Source of the DNA: Pseudaestuariivita rosea
GTDB taxonomy: Bacteria > Pseudomonadota > Alphaproteobacteria > Rhodobacterales > Rhodobacteraceae
NCBI RefSeq assembly: GCF_017592335.1
Contig: NZ_JACNMP010000006.1
Span: 62,001-126,000 of the forward strand
DNA: 64,000 nucleotides
Reading direction: 5' to 3'
The notes below the pieces were generated by a model. That model did not search any database, had not been told where the DNA came from, and was given only the letters and a program-made list of their open reading frames with translations. Shown here piece after piece: positions 1 to 64,000 of the stretch (positions are counted from its first letter, which is position 1; each line of letters opens with the position of its first letter). The position numbers and the translations under genes are program-made.

Positions 1-244
1 ATCGCAAAACACCTTTTTTCTTTGGGTTATTTTGCCCTTTTTCACGGATTTTTATTTCACGCGCGTGTGATGTGCGATTTTGCACAATGGGCAGTCGCAT
101 TTTCGCCAGTACTCAATTTTTGGCACGACCCCAAATGTATCTCATCCGACGAGCGGATCACAACGATCCACCCGCCAAATCAACGGCCCATAAGGGTCAA
201 TATATAGCACCCGCAATCCCCGCGGGACATAGAAAGGAAGACCA

Positions 245-508
245 ATGACACGTAACTTCGCAATCGCCGCTATCGCTTTCGCACTGGCAACACCTGCACT
301 GGCAAACGACAAACTGGCTGGTTCAGTTGGTGTTGAGCCTGGTCAATTCACATTGAATGAACTGGCTTCTTTGAAAGCCGCACAGGACGGTGATGATCGT
401 ATCGCTTTCGGCTTTGAAGGCGGTTCAGAAATCGTGTCGACCCAAAGCATCGATATGGACCGTTCGGACGATGGCCGTAAAGCCGGCATCATCTCAGACG
501 ACGACTAA
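245..508 (+). CDS. small secreted protein of unknown function
   Basis: The 87-residue product begins with a clear Sec signal peptide: a short basic start (MTRN), a hydrophobic alanine-rich core and a cleavage site after the ALA at residues 18-20. The mature part, about 67 residues, is acidic and rich in Asp, Ser and Gly, has no cysteine, and ends in a run of Asp residues. It should be exported to the periplasm or medium. The start is supported by an AAGGAAG ribosome site five bases upstream, and a strong intrinsic terminator follows, so it is probably a single-gene unit. I do not recognise the family. Confidence 0.75.
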   Translation: MTRNFAIAAIAFALATPALANDKLAGSVGVEPGQFTLNELASLKAAQDGDDRIAFGFEGGSEIVSTQSIDMDRSDDGRKAGIISDDD

Positions 509-556
509 TTGAACTGCTGGACGCCTGATCACAGCGCGTTCAGTGTCACCGGTGAC

Positions 557-600
557 AAAGAAGCGGGGTTCCCCACATGGGTGAGCCCCGCTTTGTTTTT
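557..600 (+). terminator. intrinsic terminator after the small secreted protein
   Basis: An eight-base GC-rich stem (AAGCGGGG at 561-568 pairing with CCCCGCTT at 586-593) is followed by TGTTTTT. It lies about 50 bases after the stop codon of the preceding gene. The rest of the stretch to 741 shows nothing I can name. Confidence 0.8.
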
Positions 601-741
601 GGATGAGGCCGCACATAATTTAGTTCAAACTGAAAAGGCAGTAGGACAAAGATATTCTCAGTATCGATGAGAAACGTCCGGTGTCGTGCGGTTAAGCCGT
701 ATTGATGTACCGCAACTTTTCGATACCATCATTGTACAAAC

Positions 742-1278
742 TCAACGATCTTCGCTTTTCCGAATACTTGCAGCGACAGTTATACTGTTGTCGTTCAGGT
801 CGAACATAACAACTTTTTTGAGTGTTCGGCAGATTTCGAGAAGTTCATCCGTCTCATCCACCTTCTCGGAAATTAACTTGATTGAACCATTACCTTTGTG
901 AATTCTTTCGAATTTGACTGATTGCTCTGCAAGGGTTTTCTCGATCAATGCAAGATGATCGAAACGTTTATAGCCCATCCGTATTTCAAGTTGATACGAG
1001 TTCTTGTTCGCCTTCCTTCCGCTTACCTTTACAAAAACTTCGATCGTTGGAATAGGAAAGACAGCAGAAACAAATGACCCCCTTGGAGCGCTATGCAGCA
1101 GATCGGGCACTTTCTGCTTTAGGGTTGAAAATCCCACGTCTTTATTTGTGTGATTACCGGAAACCTCTTTAAACTCTGACTGTAGTTTTCGCCCTATAAT
1201 CACTGCAGCCAAGACAACAACTATAGCAATAATGCCAATGCCTGCCAAAATCCCGATCAGTATTCCTGTTGCTGTCAT
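742..1278 (-). CDS. membrane-anchored hypothetical protein
   Basis: The 178-residue product has one strongly hydrophobic helix at residues 5-29, rich in Ile, Val and Ala, followed by a basic residue cluster, which predicts an N-terminal anchor with the rest in the cytoplasm. The soluble part has alternating charged and hydrophobic residues and no motif I recognise. Local base composition is lower in GC than the flanking genes, so it may be a recent arrival. It stands alone, transcribed opposite to the secreted protein on its left. Function unknown. Confidence 0.6.
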   Translation of the reverse strand: MTATGILIGILAGIGIIAIVVVLAAVIIGRKLQSEFKEVSGNHTNKDVGFSTLKQKVPDLLHSAPRGSFVSAVFPIPTIEVFVKVSGRKANKNSYQLEIRMGYKRFDHLALIEKTLAEQSVKFERIHKGNGSIKLISEKVDETDELLEICRTLKKVVMFDLNDNSITVAASIRKSEDR

Positions 1279-1350
1279 AACGCTCTAACTTTCTTCAATA
1301 CTGGCGACTAATACTGTTTAGAGAAACAGTGTCGGCTTACTTCAACACCC

Positions 1351-1785
1351 CTATTGCAGCCTCGCCAGCCTTTTCAACATATCTTGCAGCGCTTTCGCGT
1401 CGGTCATTTTGAATTGCCCCAGCAACTCTAGCTGATGGTCATGGGCCACCTGGACCAGATCGTGATAAACCTTTTGGCCTAAGGGCGTTAGCTGCAATAG
1501 TTCACGTCGGCGATCCTTTGCATCGGTGTCGCGTTTCAGCCAGCGGCGGTGTTCCAGTTTCGTGATCGCTCGGCTGATTTTGGTTTTATGCATCTTGGAC
1601 CGCGCGCTGATTTCCTGGGCGGTCAGGGTGCCGAAGCGACCAAGGTGAAACAGAACGCGCCATTCGGTGCGCAGCATGCCGTAGCGGTCTTTGTAGTGTT
1701 TCTGAAAGGCCAGGCTGCATTCCTCGGCCGCCTGGTTCAGCAGATAGGGCAGAAAATCGGTCAGGTCGAAGTCATCCGGGTGCAT
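1351..1785 (-). CDS. MarR-family transcriptional regulator
   Basis: The 144-residue protein has the MarR winged-helix fold. Its DNA-recognition part reads LTAQEISARSKMHKTKISRA, followed by the wing with KRDTDAKDRRRELLQLTPLG. Regulators of this family bind as dimers to short palindromes and often answer to aromatic acids. It is transcribed divergently from homogentisate dioxygenase across a 67-base gap that holds an imperfect palindrome, so control of the homogentisate genes is likely. The DDR-RR wing is intact and the length is normal. Confidence 0.85.
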   Translation of the reverse strand: MHPDDFDLTDFLPYLLNQAAEECSLAFQKHYKDRYGMLRTEWRVLFHLGRFGTLTAQEISARSKMHKTKISRAITKLEHRRWLKRDTDAKDRRRELLQLTPLGQKVYHDLVQVAHDHQLELLGQFKMTDAKALQDMLKRLARLQ

Positions 1786-1807
1786 GGGGTTGACTTAGGG
1801 CTTGTTA

Positions 1808-1821
1808 GTTACAAATGCAAC
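1808..1821. promoter_or_regulatory. candidate MarR operator
   Basis: An imperfect 14-base palindrome of the form GTTnCAnnTGnAAC lies in the 67-base gap between the divergent MarR gene and hmgA. Position and symmetry suit a MarR dimer, but there is only one copy and two central positions do not pair, so this is inference. Confidence 0.35.
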
Positions 1822-1852
1822 AGTTAGCGGAGTGCTGTGGGAGGGCCGCGAT

Positions 1853-3214
1853 ATGAATGATCAGTCTGCGACGTTGGTAGAGGCTGAAGGCGATCAGCCA
1901 CTGCTGTTGAAGCCAAGCTATATGCCCGGCTTTGGCAATGATTTTGAGACCGAGGCGCTGCCCGGCGCGCTGCCGCAGGGTCAGAACAGCCCGCAGAAGT
2001 GCAACTATGGGCTATATGCCGAACAGCTGTCCGGCACACCATTCACCGCGCCTCGGGGGCAGAATGAACGCACTTGGTGTTATCGCATCCGCCCGTCGGT
2101 CAAACACACGGGGCGCTTTGAAAAGATTGATCTAAGCTATTGGAAAAGCGCGCCGAATGTTGATCCTGATGTCATCAGTCTGGGCCAATATCGGTGGGAC
2201 CCGGTGCCCCATTCCGATGCGCCGCTGACGTTCCTGACAGGTATGCGGACGATGACGACGGCGGGGGATGTGAACACTCAGGTCGGCATGGCCGCGCATA
2301 TTTACCTGATCACTCAGTCGATGCAGGACGAATACTTCTACTCCGCTGACAGTGAGCTGCTGATCGTGCCGCAAGACGGGCGGCTGCGCTTTGCGACTGA
2401 GCTGGGGATCATTGATCTGGAGCCGCAAGAGATCGCCATTCTGCCGCGCGGCATGCTGTTCAGGGTCGAGGTGCTAGAAGGGCCTTGCCGTGGGTTTGTC
2501 TGCGAAAACTACGGCGCAAAGTTCAATCTGCCGGGCCGCGGTCCGATTGGCGCGAACTGCCTGGCCAACCCGCGGGATTTCAAGACACCGGTTGCTGCTT
2601 TTGAGGATCGCGATGCCCGGTCCCGTGTCGTGATCAAATGGTGCGGACAGTTTCATGAAACCTGGATCGATCACAGTCCGCTGGATGTGGTGGCCTGGCA
2701 TGGAAACTATGCCGCCTGTAAATATGATTTGCGGACGTTTAGCCCGGTGGGGGCGATTTTGTTTGATCATCCCGATCCGTCGATTTTCACCGTTCTGACC
2801 GCGCCAAGCGGGGTGGAGGGCACGGCGAATATCGATTTTGTGCTGTTTCGTGATCGTTGGAATGTGGCCGAAAATACCTTTCGCCCGCCGTGGTATCACA
2901 AGAACATCATGTCCGAGCTGATGGGGAATATTCACGGAATTTATGACGCCAAGCCCAAGGGGTTTGTGCCCGGCGGGATGAGCCTGCATAACATGATGCT
3001 GCCCCATGGTCCCGATCAGCCCGCGTTTGAGGGGGCATCGAATGCTGATCTGCAGCCGCAGAAGCTGGAAAACACGATGTCATTCATGTTTGAGACACGG
3101 TTTCCGCAGCACCTGACCAAGTTTGCGGCGACTGAGGCGCCGTTGCAGGATGATTATATCGATTGCTGGGACGGGCTTGAAAAGAAATTCGACGGTACGC
3201 CGGGTGAGAAGTGA
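1853..3214 (+). CDS. hmgA: homogentisate 1,2-dioxygenase
   Basis: The enzyme opens the ring of homogentisate to give 4-maleylacetoacetate in tyrosine and phenylalanine breakdown, using non-haem Fe(II) in the cytoplasm. The 453-residue length is usual. The start [19 protein letters not shown] is characteristic. Iron ligands are visible as H349 and E355 in YHKNIMSE and H385 in LPHGPD, with the same spacing (6 and 36 residues) as in the human enzyme. The frame is open further upstream, but the ATG at 1853 is preceded by GGGAGGG at a proper distance and gives the family's usual N-terminus. A divergent MarR gene probably controls it. No maleylacetoacetate isomerase gene is seen nearby. Confidence 0.97.
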
Positions 3215-3230
3215 TTTCTTTGAGTGTATG

Positions 3231-3277
3231 TGGGGGCCAGCCCCCACGCCCCCGGAGTATTTTAACCAAGAAGAAGG
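3231..3277 (+). repeat. dispersed GGGGGC / GAGTATTT element between hmgA and the hydrolase gene
   Basis: A GGGGGC-CAG-GCCCCC-type hairpin is followed by CCCCCGGAGTATTTT and CCAAGAAGAAG. The same pieces recur at 16720, 36681, 51108, 56509 and 59023. In this copy the AAGAAGG end also serves as the ribosome site of the next gene. Confidence 0.7.
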
Positions 3278-3280
3278 CAT

Positions 3281-4264
3281 ATGAAGTACGGATCACTTTT
3301 TCTTCCTGACAGTAAAGAAGAGTCCTTTTTCAACGCCGACGGTTTTCTTGTAGCCGTTTCGAATGATTTGACACTTGTTGCGACATGCGAAAGGCGCTCG
3401 CTGCAAGAGGCATTGGATCGTGGATTTGGCAAGGTGCTGGACAATCACGGGTCGATGTTTAAGGACTTTATCTTTTCGTCACCCCTGCCGCGGGCGTATC
3501 AGTTTCTGGATGGCTCGGCCTATGTGAACCATGTCGAACTGGTCCGGCGGGCGCGGGGGGCGAAGATGCCGGACAGTTTTTGGACCGATCCGCTGATGTA
3601 TCAGGGGTGTTCGGACAGCTTCCTGAACCCTACGGACGACATCGTCGGTGATCCGGCCTGGGGGATCGATTTTGAGGCTGAGGTGGCGGTGATCACGGGC
3701 CACGTACCGATGGGCGCCAGTCGGGATGAGGCGGCAGGCGCGATCAAGTTGGTGATGCTGTGCAATGATATCAGCCTGCGCAATCTGATCCCGGGTGAGC
3801 TGGCCAAGGGCTTTGGTTTTGTCCAGTCGAAGCCGCCTTGCGCCTTTTCCCCCTTGGCCGTTACCCCCGATGCCTTGCCGGGATGGGACGGCGGTAAGCT
3901 GCATGGTGTCGTCAAGGTGGATCTGAACGGCCAGCCCTTTGGACGTGCGGATGCGGGCATTGATATGACCTTTGATTTCCCGACGCTAATCGCCCATGCC
4001 GCCAAAACGCGGCCCCTTGCGGCGGGCACGATCATCGGGTCGGGGACGGTGTCGAACAAGCTGGACGGCGGCCCCGGCAAACCGGTGGATCAGGGCGGGG
4101 CGGGCTATTCGTGCATCGCCGAACAGCGGATGGTCGAAACGATCCTGGATGGTGCGCCAAAGACGCCGTTTCTGCAACCGGGCGATCACGTGAAAATCTG
4201 GATGGAGGATTACACGGGTCAGTCCATCTTTGGGGAAATCAGCCAGACGGTGCGTGCGCTATGA
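3281..4264 (+). CDS. fumarylacetoacetate hydrolase-family protein
   Basis: The 327-residue product belongs to the FAH superfamily, which cleaves or hydrolyses beta-diketo acids such as fumarylacetoacetate to fumarate and acetoacetate. A short N-terminal part (residues 1-90) precedes the catalytic fold. Metal-ligand motifs are visible as FEAEVAVI and CNDISLRNL, and the C-terminal GDHVKIWMEDYTGQSIFGEI is typical. Coming 66 bases after hmgA, it most likely supplies the last step of homogentisate breakdown, although fumarylpyruvate or related hydrolases share the fold. The ATG lies very close to its AAGAAGG ribosome site, which comes from the upstream repeat. Confidence 0.88.
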   Translation: MKYGSLFLPDSKEESFFNADGFLVAVSNDLTLVATCERRSLQEALDRGFGKVLDNHGSMFKDFIFSSPLPRAYQFLDGSAYVNHVELVRRARGAKMPDSFWTDPLMYQGCSDSFLNPTDDIVGDPAWGIDFEAEVAVITGHVPMGASRDEAAGAIKLVMLCNDISLRNLIPGELAKGFGFVQSKPPCAFSPLAVTPDALPGWDGGKLHGVVKVDLNGQPFGRADAGIDMTFDFPTLIAHAAKTRPLAAGTIIGSGTVSNKLDGGPGKPVDQGGAGYSCIAEQRMVETILDGAPKTPFLQPGDHVKIWMEDYTGQSIFGEISQTVRAL

Positions 4265-4266
4265 GC

Positions 4267-4827
4267 CTACAGCGCGCCTTGCCAGTCTTTGACCGCATCC
4301 AGCGGATAGATCAGCATCAGCACGTTCAGCGCCAGACCGTCGCGGATCAACCAGTGTGTCAGGAGCTCAAAAAAGATCACAATTCCGATGCTGGCCCAGA
4401 CCGGCAGGCGCCGCGCCAGCCAGAAACCGATCAGCATTGCTGCCATATCGGACACGGAATTGACGACGCTGTCACCGTAATAATCAAGCGAGATCGTGAC
4501 CTCGCGGTATCGTTCGATGACGGCGTTGGTGTTTTCGACAATTTCCCACGCGGCCTCGACTACGGTCGCGATCACCAGCCGCCAGCCCACCGACATGCGC
4601 CGCGCGACCAGCCAAAGCGCGCCATAAAACAGAAAGCCGTGGATCAGATGCGACGGCGTGTACCAGTCGATGATGTGCTGCGATCCTTCGGACGACATCA
4701 GTTCGAAATGCCACAGCTTGATCGTGCCGCATTTACACATTGGTTCGCGGCCCATCCAAAGCAGGACGGCGGCCATGGCCATAATAAGTGCGGCGGTGAT
4801 CCAATAGGGAAGCATACGTTTTGTCAT
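4267..4827 (-). CDS. DUF2585 (UPF0314) membrane protein
   Basis: This 186-residue integral membrane protein has about five hydrophobic segments, beginning at residues 8-24. The central motif WYTPSHLIHGFLFYGALW and the later WEIVENTNAVIERYREVTISLDYYGDSVVNS are the signature of the alphaproteobacterial DUF2585 family, whose function is unknown. Its stop codon lies two bases from that of the hydrolase gene on the other strand, so the two are convergent with no room for a terminator. Confidence 0.85.
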   Translation of the reverse strand: MTKRMLPYWITAALIMAMAAVLLWMGREPMCKCGTIKLWHFELMSSEGSQHIIDWYTPSHLIHGFLFYGALWLVARRMSVGWRLVIATVVEAAWEIVENTNAVIERYREVTISLDYYGDSVVNSVSDMAAMLIGFWLARRLPVWASIGIVIFFELLTHWLIRDGLALNVLMLIYPLDAVKDWQGAL

Positions 4828-4888
4828 GTCGAACAGCGTTCACGATATCTGAGGGAGTTGTCGAGTATGGAAAACCAGAGGTGAAGCA

Positions 4889-5254
4889 ATGATGATCAAG
4901 ACTGTTGATCACGTGCAACTGTCGATGCGCGCGGATGATACAGACGCCATGCGTGATTTCTATCTTGATGTGCTTGCCATGATTGAGGTCGAAAAGCCGC
5001 ATGCATTGAAAGCAAGGGGTGGGTTTTGGGTCAAGGCTGGCATGATGAATATACATTTCGGCGTTGATGATAGCTTTGTTGCGCAGAAAAAGCCGCATAT
5101 TGCACTTGGCACGGATGACCTTGATAACTTGGCAGCGCGATTCGAACAGCGAAACCTTGCAGTAACTTGGGATACTAAAATTCCCGATATTCGACGTTTT
5201 TTCAGTGTCGATCCAGCGGGGAACAGGATTGAATTAATGGAGGTACGGCAGTGA
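4889..5254 (+). CDS. VOC (glyoxalase-like) protein
   Basis: The 121-residue single-domain protein starts KTVDHVQLSM and ends DPAGNRIELMEV, the two conserved halves of the vicinal-oxygen-chelate fold. Family members are lyases, dioxygenases or binding proteins that use a divalent metal. H in DHVQL and E in IELME are the expected ligands. An AGAGG site lies eight bases before the ATG. The stop overlaps the GTG start of the MBL-fold gene (GTGA), so the two are translated together. The substrate cannot be read from sequence. Confidence 0.82.
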   Translation: MMIKTVDHVQLSMRADDTDAMRDFYLDVLAMIEVEKPHALKARGGFWVKAGMMNIHFGVDDSFVAQKKPHIALGTDDLDNLAARFEQRNLAVTWDTKIPDIRRFFSVDPAGNRIELMEVRQ

Positions 5255-6201
5255 GCAAAGCATTCGCAAGCGCGGACGATATGGAAGAAAAGCAGATCAG
5301 TTTCACCGAGGTGGGCGAGGGGCTTTATGCCTTTACGGCCCAGGGCGATCCGAACAGCGGCGTGATCATCGGTGACGATAGCGTTATGGTAGTTGAGGCG
5401 CAGGCGACGCCGCGGCTGGCGCGCAAGGTGATCGACTGCATTCGCGGGGTGACGGACAAACCGATCACGCATCTGGCGCTGACCCATTATCACGCGGTCC
5501 GGGTTCTGGGGGCCAGTGCCTATGGCGCGCCGCAGGTCATCATGTCGGACAAAGCCCGCGCCATGGTCGTCGAACGCGGGGCCGAGGATTGGGCCAGTGA
5601 ATTCGAACGCTTTCCGCGTCTGTTTCAGGGGCACGAAGAAATCCCCGGCCTGACATGGCCCACGACGACCTTCAGCGACCGGATGACGGTTTATCTGGGC
5701 AACCGGAAGGTCGAGATCATGCACCTGGGCCGTGCGCATACGGCGGGCGACGCCGTGATCTGGGTGCCCGATGCCGAGGTGATGTTTACCGGCGATATCG
5801 TCGAATATCATTCGGCCTGCTACTGCGGGGATGGGCATTTCGCCGACTGGGGTCGTACTCTGAATGCGGTGGCGGGATATCAGCCAAAGTCTATTGCGCC
5901 GGGGCGCGGCGATGCTTTGGTTGGCGATCAGATGGTGGGTGCCGCGATTGAGAACACCCGCGATTTCGTCCAAAGCACCTATCGCCCCGCCGCTCAGGTC
6001 GCCGCGCGTGGCGGGTCGCTGAAAGACGCGATGGAAGCCGTGCGCGATGCCTGTGACGCGAAGTTCGGCGATTACGCGATCTACGAACATTGCCTGCCCT
6101 TCAACGTCGCCCGCGCCTATGACGAGGCTCGCGGCATCGACACCCCCCGCATCTGGACGGCCGAGCGGGACAAACAGATGTGGGAGGATTTGCAGGGGTG
6201 A
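5251..6201 (+). CDS. MBL-fold metallo-hydrolase with atypical HxHxVR motif
   Basis: The 316-residue product has the metallo-beta-lactamase fold with a long C-terminal extension. Metal ligands H79 and H81 (THYHAVR), the later histidine in GRAHTAGD and the aspartate in FTGDIVE are present. The canonical HxHxDH reads HYHAVR here, so the two ligands of the second metal site are replaced by V83 and R84. This predicts a one-metal or altered site. GGAGG precedes the GTG start, which overlaps the VOC stop. It lies beside homogentisate and monooxygenase genes and probably works on an aromatic-derived ester or thioester; substrate unknown. Confidence 0.85.
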   Translation: MSKAFASADDMEEKQISFTEVGEGLYAFTAQGDPNSGVIIGDDSVMVVEAQATPRLARKVIDCIRGVTDKPITHLALTHYHAVRVLGASAYGAPQVIMSDKARAMVVERGAEDWASEFERFPRLFQGHEEIPGLTWPTTTFSDRMTVYLGNRKVEIMHLGRAHTAGDAVIWVPDAEVMFTGDIVEYHSACYCGDGHFADWGRTLNAVAGYQPKSIAPGRGDALVGDQMVGAAIENTRDFVQSTYRPAAQVAARGGSLKDAMEAVRDACDAKFGDYAIYEHCLPFNVARAYDEARGIDTPRIWTAERDKQMWEDLQG

Positions 6202-6273
6202 TGACGTGGATTTTAACTGAGTGTTAAGCAACTAAAAGGATGACAATGTCACGAACCTGCAGTGAGGATAGGC

Positions 6274-6516
6274 ATGATCGATTGGACCGAATTCAAAGTC
6301 GCCATAGTCAAGGCTACGGTCGTTTTGTTGCCCTCCTACACCGCTGCTTATCTTACCGGGCAGATGGTTTGGGTCGTTCCCACGTTAGCCGCATCCGGTT
6401 TTCTGGCGGCATCTATTCAGAAGATCGATACAGCCGAAACGCGCGTGGAGCAGGAAGCGGATTTCGAGACAGATGTTCAGACAAATGTTTACAAGGAAGC
6501 AGAAGTTGCTGGTTAG
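6274..6516 (+). CDS. small hypothetical protein with a hydrophobic segment
   Basis: The 80-residue product has a hydrophobic stretch at about residues 9-46 with a break in the middle, followed by an acidic tail rich in Glu, Asp and Thr. That suggests one or two membrane helices and a cytoplasmic or periplasmic tail. A GAGGA ribosome site lies just before the ATG at 6274; an in-frame GTG at 6262 is less well placed. It resembles small phage or prophage membrane proteins in size and layout, but I see no diagnostic motif. Confidence 0.55.
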   Translation: MIDWTEFKVAIVKATVVLLPSYTAAYLTGQMVWVVPTLAASGFLAASIQKIDTAETRVEQEADFETDVQTNVYKEAEVAG

Positions 6517-6555
6517 AAGATAGCCTTGCTGTTCCATTCGACACTAGAAATCCGG

Positions 6556-6634
6556 TAGCGCCGGCCCGAGGGTGGCGCAATCGCGCCGCCCTGGGGGGCG
6601 GGTCGGCGCGGCCCGGTGGCGCCCACCGGGCGAG
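6556..6634 (+). repeat. GC-rich repeat, copy A, ending in a terminator hairpin
   Basis: The copy contains CGGCCCGAGGGTGG, then GGGCGGGTCGG, then the perfect hairpin GCCCGGTGG-CGC-CCACCGGGC (6611-6631) followed by GAGTTTTC. The same order of parts appears in reverse at 8600-8692. The final hairpin with its T-rich tail probably ends transcription of the small gene at 6274. Confidence 0.75.
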
Positions 6635-6681
6635 TTTTCTATGCTGCAGTGGTGAACCGTAGTGAAAGCAAGGGTAATATC

Positions 6682-6762
6682 ATGAAAATAAAAGCTATTC
6701 TGGCGATCTTGGCACTTCTCACGCTGACCGGTTGCGGGGTGCCATTTGTGCCGATCATCTGA
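6682..6762 (+). CDS. tiny lipoprotein, 26 residues
   Basis: An open frame from ATG 6682 to TGA 6760-6762 encodes a short basic start (MKIK), a hydrophobic Leu/Ala/Ile core and the lipobox LTGC with the cysteine at residue 18, then only eight more residues (GVPFVPII). An AAGGG ribosome site lies at the right distance. The product should be a lipidated membrane peptide of about nine mature residues. It is too small for usual gene finders. It sits between repeat copy A and the FAD monooxygenase and may be co-transcribed with it. Similar tiny lipoproteins occur in related bacteria as far as I recall; role unknown. Confidence 0.65.
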   Translation: MKIKAILAILALLTLTGCGVPFVPII

Positions 6763-6773
6763 CGGGGGATCAG

Positions 6774-8387
6774 ATGCCCTATGACTACAGACCCTTTCCC
6801 TACATCACGCCCCCCGGCCTGACGGGACCCGAACCGCGCCATCCGGTGGCGATCATCGGGGCGGGGCCGATTGGGTTGGCTTTGGCGATTGATCTGGCGA
6901 CCAAGGGGGTTGGCAGCGTGGTGCTGGACGACAACAACGTCGTCTCGTTCGGGTCCCGCGCTATTTGCTGGGCCAAGCGGACGCTGGAAATTTTTGACCG
7001 CCTTGGCGTCGGTGAACGGATGTTGGCCAAGGGCGTGACCTGGCGGGTGGGGCGGTTGTTTCATGGGGCGGATGAGGTCTATGCCTTTGATCTGCTGCCT
7101 GAAGACGGCCACAAATACCCCGCCTTCATCAATCTGCAGCAATATTATGTCGAAGAATACCTGATCGACCGCGCGCGGGACTTCCCTGACCTGATCGATC
7201 TGCGCTTTAAGAACGCGGTCACAGACCATCAGGATCGCGGCGACCATGTGGCCTTGACCGTTGAGACGCCGGATGGATCGTACCAGCTTGAGGCGCAATA
7301 TTGCGTTGCCTGCGACGGCGCCGGATCGCCCACGCGCAAACGGATGGGGCTGGGGTTTGACGGGCAGACATTCGACGAACATTTCCTGATCGCCGATGTC
7401 GAGATGGACGACAGCCCCTTTGGCACCGATACCCCCGAACGCTGGTTCTGGTTTGAGCCGCCTTTTCACAACGGCCAGTCCGCTCTGCTGCACCGTCAAC
7501 CTGACAACATCTATCGCATCGACCTGCAATTGGGCCCCGACACCGACCCGAAGGCAGAGGCGACCGAGGAAAAGGTCATCCCCCGCATCCGCGCGATGGT
7601 GGGCGACCGGCCGTTTCGATTGGATTGGATGAGCGTCTATAAATTCCGCTGTGCCAAGCTGGATCAATTCGTCCACGGCCGCATGATCTTTGCCGGGGAC
7701 AGCGCCCATGTGGTCAGCCCCTTTGGTGCGCGGGGCGGGAATGGTGGTATTCAGGATGTCGATAACTTGGGCTGGAAACTGGCGCGGGTGGTGCAGGGGC
7801 AGTCCGATGCCAGCCTGCTGGACAGCTACGATCAGGAACGGCGGCAGTGTTGCGATGAGAATATCCTGAATTCGTCGCGGGCCACGAACTTCATGACGCC
7901 AAAGTCGCCGATTGAGGCGCTGTTCCGGCAAGAGGTCCTGCGACTGGCCCACGACATGCCCTTTGCGCGGCGGCTGATCAACTCGGGCCGTTTGTCGATG
8001 CCGGGGTCCCTGGCCGGGTTGCCGTTGCAGACCGATGCGGACACGCCGGTGCGCCCCGGGGGCGCGATGCCAGACGCGCCCTTGGGCGATGCGTGGTTGA
8101 TCGACGTTGTTCAGAGCCGGTTCTGCCTGTTGGGCTTTGGCGATGTGGTGCTGCCGGATGTCGATGGGCTGGCACGGATCGGCGTCGGGCAGGGGGCACA
8201 GAATTACCCGGTTTATCAGGACATCGATGGCTTCGCGACAGAGCGTTACGGGACCGGCATGGCCTATCTGTTCCGTCCCGATGGGCATGTTGCTGCAGCT
8301 TTTCGGGCGCCGGATGCAGACAGTGTGCGCGAAGCCCTTCGGCGGGCCTGCGGTGAACTGGAAAGGGAATACGCCAATGGATCATGA
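6774..8387 (+). CDS. FAD-dependent aromatic monooxygenase (MhpA/UbiH-like)
   Basis: The 537-residue flavoprotein belongs to the group A flavin monooxygenases, which hydroxylate aromatic rings with NAD(P)H and O2. The FAD-binding GxGxxG reads IIGAGPIGLALAIDLA near residue 30, and the second FAD motif reads GDSAHVVSPFGARGGNGG. A thioredoxin-like C-terminal part follows, as in 3-(3-hydroxyphenyl)propionate hydroxylase. I chose ATG 6774, which has a GGGGGA ribosome site, over the upstream in-frame start. It overlaps the DUF2783 gene by 11 bases. Its substrate is probably an aromatic acid linked to the nearby homogentisate genes, but the sequence does not say which. Confidence 0.9.
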   Translation: MPYDYRPFPYITPPGLTGPEPRHPVAIIGAGPIGLALAIDLATKGVGSVVLDDNNVVSFGSRAICWAKRTLEIFDRLGVGERMLAKGVTWRVGRLFHGADEVYAFDLLPEDGHKYPAFINLQQYYVEEYLIDRARDFPDLIDLRFKNAVTDHQDRGDHVALTVETPDGSYQLEAQYCVACDGAGSPTRKRMGLGFDGQTFDEHFLIADVEMDDSPFGTDTPERWFWFEPPFHNGQSALLHRQPDNIYRIDLQLGPDTDPKAEATEEKVIPRIRAMVGDRPFRLDWMSVYKFRCAKLDQFVHGRMIFAGDSAHVVSPFGARGGNGGIQDVDNLGWKLARVVQGQSDASLLDSYDQERRQCCDENILNSSRATNFMTPKSPIEALFRQEVLRLAHDMPFARRLINSGRLSMPGSLAGLPLQTDADTPVRPGGAMPDAPLGDAWLIDVVQSRFCLLGFGDVVLPDVDGLARIGVGQGAQNYPVYQDIDGFATERYGTGMAYLFRPDGHVAAAFRAPDADSVREALRRACGELEREYANGS

Positions 8388-8577
8388 CAATCTGGGGGCC
8401 GATGGCGATGCAGTCTACGCCGCGCTGATGGCCACGCATGAAGGGTTAAACGAGGCGGAAAGCCACGCCCTGAACGCGCGGCTGGTGCTGATGATGGCGA
8501 ACCAGATCGGGGATGCAGACGTTTTGGAGAAGCTTTTCTTGGCCGCAAGGTCGTATAGAGAGTCGACCCCGCAGTAA
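8377..8577 (+). CDS. DUF2783 small protein
   Basis: The 66-residue protein has the DUF2783 pattern AHEGLNEAESHALNARLVLMMANQIGD, here seen as THEGLNEAES then LNARLVLMMANQIGD. Members are found next to FAD monooxygenases of the type encoded just upstream, and the 11-base overlap shows translational coupling. It may be an accessory subunit or regulator of the oxygenase; that is inference. No cofactor motif is visible. Confidence 0.82.
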   Translation: MDHDNLGADGDAVYAALMATHEGLNEAESHALNARLVLMMANQIGDADVLEKLFLAARSYRESTPQ

Positions 8578-8599
8578 TTGAATTTAGGCGCCTCGCTCG

Positions 8600-8692
8600 C
8601 CGATATTGCCCGGTGGGCACCACCGGGCAGCGCCCGACCCGCCCCCATGGGCGGGCGCTTCACGCCCACCCTCGGGCCGAGCGCTGCCCTCA
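8600..8692 (-). repeat. GC-rich repeat, copy B, inverted relative to copy A
   Basis: Read on the minus strand, this copy has CGGCCCGAGGGTGG, CGCCCGCCCATGGGGGCGGGTCG-type arms, and GCCCGGTGG-TGC-CCACCGGGC (8608-8628). Order and sequence match copy A at 6556-6634. The pair encloses about 2 kb with the tiny lipoprotein, the monooxygenase and DUF2783. Confidence 0.75.
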
Positions 8693-8731
8693 GTTCTAAT
8701 CAAATACATTGCAGATTTCGAGGACGACAAC

Positions 8732-10723
8732 CTAGCGCCACAAGCGGGCCTGGCTGGCGAAGATTCCTTGAAGTTTCGACAAAATACGGTTTGCGGGGCC
8801 GGGCAGGGGGACGGTGTTGTCGGCCAGCCGTTCGATGATCACCTCAATCGGGCAAGGTTGGTTGGTGACCGGGTCGTGATAGCGCGGGTAGTCGATCAGG
8901 GCGGCGTGGACGAATGCTGTCAGATCGGGCCGGGCGCGGCGTCGGGGTGGTGTGGGTGCCAGATCGGTCGTCAGACCCCAGCCCGCATAGAACGGCACGC
9001 CAAGACAGGTGACGGGAACGCGGTGCAACAGCGCCTCAAACCCCATCAGGGATGTCATGGTCCAGACTTCATCTGCGGCCTTTATCGCCTTGATGGGATT
9101 GATGTTTTCAAGAATGATGTCCGCGTATTCTTGCGCGGCAGAGGCATCCACCCCGCCGTCGCGCAAGCCAGCCAGAACATCCGGATGCGGCTTGTAAAGG
9201 ATGGCGGCATCCGGGTTCAGTTCTCGGGTTTTTTGCAGAAGCTGCAGGTTTGTTTTGACCTCACCCGCGCCTGTCAGGATCGAGGCATCGTCTTCCACCT
9301 GACCCGGCACCAGAATGCGGCGCCCTGTGGGCAGTTCAGGCAGATCGCCGCCCTGGTTGTATTTGCTCAGCTGCAGCTGTGTTATGCTGGCGATCACCGC
9401 CTCGGCCCGATAGCGCGCCCAGCTTGGCAGGTCTTCGCGCCAGGCGACCAGCAGTTCCAGATCGCTTTCCTGCGTGGGATCATAGTAAATGCCCCGCTGA
9501 TCGCAGATCAGCGACAGGGGTGGGGTCAGTTCGGCACCCAACCCGCGGGATCGCAGAAAGCCGTCTTCCAGCCGCGTCGCCTGTGGTCGATCAGCCTGCC
9601 ATTTATTGGCCCAGACCATTTCGCGGCGGTCCTGTTTGTTGGGTTTGTCAAAGATCATCCGCCGCGTCTGGCCGAAAAAGCGTTGCAAATGCGGGCGCTT
9701 CCACAGGCGCATGTCATGGCCGACCCACCCAAAACGATCCTCGCGCCAGGCGCGGGATTGGGCCTGTAGCGTATTGATCGCCTCTTCCAGCGAACACAGG
9801 CGGTCGCGGTAAGGATCGTACCATTTGGGATAGAGTATCATCGCACCCGCAAAAAGCTGTGCGTGGGTCAGTTTGCGTTCGCGGCGGGCGACCGGGTTGC
9901 GGTCATCGGTCAGGCCCCAGCCCGCATAGAAGGGCTGGCCAAAAACCTTGGGCTTATGCCCGCCATAGATCGCCTCAAACCCCAATTGCGAACTGACGGT
10001 ATAGACGCCGACGGCCCCTTCGAACAGGACCCAGGGCGAATGCGGCTGATCACATATTTTGATGCGGTCGGTCTCGGTTTGCGTGCTGAGATACCCCGAG
10101 CGATGCCCCGCAGTGGTTTCGGGGTGGGTTTTGATCAGAACCGGGCAGCCGGGGTTTTCTTCCTGCGCGATGACCAGCATTTCCTGAAACATCGCCTTGT
10201 CCGCGCCGCTGCAGGTGACGGATGCGTCGCCCTCGGTCTGGTCTATGACCAACACATAGCCGGGGTCGGGTGGGGGCAGGTCGGGGTCAAAAGCGCTGTA
10301 TTTCGACAGATGCGCCTCTTTCATATGGCCGATGGCATCCTTGGCGCGGTTCATCAGGTCGGTGTCGTCCAGTGGATCTGTGGCCAGCAGCGTTTCCAGA
10401 TCAGACGGTTGCGCGGGATCGAAATGCAGACCGCTGTGATCGATGGTCAGCCCCATGGGCGGTTCCCCATCGCGGCCGGGATGGACGGATCGCAGAAAGC
10501 TGTCTTCGACCCTTACGATCCCGGCGCCGGTCCAGTCCGATACAGCCTGACCCCGGGGCGCGGTGGGCGATTGGCCCCAGACGCCGATCAGGTCGTCGGG
10601 GCCGGGTTTGCCAAGCTGAATGTCATAGCCCGAAAGGTCCAGAATGCGGCGGATGCGCGACTGCGTCAGGAACCCGCCGCTGTAGACATAAAGACTGTGG
10701 CGCGTGGCGTCGTCGTCGGCCAC
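8732..10723 (-). CDS. kpsC: capsule Kdo-linker glycosyltransferase KpsC
   Basis: The 663-residue protein is built from two similar halves. Each has the block VEDSFLRS or LEDGFLRS, then IYYDPTQESDLE-like motifs, then a HPD/HPE element (KTHPETT, YKPHPDVL) and a final FYAGWGLT. This duplicated plan is that of KpsC, which extends the poly-Kdo linker of group 2 capsules on a lipid acceptor at the inner membrane. The GTG start follows directly on the stop of the upstream export gene. It is the last gene of a leftward kpsS-kpsD-kpsC operon. No kpsM/T/E transporter genes are in the window. Confidence 0.9.
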   Translation of the reverse strand: MADDDATRHSLYVYSGGFLTQSRIRRILDLSGYDIQLGKPGPDDLIGVWGQSPTAPRGQAVSDWTGAGIVRVEDSFLRSVHPGRDGEPPMGLTIDHSGLHFDPAQPSDLETLLATDPLDDTDLMNRAKDAIGHMKEAHLSKYSAFDPDLPPPDPGYVLVIDQTEGDASVTCSGADKAMFQEMLVIAQEENPGCPVLIKTHPETTAGHRSGYLSTQTETDRIKICDQPHSPWVLFEGAVGVYTVSSQLGFEAIYGGHKPKVFGQPFYAGWGLTDDRNPVARRERKLTHAQLFAGAMILYPKWYDPYRDRLCSLEEAINTLQAQSRAWREDRFGWVGHDMRLWKRPHLQRFFGQTRRMIFDKPNKQDRREMVWANKWQADRPQATRLEDGFLRSRGLGAELTPPLSLICDQRGIYYDPTQESDLELLVAWREDLPSWARYRAEAVIASITQLQLSKYNQGGDLPELPTGRRILVPGQVEDDASILTGAGEVKTNLQLLQKTRELNPDAAILYKPHPDVLAGLRDGGVDASAAQEYADIILENINPIKAIKAADEVWTMTSLMGFEALLHRVPVTCLGVPFYAGWGLTTDLAPTPPRRRARPDLTAFVHAALIDYPRYHDPVTNQPCPIEVIIERLADNTVPLPGPANRILSKLQGIFASQARLWR

Positions 10724-11854
10724 TTAGTTTCCAATGTTGCTGATCGTGTTGACCTGGGCCAGTGATCCGGTCAGGGCCGAGAAGATCTTGTTCCACTGGG
10801 TAAACGGCGCTTCGGTCACATAAACAGTGTCGCCATCGCGGATCATGAAATCACGCGCATAAAACAGGCCGTTGGGTTCGGTCAGGTTCATCACATAGAC
10901 CATGCGCTGCGTGGTCTGAATATCGCTGCGGCCGGTCAGGGTGCGGGCCACATCCACGCGTTCATCGCGCAGCACGAAAAGGCCGGTCGGGTCGGCGGAA
11001 TTGCTTTGTAGGCCACCGACCTGCGCCAGGGCCTCAAGTGCTGTCAGTTCCTGTGTGTCAAAGGGCACAAGCGTCTGCGCCCCCGTCGAGCCAAGCGCGG
11101 TGTAACGGCGTGTATCAGCCTCGACCAGAATACGGTCGCCACTGCGCAGCGCGATGTCCAGTTCGGGATTTTCGAAGATATCGGTAAACCAGACACGTCC
11201 CCGCGTGCCGCCACGCACCAGGACGACCTGCGCGATCTCGGGTTCGCCCAGAATACCGCCTGCGCGGGCAATCATAGCCGACAGCTTGCGCGTCGGTCGT
11301 TCGATTGCATAGACACCCTGCGCGCCCACGGCCCCGGACAGCGTTACGGTCGCACCATCCCCGGCCACACGGCGCACTTGCACCTGGGGGTCAGGGGTCT
11401 GGTCGTTCAACTGACGCGTGATCAACTGGCGTAGCTGTTCGGGCGTTTTTCCAGACGCCTTGAGCACACCGGCATAGGGCACGAAGATATTGCCATTGCC
11501 GTCGACCTGCACTTCCTCAAGGATCGTGGCGTTCTGACCCTGACCGGCCAGCAGACCGTCATCGACGTTTTCCCAGATCGTCAGGCCCAGCACGTCGCCG
11601 GGGCTGATCAGATCGGACCCAACGATGCCTGCATTCTTGAATGAATTGGGAAAGCCGAACTGCGGAATGACATTGGCGTGCCGGGTGACGGTATCATCCA
11701 CATCGACGATAATGGCGTTCACGCCACCGTCGCGATCTTCGCGCGTCAGTTCGGATTTGTTCGGGCCGGATCGGGGCAATCCGCAGGCCGCCACAGACAA
11801 TGTCAACAAAAACACAAGGATAAGTTGCGCGCTGCGTCGCATGTCTGCTTTCAC
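10724..11854 (-). CDS. outer-membrane polysaccharide export lipoprotein (KpsD/BexD/Wza family)
   Basis: The 376-residue product begins with a lipoprotein signal ending in VAAC. A polysaccharide export (PES) domain follows, with GDVLGLTIWENVD and NGNIFVPYAGVLKASGKTPEQLRQLI, and then two SLBB-type segments (VTLSGAVGAQGVYAIERPT and an ELTALEALAQVGGL region). Such proteins form the outer-membrane channel for capsule. A GTG at 11854 has two AGGACA ribosome sites just upstream; ATG 11842 is the alternative. It lies between kpsS and kpsC, which fits group 2-type capsule export. Confidence 0.9.
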   Translation of the reverse strand: MKADMRRSAQLILVFLLTLSVAACGLPRSGPNKSELTREDRDGGVNAIIVDVDDTVTRHANVIPQFGFPNSFKNAGIVGSDLISPGDVLGLTIWENVDDGLLAGQGQNATILEEVQVDGNGNIFVPYAGVLKASGKTPEQLRQLITRQLNDQTPDPQVQVRRVAGDGATVTLSGAVGAQGVYAIERPTRKLSAMIARAGGILGEPEIAQVVLVRGGTRGRVWFTDIFENPELDIALRSGDRILVEADTRRYTALGSTGAQTLVPFDTQELTALEALAQVGGLQSNSADPTGLFVLRDERVDVARTLTGRSDIQTTQRMVYVMNLTEPNGLFYARDFMIRDGDTVYVTEAPFTQWNKIFSALTGSLAQVNTISNIGN

Positions 11855-11946
11855 TGTCCTGTCCTGCCTTTACGCATTTGCTGCAGTTTTTCCTATAAGT
11901 ATTCGGTATCTGACTCAATAGACAAGGATTAAAACCATTTGCCCAC

Positions 11947-13251
11947 TCAGCGCGGTTTTTGCGGCAACATGCGCAAATATTCCCGCGGGGCGGGTCGGCC
12001 CAGTTTCAGCAGCGTGTATGGATCGTGGGGCGACAGCATCATGTCGACCACCTGACGCAGGACCTGCCTGCGGCCCGCGGCGGAATAGAAGCTGCCTGGG
12101 ATTTGCGATGTTTCCAACAGATAGCGCCGGAACAGAGCATAGGCTTCGTTATCGGAACGTTGTGGGTGTACGAAGAATTCAGGAAGGGGCTGATCTGACA
12201 CCAGTTCTGGCTTGTCATAGATTGCGCGGCCAAACAGCTTAAGCGGTATGCCGCGCCAAAGCACCTGTTGCCCGGCGGTTGAGTTAACGGTGATCGCGGT
12301 GCGAGCGTGATCCAAGAGCCGGGCCAGTTTGCCCCCGCGGATATAATGAACACGAGAGGTTATGCCGTGATCGCGGGCCATGGCGCGGATCATCTTTCGC
12401 AGGGGAACCCGCCCGTCTTCCAGTGGGTGGGCTTTGAACACCAGTCTGTGGTGTTTGGGGGCGCTTTCCGCAAAGCCGCGTGTTACGATTTCTAGAAATT
12501 CGGACATGGTGGAAAAAGGCGAATGTTCCTGAAAGCTGGCGTCATGTTCCAGTTGCAGCAGGACGACGTGATAAGGAAATCCGCCCATCTTGACGCGGGT
12601 CGTTTCGACAAACCGTTCTGCCGCGTGCAGCGGCAGCAGCAGAAATCGCAGCAGGTGCAGCCGAAATTCAGCCGCCACAGACAGGCTGCGATGGGGGCGA
12701 TAGGCCTTGTAGCCCTGATTAAAGAACAGAATAAAGCCGTGGTACAAAGCCCCATAGAACATATGCCGCCGCAGACTGCCCCAAAGCCCTGGGGCCTCGG
12801 GGATGGCCATATCGCGTTGGGTCATCTGACCGCGCACATCCGTCAGGCTGGTCTGCATCAGGGCCGAATGCCCGTTCGATCCATCCCGTTCATAGCTGAT
12901 CCAATAGGGGCGCAGATAGCCTTCCTCGAACACATGGACGGTCAGACCGCGTTCGCGGGCCTGTTCCGCCGCAATTGCATGGACTTGCCGCGTATCGCCA
13001 TAGATGACAATATCGGTAACGCCCTTGTCGTTGATGATGCTGTTAAACCGGTTCGGCCACTGATCCAGACTGTTCTGAAACGGAATGTAATGCGCCCCGT
13101 CACGCCAGAAGGCGGCGTCGCCCGCGTTGAACCCCACGCGCCAGACTTCACACCCGGCTTGGCGCAGCATATTGCCCAGCTTGCTGAAAAACGGGCCATG
13201 GGGCCCCTGCAACAGCAGGAAAACACGCTTGGGTTTCATTTGGTCTGGCAT
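11947..13251 (-). CDS. kpsS: capsule Kdo-linker transferase KpsS
   Basis: The 434-residue protein matches KpsS: an N-terminal FLLLQGPHGPFFSKLGNMLRQAG segment (here FLLLQGPHGPFFSKL), the VIYGDTRQVH motif, FEEGYLRPYWI, and FKAHPLEDGR in the C-terminal half. KpsS adds the first Kdo to the phospholipid acceptor that anchors group 2 capsule. It is the first gene of the leftward capsule operon and is divergent from ribE. Length and motifs are normal. Confidence 0.9.
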   Translation of the reverse strand: MPDQMKPKRVFLLLQGPHGPFFSKLGNMLRQAGCEVWRVGFNAGDAAFWRDGAHYIPFQNSLDQWPNRFNSIINDKGVTDIVIYGDTRQVHAIAAEQARERGLTVHVFEEGYLRPYWISYERDGSNGHSALMQTSLTDVRGQMTQRDMAIPEAPGLWGSLRRHMFYGALYHGFILFFNQGYKAYRPHRSLSVAAEFRLHLLRFLLLPLHAAERFVETTRVKMGGFPYHVVLLQLEHDASFQEHSPFSTMSEFLEIVTRGFAESAPKHHRLVFKAHPLEDGRVPLRKMIRAMARDHGITSRVHYIRGGKLARLLDHARTAITVNSTAGQQVLWRGIPLKLFGRAIYDKPELVSDQPLPEFFVHPQRSDNEAYALFRRYLLETSQIPGSFYSAAGRRQVLRQVVDMMLSPHDPYTLLKLGRPAPREYLRMLPQKPR

Positions 13252-13413
13252 CAGGACGGTCTGATTTCACTATCACTTGCAACTGGGTTGCTTATACCCA
13301 AGGGTCATCAATTGGCAAAAAGATTAAATAACAAATAATATCGTCACCCAGTGTCACATCTTGCCCCGCTGTGTTGCACAGGCTAGGTGGAACGAAAGAA
13401 GAAAGGGTCGCGC

Positions 13414-14004
13414 ATGTTCACAGGGATTATCACGGATATAGGCGAGGTGCTGCAGGTCGAACAGCGCGGCGACATGCGCGCGCGGATTGGCACATCTTAT
13501 GACACGGGCGACATTGATATCGGGGCCTCAATCGCTTGTGACGGGGTTTGTCTGACCGTAGTGGATCTGGGCGCAGGGTGGTTTGATGTGGATGTGTCGG
13601 CTGAGACACTATCGAAAAGCAACCTGAAGGGCTGGTCCAAGGGCACGCGGATCAATCTGGAACGCGCGCTGCGCGTCGGTGATGAACTGGGCGGTCATAT
13701 CGTGTCGGGTCACGTCGATGGCGTCGCCGATGTGATCGGTATCAAGGACGAAGGCGACAGCACGCGCGTCATTCTGCGTGCGCCGGATGATCTGGCGAAG
13801 TTCATTGCACCCAAGGGGTCGGTTGCCTTGAACGGCACATCGCTGACGGTGAACGATGTAAATGGCGCTGATTTCGGTATCAACTTTATCCCGCACACCA
13901 AAACCGCGACCACCTGGGGTGGGGTCAAGATGGCCGATCATGTGAACCTGGAGATCGATACTCTGGCCCGTTATGTCGCGCGTCTGGCGGAGTATGAAGA
14001 ATGA
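13414..14004 (+). CDS. ribE: riboflavin synthase, alpha chain
   Basis: The 196-residue enzyme dismutates two 6,7-dimethyl-8-ribityllumazine molecules to riboflavin and the pyrimidine precursor. It starts MFTGIITDIGEV, has two tandem lumazine-binding repeats (GxSIACDGVCLTV-like in the first, GSVALNGTSLTVNDV in the second) and the linker GGHIVSGHVDG. ATG 13414 is preceded by AAAGGG; the upstream in-frame start is not the family's. No FMN riboswitch is visible upstream. Its stop overlaps the next start (ATGA). Confidence 0.96.
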   Translation: MFTGIITDIGEVLQVEQRGDMRARIGTSYDTGDIDIGASIACDGVCLTVVDLGAGWFDVDVSAETLSKSNLKGWSKGTRINLERALRVGDELGGHIVSGHVDGVADVIGIKDEGDSTRVILRAPDDLAKFIAPKGSVALNGTSLTVNDVNGADFGINFIPHTKTATTWGGVKMADHVNLEIDTLARYVARLAEYEE

Positions 14005-14567
14005 GCGGTCTAGGCCACAACAACGGCCCCACGATGGAAGGCGGCTATCGCTGGCGCAAGCACGTCTGGACCAAGGCGCGCGCCGATCTGCTGCCGAAAC
14101 TGCCGATTGAGATCGTGCGGCTGCGCGTCAAGCGGGCTCAGGAACTGGGGCTGGAGTACAAAACCTACGCCAGTGTCCGCGCCAGCACAGGCCGTGACGT
14201 TGTGGGTTTTTTGTTTTCCACCAATGCCTTGCGTTTGGTGAAGGGCCGGGATCGTTTGCGGCCCGACCGGAACGCGAAACTTCAAGGCCTGCGCGCCTGT
14301 CAGCGGATCGCGGTGGTGCAGCCACCGTTGTCAGCCGCGGCGGTGATGGGCCTGAACCCGGTCATCGATCTGGCCACCGCCGCGCCGCGCGCCTTTGCGC
14401 CCTGGTCCGAGGTGCGCCGCGGCATGCAGGGTATTGCCCGCCAGGCGCAAACACCCGGTGACAGTCTGTTGGTGATCGGTGACACGGCGCTGGAACGGGA
14501 ATGGTCCGAGGCCGGGCGCCTGGCCGGATATATTCCGGCAGATCAGTATTTTGGAGCAACACCATGA
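14001..14567 (+). CDS. conserved hypothetical protein inside the riboflavin operon
   Basis: The 188-residue protein is translationally coupled to both neighbours: its ATG overlaps the ribE stop and its stop overlaps the ribB start. The N-terminal third (GLGHNNGPTMEGGYRWRKHVW) is basic and polar; the rest has RVKRAQELGLEYKTYASVRASTGRD and a GDSLLVIGDTALEREW element. No signal peptide or membrane helix is seen. I do not recognise a fold. Tight coupling argues for a job in riboflavin metabolism or regulation. Confidence 0.8.
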   Translation: MSGLGHNNGPTMEGGYRWRKHVWTKARADLLPKLPIEIVRLRVKRAQELGLEYKTYASVRASTGRDVVGFLFSTNALRLVKGRDRLRPDRNAKLQGLRACQRIAVVQPPLSAAAVMGLNPVIDLATAAPRAFAPWSEVRRGMQGIARQAQTPGDSLLVIGDTALEREWSEAGRLAGYIPADQYFGATP

Positions 14568-15688
14568 GCTTTGAAACCCCCGGACCGGTGGAACAAAACT
14601 GGAGCGATGCGATCAGCTCAATCGATGAAATCATCGAAGATGCGCGCAACGGGCGGATGTTCATTCTGGTCGATCATGAGGATCGTGAGAACGAGGGAGA
14701 TCTTGTCATCCCCGCCCAGATGGCCACGCCCGAGGCTATCAATTTCATGGCCACCCATGGGCGTGGTCTGATCTGCCTGTCAATAACGGGTGAACGGGTT
14801 GATGCGCTTGGTCTGCCGCTGATGGCGTCTTACAATTCTTCGCGCCATGAAACGGCCTTTACCGTGTCGATCGAGGCGCGCGAAGGCGTCAGCACCGGTA
14901 TTTCCGCCCATGATCGGGCGCGCACGGTGTCTGTGGCCATCGACAGCAGCAAAACCGCCGCCGATATCGCCACACCCGGCCATGTCTTCCCCCTGCGCGC
15001 CCGCGATGGCGGCGTGCTGGTCCGTGCAGGCCATACCGAGGCTGCCGTGGATATCAGTCGGCTGGCGGGGCTGAACCCCTCCGGCGTGATTTGTGAGATC
15101 ATGAACGAAGACGGCAGCATGGCGCGTCTGCCCGATCTGATTGCCTTTGCGCAGCTGCACAATCTGAAAATCGGCACGATCAGCGACCTGATCGCCTATC
15201 GCCGCCGCCACGACAATCTGGTCCGCCAACGGACGTCTGAAACGATCACGTCAGAATTCGGCGGCGAATGGGAGCTGCGCGTTTACACCGACGAAACCCA
15301 GGGCGCCGAACATATCGCGCTGATCAAGGGCGATATCTCGGGCGATGATCCGGTTCTGGTTCGCATGCACGCGCTGGACCCGATGCTGGATATCGTCGGC
15401 ACCGGGGGCAGGGGCCGTGCGGCGGAATTCAGCGATGCGATGAAACTGATCGCGGACGAAGGCCGCGGCGCGCTGGTTTTGCTGCGCGATCTGCATATGA
15501 AACTGAGCGCCGAGGGCGAGGTGTCGCCCCAGACCCTGCGGCAATATGGGCTTGGAGCGCAGATATTATCGTCACTCGGCATATCGAAAATGACCTTGCT
15601 GACAAATTCACCCACCCCAAAGGTTGTCGGGCTTGAGGCCTATGGCCTTGAAATCGTGGGCACCCGCAAAATATCGGAGATTGGCTGA
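14564..15688 (+). CDS. ribB: 3,4-dihydroxy-2-butanone-4-phosphate synthase with degenerate RibA-like domain (RibBX)
   Basis: The 374-residue protein has an N-terminal RibB domain with the catalytic acidic loop [12 protein letters not shown] and later [14 protein letters not shown] and [13 protein letters not shown]. This domain makes the four-carbon unit of riboflavin from ribulose 5-phosphate. The C-terminal half has the GTP cyclohydrolase II layout, but where the zinc-binding cysteines should be it reads [20 protein letters not shown], with no cysteine, so this half should not be an active cyclohydrolase. That is the RibBX type common in Proteobacteria; a separate ribA must exist elsewhere. 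The ATG overlaps the upstream stop. Confidence 0.93.
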
Positions 15689-16239
15689 TGGCCGGACAGG
15701 AAACGCACTATACATTGCCGCGCCCCAGTTTTGACAAGCCGGTCAAGGCGCTGATCGTCGTGGCCCCTTATTATCGCGATATTGCGGATAATCTGATAAA
15801 AGGCGCTGTGGCCGAGCTTGAGGCCGCGGGCGCCACCCATGAGCTGATCGAAGTGCCCGGCGCGCTTGAGGTGCCGACGGCCATCGGCATGGCGGAACGA
15901 CTTTCGAATTTCGACGGCTATGTCGCACTTGGCTGCGTGATCCGCGGGGAAACCACGCACTACGAAACCGTCTGCAACGACAGCAGCCGCGCGATCCAGT
16001 TGCTGGGGTTGCAGGGCCTGTGCATCGGCAATGGCATTCTGACGGTGGAAAATCGCGCCCAGGCCGAGGTGCGCGCGCACCCTGATGATCAGAACAAGGG
16101 GGGGGGCGCCGCGGCGGCGGCATTGCACCTGATTGCCATCAGCCGCAAATGGAGCGGTCAGACCAAGGGCGTGGGCTTCAAACCCACCACCGACACAATC
16201 CTGCTGGCCGGCGACGCAGATGGGTCCACAACCGCATGA
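15688..16239 (+). CDS. ribH: 6,7-dimethyl-8-ribityllumazine synthase
   Basis: The 183-residue enzyme joins the RibB product to the ribitylamino-uracil to give lumazine. Visible family motifs are VVAPYYRDIADNLIKGA, the substrate loop EVPGALEVPTAIG, YVALGCVIRGETTHYE and GNGILTVENRAQAEVR. It shows TGATG overlap with ribB. The C-terminus is about 20 residues longer than many homologues. It probably forms pentamers or icosahedra; the sequence does not decide which. Confidence 0.95.
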   Translation: MAGQETHYTLPRPSFDKPVKALIVVAPYYRDIADNLIKGAVAELEAAGATHELIEVPGALEVPTAIGMAERLSNFDGYVALGCVIRGETTHYETVCNDSSRAIQLLGLQGLCIGNGILTVENRAQAEVRAHPDDQNKGGGAAAAALHLIAISRKWSGQTKGVGFKPTTDTILLAGDADGSTTA

Positions 16240-16703
16240 CCCTGTCGAACAACCAAAAACGCAAGATGAAGTCGGCGTCGCGCCTTTATGCCGTGCAGGC
16301 GCTCTTTCAGATGGAGGCATCGGGGCAGACAGTCGATGCCGTCATTCGTGAATTTCACGATCACCGCTTTGGCGCCCGCTATGAAGACGATGAGATGAAC
16401 GAAGGCGACCCCGATATCTTCCGCCAACTGATGGAAGATGCGGTGAATAATCAGGCCCGCATCGACCAGATGACCGACCGCGCACTGGTGGCCAAATGGC
16501 CCATCGCCCGCATCGACCCGACCCTGCGCGCCCTGTTCCGCGCAGCAGGGGCCGAGTTGGGCCAATCTGACACCCCGCCCAAGGTCGTGATCAGCGAATT
16601 CGTCGACGTCGCCCGCGCGTTTTTCCCCGAAGGTAAAGAACCGAAATTCGTCAATGCTGTTCTGGATCACATGGCACGAGAGGCCAGACCAGAAGCTTTC
16701 TGA
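16236..16703 (+). CDS. nusB: transcription antitermination factor NusB
   Basis: The 155-residue RNA-binding protein acts in rRNA antitermination with NusE. Motifs include ASRLYAVQALFQMEASG at the start and WPIARIDPTLRALFRAAGAEL with PPKVVISEFVDVARAFF. The start ATGA overlaps the ribH stop, giving the usual alphaproteobacterial ribH-nusB coupling. A palindromic repeat 16 bases downstream probably ends the operon. Confidence 0.95.
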   Translation: MTLSNNQKRKMKSASRLYAVQALFQMEASGQTVDAVIREFHDHRFGARYEDDEMNEGDPDIFRQLMEDAVNNQARIDQMTDRALVAKWPIARIDPTLRALFRAAGAELGQSDTPPKVVISEFVDVARAFFPEGKEPKFVNAVLDHMAREARPEAF

Positions 16704-16719
16704 GTATCGTATGTGTCAT

Positions 16720-16773
16720 GAGTATTTTTGGAACAATAAAGAGCATATAATCTTCTTCTTGGCAAAAATACTC
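16720..16773. repeat. palindromic GAGTATTT element after nusB
   Basis: Perfect 11-base arms GAGTATTTTTG (16720-16730) and CAAAAATACTC (16763-16773) enclose GAACAATAAAG and TCTTCTTCTTGG. It carries both inner sequence types of the repeat family. It may end transcription of the riboflavin operon. The remainder up to 16917 shows nothing else. Confidence 0.75.
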
Positions 16774-16917
16774 AAATCCCGATCTATCCGATAACACATC
16801 GGTCAGGCATTTTGCACAACTTGCCAATCCAAGCAGTCCCGGCCAGCGCGCCGGGACCTCATAGCATAGCGATACAAATGACCGGCCCCGCGTACCAAAG
16901 GCTGGTCCTACCTTTCG

Positions 16918-18195
16918 TTATTGCATCGGAACGTTAAACAGCGTCCGGTGCATGATGCGGTAGACGTCAGTGCTGTCCATCAACGGTTCGACCAGATCGC
17001 TGTTCAGACCCGCGGTGCGGACCAGAATACCGCCCGCCATGTCGTTCGACCCGGCCCATGCAATGCCAAACGGGTGCTTCACCCCGTTGGCGTCAGGCGC
17101 CGTCATGAAAGCATCGCCAAAAGGCCCCTGCTGCCCGTGCAGGATACCACCACCCCGGGTTGTTGCATCGACCATTCCGGGGCCGTCCGTGGCCACCACC
17201 TGCAATCCGCTCGCATCTGAGTCAGCAGCCATTACCAGCATCGTATCCTGATTTTGACCTATGAAATCCAGAATAACACCCGTCGCCTGATCGGCCCGTG
17301 CCAAGGCCTCAAGCGTACCGGCGGCATTCATGTTGTTGGGGATGTTGTCTGTGCCTTCCTCTTCGATCACGGCGAAAAAGCCGTCTTCGTCGCGCGATAC
17401 GATCTGAAGGGCGATGTCGGTCATCTCGGCGATGGTTGGTGCGGTTTCCAAATACGTTGGAAGACCGTCGATAGTGTTCCGGATCCATTCCTGATCATTG
17501 AATGTGTGATTATGGGCAAAAACACCCAGCACCATGTCTGTATTATCGACATCCAAAGCCATCAGTTCATCACGGGTGTAAACAACAGTGTATCCCAGTT
17601 CTTCTGCGCGTTCGATCAGGTTTACGCCATCCTGTCGTTCGCCCGCCCCGTGACGACCCTGGGTGCCCTCAGGCAACAGGAATCGTTCGCCGCCCGCCAT
17701 GATCACCTGTGCGCCCGATGTGATGACCTGTTCCGCGATATCCTGAGTGTTCCGACGGCTTTCCGAGGATGCCACGAAAACAGCAGTGCCCGGTTCGGCG
17801 ATATGACCTGTTTGCACCAGCGCCACGGCCTTGCCTGCCTGCAGGGCCTCTTGGCCGATGGACATGCGCTGCCCGGAGGCGGCGGTGATCTCTTCCGTGC
17901 CATTCATGCCAAAGCTGTCAGCCTGCACCTTGACGCCATAGGCATGGACCGTTGCGCCGCCATGGCTTGTCCCCGTCACCTGGTCGGCCATGTGGCCGGT
18001 GTAGACACCGATGCCAGGCAACCGATCCCAGTTCAGCTGACCATCGGGGCCTGCAATATGCATCCGCGCAGCCGTCCAATGGTTCAAACCCGTTCCGTCC
18101 GGGTGAAAAAAGATCACATTGCCGGTGTCCTGTGCGGCCACGGTCGATGCCCCCAGGGCCAAGCCAAAACAGGCGGCATAGGTTATGATTTTCAT
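16918..18195 (-). CDS. secreted alkaline phosphatase-family protein with altered metal ligands
   Basis: The 425-residue product has a signal peptide (cleavage after VAA, residue 21) and the alkaline phosphatase fold. D33 in FHPDGTG and S77 in TSHGGAT match the metal-binding Asp and the nucleophilic Ser of PhoA. By hand alignment, two zinc histidines differ: the IDKQDH region reads TDNIPNN and the ADHAH region reads ADSDASG. HGQQGPFGD may hold the last histidine. It probably acts on phosphoesters in the periplasm with different metals or substrate, but could be inactive. A possible Pho box lies upstream. Confidence 0.82.
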   Translation of the reverse strand: MKIITYAACFGLALGASTVAAQDTGNVIFFHPDGTGLNHWTAARMHIAGPDGQLNWDRLPGIGVYTGHMADQVTGTSHGGATVHAYGVKVQADSFGMNGTEEITAASGQRMSIGQEALQAGKAVALVQTGHIAEPGTAVFVASSESRRNTQDIAEQVITSGAQVIMAGGERFLLPEGTQGRHGAGERQDGVNLIERAEELGYTVVYTRDELMALDVDNTDMVLGVFAHNHTFNDQEWIRNTIDGLPTYLETAPTIAEMTDIALQIVSRDEDGFFAVIEEEGTDNIPNNMNAAGTLEALARADQATGVILDFIGQNQDTMLVMAADSDASGLQVVATDGPGMVDATTRGGGILHGQQGPFGDAFMTAPDANGVKHPFGIAWAGSNDMAGGILVRTAGLNSDLVEPLMDSTDVYRIMHRTLFNVPMQ

Positions 18196-18273
18196 CAGAG
18201 TGCTCCAGTTCGTTTGTTAGCGATTGATCAGGCTGGCACAAATGCTGCCCATGGATGCTACATAGAGGCCTAT

Positions 18274-18291
18274 GTAACAGTCAGGGCACAG
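18274..18291 (-). promoter_or_regulatory. candidate Pho box upstream of the phosphatase gene
   Basis: On the minus strand two CTGTnnC heptamers (CTGTGCC and CTGTTAC) are spaced 11 bases apart, start to start, as in PhoB-binding sites. They lie about 80 bases before the phosphatase start. The match is partial, so this is a suggestion. Confidence 0.35.
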
Positions 18292-18394
18292 GAATATGAA
18301 AGTGTTGTAAAGCCACAGGTTGAATGCAATTGATTTGCATTCCGGCGGAAACGAGATAGTTTATAGACTGAGTGTGAATGATCTGAGGTTACCG

Positions 18395-18727
18395 ATGCCC
18401 AAACTGGTTCAGCTTTATATTCGTCAGTCTTTGATTGGATTTGTCATTGCGGGCTGCTTTGTCGGGTTGCTGTTTTACTTCAACGTTGCAAACCTGTGGC
18501 ATTTGGTGACGCACACATCAGAAGGTTGGCTGGCGGCATTTTTGCTGTTCATGTTCAACGGTATTGTATTTTCCGGCGTTCAATTCGGCATTGCCATTAT
18601 GCGGATGGAAGAAAAAGACGACACGCCATCAAATGGCCGTCCTGCGGCAATGCTGCAGCCGGTTCCGATCAAGGTTGAAAATATGTCTGATCAGCGGCGG
18701 GCCCGCACGCAACCGTGGGGTTCGTAA
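18395..18727 (+). CDS. small membrane protein with two helices
   Basis: The 110-residue product has hydrophobic helices at about residues 14-36 and 50-74, then a charged tail (MRMEEKDD) and a basic C-terminus. The cytoplasmic tail is Pro- and Arg-rich. ATG 18395 has a GAGG ribosome site; an upstream in-frame start is less likely. It stands alone between a divergent phosphatase and a structured intergenic region. Function unknown. Confidence 0.65.
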   Translation: MPKLVQLYIRQSLIGFVIAGCFVGLLFYFNVANLWHLVTHTSEGWLAAFLLFMFNGIVFSGVQFGIAIMRMEEKDDTPSNGRPAAMLQPVPIKVENMSDQRRARTQPWGS

Positions 18728-18880
18728 TTCCCGAGGACCTGTATATACAGGTGGGCGCCAGGTAACTGGACCACGATCCAATCAGAGCCAGCTCCCTCGG
18801 AATTGCTTAAGGCCACCGGAATTTGACCCATATACGAGAAGGGCAGTACCCGCCAGATGTTTAGATAAGGTGGCGGGGGT
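18726..18880. other. structured intergenic region, possible RNA or operator
   Basis: The 330-base gap 18728-19057 starts with arms AATTCCCGAGG (18726-18736) and CCTCGGAATT (18795-18804) that enclose a perfect 16-base palindrome, ACCTGTATATACAGGT (18737-18752). A second hairpin, CCCGCCA with TGGCGGG, lies at 18849-18877. The palindrome half-sites equal those of lux boxes, but the spacing is four bases shorter. No T-run follows, so it is not a plain terminator. The rest of the gap is the AT-rich promoter region of the next gene. Confidence 0.4.
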
Positions 18881-19057
18881 GATCCGACAAGTCTTATCAA
18901 TCGGTTAAACGCATCTGTTTAATCAAATTGTAAACAAGCTTACGAAAATACAACGCAACTTTCGCGGTACCTTCACGAAGTTTTAAACAGTGTCAGTGCA
19001 TCTTGTCTTCGTAAACGCAAGGTAAAGTAAACGGTAATTGATGTAGGAGAAGGTCCA

Positions 19058-19555
19058 ATGCACGCACTTATTCTGGACTCTCGTTTTTCGACAGTTGGTA
19101 AAATCGGCGCTGCTGTTAAGGCGCGCGGTATCACGACCAAACAGAAACTCACGGTTGAGGGCGCATTAGGCTTTCTCAGAACAGCCCCGGTTGATCTGCT
19201 GATCATTCGCGAATGCATCGGTGATGCGCACAGCCTGTCCGTTGCGCTGGCGGCTGAATACTATAACCCTAATGTCGCAACAGTTATTCTTAGTGACCGC
19301 AAGGGCGACGATGCCGATGAGCTTTTTGATCTTTTGCCATCACTGTATAGCCTGATGGGCAACGCATCGACACCGGAAAGCATTGCCGCCATTGCAGATG
19401 CGGCGTGCGAAATGAACCGTGATACGCCACTGATCCTGGGCAAACAGTTTCGCGTTTATGAAGATGAGGTGGCGATGCCGAAGGTTGCCAGGGTTTCACC
19501 TTTCTTCTCATCCGCACGTGTCGCGCAGCCTCTGCAGGTTGGTCTGTCGGCCTGA
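19058..19555 (+). CDS. receiver-like protein lacking the phospho-acceptor
   Basis: The 165-residue product has the alternating strand and helix pattern of a response-regulator receiver (HALILDSRF..., VDLLIIRECIGDAHSL, VATVILSDRKG). At the end of the third strand, where the phosphorylated Asp should be, it reads IIREC, and the first acidic pair is reduced to one Asp. So it is likely a pseudo-receiver. No output domain is attached; the C-terminal 45 residues may be disordered. AGGAGAAGG precedes the ATG, and a perfect intrinsic terminator follows. Confidence 0.7.
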   Translation: MHALILDSRFSTVGKIGAAVKARGITTKQKLTVEGALGFLRTAPVDLLIIRECIGDAHSLSVALAAEYYNPNVATVILSDRKGDDADELFDLLPSLYSLMGNASTPESIAAIADAACEMNRDTPLILGKQFRVYEDEVAMPKVARVSPFFSSARVAQPLQVGLSA

Positions 19556-19591
19556 CGCGCAGGGCGCCTCTTCTCCTAAATCATCGCTCTG

Positions 19592-19617
19592 GCCCCGGTA
19601 ATATCCGGGGCTTTTTT
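19592..19617 (+). terminator. intrinsic terminator after the receiver-like gene
   Basis: Seven-base stem GCCCCGG / CCGGGGC with a six-base loop, followed by six T residues, about 36 bases after the stop codon. Confidence 0.9.
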
Positions 19618-19637
19618 ATTTAAGTACACTTGTCATT

Positions 19638-19652
19638 GTTCATGTTTTGTTC
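19638..19652 (+). promoter_or_regulatory. LexA (SOS) box upstream of mmcB
   Basis: The site reads GTTC, seven bases, GTTC exactly, the direct-repeat SOS box known for alphaproteobacteria. It ends 11 bases before the mmcB start, so bound LexA would block transcription. Confidence 0.8.
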
Positions 19653-19663
19653 ATAATCAAGAT

Positions 19664-20113
19664 ATGATGATCGAGCTTCAACCAGGGCAACTTTTGGCGC
19701 GCGGGGTGTCGCGGCACCTTTTGTCATTGGATTTCATGTCGGTTCATGAATTTGTTCCAACTGCGGGACTGCGTGTGGATGTCATTGCTTTGGGGCCAAA
19801 AGGTGAGATTTGGGTCATTGAATGCAAATCCAGCCGGGTCGATTTTCAATCCGATCAAAAGTGGCAGGGGTATCTTGAATGGTGCGATCGATATTTCTGG
19901 GCTGTGGATTCGTCGTTTCCGACGGAATTGCTGCCGGATGATGGCGGTTTGATCATCGCCGATGCCTATGACGCTGAAATCCTGCGCATGTCCGATGAAC
20001 AGAAACTGACCCCGGCGCGGCGCAAAATGCTGACCCGAAAGTTCGCCCGCCATGCTGCCCTGCGCCAACACATGGCGCGGGATCCTGACATCATGCTTTC
20101 TTCGGCGGTTTGA
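19664..20113 (+). CDS. mmcB: MmcB-family DNA repair protein
   Basis: The 149-residue protein is a PD-(D/E)XK nuclease-like protein of the MmcB family (PF06319), linked in Caulobacter to mitomycin C resistance. The core reads RVDVIALGPKGEIWVIECKSS, with D, E and K of the active site, then QSDQKWQGYLEWCDRYFWAV. A LexA box directly upstream supports SOS induction. Two ATG codons are adjacent (19664, 19667). Its 3' end overlaps the convergent DUF6324 gene by 23 bases. Confidence 0.92.
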   Translation: MMIELQPGQLLARGVSRHLLSLDFMSVHEFVPTAGLRVDVIALGPKGEIWVIECKSSRVDFQSDQKWQGYLEWCDRYFWAVDSSFPTELLPDDGGLIIADAYDAEILRMSDEQKLTPARRKMLTRKFARHAALRQHMARDPDIMLSSAV

Positions 20114-20291
20114 TCGCACGTGCAGCTTTGGCTGCAGCAATGATTTCTTCGGCAATCTCTTCAGCTTCATCCGCATCGAAATCCATCGGAATTTCGGCAC
20201 CATCGGCTTCGACATAAATGCGCACCATGCCCACATCTGTCGGACCGATCTGCAGATTGGCTTCGACGTCCTTTTCGCTGTTGATGCCCAT
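20091..20291 (-). CDS. DUF6324-like small protein
   Basis: The 66-residue protein starts MGINSEKDVEANLQIGPTD and ends in an Ala- and Lys-rich tail (AARAIKPPKKA). As I recall, this pattern is that of DUF6324, a short alphaproteobacterial family without known function. Three ATG codons occur in a row; the third, at 20291, is best spaced from AGGAG. It is cytoplasmic, acidic in the middle and basic at the end. It overlaps the 3' end of mmcB on the other strand. Confidence 0.75.
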   Translation of the reverse strand: MGINSEKDVEANLQIGPTDVGMVRIYVEADGAEIPMDFDADEAEEIAEEIIAAAKAARAIKPPKKA

Positions 20292-20434
20292 CATCATTCT
20301 CCTGCTGACGGGGTCGTTTAGCCCATGGTGCAAGGCAGTTGCAACCAAATCGACTAACGGTGGTGACCTGCACCGGAAAAGCGGACGTATTTCCCTTGCA
20401 ATTGATGATATGCGACGGTATCTGAACGATCGTT

Positions 20435-20511
20435 GCCGTCTTAGCTCAGTTGGTTAGAGCGCTGGTTTGTGGCACCAGAGGTCGGTGGTTCGAACCCACC
20501 AGACGGTACCA
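20435..20511 (+). tRNA. tRNA-His (GTG)
   Basis: The cloverleaf is complete: acceptor GCCGTCT with AGACGGT, anticodon stem CTGGT/ACCAG with GTG at 20469-20471, T-arm GGTGG-TTCGAAC-CCACC, and encoded CCA. The base before position 1 is T, not the G found in most bacterial tRNA-His, and the discriminator is A73 rather than C73. This is the form known from alphaproteobacteria that lost G-1. Confidence 0.97.
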
Positions 20512-20588
20512 TTTCAATTTTGCTTGTATGGCATTGGTGAAATTCCTGTTGCATGATGACAAGTGCTTGTCTAATCCATCCCTGTCGC

Positions 20589-20665
20589 GGTCCCGTAGCT
20601 CAACTGGATAGAGCAACTGACTTCTAATCAGTAGGTTGAGGGTTCGAGTCCTTCCGGGATCGCCA
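20589..20665 (+). tRNA. tRNA-Arg (TCT)
   Basis: Acceptor GGTCCCG pairs with CGGGATC, the anticodon stem ACTGA/TCAGT carries TCT, the T-arm is GAGGG-TTCGAGT-CCTTC, and CCA is encoded. It lies 77 bases after tRNA-His in the same direction. Confidence 0.97.
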
Positions 20666-21033
20666 TTTTTATAATATTTTACATATATTAAAGGATATTA
20701 CTCTTTTGGGCTTACTGGTGCGCCATTCCAGTGAAGAAGTACTGAGGCAAGTTTAACATGCATCATTCTTTGCAACAATGCTGTCGTTCTAACGAATTCA
20801 TGTATTGGCTCGATAGAATATTTAGAAGTAAATACGGTTCATAACTGCTGTTGAATGGAAATGGTCGCTACTACGAAGCGGCCCGCCATCCGGGCATTGC
20901 TGCAATTGCGCAATCACCGACCTTGATTTTGTATCTCAACAGATTTACGCGCGATGAAGTCTCAAAATCGCTAGTTCTGCCGTGCGCCGGGGTGGCTGAG
21001 CATGAAGAAATTCAGGAATAGCCCTGACTTCGA
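20666..21033. other. AT-rich gap after tRNA-Arg with a short possible gene remnant
   Basis: These 368 bases are lower in GC than the surroundings. A frame on the plus strand is open from 20845 to its stop at 21019-21021. It reads NGRYYEAARHPGIAAIAQS and onward to RFTRDEVSKSL, looks protein-like but has no ATG, and I cannot place it. The 3' side of a tRNA is a usual integration point, so it may be a decayed element. No direct repeat of the tRNA end was seen. Confidence 0.3.
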
Positions 21034-21780
21034 CTATGTATCGTCCAGTCGATAAGGCGGAAGGTCTTGTACCGCGTTTTTCAGTGCCTCGCCCCATCCA
21101 AGGGACAGCGCTTCGAAATAGCTGTCGCCCTGGTCGATCCGTCTTTGGGTGCCCAGTCTGAGGCTGTCATTTTTGTAGACATGCAGGTCCAGCGGCAGGC
21201 CCACGGATAGGTTGGCCTTTAACGTCGAGTCGAAACTGAGCATCGTGATCTTTATCGCGTCTTCGAACGTCATATCAGTGGAAAAGGCGCGGACGATGAT
21301 CGGCTTTCCATACTTGGTTTCGCCAATCTGAAAGAAGGGTGTTTCTTCGCTGGCCTCGACGAAATTTCCTTCGGGGTAAATCATGAAAAGCCGCGACTCG
21401 CCGCCCTTGACCTGCCCACCAAGGATAAGGGTGGCCGAGAATGCGGACTCGGCATTTGGTCCGGCATCGCCGGTCTGGTCGCGGATCACTTCCTGCAGGG
21501 TTTCACCCACAAGTTTTGCCACCTGATACATCGAAGGCACCTGAAGGATTGAGGGCGACCCCCGTTCTTCGGCCGGAAGCGCGCGTTCGTTCAGCAGACT
21601 GACGACGGCCTGTGTGGTCGCAAGGTTTCCCGCCGTCATGAGGGTGATGCAGCGTTCGCCGGTGGCTTCCCAGTGAAACATCTTTCGAAACACGCTGATG
21701 TTGTCGACGCCCGCGTTCGTGCGTGTGTCAGACATGAACACCAGTCCATGCTTCAGTTTTAGGCCAACGCAATAGGTCAT
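21034..21780 (-). CDS. Anbu proteasome-like peptidase
   Basis: The 248-residue protein is of the Anbu family, a bacterial relative of the proteasome beta subunit and HslV. Removal of Met would expose Thr1 (MTYCVGLKL). Asp17 in SDTRTNAG and the lysine in VFRKMF are at the places of the proteasome triad T1/D17/K33. The glycine-rich TAGNLATTQAV region follows. It is the last of four leftward genes (ATP-grasp, alpha-E, transglutaminase-like, Anbu), the known Anbu gene set, with a 22-base gap to the previous gene. Its substrate is not known. Confidence 0.92.
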   Translation of the reverse strand: MTYCVGLKLKHGLVFMSDTRTNAGVDNISVFRKMFHWEATGERCITLMTAGNLATTQAVVSLLNERALPAEERGSPSILQVPSMYQVAKLVGETLQEVIRDQTGDAGPNAESAFSATLILGGQVKGGESRLFMIYPEGNFVEASEETPFFQIGETKYGKPIIVRAFSTDMTFEDAIKITMLSFDSTLKANLSVGLPLDLHVYKNDSLRLGTQRRIDQGDSYFEALSLGWGEALKNAVQDLPPYRLDDT

Positions 21781-21802
21781 AGTCGCTCCTTATTCGGACC
21801 AA

Positions 21803-22606
21803 CTACTGCTGTGCGACGGTCACGTCCACAGTTAATGCTTCTGACCCTGCGCCAAACCTGAGACCCGAAATCGGAGCGGCTTCACCATAGTCCAGACCCG
21901 TGGCCACACGCACATAGCGATCATCCGGTGACATGGCATTCGAGATATCGAACCCGACCCAACCGATCCCATCTATATGCGCCTCGGCCCAGGCATGCGT
22001 TGCGTCCTGCTCGGTACGGTCATCCATCATCAGATACCCCGATACATATCGTGCAGGAAAATCCATCGCCCGTGCGGCCGCAATGAAGATATGGGCGTGG
22101 TCCTGACACACGCCGGACCCGCGTTCAATGGCTGTGTCTGCGCTTGTCGCTGTATCCGTTTGTCCGATTTCGTAGCGCACTGCATCAATGATGCGGGCAG
22201 AAAGCGCATGCAAAAGGGCGATGTCGTTATCATGCGCCTCGCGCAGACCTTTGGTCAGACGGCGCACATTGGGCGTCGCCCGGGTCAGTTCCGTGGACCT
22301 TTGAAAAAGCCAAAGCGGGATGCATCCGCGCTGTTTGCCCACCACACCGTGTTCGTCTGTCGTTTCGACAAGTCCGCGACATTGAATGGTGATCTCGGTC
22401 GCCGACGGATCAAAGGAAATCAGGGTCACGTCATTGGCATGATGGTCAGTGAATTCGGTTTCGATGCGACCCCCTTCGATCTCGATCGTCCAGTTTCTGA
22501 TGGCCTGGCTTGATCGACTTTTGGGCGTTTTGCGCAGTTGCTGCAGCCCATAATGCACGGGGTGTTCAAACCGGTATTTGCTGGTGTGGCCGATGTTCAG
22601 CAGCAT
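21803..22606 (-). CDS. transglutaminase-like protein of the Anbu operon
   Basis: The 267-residue protein has an N-terminal beta-rich domain (residues 1-90) followed by a transglutaminase-like cysteine protease fold. The catalytic triad is visible: Cys in GSGVCQDHAH, His in DATHAWAEA and Asp in WVGFDISN. Such enzymes cut or join amide bonds. No signal peptide is present. It starts six bases after the alpha-E gene and precedes Anbu, so the three should be made together. Confidence 0.9.
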   Translation of the reverse strand: MLLNIGHTSKYRFEHPVHYGLQQLRKTPKSRSSQAIRNWTIEIEGGRIETEFTDHHANDVTLISFDPSATEITIQCRGLVETTDEHGVVGKQRGCIPLWLFQRSTELTRATPNVRRLTKGLREAHDNDIALLHALSARIIDAVRYEIGQTDTATSADTAIERGSGVCQDHAHIFIAAARAMDFPARYVSGYLMMDDRTEQDATHAWAEAHIDGIGWVGFDISNAMSPDDRYVRVATGLDYGEAAPISGLRFGAGSEALTVDVTVAQQ

Positions 22607-22612
22607 GGGCGC

Positions 22613-23548
22613 TCACTCCGTAAATTTAAAGTCTGTTTCAATTTCTGCCCCCAACCTGCCGGTTTCGGCCAAAAACTCGGTCAGGAATTCATGCAGACCC
22701 TCTTCGAATACCTCTTCGACGGTTTGTCGTGTCAGCCGTCTGTCCAACCGTTCGATGGTGTCATGACAGGCGTGCCAATCGCTGTATTCGGCATGAAGCA
22801 TCCTAAGATTGCTCAGTATTTTTGTCACCGAATAGCGCAGACTGCGCGGCATGCGTGGGTCGAAGATCAGAAAATCTGCGATACCCATCGGTGTCGCCTT
22901 GCCATGGTTCAGCCTGTTATAGGCGCGCACCCCGGACACCGACCGCAGGATCGTTTCCCATTGCACGTTGTCCAAAGACGACCCGACCTGCATTACCGAA
23001 GGCAGCAGCACGTAATACTTCACATCCAGGATCCGGGCGGTGTTGTCCGCGCGTTCCAGAAACGTGCCCAGGCGGCAAAAGTCGAACATATCATTCCGCA
23101 ACATTGACCCATGCAAGGTGCCGCGGACAAGGGCAGAGTGCTGCCGAATTTGTGCCAGGACATCCGGCAAATCCCGTTCGGGAACAGGACGGGCCAGTCG
23201 GTCTTTCAGGGACACATAGGCGTCATTGACGGCTTCCCAGACTTCCCGCGTGATGGCCGTGCGCACGATACGTGCGTTCTGACGGGCTTGGGAAAAGGAC
23301 GACATGACAGAGGATGGGTTACCCGGATCACGCAGCAGGAAATTGATGACACGTGATTGCTCGACTGCACCATGGTTCGCAGTATAGGCTTGGTCCGCAG
23401 CTGCCGTTTTCAGCACGCTGGCCCATTCTTCGCTTCCCGGACGCGTCAGTGCGATCCGAAAACCCGTTTCAATCAATCGTGCCGTGTTTTCGCTACGCTC
23501 CAGAGAGCGAAACATCCAGAACAGGCCACCGGCGGTCTTGCCCAGCAT
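22613..23548 (-). CDS. alpha-E domain protein (DUF403)
   Basis: The 311-residue all-helical protein starts MLGKTAGGLFWMFRSLERSENTARL, here seen as LFWMFRSLERSENTAR, and carries many conserved Glu/Arg pairs (FLERADNTARILD). This is the alpha-E family, always linked to circularly permuted ATP-grasp and transglutaminase-like genes and thought to help in peptide or amide ligation. Its ATG overlaps the stop of the ATP-grasp gene. Confidence 0.92.
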   Translation of the reverse strand: MLGKTAGGLFWMFRSLERSENTARLIETGFRIALTRPGSEEWASVLKTAAADQAYTANHGAVEQSRVINFLLRDPGNPSSVMSSFSQARQNARIVRTAITREVWEAVNDAYVSLKDRLARPVPERDLPDVLAQIRQHSALVRGTLHGSMLRNDMFDFCRLGTFLERADNTARILDVKYYVLLPSVMQVGSSLDNVQWETILRSVSGVRAYNRLNHGKATPMGIADFLIFDPRMPRSLRYSVTKILSNLRMLHAEYSDWHACHDTIERLDRRLTRQTVEEVFEEGLHEFLTEFLAETGRLGAEIETDFKFTE

Positions 23549-24978
23549 CAGTCGTCCTCCAGGACCCAGGTGTCTTTTGTGCCGCCACCCTGGCTTGAAT
23601 TGACGACAAGGCTGCCCTTTTTCAAAGCAACACGGGTCAGACCCCCTGGGATCAGCTGCACGCCGTTCGGACTGAAAAGGGCAAAGGGGCGCAGATCAAC
23701 GTGGCGCGGCGCCAGGCCGGCCTTGGTCAGAATAGGCACGGTCGACAATGCCAGCGTTGGCTGCGCAATATAACCGCCCGGTTTGGCCTGCAGCTTGGCG
23801 CGGAACTGCTCGAGTTCTTTCCTGGACGCCGCAGGGCCGACAAGCATACCGTAACCGCCTGAACCATGAACCTCTTTCACCACCAGTTCGGCCAGGTGAT
23901 CCAACACATAGGCCAAAGACTCTGGCTCAGAACAGCGCCACGTCGGCACGTTCTTCAAGATAGCATTTTCGCCCGTGTAGAACTCAACGATATCAGGCAT
24001 ATAGCTGTAAATCGCCTTGTCGTCCGAAATGCCGGTGCCGGGCGCATTTGCGATTGTGATCCGCCCGGCGCGATAGACGTCGAAAATGCCTGGCACGCCC
24101 AAAAGACTTCCAGGATTGAAATTCAGCGGATCAAGGAAATCGTCGTCCACACGGCGGTAAATGACATCGATGGGCTTGTATCCACGGGTGGTGCGCATGG
24201 CGATCCGGCCATCGCGGACCCTAAGGTCGCTGCCTTCGACCAGTTCGACGCCCATGTTATCTGCCAGAAACGCATGTTCAAAATAGGCCGAGTTGTGGAT
24301 GCCGGGGGTCAGGATCGCCACTGTCGGCTCTGGGCTGGGATCGGGCGGCATACAGGCAGCAAGCGAGGCATGTAAGGCGGTCGGATAGCCGGCAACGGGC
24401 CGTACCTTGATACTGCTGAAAAGCTCGGGAAACATCTGCAGCATCGTTTCGCGGTTTTCCAGCATGTAAGAGACACCGGACGGCGTGCGGGCGTTATCCT
24501 CAAGCACGAAAAATTCACTTTCGCCCGTTCTGACCAGATCAGTTCCGACAATGTGGGTATAGATGCCACCGGGCGGCTCGACCCCCATCATCATGGGCAG
24601 GAAAGCCTCGTTCCGGGCGATCAATTCTTTGGGCACACGGCCTGCGCGCAAAATCTCTTGCCGATGATAGATATCGTATAAAAACGCGTTGATCGCACGA
24701 ACACGCTGATCAATGCCCTTCGCCAGCAACGCCCATTCCTTACTGGATATGATGCGCGGCACGATGTCAAAGGGGATCAGCCGTTCCTCGGCATCGGCCT
24801 GACCGTAGACGTTGAATGTGATGCCGGTGCGCCTGAAAAAGGCCTCGGCTTCTTTGGCTTCCTTTATCAGTCCTTTGGGGTCTTCGCTCTGAAACCAGCT
24901 TGCATATGCGTCATAAGGCGCGCGCGTCACATCATTTATGCCGCGCATTTCATCGAAAAACTTCTGTCCGCTTGTCAT
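23548..24978 (-). CDS. circularly permuted ATP-grasp ligase
   Basis: The 476-residue protein belongs to the circularly permuted ATP-grasp type 2 group. Motifs include PFDIVPRIISSKEW, the FFVLEDNARTPSGVSYMLENR block, DVIYRRVDDDFLDPL, GTGISDDKAIYSYMPD and the ATP-binding VVKEVHGSGGYGMLVGP. It would activate a carboxylate with ATP and join it to an amine, perhaps making or extending a peptide. It is the first gene of the Anbu operon. The substrate is unknown. Confidence 0.92.
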   Translation of the reverse strand: MTSGQKFFDEMRGINDVTRAPYDAYASWFQSEDPKGLIKEAKEAEAFFRRTGITFNVYGQADAEERLIPFDIVPRIISSKEWALLAKGIDQRVRAINAFLYDIYHRQEILRAGRVPKELIARNEAFLPMMMGVEPPGGIYTHIVGTDLVRTGESEFFVLEDNARTPSGVSYMLENRETMLQMFPELFSSIKVRPVAGYPTALHASLAACMPPDPSPEPTVAILTPGIHNSAYFEHAFLADNMGVELVEGSDLRVRDGRIAMRTTRGYKPIDVIYRRVDDDFLDPLNFNPGSLLGVPGIFDVYRAGRITIANAPGTGISDDKAIYSYMPDIVEFYTGENAILKNVPTWRCSEPESLAYVLDHLAELVVKEVHGSGGYGMLVGPAASRKELEQFRAKLQAKPGGYIAQPTLALSTVPILTKAGLAPRHVDLRPFALFSPNGVQLIPGGLTRVALKKGSLVVNSSQGGGTKDTWVLEDD

Positions 24979-25269
24979 ACCTACACTCCCAAAGCTCAGC
25001 CTAGACCCTGGCGCGGGCCAGATACAATAAGCAGTCCATCGCGTTGATCATTGGTAATTTATACAATTAGAAAATGCCTATTTTTTAGGCAAATAAGTGC
25101 TGTGCGTATTTGCGAAACTGTGCGCATGTCATGAATCATAAACAGAAAAACCGAAATTCATCAGATTTGGTTGCGCCGCATGTCAGACAAATCCCAAGAC
25201 AGTTATGGATTTTGCTGTTGAAGTAGAGTCAGGCAGCTGCCTCAAAACAATAGAAGCACCGATGTGTTG

Positions 25270-25458
25270 TCATCTTGGGTTTTCGGAATCTTCAAGCGTC
25301 AAATATCTCAAATCTCTAGGCCGACATAATTCGAACGCCATTTATAAAAGATTACATCGCTGTTCTGCGCTTACGGCATAGTTCTTCGGGTCAATGGCAG
25401 TCTGATACTGCTTCAAAATTACAGTGATCTGTTCTTCGCCAAAACGGGTTTCCGTCAT
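25270..25458 (-). pseudogene. degenerate IS3-family transposase orfA
   Basis: On the minus strand from ATG 25458 the frame reads TETRFGEEQITVILKQYQTAI, like the start of IS3 OrfA proteins. A frame change then gives EELCRK, followed by SDVIFYKWRSNYVGLEI, which matches the SDATFYKWRSKYGGLEV type of OrfA helix-turn-helix. Two stop codons and another shift to LTLEDSEN follow. No orfB or inverted ends were found. Of the 24979-25651 gap, the part before 25270 is AT-rich and shows nothing I can name. Confidence 0.7.
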
Positions 25459-25641
25459 ATCCCGGTTCAAACAACATGCTTACCTCAAATTGGAAACATC
25501 CAAGAAGGGCAGGCCAAAATCTGTTGTATGCTTGCCCAGCAGGCCAATCCGATACCGGGCGTAAATCACGATAAAAACTAAAAATAGCGGCCTATGATGC
25601 CTTCCCGAATTTCGTCTTGACTTTCTGTCTGAGCAATCAGA

Positions 25642-25663
25642 TATTTCTGTCATGACAGAAATA
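25642..25663. promoter_or_regulatory. operator palindrome O1 over the GbsR start codon
   Basis: A perfect 22-base palindrome has TTTCTGT and ACAGAAA half-sites with a four-base centre (CATG) that contains the start codon at 25652. The same half-sites and spacing recur at 26232-26251. It suggests autoregulation, or that the true start is a little downstream. Confidence 0.7.
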
Positions 25664-26215
25664 AATGACATATCTGAATCGCGTGTACGGGAACAGTTTG
25701 TTCTGTACTGGGGAAACATGGGCAGCCAGTGGGGGGTCAACCGGTCGGTTGCGCAGATCCATGCGTTGCTTTTCCTGTCGCTACAGCCAATGAATGCCGA
25801 ACAGATTTCGGAACAGCTTGGGATCGCGCGATCAAATGTCTCGAATTCGCTTAAGGAACTTGTCAGCTGGAAACTGATTCAACGTGTTCCGGTGGCAGGT
25901 GACCGGCGCGAACATTTCGCAGCCGAGACGGACGTCTGGGAAATCGCCATGCGGATTGCTCAGGGCCGCAAGGAACGTGAAATTGACCCCGCACGTATCG
26001 CCATCGCCGACTGTGTCGCGCAGGCCGAGGTGGAAGAAGGCATTAACCCGGTCGTTCTGGAACGGCTGCGAGCGATGCAAGAGTTTCTTGAGACCACAGA
26101 TAAATGGTATTCGCAAATGCTGGGTGTCCCCAAGAAACAACTGAATATGCTTATGAAAATGGGCGATAAGGTTTTTTCAGTTCTTCGGTTGACCAATCGA
26201 AAATCAGGGGAGTAA
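25652..26215 (+). CDS. GbsR/MarR-type transcriptional regulator
   Basis: The 187-residue protein starts with an acidic segment and the motif FVLYWGNMGSQWGVNRSVAQIHALLFL, here seen as YWGNMGSQWGVNRSVAQIH, typical of GbsR-like regulators. The winged helix has MNAEQISEQLGIARSNVSNSLKEL, followed by RVPVAGDRREHFAAETDVWE. A C-terminal helical part ends with MKMGDKVFSVL. Relatives act as repressors of osmolyte or membrane-related genes. Palindromes over its own start and before the next gene mark it as the controller of the three-gene set that follows. Confidence 0.9.
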   Translation: MTEINDISESRVREQFVLYWGNMGSQWGVNRSVAQIHALLFLSLQPMNAEQISEQLGIARSNVSNSLKELVSWKLIQRVPVAGDRREHFAAETDVWEIAMRIAQGRKEREIDPARIAIADCVAQAEVEEGINPVVLERLRAMQEFLETTDKWYSQMLGVPKKQLNMLMKMGDKVFSVLRLTNRKSGE

Positions 26216-26231
26216 GTTTTTTTGCCCAATA

Positions 26232-26251
26232 ATTTCTGTATAAACAGAAAT
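26232..26251. promoter_or_regulatory. operator palindrome O2 before the DUF4166 gene
   Basis: The half-sites TTTCTGT and ACAGAAA, with a four-base centre (ATAA), are identical to those of O1 at 25642-25663. It lies 27 bases before the DUF4166 start. Confidence 0.7.
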
Positions 26252-26278
26252 AACTGATATTACCGAATGAGGTGACAG

Positions 26279-26920
26279 ATGAAACATTTTATAACAGAGA
26301 TGCAGCCCGCAATAGACCACCGATTTCGCGATCTGTTGGGTGATCAAGCATGGTTTCTTTTGCCGCCGGCCATCCGCCGCAGGTTCGGCAAGCGCCTGAA
26401 GGGCGGCAGCAGCGTGACCTATCAGGGGCAGGTCGTGACCATGCGGATGACAGCTGCGGGCTGGTGTTTCGCTCAGCTTGTTCGGCTGATTGGCAGCCCT
26501 TTGCCCTATGACCGCAGCAGCGCAGGGCAGGCTGCCGTCGTTGTGGTGACCGAAGATCAGCAAAGTGACGGTCAGTTCTGGGTACGGCAGTACGGCCGGG
26601 CGCAAGGCTTTCCCCAGGTCGTTCACAGCTCAAAACGATTTGATGGGCCAACAGGGCTTGAGGAATACATCGGTTATGGCGTCGGCATGGCGCTTCTTGT
26701 TGAGGCGACCGATGACGCGCTTTACTTCAAAAGTGCTGGCTATTTCATACAGCTGCGCGGGCGTAAGTTCCGTCTGCCCAAATGGCTGACCCCCGGTGCG
26801 CTGGTGATCGGCCATCACGACATGGGCGACAGTAACTTTCTGTTTTCCCTGCATCTTTCTCATCCATTTTTTGGCGAAATGATTGCGCAAGACTGCGTGT
26901 TTCAGGACGCAAAGGAGTAA
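26279..26920 (+). CDS. DUF4166 protein
   Basis: The 213-residue product matches DUF4166: LPPAIRRRFGKRLKGGSSVTYQG near the start, later FWVRQYGRAQGFPQVVHSSKRF and ALYFKSAGYFIQLRGRKFRLPKWL. Proteins of this family are often found next to or fused with epimerases or with DoxX-like membrane parts, and their role is unknown. No signal peptide. A GAGGTGA site precedes the ATG. The gene ends three bases before the epimerase gene. Confidence 0.85.
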   Translation: MKHFITEMQPAIDHRFRDLLGDQAWFLLPPAIRRRFGKRLKGGSSVTYQGQVVTMRMTAAGWCFAQLVRLIGSPLPYDRSSAGQAAVVVVTEDQQSDGQFWVRQYGRAQGFPQVVHSSKRFDGPTGLEEYIGYGVGMALLVEATDDALYFKSAGYFIQLRGRKFRLPKWLTPGALVIGHHDMGDSNFLFSLHLSHPFFGEMIAQDCVFQDAKE

Positions 26921-26923
26921 ACC

Positions 26924-28420
26924 ATGAACGATCCCATCCTCTGGAGCCTTATTGCGATTCAGGTCGCCATGGGCGCCTTTGACACTTTGGTTCATCACGA
27001 AGGCACCGAACGTCTGGCCTGGCGACCGTCTCAGCGCCGCGAACTGCAATTGCATGGTGTGCGCAATTTCTTTTACGCGGTGATCTTTCTGACCTTTGCA
27101 TGGATCGAACCGCACGGGGTCTGGACAATGATCCTGGCCGGTATCCTGATTGTCGAGGTTCTGATCACGCTTTGGGATTTCGTGGAAGAGGATCTGACCC
27201 GCAAACTTCCAGGGACCGAGCGGATCAATCACACTCTGCTGGCCCTGAATTATGGTGCGATACTGGCCCTGGCCGCGCCCATCCTGTGGACATGGTCACA
27301 GATGCCCACAGCCCTTCTTCCCGCGAACTATGGCTGGTGGAGCGTTTTTGCGACGTTATCCGCATTGGGTGTTGGTATCTTCAGCCTGCGCGATCTGCTG
27401 GCTGCCCAAAGAAGCGAACGACTGGATCGTGGCGATCCGGCCAGACTGGTGGATGCGCTGCCGCCGCGGCAAAAGCTGCTGATCACCGGTGGCACTGGCT
27501 TTATCGGTAATCGTCTGGTCAAGGCGCTTGTGGCCGCAGGTCATGATGTGACGGTGCTGACCCGGTTCTTGCGGAACGCCGATAGCCTGGCGCATCCGGT
27601 GCGGGTGATCACGACGCTTGACGCGATCCATGCGCAGGACCGTTTCGATGCCATCATCAACCTGGCTGGTGATCCGGTGGCCAACGGTCTTTGGACGCAG
27701 AAAAAGCGCGCCCGTATCATAGCATCCCGCGTTCAGATGACCCGCGCATTGGATGCCCTGATTGACCGATTGAACGTCAAGCCGCGCGTTGTGATATCAG
27801 GCTCGGCTGTTGGGTATTACGGTCTGCAGGGTGATCAGATCCTGGCCGAGGATGCCGACCCGAAGCCGGCGTTTGTGCACGATGTCTGCAAGGCCTGGGA
27901 AGAAAGCGCTGCGCCAATCGCACGGCACGGTGTTCGGTTGGTGGTCCTGCGCATCGGTCTGGTGCTGGGTGTGGAAGGCGGGATGTTGGCCCGGTTGCTG
28001 ACACCTTTTGAGTTCGGCGGCGGGGGCGTCATGGGATCAGGCCAGCAATGGATGCCATGGATCGCCTATGACGATATGATCCGCGTGATCGCCTTTGCAA
28101 TTGCGGATGATACGCTGGAAGGGCCGGTCAATGCCACGGCACCAAACCCCGTTCGCAATGTCGATTTCACGGGGGCCTTGGCCAAGGCGCTGCATCGTCC
28201 CGCCTGGTTGCGCATACCGGCTTGGGCTATTGGTCTGTTGGGCGATATGGGGCGTGAAACGATGCTGGGCGGGCAGCGGGTTGTTCCCGCGAAACTGACG
28301 CAGCACGGGTTTGTTTTCGACCATGAGGAAATCGCACCGATGCTGGCCCGGATCACAGGGTCACGTACGGCGGGCGCTGATTTACGTCATCAAGCTTCGG
28401 TTAGGGTGTCGGACGCATAA
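26924..28420 (+). CDS. TIGR01777-type epimerase fused to an N-terminal membrane domain
   Basis: The 498-residue protein has four or five hydrophobic helices in residues 5-165, then a linker and a short-chain epimerase of the TIGR01777 type. The NAD(P) motif reads ITGGTGFIGNRLVKAL, later VISGSAVGYYG, LRIGLVLGVEGGML and MPWIAYDDMIRVIAFAI. Most relatives are about 300 residues and soluble, so the membrane part is an addition. Together with DUF4166 and under GbsR control, it may change a lipid or another membrane compound; that is inference. Confidence 0.87.
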   Translation: MNDPILWSLIAIQVAMGAFDTLVHHEGTERLAWRPSQRRELQLHGVRNFFYAVIFLTFAWIEPHGVWTMILAGILIVEVLITLWDFVEEDLTRKLPGTERINHTLLALNYGAILALAAPILWTWSQMPTALLPANYGWWSVFATLSALGVGIFSLRDLLAAQRSERLDRGDPARLVDALPPRQKLLITGGTGFIGNRLVKALVAAGHDVTVLTRFLRNADSLAHPVRVITTLDAIHAQDRFDAIINLAGDPVANGLWTQKKRARIIASRVQMTRALDALIDRLNVKPRVVISGSAVGYYGLQGDQILAEDADPKPAFVHDVCKAWEESAAPIARHGVRLVVLRIGLVLGVEGGMLARLLTPFEFGGGGVMGSGQQWMPWIAYDDMIRVIAFAIADDTLEGPVNATAPNPVRNVDFTGALAKALHRPAWLRIPAWAIGLLGDMGRETMLGGQRVVPAKLTQHGFVFDHEEIAPMLARITGSRTAGADLRHQASVRVSDA

Positions 28421-28440
28421 AGCGAATGATCATCGTGCGG

Positions 28441-29217
28441 TCAGGTTTGACCGTCATAGGTCCAGCGGTACTTCGGTGGCGTTGGGCCTTTGTTGCGCCC
28501 GCCCTGTTCGGTCTGTTCCCACGCGTGGGCCAGGATGCCAACGGAACGGGACAGCACAAACAAACCTCGGGCCAGCGGGGCAGGGAAGCCAAGCTCGGCG
28601 TGAATGACCGCCGTTGCACCATCGATGTTCATCGGAACCGGTTTTGAGGCAGTTTTGGCCAGATGCTGTTCGACAGCCAACGCGATCTGACGAAAGCGGC
28701 CGGTGACGACGCCTTTGTCCGCGGCGGCCTTGACCAAAGTCATCAGGGCCGGTGCGCGGGGGTCGACCGGGTGGAAGCGGTGACCAAAACCCGGCACATA
28801 GCGACCATGGTCGCGACGCCACTGATCAACTTGCTCGGGCGCGGCATCTGGCCCACCGGCCGCGTCGATCTGATGATAAAGCTCAACAGCCTGTTCGCCC
28901 GCACCGCCATGCACATCGTCCAGCATATTGACGGCACTGGCCATCGCACCGTTCAGGGCCACCCCGCAGGTCACAGCCATGCGCGCAGTCGCGATCGAGG
29001 GCGCCTGCGGCCCGTGATCAACGGCCGCGACCAATGTCGCCTCAAGAAGTTTCGCGGCGCGGGGGTCGGGTCGTTCGCCGCGCAACATCAGCCAGATCAT
29101 CTCGGCAAAGCTAATCTGACCGATCAGATCTTCGACAGGTTGGCCGCGCAGCGCGATGCGCCCGGGCTCCATATCGATGATCGCAGTGCGCCACCAGTCA
29201 GACACATCATTCGTCAT
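28441..29217 (-). CDS. citryl-CoA lyase-like protein of the citrate synthase family
   Basis: The 258-residue protein is a short citrate-synthase-fold enzyme. The catalytic triad is kept: His in DVHGGAGE, His in GFGHRFHPVDPRA and Asp in MNIDGATAVI. Its short length and missing N-terminal part fit citryl-CoA lyase or related acyl-CoA lyases rather than citrate synthase. It overlaps the CoA-transferase gene by four bases. A likely route is import of a tricarboxylate or branched dicarboxylate, CoA transfer and cleavage to acetyl-CoA plus a keto acid; the exact substrate is not shown. Confidence 0.82.
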   Translation of the reverse strand: MTNDVSDWWRTAIIDMEPGRIALRGQPVEDLIGQISFAEMIWLMLRGERPDPRAAKLLEATLVAAVDHGPQAPSIATARMAVTCGVALNGAMASAVNMLDDVHGGAGEQAVELYHQIDAAGGPDAAPEQVDQWRRDHGRYVPGFGHRFHPVDPRAPALMTLVKAAADKGVVTGRFRQIALAVEQHLAKTASKPVPMNIDGATAVIHAELGFPAPLARGLFVLSRSVGILAHAWEQTEQGGRNKGPTPPKYRWTYDGQT

Positions 29218-30416
29218 ACAGCGCCCCCTTGCCGCAAGGCCGCAATTTCGGCGGCATCATAACCTGCGGCAGCCAGTATATCGTTAGTATCGCCACCAAG
29301 TGCGGGGGGCGGTCGGTCGACAGTGGGCGCGGCCCCGTCGATCTTGACGGCCGTTCGCACCGTTTGCACAGGCCGATCCACGCCCGGCACCCCGTCAAAC
29401 TGGCCGATCAGACCCCGGTCAGCGACCTGCGGATGGGCCAGCGCCTGGGGCACGTCCATCACCAGACCGGCGGGCACGCCGATGGCGTTCAACTCGCGGA
29501 CCCATTGGGCGGCGGGGCGGGTTTGCAAAACCGTCTCAAGATCAGCCCGCAAGGCATGTCGATTGGCTTTGCGGTTTTCCCGGTTGCTATAGTCGGCCCG
29601 CTCCAGCAGGTCCGCGCGGCCCAGGTGATGGGCCAAAGCCTCCCACTGTGTATCGCGGTTGGCCGCAATGTTCAGCAGACCGTCAGCGGCGCGAAACGTA
29701 CCCGATGGGGCCGAGGTCATGTTTTCATTGCCCACACGTGTCGGCCTGACGCCAGCCACCAGCCAGTTCGAAACGGCCCAGCCCATCGTGGCCAGCACAG
29801 CCTCCATCATCGACACATCGATCAGACAGCCCCGCGGTTTTGCGTTTAAAGCCGACGTAATCGCCATGGCCGCAGTCAGCCCGCCAATCGTATCGGCCAC
29901 AGGATAGCCGACCCGCAAGGGGTCACCCTCGGGCGTTCCGGTCAGCGCCATGACACCCGCCACACCCTGCACGATCTGGTCATAGGCAGGCCGGTCGCGC
30001 CACGGGCCATCCTGACCAAAGCCCGATATCGCGGCGTAGATCAGCGATGGATTGTCAGCGCGCAGCACATCCGGCCCAACGCCCAGGCGGTCCATCACGC
30101 CGGGGCGGAAATTTTCGACCAGAACATCCGCGTCGCGCACAAGACGGCGCAACACAGCCTTGCCGTCATCATGTTTCAGATTCACGGTGATCGACCGTTT
30201 CCCTGCGTTCTGCGCCAGGAATGACGCCCCCATATTGGCTGCATTCAGGGCCGGGTCCGCCCCAAGCTGCCGGGCCAGATCACCGCGCCCGGGCGCCTCG
30301 ACCTTGATGACATCGGCCCCCAGATGCGCAAGCTGATGACAACAAAACGGCCCCGCCAGTACGTTTGTCAGGTCAAGGACACGTATACCAGACAGAGGTT
30401 TTATGGCATTGGTCAA
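29214..30416 (-). CDS. CaiB/BaiF-family (class III) CoA-transferase
   Basis: The 400-residue protein starts PLSGIRVLDLTNVLAGPFCCHQLAHLGADVIKVEAP, of which VLDLTNVLAGPFC is the family hallmark. It has later AGKRSITVNLKHDDGK, VLVENFRPGVMDRLG and YAAISGFGQDGPWRDRPAYDQIVQG. Class III CoA-transferases move CoA between acids. It is coupled by four-base overlaps to the transporter permease upstream and the lyase downstream, so it most likely activates the imported acid. Confidence 0.93.
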   Translation of the reverse strand: MTNAIKPLSGIRVLDLTNVLAGPFCCHQLAHLGADVIKVEAPGRGDLARQLGADPALNAANMGASFLAQNAGKRSITVNLKHDDGKAVLRRLVRDADVLVENFRPGVMDRLGVGPDVLRADNPSLIYAAISGFGQDGPWRDRPAYDQIVQGVAGVMALTGTPEGDPLRVGYPVADTIGGLTAAMAITSALNAKPRGCLIDVSMMEAVLATMGWAVSNWLVAGVRPTRVGNENMTSAPSGTFRAADGLLNIAANRDTQWEALAHHLGRADLLERADYSNRENRKANRHALRADLETVLQTRPAAQWVRELNAIGVPAGLVMDVPQALAHPQVADRGLIGQFDGVPGVDRPVQTVRTAVKIDGAAPTVDRPPPALGGDTNDILAAAGYDAAEIAALRQGGAV

Positions 30417-31951
30417 TCGCCGCTGGCCCCTGTGCGTTTATAGGCAGCATCCTTGATCCGCCGGATCTGTCCCGTCAGGGCGGGCAGCACCAGACACAGG
30501 GCTGCGATGCCAAGGATCGTCACCGTCAGCGGGCGTTCCCACAGGAAGGACCACGACCCGTCGTTGATCAGCAAGGCGCGGCGCAGGTTTTCCTCCATCA
30601 TGCCGCCCAGGATGAAGCCCAGGATCATCGGGGCCATCGGAAAATCCAGCAGGCGCAAGACCACGGCGACCGTGGCAAAGATGACCATCAGCTGGATATC
30701 GAAGGTGTTGAAGCTGACGAAATAGACCCCGATCAGGCTGAAGAACAGAATAAGTGGCAGCAAAAAGCGTGACGGAATTGCCAGAATGCGCGCGATATAG
30801 GGGATCAGTGGCAGGTTCAGGATCAGCAGGATGATGTTGCCGATCCACATGCTGACAATGACAGACCAGAAGATTTCCGGCTGGTCTATATAAAGACGCG
30901 GTCCGGGCTGAATGCCATAGCCGATCAGCGCCCCCAGCATGATCGCTGTTGTGCCCGACCCCGGTATACCAAGTGTCAGAAGGGGCACAAAGGATCCGGT
31001 CGCCGCGGCATTGTTTGCGGTTTCCGGTGCCGCCAGTCCACGAACGGACCCCGTTCCGAATTCTGCACCTTTCTTTCCTGCCAGCCGTTGTTCGGTGCCA
31101 TAGGCCAGAAAGCTGGCGATTGTGGCGCCTGCACCGGGCAGGACACCAATCAGGAAACCCAGGATCGAAGATCGCCCGATAACCGGGGCCATTTCTTTGA
31201 CTTCGGCGCCCGAAACCTTCATCGATCCCAGTTTTTGCGCCGCCTCCTTTTCCTCTAACCGGGCCGCGTCGCCCTTGGGTTTCAGGATGGCCATCAGGGC
31301 CTCGCTTAGTGCAAAGGTCGCCATGACCAGCAGCAGAAAGCTGATGCCATCCACCAGGTCGATCATGCCAAGGGTAAAGCGCGCGACGCCTTGCGTTTGG
31401 TCGGTGCCAACGGTCGATAACATCAGCCCGACGACCGTCATCAACAGCGCCTTGATCATAGACCCCTTGCCCGCGAAAGCCGCCACCGCCACAAGGCCCA
31501 GCACCATCAGCGCGAAGTAATCGGTCGAATGAAAGGACAGTGACACGCGCGCCAGCGACGGGGCCGCGACCAGCAGCAAAAGGGCACCGACGACACCGCC
31601 GGAAAAACTGGAATAAGCCGCAATCGCCAGGGCCTTGCCCGCCATCCCCTTGCGCGCCATCGGGTAGCCATCGAAGGATGTGGCTACGGTCGACGCGACC
31701 CCCGGCGCGTTGATCAATATCGATGAGGTCGAGCCACCGAAGATCGCCCCATAATAAACCGCCGCCATCAGGATGATACCCGCCGATGGGTCCAGCGTTG
31801 CGGCAATCGGGATCATCAGCGCGATGGCCGACATCGGCCCCAAGCCCGGCAGCATACCGATAAAGGTGCCCATCAGGCATCCCATCATTACAAACAGCAG
31901 ATTTTCGATGGTAAATGCGGTCGACAGACCGATCAGTATGCCTTCGATCAA
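30413..31951 (-). CDS. tctA: tripartite tricarboxylate transporter, large permease TctA
   Basis: The 512-residue membrane protein has about 11-12 hydrophobic segments and TctA motifs: GTFIGMLPGLGPMSAIALMIP, AVYYGAIFGGSTSSILINAPG and PETANNAAATGSFVPLLTLGIPGSGT. With TctB and TctC it imports tri- or dicarboxylates using an ion gradient. It overlaps tctB and the CoA-transferase gene by four bases each. Confidence 0.95.
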   Translation of the reverse strand: MIEGILIGLSTAFTIENLLFVMMGCLMGTFIGMLPGLGPMSAIALMIPIAATLDPSAGIILMAAVYYGAIFGGSTSSILINAPGVASTVATSFDGYPMARKGMAGKALAIAAYSSFSGGVVGALLLLVAAPSLARVSLSFHSTDYFALMVLGLVAVAAFAGKGSMIKALLMTVVGLMLSTVGTDQTQGVARFTLGMIDLVDGISFLLLVMATFALSEALMAILKPKGDAARLEEKEAAQKLGSMKVSGAEVKEMAPVIGRSSILGFLIGVLPGAGATIASFLAYGTEQRLAGKKGAEFGTGSVRGLAAPETANNAAATGSFVPLLTLGIPGSGTTAIMLGALIGYGIQPGPRLYIDQPEIFWSVIVSMWIGNIILLILNLPLIPYIARILAIPSRFLLPLILFFSLIGVYFVSFNTFDIQLMVIFATVAVVLRLLDFPMAPMILGFILGGMMEENLRRALLINDGSWSFLWERPLTVTILGIAALCLVLPALTGQIRRIKDAAYKRTGASGD

Positions 31952-32397
31952 TTCCAGCCCTCCGGAAATGGTGCAATATAAACCTCAAGTCCCTGGGTCA
32001 TCAGCAGCCAGAACAGGACAACCAGCGGAACCGAGACTGCCGCCAGAAGCCACAGACGCCGTTCCCCCAGCACTGCAAAGCCCACAGCCAGGAAAAGGGT
32101 CGTTGAAATAAGAAAGCCAAGCGGGCGAACGGACAGCCCGTAAATCGACATCCAGACCAGGAAAAAGGCGACGCGGCCCCAATCCAGCCCCCGCAGATCC
32201 GGCAGATTGCGGCTTGGCCGGATCACAAGGATCGCGGCCAAGCCGATCCCCAGAACAGCCAGGACCATCGGCATGGTGCGCGCTGTAAAGGCATCGCCGC
32301 GCTGAAACGGCAACAATCTGATATCACCGATCTTGAACGCATAGAATGCGCAAAAGGCCAGGATCAGTATCCCCCCAATTCGGTCTTTGGTTAACAT
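31948..32397 (-). CDS. tctB: tripartite tricarboxylate transporter, small permease TctB
   Basis: The 149-residue protein has four hydrophobic helices and starts LTKDRIGGILILAFCAFYAF; FLLISTTLFL-like motifs (FLISTTLFLAVGF) follow. This is the small membrane subunit of the transporter. ATG 32397 has an AGGGGA ribosome site; the upstream in-frame start falls in the gap to tctC. A four-base overlap with tctA shows coupling. Confidence 0.9.
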   Translation of the reverse strand: MLTKDRIGGILILAFCAFYAFKIGDIRLLPFQRGDAFTARTMPMVLAVLGIGLAAILVIRPSRNLPDLRGLDWGRVAFFLVWMSIYGLSVRPLGFLISTTLFLAVGFAVLGERRLWLLAAVSVPLVVLFWLLMTQGLEVYIAPFPEGWN

Positions 32398-32454
32398 ATG
32401 GAAAATCCCCTTGGGGTGCAAAAAAGGGCGCCCATGTTTCGGGCGCCCGTCTCT

Positions 32455-33423
32455 TTACAAAAAGCCCAACTGGCGCATCAGATCGCCGATCTGCTGCTCC
32501 TGCGCCTCAAGGAATGTCACGAATTCATCACCTGGGTTAAAGATTTCGACCCATCCGTTACGCGCGCGGACGGCTTCCCATTCTTCGGTATCATACATCG
32601 CTGTCAGCGCATCACGATAGGCCTGTACACGTTCGTCCGAAATACCGGGGGCGGCAAAAAACCCGCGCCAGTTGACAAAACTGGTGCCCGGTGCGCCAGC
32701 CGCATCGCAGGTAGGAGCACCATCGGCTGCAGGCACCTCTTCCATTGCCGTCAGGCACAGGATGCGCACCTCGCCCTGACGGGCCAGTTCGATCGCCTCA
32801 CTCAGTCCGGTGGACAGGGCCTGGATTTCGCCAGACAGAAGACCTGCCATCGCAGGGCCGCCCGTATCATAGGGGATATACCGGATGTTCGCCGGATCGG
32901 CGCCCGCATTCTGCATGATCATGGCCGCGACGATGTGGTCCATACCACCTTGCACTGACCCGCCACCGATGGTGACCGATCCGTTGTCGGCCTGATAGCG
33001 GTCAACAAGATCCTGGAAGGTGGCGATTTCGCTGTCTGTGTGCACCACAAGTGTCGCATAATCGCCAATTGTCCCGGCCACAGGGGTCAGGTCGCGGAAG
33101 CTTTGCGGGAAGACACCTTGTAGCGATCGGATCACGATGGGCGTCGAATTGACCAGCAGGACGTTTGGATCGTCTGTTTCGATCAGATGCGCAATCGCAC
33201 GACCGCCGCCGCCGCCCGACATGTTTTCATAGGTTGCGCTGCCCACAAGGCCCGCGTCTGTCAAGGCCAGGCCGGTGCCGCGTGCAGTACCGTCCCAGCC
33301 ACCGCCGGCGCCCCCTGGAATCAGAAAGTGAATCTTGTCGACCACCTGATGGTTTTCGGCCTGCGATACCTGACCCACCATTATGGTCATGGCCGCCAAG
33401 GCGCCCAGCATCCTGAACTTCAT
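32455..33423 (-). CDS. tctC: tripartite tricarboxylate transporter, periplasmic binding protein TctC
   Basis: The 322-residue protein has a signal peptide (residues 1-22, cleavage near SQA), then IHFLIPGGAGGGWDGTARG, GSATYENMSGGGGGRAIAHL and MDHIVAAMIMQNAGADPANIRYIPYD, of which NIRYIPYDTGGPAM is typical. It binds the carboxylate in the periplasm. GGGAGG precedes the ATG. The frame is open further upstream, but that part is non-coding shadow. It is the first gene of the operon and divergent from iclR. Confidence 0.94.
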   Translation of the reverse strand: MKFRMLGALAAMTIMVGQVSQAENHQVVDKIHFLIPGGAGGGWDGTARGTGLALTDAGLVGSATYENMSGGGGGRAIAHLIETDDPNVLLVNSTPIVIRSLQGVFPQSFRDLTPVAGTIGDYATLVVHTDSEIATFQDLVDRYQADNGSVTIGGGSVQGGMDHIVAAMIMQNAGADPANIRYIPYDTGGPAMAGLLSGEIQALSTGLSEAIELARQGEVRILCLTAMEEVPAADGAPTCDAAGAPGTSFVNWRGFFAAPGISDERVQAYRDALTAMYDTEEWEAVRARNGWVEIFNPGDEFVTFLEAQEQQIGDLMRQLGFL

Positions 33424-33466
33424 ATTGTATCCTCCCGTTTGGTTGGCAACTGATGTGCCATCTTGT

Positions 33467-33483
33467 ATTTCGCTTGGCGAAAT
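33467..33483. promoter_or_regulatory. inverted repeat between tctC and the IclR gene
   Basis: Perfect seven-base arms ATTTCGC and GCGAAAT are separated by TTG, in the 125-base gap between the divergent genes. It is a good candidate binding site for the IclR-type regulator. Confidence 0.55.
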
Positions 33484-33548
33484 TCTATTCTTGCAGATGA
33501 AACTTTGCGGATCATACCGGTCAAGGTCAACCCCCAAGTTTCGAGGAT

Positions 33549-34277
33549 ATGATGGCAGAACAGATCCAAAAGCAAGGTGTGGAAGCCGTTGATCGTGCAT
33601 TGGCGCTGCTTGATTGCTTTGATGAAGGCGCCAGTGCCCTGGGTCTGGCCGATCTTGCCCGGCGCAGTGGTTTGAACAAATCGACCATCCTGCGCCTTTC
33701 CATATCGCTGATCCGGGCGGGCTATCTGAACCGTGACAACCGTGGTCAGTTCCGCCTGGGGCCCCGAACGTGGCAACTTGGCAGTCTTTATCGCGACACC
33801 TTCCGGCTACCAATGGAGCTGCGCGCCCAGTTGCGGACCCTCAGCCAGTCCACGGGGGAAACGGCATCTTTTTACGTGCGCGACGGTCAGCGCCGTATCT
33901 GCCTTCTGCGTGAAGAACCCATTCGCGCAATCCGTCATGCTTTGAAAGAAGGCGTCAGTCTGCCCCTGAAGGATGGCGCAAGCGCGCTGGTCCTGCGTGC
34001 GTTCAGCTCAGGTGATGACGCCGAACTGGGGGCGATCCGAACCCAAGGCTATGCCTTCAGCCGCGGCGCGCGCGACCCTGATGTCGGATCGCTGGCCGTG
34101 CCGGTTCTGCGGGGCCACAAGCTGGTTGGCGCTTTGACACTGTCTGGTCCGATCAACCGTTTTGACGATGCACGGGTCGCCCAGATATTGCCGGTGCTGC
34201 TTGAGTGTTCGGCCCGTATAGCAAAGAACTTAGTGTTGCCCGACCCCGAAATCGGCGCCGCTCTGCCGATCGCTTAG
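33549..34277 (+). CDS. IclR-family transcriptional regulator
   Basis: The 242-residue protein has an N-terminal winged helix (VEAVDRALALLDCF, LADLARRSGLNKSTILRLSISLIRAGYL) and a C-terminal effector domain with RICLLREEPIRAIRH and GSLAVPVLRGHKLVGALTLSGP. IclR regulators sense small acids. It is divergent from the tct operon with an inverted repeat between, so it should control that operon. Two ATG codons are adjacent. Confidence 0.92.
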   Translation: MMAEQIQKQGVEAVDRALALLDCFDEGASALGLADLARRSGLNKSTILRLSISLIRAGYLNRDNRGQFRLGPRTWQLGSLYRDTFRLPMELRAQLRTLSQSTGETASFYVRDGQRRICLLREEPIRAIRHALKEGVSLPLKDGASALVLRAFSSGDDAELGAIRTQGYAFSRGARDPDVGSLAVPVLRGHKLVGALTLSGPINRFDDARVAQILPVLLECSARIAKNLVLPDPEIGAALPIA

Positions 34278-34465
34278 GCCCGGCGATGCATCGATAGGCA
34301 GACTTGTGCGCGGGGGGCGCGTCATGCCTGCACGTGCTTGCCCCGTACCCATGGCCCACCATACCGTAAAACCAGCAAGTATCTGAACTTATCAACCATC
34401 GCGTTTATTTCGCGTCGCACTCAGGGCTGCATGTCAGCCGCGACACAGCTTGGCAGGAGATACTC

Positions 34466-36670
34466 ATGGCAACCTTCACCGTCACCACCCTGGCAGATGA
34501 ACCCCTTGCGACAGATCAGCCCCTTGATCCGATCCGCGAGGCCGAAGATGGCGCCGGCCTGTCGCTGCGCGAAGCGATTGATCTGGCCAATGCACTGGAT
34601 GGCGCGGATGAGATTGTGTTTCACCCCGATCTTGCAAATGGCCGCATGACCCTGTCGGGTGAGCCGTTGCGGATTACGGATGACGTCACGATTGACGGCG
34701 ATGCCCTGGGCGATGGCGCAAGCCGCATCATCCTGGACGGCGATTACAGATCGCGCGTTCTTATCGTCGAGGACGGCACATCGGTTATTTCCGACGTTGA
34801 TATCACAAGGGGCGGAAACGGTCCAAGGGACGAAAACCCCTTTGTTGGCAACGGTGCTGGTGTGTCCATTGATCAAGAGGCCGAGCTGACCCTTGATGAT
34901 GCAAGAATATACCGCAACGGCGCAGGCACGTTTGACGGATCATTCGGTGGCGGGATTTTCAATGAGGGCACATTACGGCTGACGAATTCAGAAGTATTTG
35001 AAAACTCGGCTGGCGTCAGTCGTGCGCCCTCTAGTGGCGGTGGTATTGCCAATTTTGGCACGCTTATTGTCGAGGATACTTTGATCAGTGACAACAACGC
35101 GTCGGGGCGCATCACTGGCGGCGGCGGTGGCATACTGAACACCGGAACAGCCTCGCTGACAAATGTCGCCGTCGTTGGCAATTTCGGCGGCAACGGCGCC
35201 GGTATCAATAACTCGGGCACCATGGTCGTTAGCAATGCAACGATCGCCGACAACACCGGCAGTTTCTTTTTCGACCCCCCAAACGGCGTCTGGAATACCG
35301 GCGACCTGACCTTCATCCACTCGACCATCACCGCGAATGCCGGGGTCGAGATCGCAAATCGCGCCGAACTGACATTGGTCAACAGCATCGTGACAGAAAC
35401 GCCCGGCTGGATCGTCAACCAGATCGGCCACAATATCATCGGCACCACCCTGTTTGACGGCGACACAGCAGTGGGGCAGGCCCGCGCAGAAGACATCTTT
35501 GCCAATGTCGGTCCCAATGGCCCCGTGCTGACCAATAACGGCGGGGCTTTACCAACGATCTTGCTGCGTGCCTCAGATCTTAACCCGGCGATTGATGTCG
35601 CCAACGCCACACTGGCTGTCGATGCAACCGGCGCACCCCTTGTGACCGACAGCCGCGGCGCAGGCTTCGGGCGGATATTTGATTTCCCCTCTGCCGGTGC
35701 CACCGATGATGGCCTGGTGGACCTGGGTGCCTTGGAACTGGACCTTGATCCGGTGGACACGCTGATATTCAACGAAACACCGCTGGCTGTGCTCAGCTAC
35801 GGTGACCAGGACGGCGGCACATTCGAAATAGATCGCCGCGGCGATCAACTGATCCAAAGCGAAAACGCCTGGAACCACCTTTTGATCGATCACGAGATCA
35901 CAGAAGATACGATCCTGACATTTCGTCTGGATACACAAGGCCAGGCCGAAATCTTTGGCATCGGCTTTGACAATGACGACACGCCGGACTCGGACACGTA
36001 TTTCCAACTGGGCGGCACGCAGCAGGGCTTCGGTATTCAGGATTTCAACGCCGGTCCTGACGGCAACCCATCCGGCCAGTTCTACAGCATCCCGGTGGGC
36101 GAATACTTCACAGGGCAGTTCGACCGGCTTGTCTTTGTGACCGATCAGGATGACCCGAATGCAGATGCGCAGGCGACCAGCTTCTGGTCCAGTGTGTCGC
36201 TTTTCGAACCGGGGCCGCGCGTGCGCCTGAACGGCGATCTGGAAAACATCCGATCCTATAGCGCCGAACAGGATCGAGGCACCTTCGATATCTTCGACAA
36301 CGGCGAGATGTTGTTGCAGGAAGCCAATTCCTGGCAGAAGATCGATATCGATTACGAGGTGACAGAAAAGACCGTTCTGACCTTTGAATTTACCACCTTC
36401 GGTGAGGGTGAATTGCACGCTATAGGCTTCGATAATGATGATATGCCCGATAGCGATACATATTTCACATTGCTCGGCACACAGGACGGGTTCGGCAACC
36501 GTGACTTCTTCGACAGCTCGGTTCTTAACGGGAACCAGCGCCGCTTTGAAATCCCCGTGGGCGAATATTTCACAGGTCAATTCGACAGCTTGGTCCTGGT
36601 CACCGATCTGGATGCGGGCGGCGTGGCAAACAGCCTCTGGTCCGAGCTGACCCTGTCCGAAATTGCTTAA
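34466..36670 (+). CDS. beta-helix CSLREA-type protein with two C-terminal repeats
   Basis: The 734-residue protein starts with the CSLREA-like pattern VTTLADEP...GLSLREAIDLAN and continues with parallel beta-helix coils to about residue 430 (GGGIFNEGTLRLTNSEV, GGGIANFGTLIVEDT, GGGILNTGTASLTNV). Then come two related domains of about 150 residues (431-582 and 583-734). Each has GxFxI near the start, IGFDNDDxPDSDTYFxLxGTQxGFG in the middle and IPVGEYFTGQFDxL at the end. It is acidic, without cysteine and without an N-terminal signal, so it may leave the cell by a type I system. The repeats resemble carbohydrate-binding modules; that is inference. Confidence 0.82.
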   Translation: MATFTVTTLADEPLATDQPLDPIREAEDGAGLSLREAIDLANALDGADEIVFHPDLANGRMTLSGEPLRITDDVTIDGDALGDGASRIILDGDYRSRVLIVEDGTSVISDVDITRGGNGPRDENPFVGNGAGVSIDQEAELTLDDARIYRNGAGTFDGSFGGGIFNEGTLRLTNSEVFENSAGVSRAPSSGGGIANFGTLIVEDTLISDNNASGRITGGGGGILNTGTASLTNVAVVGNFGGNGAGINNSGTMVVSNATIADNTGSFFFDPPNGVWNTGDLTFIHSTITANAGVEIANRAELTLVNSIVTETPGWIVNQIGHNIIGTTLFDGDTAVGQARAEDIFANVGPNGPVLTNNGGALPTILLRASDLNPAIDVANATLAVDATGAPLVTDSRGAGFGRIFDFPSAGATDDGLVDLGALELDLDPVDTLIFNETPLAVLSYGDQDGGTFEIDRRGDQLIQSENAWNHLLIDHEITEDTILTFRLDTQGQAEIFGIGFDNDDTPDSDTYFQLGGTQQGFGIQDFNAGPDGNPSGQFYSIPVGEYFTGQFDRLVFVTDQDDPNADAQATSFWSSVSLFEPGPRVRLNGDLENIRSYSAEQDRGTFDIFDNGEMLLQEANSWQKIDIDYEVTEKTVLTFEFTTFGEGELHAIGFDNDDMPDSDTYFTLLGTQDGFGNRDFFDSSVLNGNQRRFEIPVGEYFTGQFDSLVLVTDLDAGGVANSLWSELTLSEIA

Positions 36671-36680
36671 CCGAACATGG

Positions 36681-36710
36681 CCTTCTTCTTGGCCAAAATA
36701 CTCTGGGGGT
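36681..36710 (-). repeat. partial GAGTATTT / CCAAGAAGAAG element
   Basis: On the minus strand it reads CCCCCAGAGTATTTTGGCCAAGAAGAAGG. This is a single arm of the dispersed family seen at 3231 and 16720, placed 11 bases after the beta-helix gene. Confidence 0.65.
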
Positions 36711-36793
36711 GAGAGCCGTCTCGGAAACGCTCTGGCAGAGCGTTTCAGGCTCGAACGGGCGAAGCCCAGGCAAGGGGCAAGCCCCTGATCTGA

Positions 36794-37261
36794 TCAGCCC
36801 AAGCCGTCAAACAGTTTCTGCAATGCGTGATGGGTCGCGGCGTCGCGAACATTGGCGCGGCCCAGGGCGCCGAAGTCGACCGTTTCGGTGACCGTCTGCT
36901 GGCCCGCCCGCGCAAGGCCAAAGCAAACGCGCCCCTCGGGTTTGAACTCTGACCCGCCGGGGCCCGCAATGCCGGTGACCGACACCGCCAGCGTCGCGGT
37001 GGAATGGGCCAGGGCGCCCTCTGCCATCTCGCGCGCGACCTCTTCCGATACCGCACCGTGCTGATCCAGGGTCTGCGCCTGAACCCCCAGCATCGTTTGC
37101 TTCGCTGCATTCGAATAGGTCACAAAACCGCAGTCAAAGACATCGGATGATCCGGGAACCTCGGTTAGGGCGGCGGCGATCATACCGCCGGTGCAGCTTT
37201 CGGCGGTGGCGATCATCACGCCGGCCTCGCGCGCTTTCTGCAGGAGGTCGGTGGTTTTCAT
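36794..37261 (-). CDS. pncC: CinA C-terminal-type amidohydrolase (PncC)
   Basis: The 155-residue protein is the stand-alone CinA C-terminal domain, which removes the amide from nicotinamide mononucleotide. Motifs: TAESCTGGMIAAALTEVPGSS with the catalytic Ser, FVTYSNAAKQ, and VTGIAGPGGSEFKPEGRVCFGLA. It lacks the N-terminal MoeA-like domain. It overlaps the pgpA stop by four bases. Confidence 0.92.
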   Translation of the reverse strand: MKTTDLLQKAREAGVMIATAESCTGGMIAAALTEVPGSSDVFDCGFVTYSNAAKQTMLGVQAQTLDQHGAVSEEVAREMAEGALAHSTATLAVSVTGIAGPGGSEFKPEGRVCFGLARAGQQTVTETVDFGALGRANVRDAATHHALQKLFDGLG

Positions 37262-37752
37262 AGCCCCAAAACTCCATGCGCCAACCCGGCCGCGACCGCA
37301 ACGATCACCGCAGCCATGGCCCCTGCAATGACATCGTCCAGCATCACGCCCAAGGGGCCGTGCTGGCGGTCGGCCCAGCCCACCGGGCCCGGCTTCCAGA
37401 TATCGAACAACCTAAACAAAACGAACGCCGCGATCCAGCCGGGGTAGGGGAAGACCCACGGATCAACCCCCGCATGCCATAGGCTTGCTGATAAGGGCCA
37501 AAGCGCGATCCACTGGCCTGCGACCTCATCTATCACGATCTCGGACGGGTCATGATCGTCGGCCCCGCGCGTTTCCCGCATCGTGGCCCACCAGCCCGCC
37601 GCGAAGACCAGGACCGTGGCGATCAGCAACAGTGGAAAGCCCCCCGCGACATGCAGTCCATAGGCCACCGGGATCGCCGCCGCCGACCCCCATGTGCCCG
37701 GGGCCGGGCGCAGGTAACCCACATAGAAAAACGTGGCGATCAGGCGGCTCAT
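37258..37752 (-). CDS. pgpA: phosphatidylglycerophosphatase A
   Basis: The 164-residue membrane enzyme removes phosphate from phosphatidylglycerophosphate. Motifs: [17 protein letters not shown] near the start, [19 protein letters not shown] in the middle and [28 protein letters not shown] at the end. Four hydrophobic segments are visible. It overlaps ispDF upstream and pncC downstream by four bases each. Confidence 0.95.
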
Positions 37753-38870
37753 GCCCGGATCAGGCTGGCGGTGGCCAGCGCCGCGATGCCTTCGCCCCGA
37801 CCCGTGAACCCCAGACGTTCCGAGGTTGTGGCCTTGACGCTGACTCGATCTGCGTCGATCCGCAGGATCAGCGCCATTTTCGCCCTCATATCAGCGGCAT
37901 AGGGGCCGATCTTGGGCTGTTCGCAGATCAATGTGCAGTCGACATTGGCAATCTGAAACCCATGATCCGCTGTCATCTGCACCGCGTGGGCCAGAAAGAT
38001 ATCGCTGGCCGCACCCTTCCACTGCGGATCCGAGGGCGGAAAATGCTGGCCGATATCCCCCTGCGCCAGCGCGCCATAGATGGCGTCGGTCACAGCATGC
38101 ATCCCCACATCGGCGTCCGAATGCCCCTGCAAACCGCGGTCAAAGGGCACCTCGACACCGCACAGCGTTACAAAACTGCCCGGGCCAAAGCGGTGCACGT
38201 CAAATCCGTTGCCAAGGCGAATGTCCATCGGGGGCCTCAATATCCGGGCGGCGCGGGCGAAATCCTCGGGCCGGGTGATTTTCAGATTGTCTTCGCGCCC
38301 CGGCAGAATTGCAACGTCAATTCCTGCGGCGCGGGCCAGGGCCACATCATCCGCGGCACCATCGGGATGGGCGCGATGGGCGGCCAGGATCGCGTCATAG
38401 TGAAAGCCCTGCGGCGTCTGGGCGCGAAACAACCCGTCGCGATCCTGCAGTCCTGTCACCAATCCATCAGAGCCCCGCCAGAGCGCATCGGTCACAGCCA
38501 GCGCTGGCGCGGCCCCGGCATGGGTGTCCAGCGCTGCGATCACGTCCTGAAACAGCGCGACCCCGGCGCAGGGCCGCGCGACATCGTGGATCAGCACCCT
38601 GGTCACACCGCGGCCGGTCAGCGCCTGCAACCCCGCCAGAACCGAGGCACTGCGCGTGGCGCCCCCCGCGACTTTTTCCACGTCTTCAATCCGGTCCATA
38701 TCATCGGGATGCAGCACCATCACAATGTGATCCACACCGGGTACCGCCCGCACCATATCCAGCGTCCAATCCGCCACGCTGCGCCCTGCAACCTGTTGCC
38801 ATTGCTTTGCAATTTCACCACCTGCGCGTGTGCCGCGACCGGCTGCTACAATGACAATCGCCGTGCTCAT
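37749..38870 (-). CDS. ispDF: bifunctional IspD/IspF of isoprenoid synthesis
   Basis: The 373-residue enzyme carries two non-adjacent steps of the MEP pathway. The IspD part (residues 1-215) has [20 protein letters not shown] and [10 protein letters not shown]. The IspF part starts [16 protein letters not shown] with its zinc-binding DxH, then [22 protein letters not shown] and [23 protein letters not shown]. Fusion is normal in alphaproteobacteria. The start at 38870 gives [11 protein letters not shown]; a start three codons earlier is possible. Divergent from dusB. Confidence 0.95.
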
Positions 38871-39056
38871 TCCAATCACCCTTTTTGCGGGATTTGTTTA
38901 AGCGGTGATTGCCGCGGGGGCAATCGGCAAGAAAACGGGCACTAGAATGCCTAAATATTAAGCATCATGCGAATGAGTGGTGAAAATCACGGCGTCATCA
39001 TTTGCGCTTTGCAGATAAGGGCGATAACTCAGCCGAAACGCTTAAGGATTAATCAC

Positions 39057-40037
39057 TTGTCTATCCGGTTGGCAGATCGAGTTCTGGACCCACCTGTTTT
39101 TCTTGCGCCTTTGGCCGGGATCACCGATTTGCCGTTTCGCAAATTGGTGTCGTCGTTCGGCGCCGGTCTGGTCGTCAGTGAAATGGTCGCCAGTCAGGAA
39201 ATGGTGCAGGCCAAGCCGGGTGTCCGCGAACGGGCTGAACTGGGCTATGGCATTGAAAACACATCCGTTCAGCTGGCCGGGCGTGAAGCGCACTGGATGG
39301 CCGAGGCCGCGCGGATGGTCGAAGCCAACGGTGCCTGCGTGATCGACATCAACATGGGGTGCCCCGCGAAAAAGGTGGTGAACGGCTATTCCGGCTCGGC
39401 CCTGCTAAAGGATCTGGACCACGCGATGACGCTGATTGAGGCCGTCGTGGGGGCGGTCAAGATCCCTGTCACGCTGAAAACGCGGTTGGGCTGGGATGAT
39501 GACCTGCTGAACGCGCCCACGCTGGCCGAACGGGCGCAGGCCGCGGGGATTGCGATGATCACGATCCACGGTCGTACGCGCTGTCAGTTCTATAAGGGCC
39601 GTGCGGATTGGGCCGCGATTGCCCTTGTGAAACAGGCCGTTGATATTCCTGTGATTGCCAACGGCGATATCGTCGATGCCACTACGGCCCGTCAGGCGCT
39701 GGATCAGTCGGGCGCCGATGGTGTGATGATCGGGCGCGGGGCGCAGGGGCGGCCCTGGCTGCTGGCTCAGGTGGCGTCAAAGCTTTATGGCACCGCGGCC
39801 CCTGATATTCCCGTGGGTGATGCGTTCACCGACATGGTAAGTACCCATTATCAGGACATGCTGTCGTTTTACGGCACCGACTTGGGCGGTCGTGTCGCGC
39901 GCAAGCATCTGGGCTGGTACATGGATCAGGTCGAAACGCCCGCCGGTCTGCGCAAATCAGTCCTGACCGCACAGCCTGATCAGGTGCTACGACTACTGCC
40001 CCGCGCCTTAAGCGCCCCTGAACAGGTGGCCGCATGA
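39057..40037 (+). CDS. dusB: tRNA-dihydrouridine synthase DusB
   Basis: The 326-residue flavoenzyme reduces uridines in tRNA. Motifs: PPVFLAPLAGITDLPFRKL, VIDINMGCPAKKVVNGYSGSALLKD with the catalytic Cys, ITIHGRTRCQFYKG and GVMIGRGAQGRPWLL. I chose TTG 39057 because AAGGA lies eight bases upstream and the family's start fits; the ATG at 38967 would add 30 unlikely residues. It precedes ntrBC with a four-base overlap, the nifR3-ntrBC order. Confidence 0.93.
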   Translation: MSIRLADRVLDPPVFLAPLAGITDLPFRKLVSSFGAGLVVSEMVASQEMVQAKPGVRERAELGYGIENTSVQLAGREAHWMAEAARMVEANGACVIDINMGCPAKKVVNGYSGSALLKDLDHAMTLIEAVVGAVKIPVTLKTRLGWDDDLLNAPTLAERAQAAGIAMITIHGRTRCQFYKGRADWAAIALVKQAVDIPVIANGDIVDATTARQALDQSGADGVMIGRGAQGRPWLLAQVASKLYGTAAPDIPVGDAFTDMVSTHYQDMLSFYGTDLGGRVARKHLGWYMDQVETPAGLRKSVLTAQPDQVLRLLPRALSAPEQVAA

Positions 40038-41122
40038 GCTTTGATCAAAACCTTTGGACATCGCTGCCGACGCCCGCGCTGCTGATTGCGCCGGATGACC
40101 AGATCGTCGATGCTAACCCCGCCGCCGAAGGGTTTCTGAATTCATCGACCAAGGTGCTGACCTCGGGCCGGTTATGGGAACGCGTGTCCATTGACGCACC
40201 CCTGCAAGAGGCCTTTTCCCGCGCCCGGCAGGATGAAACGGTGCTTTACGTCAACCACATCAATATTGGCGGGCGGGACCGCGCGCCGGTGTCCTGCAAC
40301 ATCCAGATCGCGCCCTTGAACGGCAGCAACGGTCAGATGATCTTCCTGATTTCACCGCGCGAACTGGTCACGCGCATCAACAAGGCCGGGGGGGCGCAGG
40401 CGGCTGCGAAATCGGCGATCGGCATGGCCGAAATGCTGGCCCATGAGATTAAGAACCCGCTGGCGGGCATCACCGGGGCGGCGCAGCTTTTGTCGATGAA
40501 CCTGTCGAACGGGGACCTGGAACTGACCGACCTGATCGTCGCCGAAAGCCGCCGAATCGTGAAGCTGCTGGAACAGGTCGAACAGTTCGGCAACCTGCGC
40601 CCACCGGAAAAGAAGCCCGTCAACATCCATGACGTGCTGGACCGTGCGCGGAAATCCGCGATGGTGGGCTTCGGTGCTGCAATGGCTTTCGTCGAAGACT
40701 ACGACCCATCGCTGCCCCCTACGCTAGGAGACGCCGATCAGCTTTTGCAAGTCTTTTTGAACTTGCTGAAAAATGCTAGTGAGGCAGCCGGAAACAAGGG
40801 CGGAACAATTCGGTTGAAGACCTCGTACGATATGTCCCTGCGTTTGCGCAGAAAAGATGGCAAGGCTGCATCGGTCCCGTTGCTGGTGGAAATCATCGAC
40901 GACGGCCCCGGCCTGCCGCCCGAGATCGAGGATAACCTGTTCGAACCCTTCATTTCCGGTCGTGAAAACGGCACCGGGCTGGGGCTGGCGCTGGTGTCCA
41001 AGATCATTTCCGAACATGGTGGATGGGTCACGGTGGACTCGGTCCCCGGGCGCACGGCCTTCCGCATTTCCCTTCCCATTGCGACCCGCAAAGACCTTCA
41101 GTCCGACATGGAGACATATTAA
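40034..41122 (+). CDS. ntrB: nitrogen-regulation sensor kinase NtrB
   Basis: The 362-residue cytoplasmic kinase controls NtrC according to nitrogen status, with PII input. An N-terminal PAS domain ([24 protein letters not shown]) is followed by the phospho-accepting H137 in [20 protein letters not shown], the N box with [11 protein letters not shown], and G boxes ([28 protein letters not shown]). No membrane helix. It overlaps dusB by four bases and ntrC by one base. Confidence 0.95.
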
Positions 41123-42486
41123 TGGACGGTACCGTATTAGTTGCTGATGACGATCGAACGATCAGAACCGTGTTGACCCAGGCGCTGACCCGCGCCGGCT
41201 GTAAGGTGCATGCGACCTCAAGCCTGACAACGCTGATGCGGTGGGTTGAGGAAGGCAAAGGCGATCTGGTGATTTCAGACGTGATGATGCCCGATGGCAA
41301 TGGGCTGGATGCGCTGCCCAAGATCGGTCAGGAACGGCCCGGTCTGCCGGTCATCGTGATCTCGGCGCAGAATACGATCATGACCGCCATTCAGGCGGCC
41401 GAGGCCGAGGCCTATGATTATCTGCCCAAACCCTTTGATCTGCCAGATCTGATGAAACGCGCGGCCAAGGCGCTGGATGTCAAACGCCGCGCGATCCCGC
41501 AAAAGGTCGTGGCCGAACGCCCCGCCGATGATCTGCCGCTGGTGGGGCGCACCCCTGTGATGCAGTCGCTTTACCGTCTGGTCGCGCGGGTGATGAACAC
41601 TGAACTGGCCGTGCTGATCACCGGTGAAAGCGGCACTGGAAAATCGCTGATCGCAAAGGCCATTCATGACTTTTCCGACCGCAGGCCCTTGCCCTTTGTC
41701 GTGGTCAGCGCGGCTGATCTGGAAGGCATGGAAGGCCCCGCCACGGTGCTTAGCCGCGCCAAGGGCGGGTCGCTGGTCTTTGATGAGGTCGGCGATCTAA
41801 GCCTGGAAGCCCAGGCGCGGATCGTGCGGATGCTGGACAGTCTGGGGGAAAATTCGCCGCGCATCATGGCGACCAGTCAGGCCGATCTGATGCACAAGAT
41901 GGAAAACGGCGCCTTCCGTCAGGATCTGTTCTATCGGCTTGGCGGCGTGACGATCCACGTGCCTGCGCTGCGTGAACGGGTCGATGATATTCCGCTGCTG
42001 GCCGAACATTTTCTGGCCCGTGCCGAACGCGAAGGCAACGCGACCAAGCGGCTGAACGAAGATGCCGTCGATCTGATCCGCGCCTACAGCTGGCCCGGCA
42101 ACGTGCGCCAGCTGGAAAATGCCGTGCGCCGTCTGGTCGTGACATCAGCCGAAGATGACATCGCCCGCAGTCAGGTCGAGGTGATGCTGGGCAACCAGCC
42201 CGCGATGGAACCCCTGGTCGGCGGGGGCGAGGGCGAAAAGCTGTCCAGTTCCGTCTACAAACACCTGCGCCGGTATTTTGATCTGCACGGCGGGGTGCTG
42301 CCGCCCGCGGGTCTTTACCAGCGAATCCTGAAAGAGGTCGAACTGCCCCTGATCGAGATCGCGCTGGATGCAACGGGCGGAAATCAGGCAAAATGCGCCG
42401 ATTTGCTGGGAATTAACCGTAATACCCTGCGAAAGAAGATCACAGACCTTGATATCCGCGTGACACGCCGCCGCAAATTGATGTAA
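41122..42486 (+). CDS. ntrC: nitrogen-regulation response regulator NtrC lacking the GAFTGA loop
   Basis: The 454-residue activator has a receiver domain with D53 ([11 protein letters not shown]), an AAA+ domain with Walker A (GESGTGKS) and Walker B ([10 protein letters not shown]), and a C-terminal Fis-type helix-turn-helix ([20 protein letters not shown]). Between Walker A and B the sigma-54 contact loop GAFTGA is absent: the region reads [19 protein letters not shown]. This matches Rhodobacter NtrC, which works with sigma-70 polymerase. ATG overlaps the ntrB TAA. Confidence 0.95.
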
Positions 42487-42582
42487 AAGCGCAACAGAAC
42501 CGTGACCTATCGGCGTCAGTTGCCGTCGGGTCACAGAGCATAAAGCGCGCGCAATCAAGCGCACCACATCAGGAGAGCAGGC

Positions 42583-44829
42583 TTGTCAGCACTCGTGCGC
42601 AGGTCGTTGATATATTCACTCGGTCGGCTTTGGGGGCATAAACGCGTCCAGCTTGGACTGATGATCTTTGTGGTGGCCATGGGGCCGGTGCTGGCCGTGG
42701 CGACCTATCTGGCCTTTGGGCCGTTGGACGACACGACATCGCCCCTGAACCTGCGGTTGGTTCTGATGGCCGACCTTGTCTATATTCTGGTCATTGCAAC
42801 ACTGGTTGTGCAACGTGTGGCGCGCATTATCGCCGCGCGTCGGGCGCGATCGGCAGGGTCACGGCTGCACCTGCGTCTGACGGGTGTTTTCGCGCTGGTC
42901 GCGCTGATTCCTACGGTTGTTGTCGCCGTCTTTGCCGGGCTTACGATCAACATTGGGCTTGAGGGATGGTTTTCCGAACGGGTGCGCAATGTGGTTGGGG
43001 CGTCATTGGAAGCTGCGCAAGCCTATGAGGAAGAACACCGCGTTGCCATCGAACGCGATGCGACCCTTCTGGCGCAATACCTCAACAGCCTGCGCGATAA
43101 TACGCCGCTGATGGACGATGGACAGTTGCGTCAGGAATTGAATGAAATTCCCACCTTTCTGCAGGACAGTCTGATTGCGATCTATGTGATCGACGGCACT
43201 GGCGAAATCCGCACGCGGGGTGAAAGCAGCTATCTGTTCAACTTCGTGAAACCCACAGCCGAACAGATGCGCCAGGCACGCCAGCAAGGCCTGGTGCTGA
43301 TCGAGGATGTCGATCAAAGCGAATTCCGCGCCATACGTCCCATGAACAGCTATATCGACCATTACATTTATGTATCGCGCTATGTCGACAGCCAGATCCT
43401 GCGCCTGCTGGACGATACCGAGGCAACGGCCAGTCTGTATCAGCAACTGGAAAATGACCGGGGCAGGGTGCTGTTTGAATTTGGCCTGTTTTACCTTGGG
43501 TTTTCGGTCGCGCTGATCCTGATTGCCACCTGGTTGGGGCTTTGGTTCGCCGAACGCCTGTCGCGCCCTGTCGGGCGTCTGGCGGGGGCGGCACAACAGG
43601 TGGGCCTGGGCAATCTGAACGTACAGGTGCGCGAAGAAAAGGGTGACGACGAAATCGCCATGCTGGGCCGGTATTTCAACCAGATGACCCGCCAGTTGAA
43701 GGGCCAGCGCGAGGCGCTGCTGGAAAACACCCAACAAATCGAACAGCGGCGGCGGCTGTTTGATTCAGTTCTCAGTTCTGTGACCTCGGGGGTTATCGGG
43801 TTGGATACGCGTGGCTGCGTGACTTTTGTGAACCGTGCGGCCGAACGTCTGCTGAATGTCGCGGCCGAAGACGAGGCCCGCCCGATTGCTCAGACCGTTC
43901 CTGAATTTGGGCCGCTGTTCAAAAAACTGAAATCTGCCAAATCCGGTGCCGCGCAGGAAGAACTGAAAATCACGCGTCAGGGCAAAACGGAAAACCTGCT
44001 GGTGCGGTTGTCATCGCGCAGGAACGAAGACAACAAGCTGGACGGTTATGTGATTGCCTTTGACGATGTCACCGATCTGGTCACGGCGCAGCGAATGGCG
44101 GCCTGGGGCGATGTGGCCCGCCGTATCGCGCATGAAATCAAGAACCCGCTGACGCCTATTCAGTTGTCCGCCGAACGCATCCGCCGCAAATTCGCAACCC
44201 AGGTCGAAGCGAAAGAGGATCTGGAGCAGATGACGTCGGTCATCGTGCGCCAGACCAATGATCTGCGCCATATCGTTGATGAGTTTTCGAAGTTTGCCCG
44301 TATGCCCGAGCCGCAGAAAAAGTCCGAAGATATCACCGATCTGGTGCAAAGCGCGGTTCTGCTGCAGGGGGCGGCGACGGATCTGACATTGCGATCCGAC
44401 ATTCCGCTGCAGCCGCTTTATGCCAATGTGGATGCCACAATGATCGGGCAGGCGCTGACCAATCTGATCAAGAACGCGGCAGAGGCCATTGAAACCTTTC
44501 AGGAAAAACGAAATCCGAAAGAGTTTACACCGGAAATTCGGGTGATGCTGACGGCCAATGAAGATGAGGTGATCGTTCAGATCGCCGACAACGGCATTGG
44601 TTTGCCGAAAGATCGGGCGCGGCTGTTTGAACCCTATGTCACGACGCGCGATAAGGGCACCGGGCTGGGTTTGCCCATTGTGAAGAAGATCATTGAGGAA
44701 CATGGGGGATTGCTGGTGCTTGCAGATGCACCGGTCTTTGAAGGCAATGATCATGCGGGTGCCCTGGCCGAACTGCGGCTGCCGCGGATCATTCTGCAAA
44801 ATGTTGAAAATGAAAAAGAAGCGGTTTGA
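42583..44829 (+). CDS. ntrY: membrane sensor kinase NtrY
   Basis: The 748-residue kinase has about four N-terminal membrane helices (in residues 20-120 and near 290-320), a periplasmic part with coiled segments, a HAMP domain (RLSRPVGRLAGAAQQVGLGN), a PAS domain (GVIGLDTRGCVTFVNRAAERLL), H517 in [20 protein letters not shown] and the ATP-binding G boxes (DNGIGLPKDRARLFEPYVTT, GTGLGLPIV). The TTG start has AGGAG upstream. It partners NtrX, encoded eight bases downstream. Confidence 0.95.
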   Translation: MSALVRRSLIYSLGRLWGHKRVQLGLMIFVVAMGPVLAVATYLAFGPLDDTTSPLNLRLVLMADLVYILVIATLVVQRVARIIAARRARSAGSRLHLRLTGVFALVALIPTVVVAVFAGLTINIGLEGWFSERVRNVVGASLEAAQAYEEEHRVAIERDATLLAQYLNSLRDNTPLMDDGQLRQELNEIPTFLQDSLIAIYVIDGTGEIRTRGESSYLFNFVKPTAEQMRQARQQGLVLIEDVDQSEFRAIRPMNSYIDHYIYVSRYVDSQILRLLDDTEATASLYQQLENDRGRVLFEFGLFYLGFSVALILIATWLGLWFAERLSRPVGRLAGAAQQVGLGNLNVQVREEKGDDEIAMLGRYFNQMTRQLKGQREALLENTQQIEQRRRLFDSVLSSVTSGVIGLDTRGCVTFVNRAAERLLNVAAEDEARPIAQTVPEFGPLFKKLKSAKSGAAQEELKITRQGKTENLLVRLSSRRNEDNKLDGYVIAFDDVTDLVTAQRMAAWGDVARRIAHEIKNPLTPIQLSAERIRRKFATQVEAKEDLEQMTSVIVRQTNDLRHIVDEFSKFARMPEPQKKSEDITDLVQSAVLLQGAATDLTLRSDIPLQPLYANVDATMIGQALTNLIKNAAEAIETFQEKRNPKEFTPEIRVMLTANEDEVIVQIADNGIGLPKDRARLFEPYVTTRDKGTGLGLPIVKKIIEEHGGLLVLADAPVFEGNDHAGALAELRLPRIILQNVENEKEAV

Positions 44830-44836
44830 GGTGAAC

Positions 44837-46240
44837 ATGAGTCATATTCTGATAACGGATGACGAACGGGATATTCGGGAACTGATCGGCGACATCCTGA
44901 AAGACGAAGGCTATGAGGTCAGGCTGGCGGCCAATTCCGAGGAATGCATTCAATCGGTGACCGAGGCGCGTCCGGCGCTGATGATCCTGGATATCTGGCT
45001 GAAAGACAGCAACATGGATGGCATCGACATCCTGAAAAAGGTCAAGCGTGACATGCCCGAGGTGCCCGTGGTGATCATCTCGGGACATGGCAACATCGAA
45101 ATTGCGGTCGCGGCGATCAAACAGGGGGCTTATGATTTCATCGAAAAGCCGTTCAATATCGATCAGCTGACAGTCGTGATTTCACGTGCGATGGAAACCA
45201 GTCGTCTGCGTCGTGAAAACAGCGAACTGCGCCGCAAGGATGTGTCGACCAGCGAAATGATCGGGGTCAGTGCGACTTTCAAGGCTTTGAAATCTCAGCT
45301 GGAAAAGGTGACCAAGTCGAACAGCCGTGTGATGTTGACCGGCCCCGCCGGGGCGGGCAAGGAAGTGGCCGCGCGGTATATCCACGCCAATTCCAACCGC
45401 GCCAGCGCGCCTTTTATCAGTGTCAATTCGGCCTCGATCGCGCCTGACCGCATGGAAGAGGTTCTGTTTGGCCGTGAAAGCGGGGAACGCGGCATCGAAC
45501 CCGGCCTGCTGGAAGAGGCCAACGGCGGGATCCTCTATTTCGACGAAATCGCGGAAATGCCCCTGGGCACGCAGTCGAAAATCCTGCGTGTGCTGGTCGA
45601 TCAGCAGTTTCAGCGCGTGGGCGGCACCGATAAGGTGAACGTCGATATCCGGGTGATATCCTCGACCAACCGTGATCTTCAGGCTGATATCGCCGCGGGC
45701 ACCTTCCGGCAGGAACTTTATCATCGTTTGAATGTTGTCCCTGTGCATGTGCCCGGTCTGCAGGAACGGCGCGAGGATATTCCGGTGCTGGCCGAGCACT
45801 TTATCCAAAGCTTCAATGCGACCCAGGGCCTGCCGCAGCGCGACTTTTCGGGCGAAGCGCAGGCGCTGATGCAGACGATGGATTGGCCGGGCAACATTCG
45901 TCAGTTGAAGAATGTGGTCGAACGCATTCTGATCATGGGCGATGGATCAGGTCCGATCGACGTCAAGGAACTGCCACAGCAGGACAGCGTGATGCCCGAC
46001 GAAGGCCGCGTCGTCCTGTCGGGCGGTCTGGCCACGCTGCCCCTGCGCGAGGCACGTGAGCTGTTTGAACGGGAATACCTGCTGACCCAGATCAATCGCT
46101 TTGGCGGCAACATCAGCCGCACGGCGACCTTTGTCGGCATGGAGCGGTCGGCCCTGCACCGCAAACTGAAATCACTTGGGGTTGTCACGGCCAACAAGGC
46201 TGGCGCCCGTGTGGCCTATATCGAAGATCCTGTCGATTGA
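44837..46240 (+). CDS. ntrX: response regulator NtrX
   Basis: The 467-residue regulator has a receiver with D52 (MILDIWLKDSNMDG), an AAA+ domain with Walker A TGPAGAGKE and Walker B ILYFDEIAEMP, and a C-terminal Fis-type helix-turn-helix (GNISRTATFVGMERSALHRKL). The sigma-54 loop region reads GRESGERGIEPGLLEEANGG with no GAFTGA, so like NtrC here it should not drive sigma-54 polymerase. The long open frame upstream of ATG 44837 overlaps ntrY and is a shadow. Confidence 0.95.
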   Translation: MSHILITDDERDIRELIGDILKDEGYEVRLAANSEECIQSVTEARPALMILDIWLKDSNMDGIDILKKVKRDMPEVPVVIISGHGNIEIAVAAIKQGAYDFIEKPFNIDQLTVVISRAMETSRLRRENSELRRKDVSTSEMIGVSATFKALKSQLEKVTKSNSRVMLTGPAGAGKEVAARYIHANSNRASAPFISVNSASIAPDRMEEVLFGRESGERGIEPGLLEEANGGILYFDEIAEMPLGTQSKILRVLVDQQFQRVGGTDKVNVDIRVISSTNRDLQADIAAGTFRQELYHRLNVVPVHVPGLQERREDIPVLAEHFIQSFNATQGLPQRDFSGEAQALMQTMDWPGNIRQLKNVVERILIMGDGSGPIDVKELPQQDSVMPDEGRVVLSGGLATLPLREARELFEREYLLTQINRFGGNISRTATFVGMERSALHRKLKSLGVVTANKAGARVAYIEDPVD

Positions 46241-46292
46241 CGCGCCTTGGTCCCCGTGCGAACGATAGCGTCAGGCTGCTAGGGATGCAGGG

Positions 46293-47669
46293 ATGAAAGT
46301 CATCATATGTGGCGCCGGTCAGGTTGGCTGGCAGATTGCACGCCATTTGTCGGGTGAACGCAACGACGTAACGGTTGTTGACAACAATGCCGGGCTGGTG
46401 CGCCGCGCGACGGATGTTCTGGATGTGCAGGGAATCGCGGGCTTTGCCAGCTATCCCGATATTCTGGATCGTGCCGGGGCGGCGGACGCTGATATGATCA
46501 TCGCGGCCACGCATTCGGACGAAGTCAATATGGTCACCTGTCAGGTGGCCCACTCTGTCTTTGAGGTCCCGCGCAAGATTGCGCGGCTGCGGTCGCAATC
46601 TTATCTGGATGCGATCTATTCCGACCTGTATCGCCGGGATCATCTGCCCATCGATGTGGTGATCAGCCCCGAGCGCGAGGTGGCCGAGGCCGCATTGCAG
46701 CGCCTGGCCTCGCCCGCGGCCTTTGACACGGAAAACTTTCTGGATGGCCGTGCGCAGCTTTTGGGGATCAAGATCAGCAATGAATGCCCCGTGACGAATA
46801 CACCGCTGCGGCAGTTGACCGATTTGTTTTCGACCCTGCGCGCCATTGTGGTGGGCGTGCGTCGCGACGGTAAACTGTTCGCGCCAGAACCCAATGATCA
46901 GATTTTCGGCGGCGATGACTGTTACGTTTTCACCCATATCGATGACGTGAACCGTACGCTGGAAATCTTTGGAAAGACGATAAAAAAGCAGGAACGCATC
47001 GTCATTATCGGGGGCGGCAACGTAGGTCTGTCGGTCGCAAAGGAACTGGAAAGCCGCACCAACCGCATCCGCGCCAAGGTGATCGAGAAAAGCCGCAAAT
47101 GTGCCGAACGCGCCGCCGATGCGCTGGAACGGACGATTGTGCTGAACGGTGACGGGTTGGACCGGAACCTGCTGCTTGAGGCGAACATCGACCGCGCGGA
47201 TGCCGTACTGTGCGTGACCGATGATGACAAAACAAACATTCTGGCCGCCGTGCGATCCAAGGCCAATGGCTGCCCGATGTCGATCTGTCTGGTCAACGAC
47301 CCGACGCTGGTGCCGCTGATGAGTCCCCTGAACATCGACGCCTATATCAACCCGCGCGCCACCACGGTCAGTTCGATTCTGCGCCATATTCGCCAGGGCC
47401 GTGTGCGCATGGTTTATTCCATTGGCGATGCCGAGGCCGAAATGATCGAGGCACAGGTGCTGTCGACGTCCTCAATCGCGGGCAAGCGGATCAACGAAAT
47501 TGACTTTCCCGAAGGTGTGTTGGTTGGCGGCATCCTGAAAAGCGGTACGGTTGTCAAACCCACCGGCAGCACCCGCATCGATGAAGGCGATGTGATCGCC
47601 CTGTTTGCGATGGCCGATGACGTGCCCGAGGTCGAACGCCTGCTGCAAGTGTCGATCGACTTTTTCTGA
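46293..47669 (+). CDS. trkA: Trk potassium uptake regulator TrkA
   Basis: The 458-residue cytoplasmic protein has two NAD-binding RCK domains, each with its own nucleotide motif (IICGAGQVGWQIARHL at the start and VIIGGGNVGLSVAKEL near residue 237), and two TrkA-C domains (the last VLVGGILKSGTVVKPTGSTRIDEGD, seen as GGILKSGTVVKPTGST). It gates TrkH. The stop overlaps the trkH start by one base. The trkAH pair after ntrYX is usual in this order. Confidence 0.96.
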   Translation: MKVIICGAGQVGWQIARHLSGERNDVTVVDNNAGLVRRATDVLDVQGIAGFASYPDILDRAGAADADMIIAATHSDEVNMVTCQVAHSVFEVPRKIARLRSQSYLDAIYSDLYRRDHLPIDVVISPEREVAEAALQRLASPAAFDTENFLDGRAQLLGIKISNECPVTNTPLRQLTDLFSTLRAIVVGVRRDGKLFAPEPNDQIFGGDDCYVFTHIDDVNRTLEIFGKTIKKQERIVIIGGGNVGLSVAKELESRTNRIRAKVIEKSRKCAERAADALERTIVLNGDGLDRNLLLEANIDRADAVLCVTDDDKTNILAAVRSKANGCPMSICLVNDPTLVPLMSPLNIDAYINPRATTVSSILRHIRQGRVRMVYSIGDAEAEMIEAQVLSTSSIAGKRINEIDFPEGVLVGGILKSGTVVKPTGSTRIDEGDVIALFAMADDVPEVERLLQVSIDFF

Positions 47670-49180
47670 TGCAATGGATCCTGAAACTGCCGCTGTTTGT
47701 GCTGTTGATGGGCATCGGCGCGGCGGCGATGTATGTTCCAGCCGTCCACGCATACACCCTGCGTGACATGCACGAGGCGCGGACGTTCTTCTATGGGGCC
47801 ACACTGTTTTTGATGCTGACGGCCATGCTGGGGATCGCCACGTCAAATTACAAACCCCGTCACGCAGCCCGCAGTCAGTTGCTGTCGCTGATGGCGGCCT
47901 TTCTGATTTTGCCGATCATGCTGGCGGTGCCCTTCAACGAAGCGCTGCGGACGACCAGTTTTCTGAATTCCTACTTTGAAATGGTGTCCAGCATCACCAC
48001 CACCGGCGCCACGATCTTCGACAATCCAAGCCGTCTGCCGGACAGTCTGCACCTGTGGCGTGCCCTGGTGGGCTGGTTGGGCGGTCTGCTGATGTGGGTG
48101 ACCGCCGCCGCGATTTTGGCCCCTATGAACCTGGGTGGGTTCGAGGTGACATCAGAAGACCAGACGCAAATCGGCGAATTCAGCCAGATCACGCGCATCA
48201 TCGACCCCTCGGAACGGTTGCTGCGGTTCACGCTGGATCTTTTGCCGATCTATACGGCGCTGACCATCATTTTATGGATCATGCTGTCATTGTTGGGCGA
48301 AAGCGGCCTGACGGCAATCTGCCACGCGATGTCTGTGATGGCCACCAGCGGCATTTCCCCGGTGGGGGGCATGGAAAACAGCGCTGCAGGCCGGTGGGGC
48401 GAAGTTCTGGTCTTTCTGTTCCTGATGCTGGCGATTTCGCGGGTGACCTTTTCGCCCGAGGTCCGCCTGCGCCATTTCGACCAGCTGCGTGTCGACCCTG
48501 AGATTCGTATCGCCATTGTTTTGCTGGTCACGGTGCCCACGGTGCTGTTTCTGCGCCATTATCTGGGCGCTTATGATGTGCAGGGGCAGAACAATCTGGG
48601 GGCCGCGCTGGCGGCGCTTTGGGGCGGTCTGTTCACCGTTCTTTCATTTTTGACAACCACAGGTTTTGCCTCGGCCGACTGGGCGGCGGCGCGTACCTGG
48701 TCGGGGCTGGGCACGCCGGGGCTGTTGCTGATGGGACTGGCGCTGATCGGGGGCGGGGTCGCAACGACGGCGGGCGGTGTCAAACTGTTGCGAGTCTATG
48801 CGCTTTACAAGCACGGACAACGAGAGATCGAACGCCTGATCCACCCGTCTTCGGTTGCGCGTTCGGGCCGGCATGGACGCAAGATCAGGCGGGAAGGTGC
48901 CTATATCGCATGGATTTTCTTTATGCTGTTTGCATTGTCGATTGCGCTGATCATGACCGCGCTGTCGTTGACCGGACTGCAGTTTGAAACCGCAATGGTG
49001 CTGACCGTCGCGTCGATTTCAACCACCGGTCCACTGGCCTCGATCGCTGCTGAAACACCTATTTCTTATGCCGGAATCAATGACGCCGCCAAAATGATCC
49101 TTGTGGGGGCCATGGTGCTGGGTCGGTTGGAAACTTTGGCCATTATCGCGCTGCTGAACCCCGAGTTCTGGCGCAGTTAA
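47669..49180 (+). CDS. trkH: Trk potassium uptake channel subunit TrkH
   Basis: The 503-residue membrane protein has about ten hydrophobic helices and the selectivity-filter repeats of TrkH (SSITTTGATIF, VMATSGISPVGG, LTTTGFASADW, SISTTGPLASIA). It takes up potassium with TrkA. The full set of four filter glycines is present. Overlaps trkA (TGATG). Confidence 0.96.
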   Translation: MQWILKLPLFVLLMGIGAAAMYVPAVHAYTLRDMHEARTFFYGATLFLMLTAMLGIATSNYKPRHAARSQLLSLMAAFLILPIMLAVPFNEALRTTSFLNSYFEMVSSITTTGATIFDNPSRLPDSLHLWRALVGWLGGLLMWVTAAAILAPMNLGGFEVTSEDQTQIGEFSQITRIIDPSERLLRFTLDLLPIYTALTIILWIMLSLLGESGLTAICHAMSVMATSGISPVGGMENSAAGRWGEVLVFLFLMLAISRVTFSPEVRLRHFDQLRVDPEIRIAIVLLVTVPTVLFLRHYLGAYDVQGQNNLGAALAALWGGLFTVLSFLTTTGFASADWAAARTWSGLGTPGLLLMGLALIGGGVATTAGGVKLLRVYALYKHGQREIERLIHPSSVARSGRHGRKIRREGAYIAWIFFMLFALSIALIMTALSLTGLQFETAMVLTVASISTTGPLASIAAETPISYAGINDAAKMILVGAMVLGRLETLAIIALLNPEFWRS

Positions 49181-49315
49181 ATGCCGCATCTGCGAAATTG
49201 CGCCATAAATGACTGTTTTTGGGGTGGAATCTTTCAAACCTGCAATACATACTTTACGACGTAACGAGGGGATGCAGGTCGGCAAACGACCAAAAAACAA
49301 AAAAGGGTTAGGGCG

Positions 49316-49549
49316 ATGGCAGCCGATAAGCAAAATTTGCAGGACGCTTTTCTAAATCATGTCCGCAAGACAAAGGTTCCAGTCACAATTTTTCTGATCA
49401 ACGGGGTGAAGCTGCAGGGTGTGATCACTTGGTTTGACAACTTCTGCGTGCTTTTGCGCCGCGATGGTCAGTCGCAACTGGTTTATAAACATGCAATCTC
49501 GACGATCATGCCATCTCAGCCCATCAATCTTTACGATGGTGAAGAATAG
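49316..49549 (+). CDS. hfq: RNA chaperone Hfq
   Basis: The 77-residue Sm-like protein forms hexamers that pair small RNAs with messages. Motifs: [29 protein letters not shown], with QDAFLN in the first helix, and [10 protein letters not shown] with the KH pair in Sm2. The C-terminal tail is short, as in alphaproteobacteria. hflX follows after five bases. Confidence 0.98.
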
Positions 49550-49554
49550 ATCTG

Positions 49555-50835
49555 ATGCCCTCTGACGCCCCAGGCAACACGATGCGTGCCTGGGTGCTGC
49601 ACCCGGACATCAAGACCGATCAACAGCGCAGACAGCCTGAATTCGCGCTGGACGAGGCCGTGTCGCTGGCCCATGCGCTGCCGGATCTGACGGTTGCGGG
49701 GTCTGAGATTGTGCGTTTGCCCAAGGCGCAACCGGGGTTGCTGTTCGGGTCGGGCAAGATCGATGAACTGGGCCAGCGGTTCAAGGATAATGACGTCGGT
49801 CTGGTGCTGGTCGACGGGCCGGTGACGCCCGTGCAGCAGCGCAATCTGGAACGCGAATGGGGCGTGAAACTGCTAGACCGAACAGGGCTGATTCTGGAAA
49901 TCTTCTCCGACCGCGCCCGCACCCGCGAAGGGGTGCTGCAGGTCGAAATGGCCGCGCTGAGTTACCAGCGCACACGGCTGGTGCGCGCCTGGACCCACCT
50001 GGAACGGCAACGGGGTGGGCTGGGCTTTGTGGGCGGTCCGGGTGAAACGCAGATCGAGGCCGACCGCCGCGCCATTGATGAAGCGATCGGCCGGATCCGT
50101 CGGCAGCTGGCCAAGGTGGTCAAAACCCGCACCCTGCATCGCGCCGCACGGGCCAAGGTGCCGTTTCCCGTGGTGGCGCTGGTGGGCTATACGAACGCTG
50201 GAAAATCCACACTTTTCAACCGCTTGACGGGCGCAGATGTGATGGCGAAGGACATGCTGTTTGCCACGCTGGACCCGACGATGCGGGGGGTCACGCTGCC
50301 CTCGGGCGATAAGGTGATCCTGTCGGATACGGTGGGCTTTATCTCGGACCTGCCGACGCAACTGGTCGCGGCTTTTCGCGCGACGCTGGAGGAGGTCCTG
50401 GGCGCCGATCTGATCCTGCATGTGCGCGATATCTCGCACACTGAAACCGAAGAACAGGCCGAAGATGTGCGCGATATTCTGGCTGATCTGGGCGTGGGTG
50501 AGGACACGGCGAGTTTTGAGGTCTGGAACAAGATCGACAATCTGTCGCCCGACCAGCGCGAGGCTATTGAAACCCAGGCGGCGCGCATCGACGGGATATT
50601 CGCGATTTCGGCGCTGACGGGTGATGGGTTGGACGATCTGCTGGATGCGGTTTCCGAGGGCCTGAAGGACCCCCGGCAGGACGAAACGATCCTGATTGCC
50701 TTTGATGAGGGGCGTAAACGCGCGTGGTTGTTCGACCGCGGCTTGGTCGCGGATGAGTCTGAAACAGACGAAGGCTGGCAGATCGATGTCAGCTGGTCCC
50801 AAAAACAACGCGACCGGTATCAAAAGCTGTCCTGA
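49555..50835 (+). CDS. hflX: GTPase HflX
   Basis: The 426-residue GTPase binds ribosomes and rescues them under stress. N-terminal HflX domain: PGLLFGSGKIDEL and VDGPVTPVQQRNLEREWGVKLLDRTGLILEIF, including LDRTGLILEIFSDRA. A coiled GGPGETQIEADRR linker follows, then the G domain with GYTNAGKST, FATLDPTMR, DTVGFISDLP and NKID. Start ATG 49555 is preferred, though 49582 is possible. Confidence 0.96.
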   Translation: MPSDAPGNTMRAWVLHPDIKTDQQRRQPEFALDEAVSLAHALPDLTVAGSEIVRLPKAQPGLLFGSGKIDELGQRFKDNDVGLVLVDGPVTPVQQRNLEREWGVKLLDRTGLILEIFSDRARTREGVLQVEMAALSYQRTRLVRAWTHLERQRGGLGFVGGPGETQIEADRRAIDEAIGRIRRQLAKVVKTRTLHRAARAKVPFPVVALVGYTNAGKSTLFNRLTGADVMAKDMLFATLDPTMRGVTLPSGDKVILSDTVGFISDLPTQLVAAFRATLEEVLGADLILHVRDISHTETEEQAEDVRDILADLGVGEDTASFEVWNKIDNLSPDQREAIETQAARIDGIFAISALTGDGLDDLLDAVSEGLKDPRQDETILIAFDEGRKRAWLFDRGLVADESETDEGWQIDVSWSQKQRDRYQKLS

Positions 50836-51107
50836 CAAGCGCCTCTGGCCCCGCGCGGCTTTTGCCGGGCAGGGGTCTGGGTCTGATCTGGTCAAGAAAG
50901 GTGGCGCCACTCTGTTGGGTCGGTCTGCCGGAAAGGGGTCGCAAGCCCCCCACCTTTATGTTTCATGCATGATTTTGCAGGTGGCTTGCGCTTTGGGGCT
51001 TTAATCCAAAGGGGCAAGTTCCGAAAAACCATTATGTCCGACGTCGTGGGATGGGGTTTTAGGCCTCAGATGCTAACATCTGGTTGGGGTTGCGTACGGT
51101 GGGATTT
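50836..51107. other. intergenic stretch after hflX
   Basis: These bases hold no convincing gene. A short GC-rich hairpin (about 50936-50970, CCGG...CCCCCC) and an imperfect hairpin near 50983-51020 (CTTGCGCTTTGG with CCAAAGGGGCAAG) can be seen, but no T-run follows either. Nothing else is supported. Confidence 0.4.
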
Positions 51108-51197
51108 GAGTATTTGGGGAACAATAAAGAACGGAGTGCGCTTTATTGTTCCGAAAATACTCCGGGGGAGCGCCGAAGGCGCGGGGGCAGAGCCCCC
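51108..51197. repeat. palindromic GAGTATTT element with GGGGGC hairpins
   Basis: Arms GAGTATTTGGGGAACAATAAAG-like (51108-51129) and its near-complement (51141-51162) pair over 22 bases with two mismatches. To the right lie TCCGGGGGAGCGCC, GCGCC-TTCGGCGC and GGGGGC-AGA-GCCCCC elements, the same parts as at 3231. It lies at the 3' end of the penicillin acylase gene. Confidence 0.8.
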
Positions 51198-51200
51198 ATT

Positions 51201-53663
51201 TTAACGCGGACTGATGACCGTCACGCCGACTGCCGCAGCGCGCGCCAGGTCGGGGTCCAGCGACATCGGAATATATTCCCCACGCCGCCACAGTTGGCCC
51301 AGATCGTCATAATGGCGGCTGAGCGGGTGGCCCGATTGGCCCGTCGAAATGATAAACAGCGAACTGTCGGGGTCGGCGAAATCATAGACCCCGCGATACC
51401 CGGCACCATGGACGTTCAGAAAGGGTTGCGGCCCTGTGCCGATGGTGCGCCCGCGCAGCAGAGTGTTGTCGCCGCCGCTGGTTGACTGACGGATATTCAC
51501 GAACCAGCGCAACCCTGGCGTTTCGCCCAGAACGGGGTGGTCATGCGTGGCCTCATGCGCATCGCCCCACCGCAGGCTTTCGATGGCCAATCCATAGGTT
51601 TCATCCAGCCACAACAGTGCATCATCCAGCGCCAGGCGCGCCATTTCGGTACAGGTCTCAGTCGGTGCCGATTGCGCAACATCGCACCAGACCGCAGCAC
51701 CGTCGATATTACGAAATACCCGTTCGATCAGCAAAGGCTCAAGATGCGGGAATTCAGAGGTCAACGGTCCCAGTTCATCCCGGATCAGGCGGTTTTGCAG
51801 GGCGCGCATCCAGGCGGAATAGATCAGCGGTTCCGGCAGATGTTCGTTCATTTCGCCGTTCCAGTTGCCAAGCAGGTTCAGCGCATCCTGCCGGCGCCGT
51901 TCCAGCGTTCCGGCGGGCGCGGCGGTACCCGTGTGCCACAGATCTGCGCCCACAAGGCTCAGCAGCGTCACCGCCGTCAGCGACACCGTATCCAGCTGCG
52001 CCTCCATAAAGCTTTCGCGGGTGTGCACCTTGCGATCCTGCATCAGCTTGCGCCAGCGCAATATCCGCTGCGTATCGCCATAGATAAAGCTGACGTGTTC
52101 GGGGAACGGCCGGTCGATCACCTTATTATTCGTATTGCCCAAGATACCACCTTCGGGCGCAATGATCGTGGGGTTCTGACTGTAATCCATCCGCCCCTGC
52201 CAGCGGTTTGTCGCGACCCATCCGGGGCTTGGCATGCGGCCCTGGGTCTGGTGTTGCGGATGGCGCAGCGGGATGGCCCCGATGGTTTTCAGCGCGATAT
52301 TTTCACGATCGGCCAGCACCAGATTCTGGATCGGGGCCAGATAGTCTGAACTGGCGCTGAGCGCCTCGGGTATGCTTTGGGCTTGCATCAGGCGCAGACC
52401 GGCACTGATTGAGGTGTCAGCAGGGCTAAGTGCGGACCACGACAGGCTGGTGACAAAGCCGTCGCGTGTAATCGTGCCCAAACCGTAGTGCGTGCCGGGC
52501 AGGACGGGGCCGTTTTCGGTCCAGCGCAGGGTGATCGTCACCGGGTCTGCATCCTTGACGTTGATGATCGTATCCCGGGCCACAAAGGGCCTGAAGCCAT
52601 CGGGCGTCAGGTATTCCTGCGGATTGTCGGGGTTCAGCTGTTCCAGAAACACGTCCTGATCATCGGCATAGGCGGTTGTGGTGCCCCAGCCCAGCACATC
52701 GCTGCGCCCGGCCAGCACGACCGGCAAGCCGGGGATCGTGCCGCCGATCACACCTCCGCTGTTCAATTCCATCCGCGCCAGATACCAGATGGCAGGCGCG
52801 GTGAAGCCCAGGTGCGGGTCCCCTGCCAAAAGCGTGCCGTCCTTGGCCGACCGCGCAGGGGCGGCGGCCCAGATATTCGATGCGCCCGCCAACGCGCGGG
52901 GTTTGAAGGGTGACAGGGCGTGGTCCGGCATCGGCGCGGCCTGCGCATAGCGGGGCAGGTCCGGCATAATACTGGCGAATGAGGGCAGGGCGGCGATGCC
53001 AGTGCCCGGCGCGTCCGGCAGCAGGTCGCGCAGCCTATCCTCCTCGATCAACAGCGAGGCGCGGGCGCGCAGCACCTCTTCTTCCAGATGGGCGGACAGT
53101 TGCAGCGACATCAGCTTCAGGATGGCGATTGAGTCGGCGGGCTGCCACGGGGCGATCTGATTGGAAAACAGGAAAAATTCGGGCGCTCCACGGCCAAGTG
53201 CCTGTTCGTTCACATGAGTCAGGCGGGCGTTCACACCGGCGGCATAGGCATTCAGCGCCGCCATGGTCTGATCATCCTGCGCCTGTACCGAGCTGACCGA
53301 CAGATTGTACAGATCCAGCCTGCGGATCAGCATATCGATCTGCAGCGTGCGTTCTCCAAAAAGCTCGGACAGGCGGCCCTGCGCGGTGCGGCGCAGCATC
53401 ATCATCTGCCACAAGCGATCCTGCGCGTGGGCATATCCCAGACCGAAGAAGACATCCTGATCACTTTGCCCGAAAACATGGGGCACATTGGCGTTGTCGC
53501 GCACAATCTCGACCGGGGCCGACAGTCCGTTTGCCGTCAGATCCGCGTCGTAATCGGGCAGGGACTGGCTGGTGAAATAATACACCAAGGCCATCGCCAG
53601 TGCGATTACCACCAGCAGACCCGTGGTCAGTCTGAAAAGCCAACGAAAAATAAATGCCATCAA
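51201..53663 (-). CDS. penicillin acylase-family amidase
   Basis: The 820-residue Ntn hydrolase is made as a precursor and cuts itself into two chains. An N-terminal hydrophobic helix (residues 8-29) could be a signal or anchor. The alpha chain has VPHVFGQSDQDVFFGLGYAHAQDRLWQM. The predicted nucleophile is S262 in GASNIWAAAPARS, followed by GDPHLGFTAPAIWYLA. Relatives cleave acyl amides, including quorum signals (acyl-homoserine lactones), so quorum quenching is one possibility. It probably acts in the periplasm. Confidence 0.9.
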   Translation of the reverse strand: MMAFIFRWLFRLTTGLLVVIALAMALVYYFTSQSLPDYDADLTANGLSAPVEIVRDNANVPHVFGQSDQDVFFGLGYAHAQDRLWQMMMLRRTAQGRLSELFGERTLQIDMLIRRLDLYNLSVSSVQAQDDQTMAALNAYAAGVNARLTHVNEQALGRGAPEFFLFSNQIAPWQPADSIAILKLMSLQLSAHLEEEVLRARASLLIEEDRLRDLLPDAPGTGIAALPSFASIMPDLPRYAQAAPMPDHALSPFKPRALAGASNIWAAAPARSAKDGTLLAGDPHLGFTAPAIWYLARMELNSGGVIGGTIPGLPVVLAGRSDVLGWGTTTAYADDQDVFLEQLNPDNPQEYLTPDGFRPFVARDTIINVKDADPVTITLRWTENGPVLPGTHYGLGTITRDGFVTSLSWSALSPADTSISAGLRLMQAQSIPEALSASSDYLAPIQNLVLADRENIALKTIGAIPLRHPQHQTQGRMPSPGWVATNRWQGRMDYSQNPTIIAPEGGILGNTNNKVIDRPFPEHVSFIYGDTQRILRWRKLMQDRKVHTRESFMEAQLDTVSLTAVTLLSLVGADLWHTGTAAPAGTLERRRQDALNLLGNWNGEMNEHLPEPLIYSAWMRALQNRLIRDELGPLTSEFPHLEPLLIERVFRNIDGAAVWCDVAQSAPTETCTEMARLALDDALLWLDETYGLAIESLRWGDAHEATHDHPVLGETPGLRWFVNIRQSTSGGDNTLLRGRTIGTGPQPFLNVHGAGYRGVYDFADPDSSLFIISTGQSGHPLSRHYDDLGQLWRRGEYIPMSLDPDLARAAAVGVTVISPR

Positions 53664-53742
53664 TGCCTCTTGCTGTTTTGGCTTGCCTGCGTTTGGATAG
53701 GTAAAGAAAGAGTTTCAGAACGTAAAGCAGGGGGGCAGTGTC

Positions 53743-54612
53743 ATGGCAAAAGTTGCATTTTTGGGGTTGGGCGTGATGGGCTATCCGATGGCCGGACATC
53801 TGGCGAAGGCCGGGCATCAGGTGACCGTCTATAACCGGACGTTCAGCAAGGCCGAAAACTGGGTCGAAGATTACGGCGGTCAGGCCGCGCCGACACCGGC
53901 CAAAGCGGCCGAGGGCGCTGATTTTGTGATGGCCTGCGTGGGCAATGACGATGACCTGCGCCAGGTCTGCACGGGGGCCGAGGGCGCGTTTTCGACGATG
54001 TCCGGCGGGTCGGTCTTTGTCGATCACACGACCGTATCGGCCAAGGTGACGGCGGATATGTACGCGGCGGCCGACGCCCATCAGATCAGTTTTGTCGACG
54101 CGCCGGTGTCGGGCGGGCAGGCGGGGGCCGAAAACGGTGTGCTGTCGGTGATGTGCGGCGGGGACGAAGGCGCCTATGCCCGCGCCGAACCCATCATCGA
54201 CGCCTATGCGAAAATCTGCAAACGGATGGGGCCAAGCGGGGCCGGGCAACTGACCAAGATGGTCAACCAGATCTGTATCGCGGGGCTGCTTCAGGGGCTG
54301 TCCGAGGGGCTGCACTTTGCTGAAAAAGCCGGCCTGGACGCCCGCGCTGTGATCGATGTGATCCAGGGCGGGGCGGCAGGCAGCTGGCAGATGGTCAACC
54401 GCTATGAAACGATGCTGGATGATGAATTCAACCACGGCTTTGCAGTGGACTGGATGCGCAAGGATCTGGGCATCTGCCTGAGCACCGCCAACGAAAACGG
54501 CGCCAGCCTGCCCGTGACGGCGATCATCGATCAGTTCTATAAAGATGTTCAGAACATGGGCGGCGGGCGGTGGGACACGTCCAGCCTGATCAAGCGATTA
54601 CGCACGCTTTAG
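53743..54612 (+). CDS. 3-hydroxyisobutyrate dehydrogenase-family oxidoreductase
   Basis: The 289-residue enzyme has an N-terminal Rossmann fold with LGLGVMGYPMAGHLAKAGH, the motif FVDHTTVSA, the substrate loop FVDAPVSGGQAGAENGVLSVMCGG and the catalytic Lys in GAGQLTKMVNQI. It oxidises or reduces a beta-hydroxy acid with NAD(P). 3-Hydroxyisobutyrate, tartronate semialdehyde and glyoxylate are the usual substrates; the sequence does not choose. Confidence 0.92.
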   Translation: MAKVAFLGLGVMGYPMAGHLAKAGHQVTVYNRTFSKAENWVEDYGGQAAPTPAKAAEGADFVMACVGNDDDLRQVCTGAEGAFSTMSGGSVFVDHTTVSAKVTADMYAAADAHQISFVDAPVSGGQAGAENGVLSVMCGGDEGAYARAEPIIDAYAKICKRMGPSGAGQLTKMVNQICIAGLLQGLSEGLHFAEKAGLDARAVIDVIQGGAAGSWQMVNRYETMLDDEFNHGFAVDWMRKDLGICLSTANENGASLPVTAIIDQFYKDVQNMGGGRWDTSSLIKRLRTL

Positions 54613-54840
54613 CCGTTTGGCTGCCGTCACGCTTGGATCGGCGCAAAGGCAAACAGCTTAATGCGCCGCCGCAGGGCAGCTCTGAACATCCGGTGACAAA
54701 TGCCCAAAACCGCAAATGGGATTGATCCCGATAGGGGGCGGAATCGTAACACAAGCAGCCTTTGGCCCGGCCCGCGGCAGGATTTAACCGTGGGCCCATA
54801 CCTCTCAGGTTTCTTCGCCTTGGTGAATGATGGCTTTCAG

Positions 54841-55437
54841 TCAGAGGTGCTGTAACCACTTGTGGTCAACATGACAAAGAGAGAGCCAGCGGCGCAGTGT
54901 TGCACGATCGCTGGCAGTTAAATTTGGTAGAGCTGCTTGAAAGTCATCTTCATCCTTGGCTCTACAGTATTTGGCCTTGAACAAGAGAACGTTAGCCGGA
55001 GCCAAATACCGTATCCCGTCCGCATTGGTCCGCACAGCGCTATCGCGTAATTGTTCGAACGAAGGAGAACGTTTGTATTTCCAAAACTCGCGTGTTCCCC
55101 GTTCTAACATCATATCGACGCGCCAGCGCCCAACCTCAAGATCGGCCCCCCAGAACTGCCAAACGTCCTTGCCGAACTTTTGGTTGAGGTCCCAAGGGCT
55201 AAGTTGACCTGCTTTTACTTCAAAGAAAATCAACTCCGATAGATGAGAGGCCAACTTTGGCGCATATTGCGGCAATGTTGCGAATTCTAAGTCGTCGTGT
55301 TGGCGACGTTGCTTACCAAGCCAGAGGTCTAGTGCCCAACCGCCAACGATGTACCAATCCGCATCTACACCAGACAGCTTTTGCGCCAACTGCATGGGCG
55401 ACCACGCATCCCATGCGTCTTCATGCGGGAGTTTCAT
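54841..55437 (-). CDS. aminoglycoside/lincosamide nucleotidyltransferase-like protein
   Basis: The 198-residue protein has the minimal nucleotidyltransferase pattern WYIVGGWALDLWLGKQRRQHDDLEF, close to that of ANT(2'')-like and lincosamide transferases, with the GGW and DDLE residues in place. It would adenylylate a small molecule. A substrate that is not an antibiotic is equally possible. Start 55437 gives MKLPHEDAWDAW. The gene is lower in GC than its neighbours, suggesting transfer. The stretch 54613-54840 to its left holds no gene. Confidence 0.75.
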   Translation of the reverse strand: MKLPHEDAWDAWSPMQLAQKLSGVDADWYIVGGWALDLWLGKQRRQHDDLEFATLPQYAPKLASHLSELIFFEVKAGQLSPWDLNQKFGKDVWQFWGADLEVGRWRVDMMLERGTREFWKYKRSPSFEQLRDSAVRTNADGIRYLAPANVLLFKAKYCRAKDEDDFQAALPNLTASDRATLRRWLSLCHVDHKWLQHL

Positions 55438-55739
55438 CAGCGTCTTTCTTGTGTCCTTTGCTGAGAAGGCACTGGTCAAAATCTTATGCGTAATCCCCCA
55501 AAGCTGCAATCAGCATAGCTGCAGAGAAAGTGCAAAAAGTTCGCATGTTGCTCACTCTCCGGCATTACACATGACATCGGCAGTGCGAATGAGAACCGTC
55601 ACTGAGCTTTCATGATACCTTCTGTGTAAGATGTGAAAGCGGGGGGAAATGTTGAAAGCGAAGGGGTTAAGCGTTGTAATGCCTAACCCCTGGTGTGATA
55701 CGATATTGCCACTTTTCGGGAATTGACCCCGCAGTGTGG
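55438..55739. other. AT-rich intergenic stretch with a hairpin
   Basis: About 300 bases without a gene. The one clear structure is AGGGGTTA (55662-55669) pairing with TAACCCCT (55684-55691) over a 14-base loop; no T-run follows in either direction. Composition is like that of the nucleotidyltransferase gene. Confidence 0.4.
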
Positions 55740-56300
55740 TTACGGAATGATCCGGTTGTACTTTGTACCTTCAAGCGTGGCGCCGACGCGGAAGCCTGCT
55801 TGACCGAAGACAACCGCAATAACCGGGGAAAGCGCGGTTGTTGTGCCGGCTTTCAGCGCCTCGCCCTGGTCGCTGAGCGCGTATTCCAGATCAGCACCGG
55901 CGGCCCATCCGCTGGACCTGCGGAAATCCATCAGCGCCTCGTCCGTCATGAAAAACAAAACGTGGGCATATTGCTGCGCGCCGATCTGAAGGCCGAAATT
56001 CGCTGTGGTGGCGGAATAGTAATCGACCGTGACATCGTTGATCCGCAGTGCGCCACGCCCATAGGACCCGCCCACGCCAAAGCCCGCCTCGGTCACAAGG
56101 GGCATGACCAGAATGCCGGCGGCCTTGTCGCCCAGATCGCGGGTGCCCGGATAGCGGCTGTACATATCGCTGAGGGTCTTGTCGACGCGCGCATCAATCA
56201 CCGCGCCGCCATCGCTGCCAATACCATTGCCGCACCCGGCCACCAAAGGCACCATTGCCAGTGCGCCGAACGCGAACGTGCGTCTTGTAAATTTTGTCAT
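55740..56300 (-). CDS. SYLF/YSC84-domain lipoprotein
   Basis: The 186-residue product has a twin-Arg-like start (FTRRTFAFG), a hydrophobic core and the lipobox VAGC with lipid Cys at residue 23. The rest is the SYLF lipid-binding domain: GILVMPLVTEAGFGVGGSYGRGAL, then YYSATTANFGLQIGAQQYAHVLFFM and ADLEYALSDQGEAL. It should sit in an outer or inner membrane leaflet facing the periplasm. Role unknown. Confidence 0.9.
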   Translation of the reverse strand: MTKFTRRTFAFGALAMVPLVAGCGNGIGSDGGAVIDARVDKTLSDMYSRYPGTRDLGDKAAGILVMPLVTEAGFGVGGSYGRGALRINDVTVDYYSATTANFGLQIGAQQYAHVLFFMTDEALMDFRRSSGWAAGADLEYALSDQGEALKAGTTTALSPVIAVVFGQAGFRVGATLEGTKYNRIIP

Positions 56301-56508
56301 GTGTCTGCCTGTTACTGCTTGATCGATTTATTGTTCTGGGGCGCTTATGTGCACCTTTATGCATTCTTATAGGGGGTATTCGCAGGCTTGTCATGCCCGA
56401 TATGGTGGATCACGTCAAATTGTGAACGATATCTTGAATTGTTAAGCGGAGCGCGCTGGTCGCGCGCATTTGGCCGCGCGTGCCGCGCTATGTTTGCGCT
56501 TCGCGCGA

Positions 56509-56563
56509 GAGTATTTGGGGAACAATGAGGCGCACACTCATCCATCATTGTTCCAAAATACTC
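56509..56563. repeat. palindromic GAGTATTT element
   Basis: GAGTATTTGGGGAACAATGA (56509-56528) pairs with TCATTGTTCCAAAATACTC (56545-56563), a 19-20 base stem with one bulge. It lies in the 404-base gap 56301-56704, of which the rest shows only a CG-rich GCGCGC tract before the repeat and the promoter region of the next gene. Confidence 0.8.
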
Positions 56564-56704
56564 ATGACCCAAAGGTAGCCATAGCAGCCCGAAGTCAAAG
56601 CGACGTACGATTATTTCTCACCATCCCGTGACGCGGCTGACACATGGGTTGTGCTTTGGCCTTCCGATCTCCAGTCTTAGGTGGGCGAAGAGAAAGGACA
56701 GGTC

Positions 56705-57940
56705 ATGCCAACCGAACGGATCACATTCAAAGGGCACAGCGGTGATATGCTGGCCGCCAGGCTTGATCTACCGGATGGGCCACATCTGGCGACCGCTCTT
56801 TTTGCGCATTGTTTCACCTGTTCCAAGGACATCCCCGCCGCGCGGCGCATCTCGGCGCGGTTGGCGGCGATGGGTATTGCCGTTTTGCGGTTTGACTTTA
56901 CGGGGCTTGGCCATTCCGAAGGCGAGTTTGCCAATACGTCTTTCACATCAAATGTCGACGATCTGATAGCGGCCTGCAAATACCTGGATGCCCGCGATAT
57001 GTCGCCCAGCATGCTGATCGGTCATTCACTTGGGGGCGCTGCGGTGCTGAAAGCCGCACCTCAGCTCCCGTCCACCAAGGCCGTTGTGACCCTTGGCGCC
57101 CCTTTTGATCCGCAACATGTGACCCATAACTTCGAAGACGCCTTGCCCGAGATCGCGGTTAAGGGCGTGGCTGAAGTGCAATTGGGCGGTCGGCCGTTCA
57201 AGATCGGCAAGACCTTTTTGGATGACATCGCGCAGGGCGAACTGACCCCTGCGATCACCCACCTTAAGGCGGCGCTTTTGATCATGCACGCGCCCCTGGA
57301 CGACACCGTCAGCATCAACAATGCGACCGAGATATTCCTGGCCGCCAAGCACCCGAAATCCTTTGTGACACTTGACGATGCCGATCACCTGATCACCCGC
57401 GCGTCAGATGCCGAATACGCCGCTGAAGTGATTGCCGCCTGGGCGTCGCGTTACCTTGACCTGGCACCGCCTGCACCGCCGCCCGGCGCGCCCGAAGGCG
57501 TCGTGCGTGTGACCGAGGTCGATCCAGACGGTTTTTTGCAAGATATCCAGTCCGGACCCCATCACCATGCGCAGGCGGACGAGCCGCTGTCTTATGGCGG
57601 CACCAACAAGGCGATGTCGCCTTATGGCTATCTGGCGTCAGGTCTGGGCGCCTGCACATCCATGACCATCCGTATGTACGCCCGCCGCAAAGGATGGCCC
57701 CTGATCGGGGTGCGGGTGGATGTGACCCACGACAAAGTCCACGCTCAGGACGCCGAAACCGCCACCGAAACGCGGATCGATTCCTTCACACGGGAAATCC
57801 TGCTGGAAGGCCCGCTGAGCAACGACCAACGCACCCGCCTTCTGGAAATCGCCGACAAATGCCCGGTGCATAAAACTCTTGAGCGCGGGGCGGTGATTGT
57901 CACGAAGCTGGCGCAGATACCTGAAAAAATACCTACGTAA
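56705..57940 (+). CDS. alpha/beta hydrolase fused to an OsmC domain
   Basis: The 411-residue protein joins an alpha/beta hydrolase (residues 1-255; nucleophile Ser in [11 protein letters not shown], late His in [10 protein letters not shown]) to an OsmC/Ohr domain (residues 275-411; [25 protein letters not shown] with one Cys, and KCPVHKTLE with the second). OsmC proteins reduce organic peroxides with two cysteines, both present here. The fusion is known in Proteobacteria. ATG 56705 has AAAGGACAGG upstream. It ends eight bases inside the convergent hpt gene. Confidence 0.93.
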
Positions 57941-58466
57941 ACCGCACCTTACCGATATAAGGCAAATTCCGGTTGCGTTGGGCGTAGTCGATGCCGTAGC
58001 CCACGACGAATTCATCGGGTATCTCGAACCCGGTCCAGTCGGCATGCACGTCAACTTCTCGCCGGGTGGGTTTGTTCAGCAGGGCGATGGTTTTCAGCTT
58101 CTGTGGTTTGCGCGCCCGCAGCAGGTGCGTGACGTGGTAAAGGGTGTGGCCTGTATCGACCAGATCTTCGACGACTAGCACATGGCGCCCCTCGATCGTG
58201 CCGCGCAGGTCTTTCAGGATACGGACCTCGCGGCTGCTTTCCATCGCATCGCCATAGGACGAGGCTTCCAGAAAATCGACCTCGACATCCAGATCAAGTT
58301 CGCGCACCAGATCGGCGATGAAGACGAAACTGCCCCGCAACAGACCCACAACGACCAGCTTGTCCGCATCGGCGAATTCCTTTTCGATCGTGCGGGCCAG
58401 ATCCTCGATCTTGGCGGCAATCGCCTTGGCTGAAATCATCTTGTCGATGACATATGGACGCGTCAC
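57933..58466 (-). CDS. hpt: hypoxanthine phosphoribosyltransferase
   Basis: The 177-residue enzyme makes IMP or GMP from free purine and PRPP. Motifs: [19 protein letters not shown], the PRPP loop [14 protein letters not shown] and [21 protein letters not shown] 58466 with an AGGGGAG site gives the usual start [12 protein letters not shown]. The longer frame upstream is not used. Convergent overlap of eight bases with the hydrolase-OsmC gene. Confidence 0.94.
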
Positions 58467-58538
58467 TGGCAGGCTCCCCTTGATTTTTGTCGCTATTTTT
58501 ACGACATGCACGGCCACTGTCACGCGCAAAGGATAAAA

Positions 58539-58988
58539 ATGCCCCAACATACTGAAACCAAGAAACTGCCCTACAGTGCCGAACAAATGTATGATTTGGT
58601 GGCCGATGTCGGGTCGTATCCCGAATTTCTGCCCTGGACGGCGGCGGCGCGCATTCGGTCGACGGATGACCGGGGCGAGACGATCTTGATGCTGGCCGAT
58701 CTGGTGATTTCGTTCAAGGTCTTTCGCGAACGCTTTGGCAGTCGCGTGACGTTATGGCAGGACAAAAGCCGGATTGACACCGAATATATCGACGGGCCTT
58801 TCCGCTATCTGGAATCGCGTTGGGATTTCAAGCAGGTAGAGGGTGGGTGTGAAGTGACGTTCTTTGTCGATTTCGAATTCAAAAACCGCATTCTGCAAGG
58901 GGCTGCGGGGATGTTTTTCAACGAGGCCATGCAGAGGATTGTTCGTGCTTTTGAACGCCGCGCGGCGGACCTTTATCAGGGGGCTTGA
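58539..58988 (+). CDS. RatA/COQ10-type START-domain protein
   Basis: The 149-residue protein matches the ubiquinone-binding COQ10/RatA family: [25 protein letters not shown], then [34 protein letters not shown] and [12 protein letters not shown]. Bacterial members help coenzyme Q function; in E. coli RatA blocks ribosome joining. A housekeeping role is more likely than a toxin. ATG 58539 chosen over an upstream start. A palindromic repeat follows. Confidence 0.92.
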
Positions 58989-59022
58989 ATAAGCGCTGCT
59001 GACGCCGCGCGGCCTTCGGCGA

Positions 59023-59077
59023 GAGTATTTATGGAACAATGATGGAATATAATTGCTTTATTGTTCCCCAAATACTC
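59023..59077. repeat. palindromic GAGTATTT element
   Basis: GAGTATTTATGGAACAATGA (59023-59042) pairs with CTTTATTGTTCCCCAAATACTC (59056-59077), differing in the centre. It lies 35 bases after the RatA-family gene, so its position fits a role at transcript ends. Confidence 0.8.
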
Positions 59078-59116
59078 AGAACTCGATTTTTCCGAACGCG
59101 CGGCCGTTGGGGCGTG

Positions 59117-59584
59117 TCACACTCGCGTAACCCGGGCCGCAAAACAGCCGGGTTTGGCATAGTGGATATGGATATAGTCGACGGCTGGATCTGATAGCAT
59201 TGTCTTAAGCTGAGCAGCCGCATCGCGGCCTTTGATGACATCGGCCGCGATCATCATGTCTTTGTGATCGAAACCTCGCAAGGACAAAAGGCGCAGTTGC
59301 AGCACCTGGGGCACGGCCCCTGGGTCGGGCCTGGCCTGAGTGGCACCTTTTCGGACGAAAACGGCGTGGGATGCGCGATAGGGGGACCGACCGGACTGAT
59401 GTTCGTAATTCACCAGCACCAGTTCATCGCCGGGTTCGGCGTCTTGCAGGCTGACGCGGCAGGGATACCCTGGTTTCGCATCTGCCGTGACACGGCGTGC
59501 GGCATGGTGTTCAAGCGCGTCCTGTGTCATATCGAAGTAAGGCGCAAAGGTGGTGTAGGGCAGGGCATGTATCTGGAATGGCAC
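59117..59584 (-). CDS. DUF1203 protein
   Basis: The 155-residue protein has the DUF1203 pattern: FQIHALPYTTFAPYF, then GYPCRVSLQDAEPGDELVLVNYEHQ, seen as PCRVSLQDAEPGDELVL, with SPYRASHAVFVR following and a C-terminal IHIHYAKPGCFAARV. Function unknown. GTG 59584 with AAAGGA is the best start. It stands alone among short minus-strand genes. Confidence 0.87.
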   Translation of the reverse strand: MPFQIHALPYTTFAPYFDMTQDALEHHAARRVTADAKPGYPCRVSLQDAEPGDELVLVNYEHQSGRSPYRASHAVFVRKGATQARPDPGAVPQVLQLRLLSLRGFDHKDMMIAADVIKGRDAAAQLKTMLSDPAVDYIHIHYAKPGCFAARVTRV

Positions 59585-59681
59585 GGGATGTCCTTTCGTT
59601 TTCCGGACGATCCCATGCGCCCCCAATCAAAGCGACCCGTTCCTTGCGCTTTTGTTCAGCACCTGACCTGCGATGTGAATA

Positions 59682-60326
59682 CTAGAACTTCTCGTCCAGG
59701 GCCGGTGTTCCGAATTGATGGGTGTATTCGATATCGCCGGCGCGTCGGATACAGAATTGGGCATCATATCCGGCAGCGACAATTTCGTAGTCGGCTTTTT
59801 TCACAAACTCATTCACAGCGCGACACACACCGGAATAATGCTTGGGGTTCGAATACCAGTCATCCCCAAAGATCACGCCACCCTTCGCAAGGGCTTTGTC
59901 AATCATTGGAAGTGTGCGAACCACATCGTCATAGTGGTGGCTGCTGTCCAGATAAACAAAATCCAGCTTTTCGGTCAGCGATGTTAAGAAGTTTTCTTCA
60001 AAGTCTTCAATGATTTCAATGTTATCAAGATGCTGTGTGCGGCGCAGAGCATCAGCCTTCGCTTGGGCCGTGGTCAGTTGATTGTTGTTGGTATAATTTC
60101 CGTTTCCCCAATTGAACCGTTCCCCCAGTTTTTCCCAAGGATCCACAAGATAAAGTTTTTTAGGTTTCAAAACGCGACCGATGACGGCGGAAAAATGCCC
60201 GCGGAATACACCAAATTCGGCGCCGACGCCGCCTTTTTTGGCATAGCGCAAGATCCATTTGCGTCTTTCGGCGATTTCTTCATGGGGAAACTTATCCTCG
60301 TGAGGAAAGCAATCCGCAACCGTCAT
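59682..60326 (-). CDS. class I SAM-dependent methyltransferase
   Basis: The 214-residue protein has the Methyltransf_24-type fold: GVGAEFGVFRGHFSAVIGR binds the methyl donor, YLVDPWEKLG ends the second strand and DFVYLDSSHHYDDVVRTL forms motif III. GGVIFGDDWYSNP is conserved too. Relatives work on sugars or peptides in secondary metabolism or surface glycans. AAGGGAA precedes the ATG. Slightly lower GC than the neighbours. Confidence 0.85.
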   Translation of the reverse strand: MTVADCFPHEDKFPHEEIAERRKWILRYAKKGGVGAEFGVFRGHFSAVIGRVLKPKKLYLVDPWEKLGERFNWGNGNYTNNNQLTTAQAKADALRRTQHLDNIEIIEDFEENFLTSLTEKLDFVYLDSSHHYDDVVRTLPMIDKALAKGGVIFGDDWYSNPKHYSGVCRAVNEFVKKADYEIVAAGYDAQFCIRRAGDIEYTHQFGTPALDEKF

Positions 60327-60408
60327 TTTTAATTCCCTTGTTCATGTAAATCTGCAGAGATTCTAGACGCTTGGATATGGGGCGTCAATTAGGTGATCTT
60401 CTGGTATT

Positions 60409-61089
60409 CTATGATACCTGCTGCAGCGCGGGACAGACCAGGGTTTTGACGGCGCCGAACAGGTCGGGGCCGGATATCACGATCTGATCGGGCAGGTCTT
60501 CCACTGTGCCGCCCATGTCTGGCAGGGCGATGACGCTGACCCCTGCGGTGCGGGCCGCTTGCATGCCACTTGTTGTATCCTCAATCGCGATGCAGTCGCT
60601 TGGGCGCAGGCCAAGGGATTTCAGGGCGTGATCATAGACGTCGGGCAGCGGCTTTGGTGGCAGGCGGTCCTTGTCGGATACAATCAGATCAAGGCTGGAG
60701 GCCCAGATGCCAAGTGCTGCGGCACGTACCAGATTGATGGTTTGCAACGGGGCTTCGGAAACCAGCACTGTTTTCATTTGCCGCATCCGGGTCTCTTTCA
60801 AGATATCGACGACACCCTGACGGGCCTGCAGGTCGGACTGGTCCAGCAGAGATTGGAAAATCTGCACCTGGGTTGCCTGGATCTGGGGCACGTTGATGAA
60901 CTGCCCCTGAAGCGAGGCAAAGCGTTCCAGCCGCGCGCGATCGCTAGACAGCCGCCGCATGGTTTGAAAGGTCGTTCCGTCCCAATGCCAGCCCAGACTA
61001 TGGCGTTGAAAGGCCAGATTAAAGGACTGGCGTTCGATTTCGGATGTATCGGCCAGGGTTTGAAGTGATCCGAATATAATGGCTTTCAT
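60409..61089 (-). CDS. HAD-family protein without the catalytic aspartates
   Basis: The 226-residue protein has the fold of beta-phosphoglucomutase-type HAD hydrolases. Motif I, normally FDMDGVL, reads FGSLQTL, so the nucleophile Asp and the acid/base Asp are Gly and Leu. Motif II Ser (LVSEAP), motif III Lys (PPKPLPDVYDHAL) and motif IV (IAIEDTTSGMQAARTAGV) are intact. It is probably a binding or regulatory protein rather than a phosphatase. ATG 61089 chosen. It lies 28 bases after the efflux pump gene. Confidence 0.88.
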   Translation of the reverse strand: MKAIIFGSLQTLADTSEIERQSFNLAFQRHSLGWHWDGTTFQTMRRLSSDRARLERFASLQGQFINVPQIQATQVQIFQSLLDQSDLQARQGVVDILKETRMRQMKTVLVSEAPLQTINLVRAAALGIWASSLDLIVSDKDRLPPKPLPDVYDHALKSLGLRPSDCIAIEDTTSGMQAARTAGVSVIALPDMGGTVEDLPDQIVISGPDLFGAVKTLVCPALQQVS

Positions 61090-61117
61090 GGTCCCGTCCC
61101 TCATTTTTTGGCGGTGG

Positions 61118-64000
61118 TCATTCAGCGGCAAGTTTGTTGTTTTGCGTGGTTTTGTATTCCGTTTTTTTGCTTTTCTTTTGCATATTTTCCGCGCGGCGTT
61201 CTTTTCGCAGATACGTGTGGTACAGCACGGGTGCGCCGATCAGCGTCAGAACCGAGGCAAAACCAAGCCCACCCATGATTGTCACCGCCATCGCAGCAAA
61301 GAACGGATCCCACAACAGTGGCACCATGCCAAGGATCGTGGTGGCCGCCGCCAGCATTACAGGTCTCAGACGGCTGATCGACGCGGTAACGATGGCTTCG
61401 CTTTGTGGCAGGCCCTCTTCGTTTTTCTGCGCATCGATTTCTTCGACCAGAACGATGGCGTTCTTGATCAGCATGCCCGATAGGCTCAGCAGGCCCAGAA
61501 GCGCGGTAAAGCTGAAAGGCAAACCCGTGAACAACAGTCCAAGGGCCACACCATTTACGGCCATTGGTACAATCGTCCAGATCACCGCGGTCTGGCGCAG
61601 TTTGCCGAACAGCAGGATGGTGATCAGCAGCATGACACCGAAAGACAGGGGCATCTGTTTGCCAAGGCTGGCCTGCGCCTGGGTTGCGCTTTCGTATTCG
61701 CCGCCCCATTCCATGCTGTAGCCGGGGGGCAGTTCTATCGCCTCGACCAGGGGGCGGACCTCGGCAAAGGCGGTAGGGGGCATGACGCCCGCGACCGCAA
61801 AGCCCTGAATGCTGATCGTCGGTTCGCGGTTGCGGCGTTCGATCAGGGTGTCGCGGGTGATGACCTCAAACCCATCAATGGCCTGGGACAGGGGTACGAA
61901 GTTGCCCGAGGCCTGCGAATACAACACCTGATCCAATATCTGGCCCTGTTCGGTCTGATCGCTGCGCGGGGTACGCACATAGATGGGGATCAGACGTTCA
62001 CGTTCGCGGTAAAATCCAGCCTGGATGCCATCAGTGGCCAAAGCAATAGCTTGGCCGATGTCCTGGCGGCCCACACCCAATGCCTGGGCGCGGTCGGTGG
62101 CCAGAATGGGGCGGACGGTAAATTCGCGTTCGCGCCAGTCGATGCGTTCTGTCAGCAAAAGGTCGGTTTCAAGTTCAAAGATCAGCTGCGCTTCGTTCGC
62201 CAGATCACGCAGAACATCCGGGTCGGGGCCTGAAAAGCGCACCTCGACATCGGCGCCCACGGTGGGTCCGAAGATAATTTGCTGGGTGCGCACCTCGGCC
62301 CAGGGCAGAGCGTTTGCGATAAAATCATCCAGTTCACCGCGCAGGCCTTCGATGGCGTTAAAGTTTTCTGCGCGGATCACGATCTGACCACTGGCCGGAT
62401 CCTGTGGATCGGGCGAATAGGTCAACAGGAAGCGGGTCATCGCATTGCCCACCGATGTGGTATAGGCCACGACATCGTCGCGCTGGTCCAGCCAGTTTTC
62501 GACAATGGCCAGGTCGTCTGAGGTCTTGTTGATGGGTGTGCCCTGGGCGGCCTGATAATTTAGATAGAACAGGGGGGTATTGGCAGGTGGAAAGAACTGC
62601 TGCGTGACCTGAGCAAAGGCCATGACACAGGCCACAGTGCAGCCGATCAGACCGACGATGACCAGAAAACGAACCCGAAGCGCCCCGCGCAACAGTTTAC
62701 CATAGGCGCGGAAGAGAAAGGTATCATAGGGGTCGGTTGCGGTATCCGCATCGCCTACCTTGAATAAATAGCTGGCCAGCAGCGGTGTCACAGTGATTGC
62801 CACCAACCAGCTGAGCAGCAGCGATATACCGATGACGGCAAAAAGCGAAAACAGGAATTCGCCCGAGCTATCGGGGCTAAGCCCGATACCCGCAAAGGCC
62901 ATGATGCCGATGACGGTGGCGCCAAGCAGCGGAATTTGCGTCTTACGCGCAGCTTCCTGGGCGGCGGCGGTGGCTTTGCGGCCCTTGCGCATTTCGACCT
63001 GCATGCCTTCGGCGACAACAATGGCGTTATCGACCAGCATCCCCATGGCGATGATCAGTGCACCCAGGCTGATGCGTTCAACCTTGATGTCGAATACATA
63101 CATGAAAAAGAAGGTGAAACTGACCGTCAGCAGCAGTGACGCACCAACAACAATGGCCGCGCGCCACCCCATGAAAAGGGCCAGAACGCCGATCACAACA
63201 CTGACCGACAGCGCCAATGACAACAGGAAATCACTGTTTGCCTGATCGACAACGCGGTGCTGTTCATAGATCGGGTTCAGTTCAACGCCTAAAGGCAAGG
63301 TGTCCTGCAGATCGTCCAGCCGCGCTTCGACACGCTGACCCACAGTCACGATGTTTTCCGATGTCAGTCCGGCGATGCCGATGGTAAAGGCCTCTTGCCC
63401 GTTATGGCGGATGATGTGGTCGGGTTCTTCGAGACGTTTGCGGGTGACGGTGGCCAGATCGACAAGGTTCAGCACCTCGCCCTGAAATCCGAAGCTAAGT
63501 GCGCTGATTTCACTGACGCTGTCATCGCCCTGCGGGGCGTCGATCATCACTTCGCGTTCGCCGGTGGTTGTGTCCCCTGTGGGCACGACGGCATTGGCGT
63601 TGGACACGGCACCGATGATCAGTGCAGGGTCAATGCCCAGATTGATGGTGGACTCGGTTGAGGGTTCGACATAGATCGCCTCTTCCGGCAGGCCGCGCAG
63701 TTCGACATTTGCAACGCCTTGCACCGTTAGCATTTCGCGCCGCAGATAGGTGGCGATTTCCCAGGTTTCGGTATCGCTGAACCCCTGGGTCGTGACGGCA
63801 TAGAACAGCCCGTAGACATCGCCGAAACTGTCGTTCACTTCAGACGGGCGGACGCCAGAGGGCAAATCGCCCGCCGCATCCAGAACACGGTCGCGCAGAT
63901 CATCCCAGATTTGGGGCAGTTCATCACCACCAAAGATATCCTTGACCTCGACCTCGATCACCGACAGGCCCGGCAGATTGCGCGAGGTGACGGTGTCGAT
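61118..64000 (-). CDS. RND efflux transporter permease, 5' end outside the window
   Basis: The frame is open to the right edge, giving at least 960 residues of an RND (AcrB-type) inner-membrane pump. Visible parts include the periplasmic loop, the transmembrane block with GALIIAMGMLVDNAIVVAEGM (motif GMLVDNAIVVAE), FFPPANTPLFYLNYQAAQGTP and the last helices with LSLSGMLIKNAIVLVEEID. Such pumps export drugs or metabolites using proton flow. The membrane-fusion partner is not in the window and is probably to the right. Confidence 0.93.
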   Translation of the reverse strand: MDTVTSRNLPGLSVIEVEVKDIFGGDELPQIWDDLRDRVLDAAGDLPSGVRPSEVNDSFGDVYGLFYAVTTQGFSDTETWEIATYLRREMLTVQGVANVELRGLPEEAIYVEPSTESTINLGIDPALIIGAVSNANAVVPTGDTTTGEREVMIDAPQGDDSVSEISALSFGFQGEVLNLVDLATVTRKRLEEPDHIIRHNGQEAFTIGIAGLTSENIVTVGQRVEARLDDLQDTLPLGVELNPIYEQHRVVDQANSDFLLSLALSVSVVIGVLALFMGWRAAIVVGASLLLTVSFTFFFMYVFDIKVERISLGALIIAMGMLVDNAIVVAEGMQVEMRKGRKATAAAQEAARKTQIPLLGATVIGIMAFAGIGLSPDSSGEFLFSLFAVIGISLLLSWLVAITVTPLLASYLFKVGDADTATDPYDTFLFRAYGKLLRGALRVRFLVIVGLIGCTVACVMAFAQVTQQFFPPANTPLFYLNYQAAQGTPINKTSDDLAIVENWLDQRDDVVAYTTSVGNAMTRFLLTYSPDPQDPASGQIVIRAENFNAIEGLRGELDDFIANALPWAEVRTQQIIFGPTVGADVEVRFSGPDPDVLRDLANEAQLIFELETDLLLTERIDWREREFTVRPILATDRAQALGVGRQDIGQAIALATDGIQAGFYRERERLIPIYVRTPRSDQTEQGQILDQVLYSQASGNFVPLSQAIDGFEVITRDTLIERRNREPTISIQGFAVAGVMPPTAFAEVRPLVEAIELPPGYSMEWGGEYESATQAQASLGKQMPLSFGVMLLITILLFGKLRQTAVIWTIVPMAVNGVALGLLFTGLPFSFTALLGLLSLSGMLIKNAIVLVEEIDAQKNEEGLPQSEAIVTASISRLRPVMLAAATTILGMVPLLWDPFFAAMAVTIMGGLGFASVLTLIGAPVLYHTYLRKERRAENMQKKSKKTEYKTTQNNKLAAE

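Follow-up and report, generated by a model that had tools for sequence, protein, structure and literature searches.

Paired palindromes at a GbsR-type regulator gene are probable operators of an autoregulated DUF4166 operon in roseobacters

Results

Two exact palindromes mark the regulator gene and the operon behind it

Two copies of the pattern TTTCTGT-N4-ACAGAAA, one lying over the start codon of a GbsR-type regulator gene and the other before the DUF4166 gene that follows it, are very probably repressor operators of the regulator encoded between them, through which it would gate both its own gene and the DUF4166 operon. They lie in a 64,000-nucleotide stretch of the Pseudaestuariivita rosea genome, here called the window (contig NZ_JACNMP010000006.1, positions 62,001 to 126,000). 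Retention of this arrangement by many marine relatives suggests genuine regulation and not chance, and the locus adds a further branch, with an operator subtype of its own, to the known autoregulated GbsR/MarR operons.

The regulator (187 aa; 25652..26215, plus strand) belongs to the MarR superfamily (MarR_2, PF12802) and is predicted to be a dimeric autorepressor. Its sequence profile matched 1ku9 (MJ223; E 2e-13), and its predicted model (mean pLDDT 85.8) returned 1ku9 at rank 1 in Foldseek (E 3e-9), with VIA-align placing 5jbr (Z 15.6), 1ku9 (Z 15.4) and 4nb5 (Z 15.0) in a tie ahead of the next rows at 10.1. Profile and predicted fold, with 1ku9 and 5jbr foremost, thus group the protein as the initial annotation of this DNA had done, and that annotation's gene calls (MarR_2, DUF4166 as PF13761 and a TIGR01777/DUF1731 epimerase) were likewise right.

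Operator 1 (25642..25663, no strand assigned) is a perfect 22-bp palindrome of 11 consecutive pairs counted outward from the centre, with the regulator ATG at 25652 inside it, and its core (25644-25661, TTTCTGTCATGACAGAAA) matches the pattern with 0 mismatches. Operator 2 (26233..26250, no strand assigned), with the sequence TTTCTGTATAAACAGAAA, has perfect half-sites around a centre that is not fully symmetric, and 28 bases separate it from the DUF4166 ATG at 26279, or 27 if the flanking pair to 26251 is counted. The initial annotation had described exactly this: the pattern present twice, once within a perfect 22-base palindrome covering the regulator ATG and once 27 bases before DUF4166 (a distance that includes the flanking pair), with constant half-sites and differing centres.

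Across the 3.89-Mb genome (87 contigs) the exact pattern has 2 matches, both at this locus, where ~0.005 would be expected at the window G+C of 0.576. Allowing up to two mismatches gives 12 places (10 besides the operators) versus 22 for the pattern read backwards, so there is no sign of further sites and no regulon is claimed; a wider regulon was considered and set aside, and the two places inspected of the ten extra ones (L003 and L004) lie inside unrelated open frames.

The operators accompany the regulator in two of its three clades

Conservation was evaluated in an even sample of 295 genomes of the family, in which regulator homologues (E 1e-20 or better) occurred in 40 genomes at 41 loci, the window's own included. 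The exact pattern was found 24 times in 20 genomes, the reversed pattern in 6. Regulators were present in 17 of the 20 pattern-bearing genomes and adjoined 21 of the 24 exact sites, so that the pattern occurred in 17/40 genomes with the regulator versus 3/255 without it (Fisher p 5e-14, with genomes treated as independent). The exact sites of those three genomes (G249, G036 and G076) each fall in an open frame with no regulator homologue within the 9-10 kb around, and were taken as chance.

Sorting the 41 loci by the next gene gave 4 in class A (DUF4166 next), 13 in class C (cytochrome bd subunit I next, identified by a shared motif in 12/13 and by Pfam PF01654 in 2/2 scanned, with L064 placed by hand) and 24 in class B, which fits neither description and has no DUF4166 match in the fetched stretch. 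In a tree of 44 class-A rows (the named set described below plus the window), 24 class-B and 12 class-C rows, each class formed one clade, with bootstrap values unsettled. Within one mismatch, operator 1 was present in 4/4 class-A, 21/24 class-B and 0/13 class-C loci, and operator 2 in 4/4, 11/24 and 0/13, rising to 18/24 in class B at two mismatches; the class-B total of 24 includes L096, which ends 69 bases past the regulator stop, and L095, judged separately, has no second operator. When the seven half-site letters were shuffled (300 draws, with 41 other orders possible) and made into palindromes, none matched within one mismatch at either place in any class of the family loci. Class-B regulators are ~40% identical to those of class A and share their operators with no DUF4166 nearby. 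The earlier tie of the operator to GbsR-DUF4166 pairs therefore stands in that the sites are kept beside these genes, but not as an exclusive link, since the sister clade has the operators without DUF4166.

Class A was enlarged by scanning GTDB species genomes with its alignment, which yielded 45 named loci; because a locus had to match one of two conserved peptides to be found, this set is not a census. It includes Sulfitobacter, Litoreibacter, Loktanella, Octadecabacter, Roseobacter, Roseovarius, Ruegeria, Tateyamaria, Tritonibacter and Roseibium/Labrenzia, and overlaps the even sample at three loci (L068, L069 and L070 are L097, L098 and L111). Two loci were left out, namely L138 (a partial match with DUF4166 present and a site at +10 with one mismatch) and L139 (45% identical, with no site and no DUF4166 in a 6.9-kb locus), so that 43 usable relatives remain. 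Beside these orthologous genes, where the initial annotation had proposed to look for conservation and had named its absence as a refutation, the start-codon site was present in 43/43 and the second site in 36/43, so that the refuting outcome did not occur.

Operator 1 coincides with a predicted leaderless start

All 43 usable relatives carry operator 1 at the same offset (38 exactly, 5 with one mismatch), and over the 44 loci that include the window it holds 1.90 bits per base versus 0.08 at -62..-41. Codon 2 is ACA in 43/44 loci versus 52/276 (19%) of threonine codons elsewhere in the regulator gene, and codon 3 is GAA in 44/44 versus 345/584 (59%); usage so far above that of the gene as a whole leaves the right half of operator 1 unexplained by protein coding. 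The palindrome centre contains the ATG in 43/44 class-A loci and in 1/23 of class B. The class-A exception, L102, has the centre TTATAA, with ATA where the other 43 loci have ATG; translation there could begin at a TTG six codons upstream. In the window itself the in-frame upstream stretch offers no alternative ATG, GTG or TTG.

A scan of 25400-26300 returned a promoter-like site whose -35 hexamer, TTGACT (25617..25622, plus strand), is separated by a 17-nt spacer from the -10 hexamer, GATATT (25640..25645, plus strand), with 6 nt from there to the ATG. Within that interval of the window alone the match is not significant (shuffles give 1.0). When the 43 named class-A loci are aligned on the ATG, TTGAC is at the identical distance in 32 and TTGA in 39, and 6 nt separate the ATG from a GATATT-like -10. 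No Shine-Dalgarno-like sequence precedes the regulator in any of the 44 class-A loci. A promoter aligned on the ATG and the lack of a ribosome-binding sequence together point strongly to a leaderless regulator mRNA whose first base would be the A of the ATG.

Operator 2 follows an A/T tract, and in class B it often holds a second start codon

Operator 2 was found within two mismatches in 36 of the 43 usable relatives (12, 14 and 10 with 0, 1 and 2 mismatches) and was absent from 7. A T tract ending in G (TTTTTTTG; 26217..26224, plus strand) lies at a fixed distance before it and is possibly part of a second promoter: at least eight consecutive A/T bases occur at -22..-5 of operator 2 in 30/37 class-A loci versus 77/8800 random places, and the A/T tract with TTTG is similar in class B. 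No clear -35/-10 pair of the kind that a simple sigma-70 reading would require was found at operator 2.

The centre of operator 2 contains an ATG in 12/18 class-B loci and in 2/37 of class A. All 12 of these class-B ATGs open frames of 138-203 codons preceded by a Shine-Dalgarno-like sequence (by a loose pattern), and in 11/12, L077 being the exception, the frame has three to five hydrophobic segments, which makes a small membrane protein the likely product. The frames of L072 and L059 (whole) and of L087 (part) matched no Pfam family. Two different genes thus have their start codon placed in the free 4-bp centre of a dyad. At L072 the regulator and small membrane-protein genes adjoin a convergent glutamate-cysteine ligase gene (GCS2, PF04107), and the same arrangement was seen, by eye only, at L071, L076 and L087; a link of such loci to thiol metabolism is possible.

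Half-sites recur one turn outside the core

Sequence conservation indicates that the operator is longer than the 7-N4-7 core of the initial annotation. In the window, an outer half-site TCAGATA (25637..25643, plus strand) lies one turn upstream of the operator 1 core, and its mirror, TAACTGA (26251..26257, plus strand), one turn downstream of operator 2; outer TCTG and inner TCTG are 9 bp apart. Against a background of 1.1%, TCNGNTA (4 of 5 or better) occupies -7..-1 of the first operator in 34/44 class-A and 21/23 class-B loci, with 1/37 and 0/18 at the second operators and 2/11 in class C. TANCNGA at +18..+24, also with a background of 1.1%, accompanies the second operator in 30/37 class-A and 9/18 class-B loci and the first operator in 23/44 and 5/23, with 1/11 in class C; the class-C counts leave out L064 and L054 (three mismatches). 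Because the left outer half-site of class A shares bases with the -10 hexamer, its conservation may in part reflect the promoter. Contacts by the wing or the N-terminus, or a second dimer, could account for the outer half-sites.

DUF4166 is the more constant partner and the third gene varies

The DUF4166 protein (213 aa; 26279..26920, plus strand; PF13761, E 8e-37) is predicted to fold as a beta barrel, possibly calycin-like (mean pLDDT 91.9), its nearest solved folds being nitrobindin, the CpeS lyase, fatty-acid-binding proteins and other barrels. The best VIA-align score was Z 9.9 over 143 residues, with several barrel families tied; Foldseek gave no match with E < 0.001, and sequence searches gave no solved relative up to E 1. 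The resemblance of the predicted barrel to these proteins makes a carrier of hydrophobic molecules plausible. Haem binding was considered and set aside; the fold match is generic. Of the 295 family genomes 57 contain DUF4166, and just 4 of these 57 carry a class-A regulator. The source genome holds a second DUF4166 domain (G000:C81:52870-53343) within a 558-codon open frame of the same length as the saccharopine-dehydrogenase fusions described below, and its contig shows no operator site within two mismatches.

Next in the window comes an NAD(P)-dependent epimerase-like, membrane-anchored protein (498 aa; 26924..28420, plus strand; TIGR01777/DUF1731), which scored 319.6 bits against TIGR01777 (YfcH) over residues 186-471, above the cut-off of 207.35. 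Its hydropathy profile shows four hydrophobic N-terminal segments (5-23, 69-87, 104-122 and 141-159), and GGTGFIG lies at 189. By labels entered by hand, the third gene of the 44 loci (window included) is this membrane epimerase in 23, a saccharopine-dehydrogenase-like gene in 20 and neither in one (L134, LysR), and no locus of the 44 has both enzymes within the stretch examined. A saccharopine-dehydrogenase NADP domain was found in 6/7 scanned members of the alternative cluster and a DUF4166 domain at the end of 3/7 (L098, L107 and L140), while at least nine loci have an intervening gene from a cluster that is DCC1-like in its three scanned members. On the tree, from which L134 was left out because it has neither enzyme, the third gene must have changed at least twice. 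DUF4166 matches lie close downstream in 43/45 named loci (the others being L139 and L140). With the epimerase replaced or missing in 21/44 loci, the regulator and DUF4166 are the more constant pair; of the module first proposed (GbsR, DUF4166 and epimerase), that pair stands, and the epimerase belongs to it in only 23/44.

On either side of the operon in the window are genes on the minus strand: divergent circularly permuted ATP-grasp, alpha-E and transglutaminase-like genes (21803-24978), ~670 bases from the regulator, and a convergent citryl-CoA lyase-like gene (NF004864, above cut-off) with a class III CoA-transferase (PF02515) at 28441-30416.

Discussion

A proposed mechanism and its alternatives

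That the palindromes are operators is well supported, and we infer from the cognate pattern of sites and regulators that the adjacent regulator binds them. A regulator dimer would bind TTTCTGT-N4-ACAGAAA with one subunit per half-site, leaving the centre unread. On operator 1 the dimer would mask the leaderless promoter from the last bases of its -10 hexamer through the transcription start to the first codons, and so shut off the regulator gene; on operator 2 it would keep DUF4166 and the NAD(P)-dependent enzyme from being transcribed, whether from a second promoter or by read-through. A signal, presumably an inducer, would release the regulator from both operators, and regulator and enzymes would then rise together. 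What the module does is by far the least certain part of this account, and our guess is that it handles a hydrophobic ligand, with the DUF4166 barrel as carrier and the Rossmann enzyme as reductase or epimerase. A fuller version, which we consider unlikely, is a lipophile-handling redox module in which interchangeable NAD(P)-dependent enzymes receive a hydrophobic ligand from the barrel, and the ligand or its precursor frees the repressor from an unusually long operator of three to four half-sites (the core dyad plus half-sites one turn out) whose core doubles as a coding start.

Repression is strongly favoured over activation. We regard activation of the downstream operon from operator 2 as quite improbable; it would suit the element before that site, a fixed A/T tract with TTTG instead of a clear -35/-10 pair, but operator 1, lying across the -10 and the start, is placed where a bound protein would repress, and the studied GbsR-type relatives CydE and CioR repress according to the accessible text of their reports (PMC6096048, PMC11837568). 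Still less probable, and very unlikely in our judgement, is that the sites are read by another protein and not by the adjacent regulator. The 3/24 exact sites of the 295-genome sample that have no adjoining regulator of this kind could be taken that way; those three, however, lie inside open reading frames, in fetched stretches with no regulator homologue. The sites otherwise accompany the regulator in two gene contexts, their half-sites vary with the regulator clade, as those of cognate pairs should, and a homologue has been footprinted on the identical geometry (PMC6096048, as far as its accessible text goes).

The placement of start codons raises the thought that the palindromes act in RNA, as a hairpin hiding the start codon and controlling translation. 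The codon is indeed central in operator 1 and in class-B operator 2 (12/18), and at the latter, with a Shine-Dalgarno-like sequence before it, a transcript would span the dyad. In class A, however, a transcript that begins where the promoter spacing places its 5' end, at the ATG, would lack the left arm of the palindrome; ATG is rare in class-B first operators (1/23) and class-A second ones (2/37); and both the sequence of the half-sites and the 4-bp centre persist from one gene context to another and vary with the clade of the regulator. Control by such a hairpin thus seems very unlikely, and we retain the reading of both palindromes as repressor operators on DNA.

Beyond the initial annotation, these comparisons add the operators of a sister clade without DUF4166, often with a start codon in the second operator, the half-sites recurring one turn outside the core, and two alternative third genes. 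The DUF4166 domain gains an assigned, if predicted, regulator and regulated operon, and one 22-bp dyad, kept across roseobacters and Roseibium, appears to serve as a repressor site while holding both the transcription start and the start codon.

Comparison with known GbsR-type and MarR-type systems

Among the GbsR proteins, the choline-betaine regulators GbsR, OpuAR and CudC have in common with the window regulator their family and the fold template MJ223 (1ku9), which was the template used for GbsR proteins (PMC6207618, accessible text). They differ in that the neighbours in the window are not osmoprotectant genes, and against the CudC model (NCBIfam NF047500) the window regulator scores 48 bits, far under the 218-bit cut-off. 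The accessible text of the same paper describes the aromatic cage for choline or betaine as absent outside the osmostress group of GbsR proteins, and remarks that family members need different operators or DNA-reading parts (PMC6207618). CrtR of Corynebacterium glutamicum, a MarR-type protein, has a transcript that is itself reported as leaderless, as predicted here for the window regulator, but, unlike the window locus, faces a divergent carotenoid operon and uses a different motif (PMC5401885, accessible text). Our search of open-licence literature found no MarR operator described as overlapping the start codon, no mention of DUF4166 by name in 5.39 million papers, and no paper that brings together three of saccharopine dehydrogenase, DCC, DUF393 and Rhodobacter; in the accessible text of the Roseobacter literature checked, GbsR appeared only as a family name or in a reference list.

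Closer relatives control cytochrome bd. CioR of Chromobacterium violaceum is a GbsR-type repressor that, unlike the regulator of the window locus, controls cytochrome bd CioAB, and no operator sequence is given in the accessible part of its report (PMC11837568). CydE of Alishewanella sp. WH16-1 is, like the window regulator, GbsR-type and encoded by the first gene of its own operon, cydEAB; reporter assays and EMSA show it to be a repressor, with sulfate as inducer (PMC6096048, accessible text, as for all statements on CydE here). Its second footprinted site, GGGATGCGCATATGCAAAT, is unlike the first and does not fit the motif, and no start-codon placement is reported in that text. The window regulator adjoins DUF4166 and not cydAB, and the class-A operator is TTTCTGT-N4-ACAGAAA and not TTTCAGA-N4-TCTGAAA, which sets it apart from the cytochrome bd subgroup in both location and operator.

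The two systems meet in the frame of their operators. CydE has in its own promoter region a 7-N4-7 dyad with TTTC...GAAA ends, a geometry common to the window operators, although its half-site is TTTCAGA where the window has TTTCTGT and its target is cytochrome bd (PMC6096048). In our class C, TTTCAGA-N4-TCTGAAA was found within one mismatch in 11/12 examined loci (the contig-truncated L064 being left out), 6 of them exactly (TTTCAGAAATTTCTGAAA), and this is the core of CydE footprint site 1, TATTTCAGAAATTTCTGAAAGTTCA (PMC6096048). Half-sites of clades A and B differ from those of C at two bases each. Clade C differs from A plus B in having S in place of A59, just before the predicted recognition helix (60-72), and M in place of N or T65, with other residue differences elsewhere in the domain, and on the structural model residues 59 and 65 may set the half-site preference. 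What emerges is a concrete and testable operator code for the GbsR family, with TTTCTGT in two sister clades, TTTCAGA in the cytochrome bd clade and a common 7-N4-7 frame. For site 1 in Alishewanella, footprinting and short-fragment EMSA were reported, with binding and repression shown (PMC6096048), and because the class-C site is the core of that footprint, a 7-N4-7 dyad bounded by TTTC...GAAA has experimental support as an operator frame of the GbsR family.
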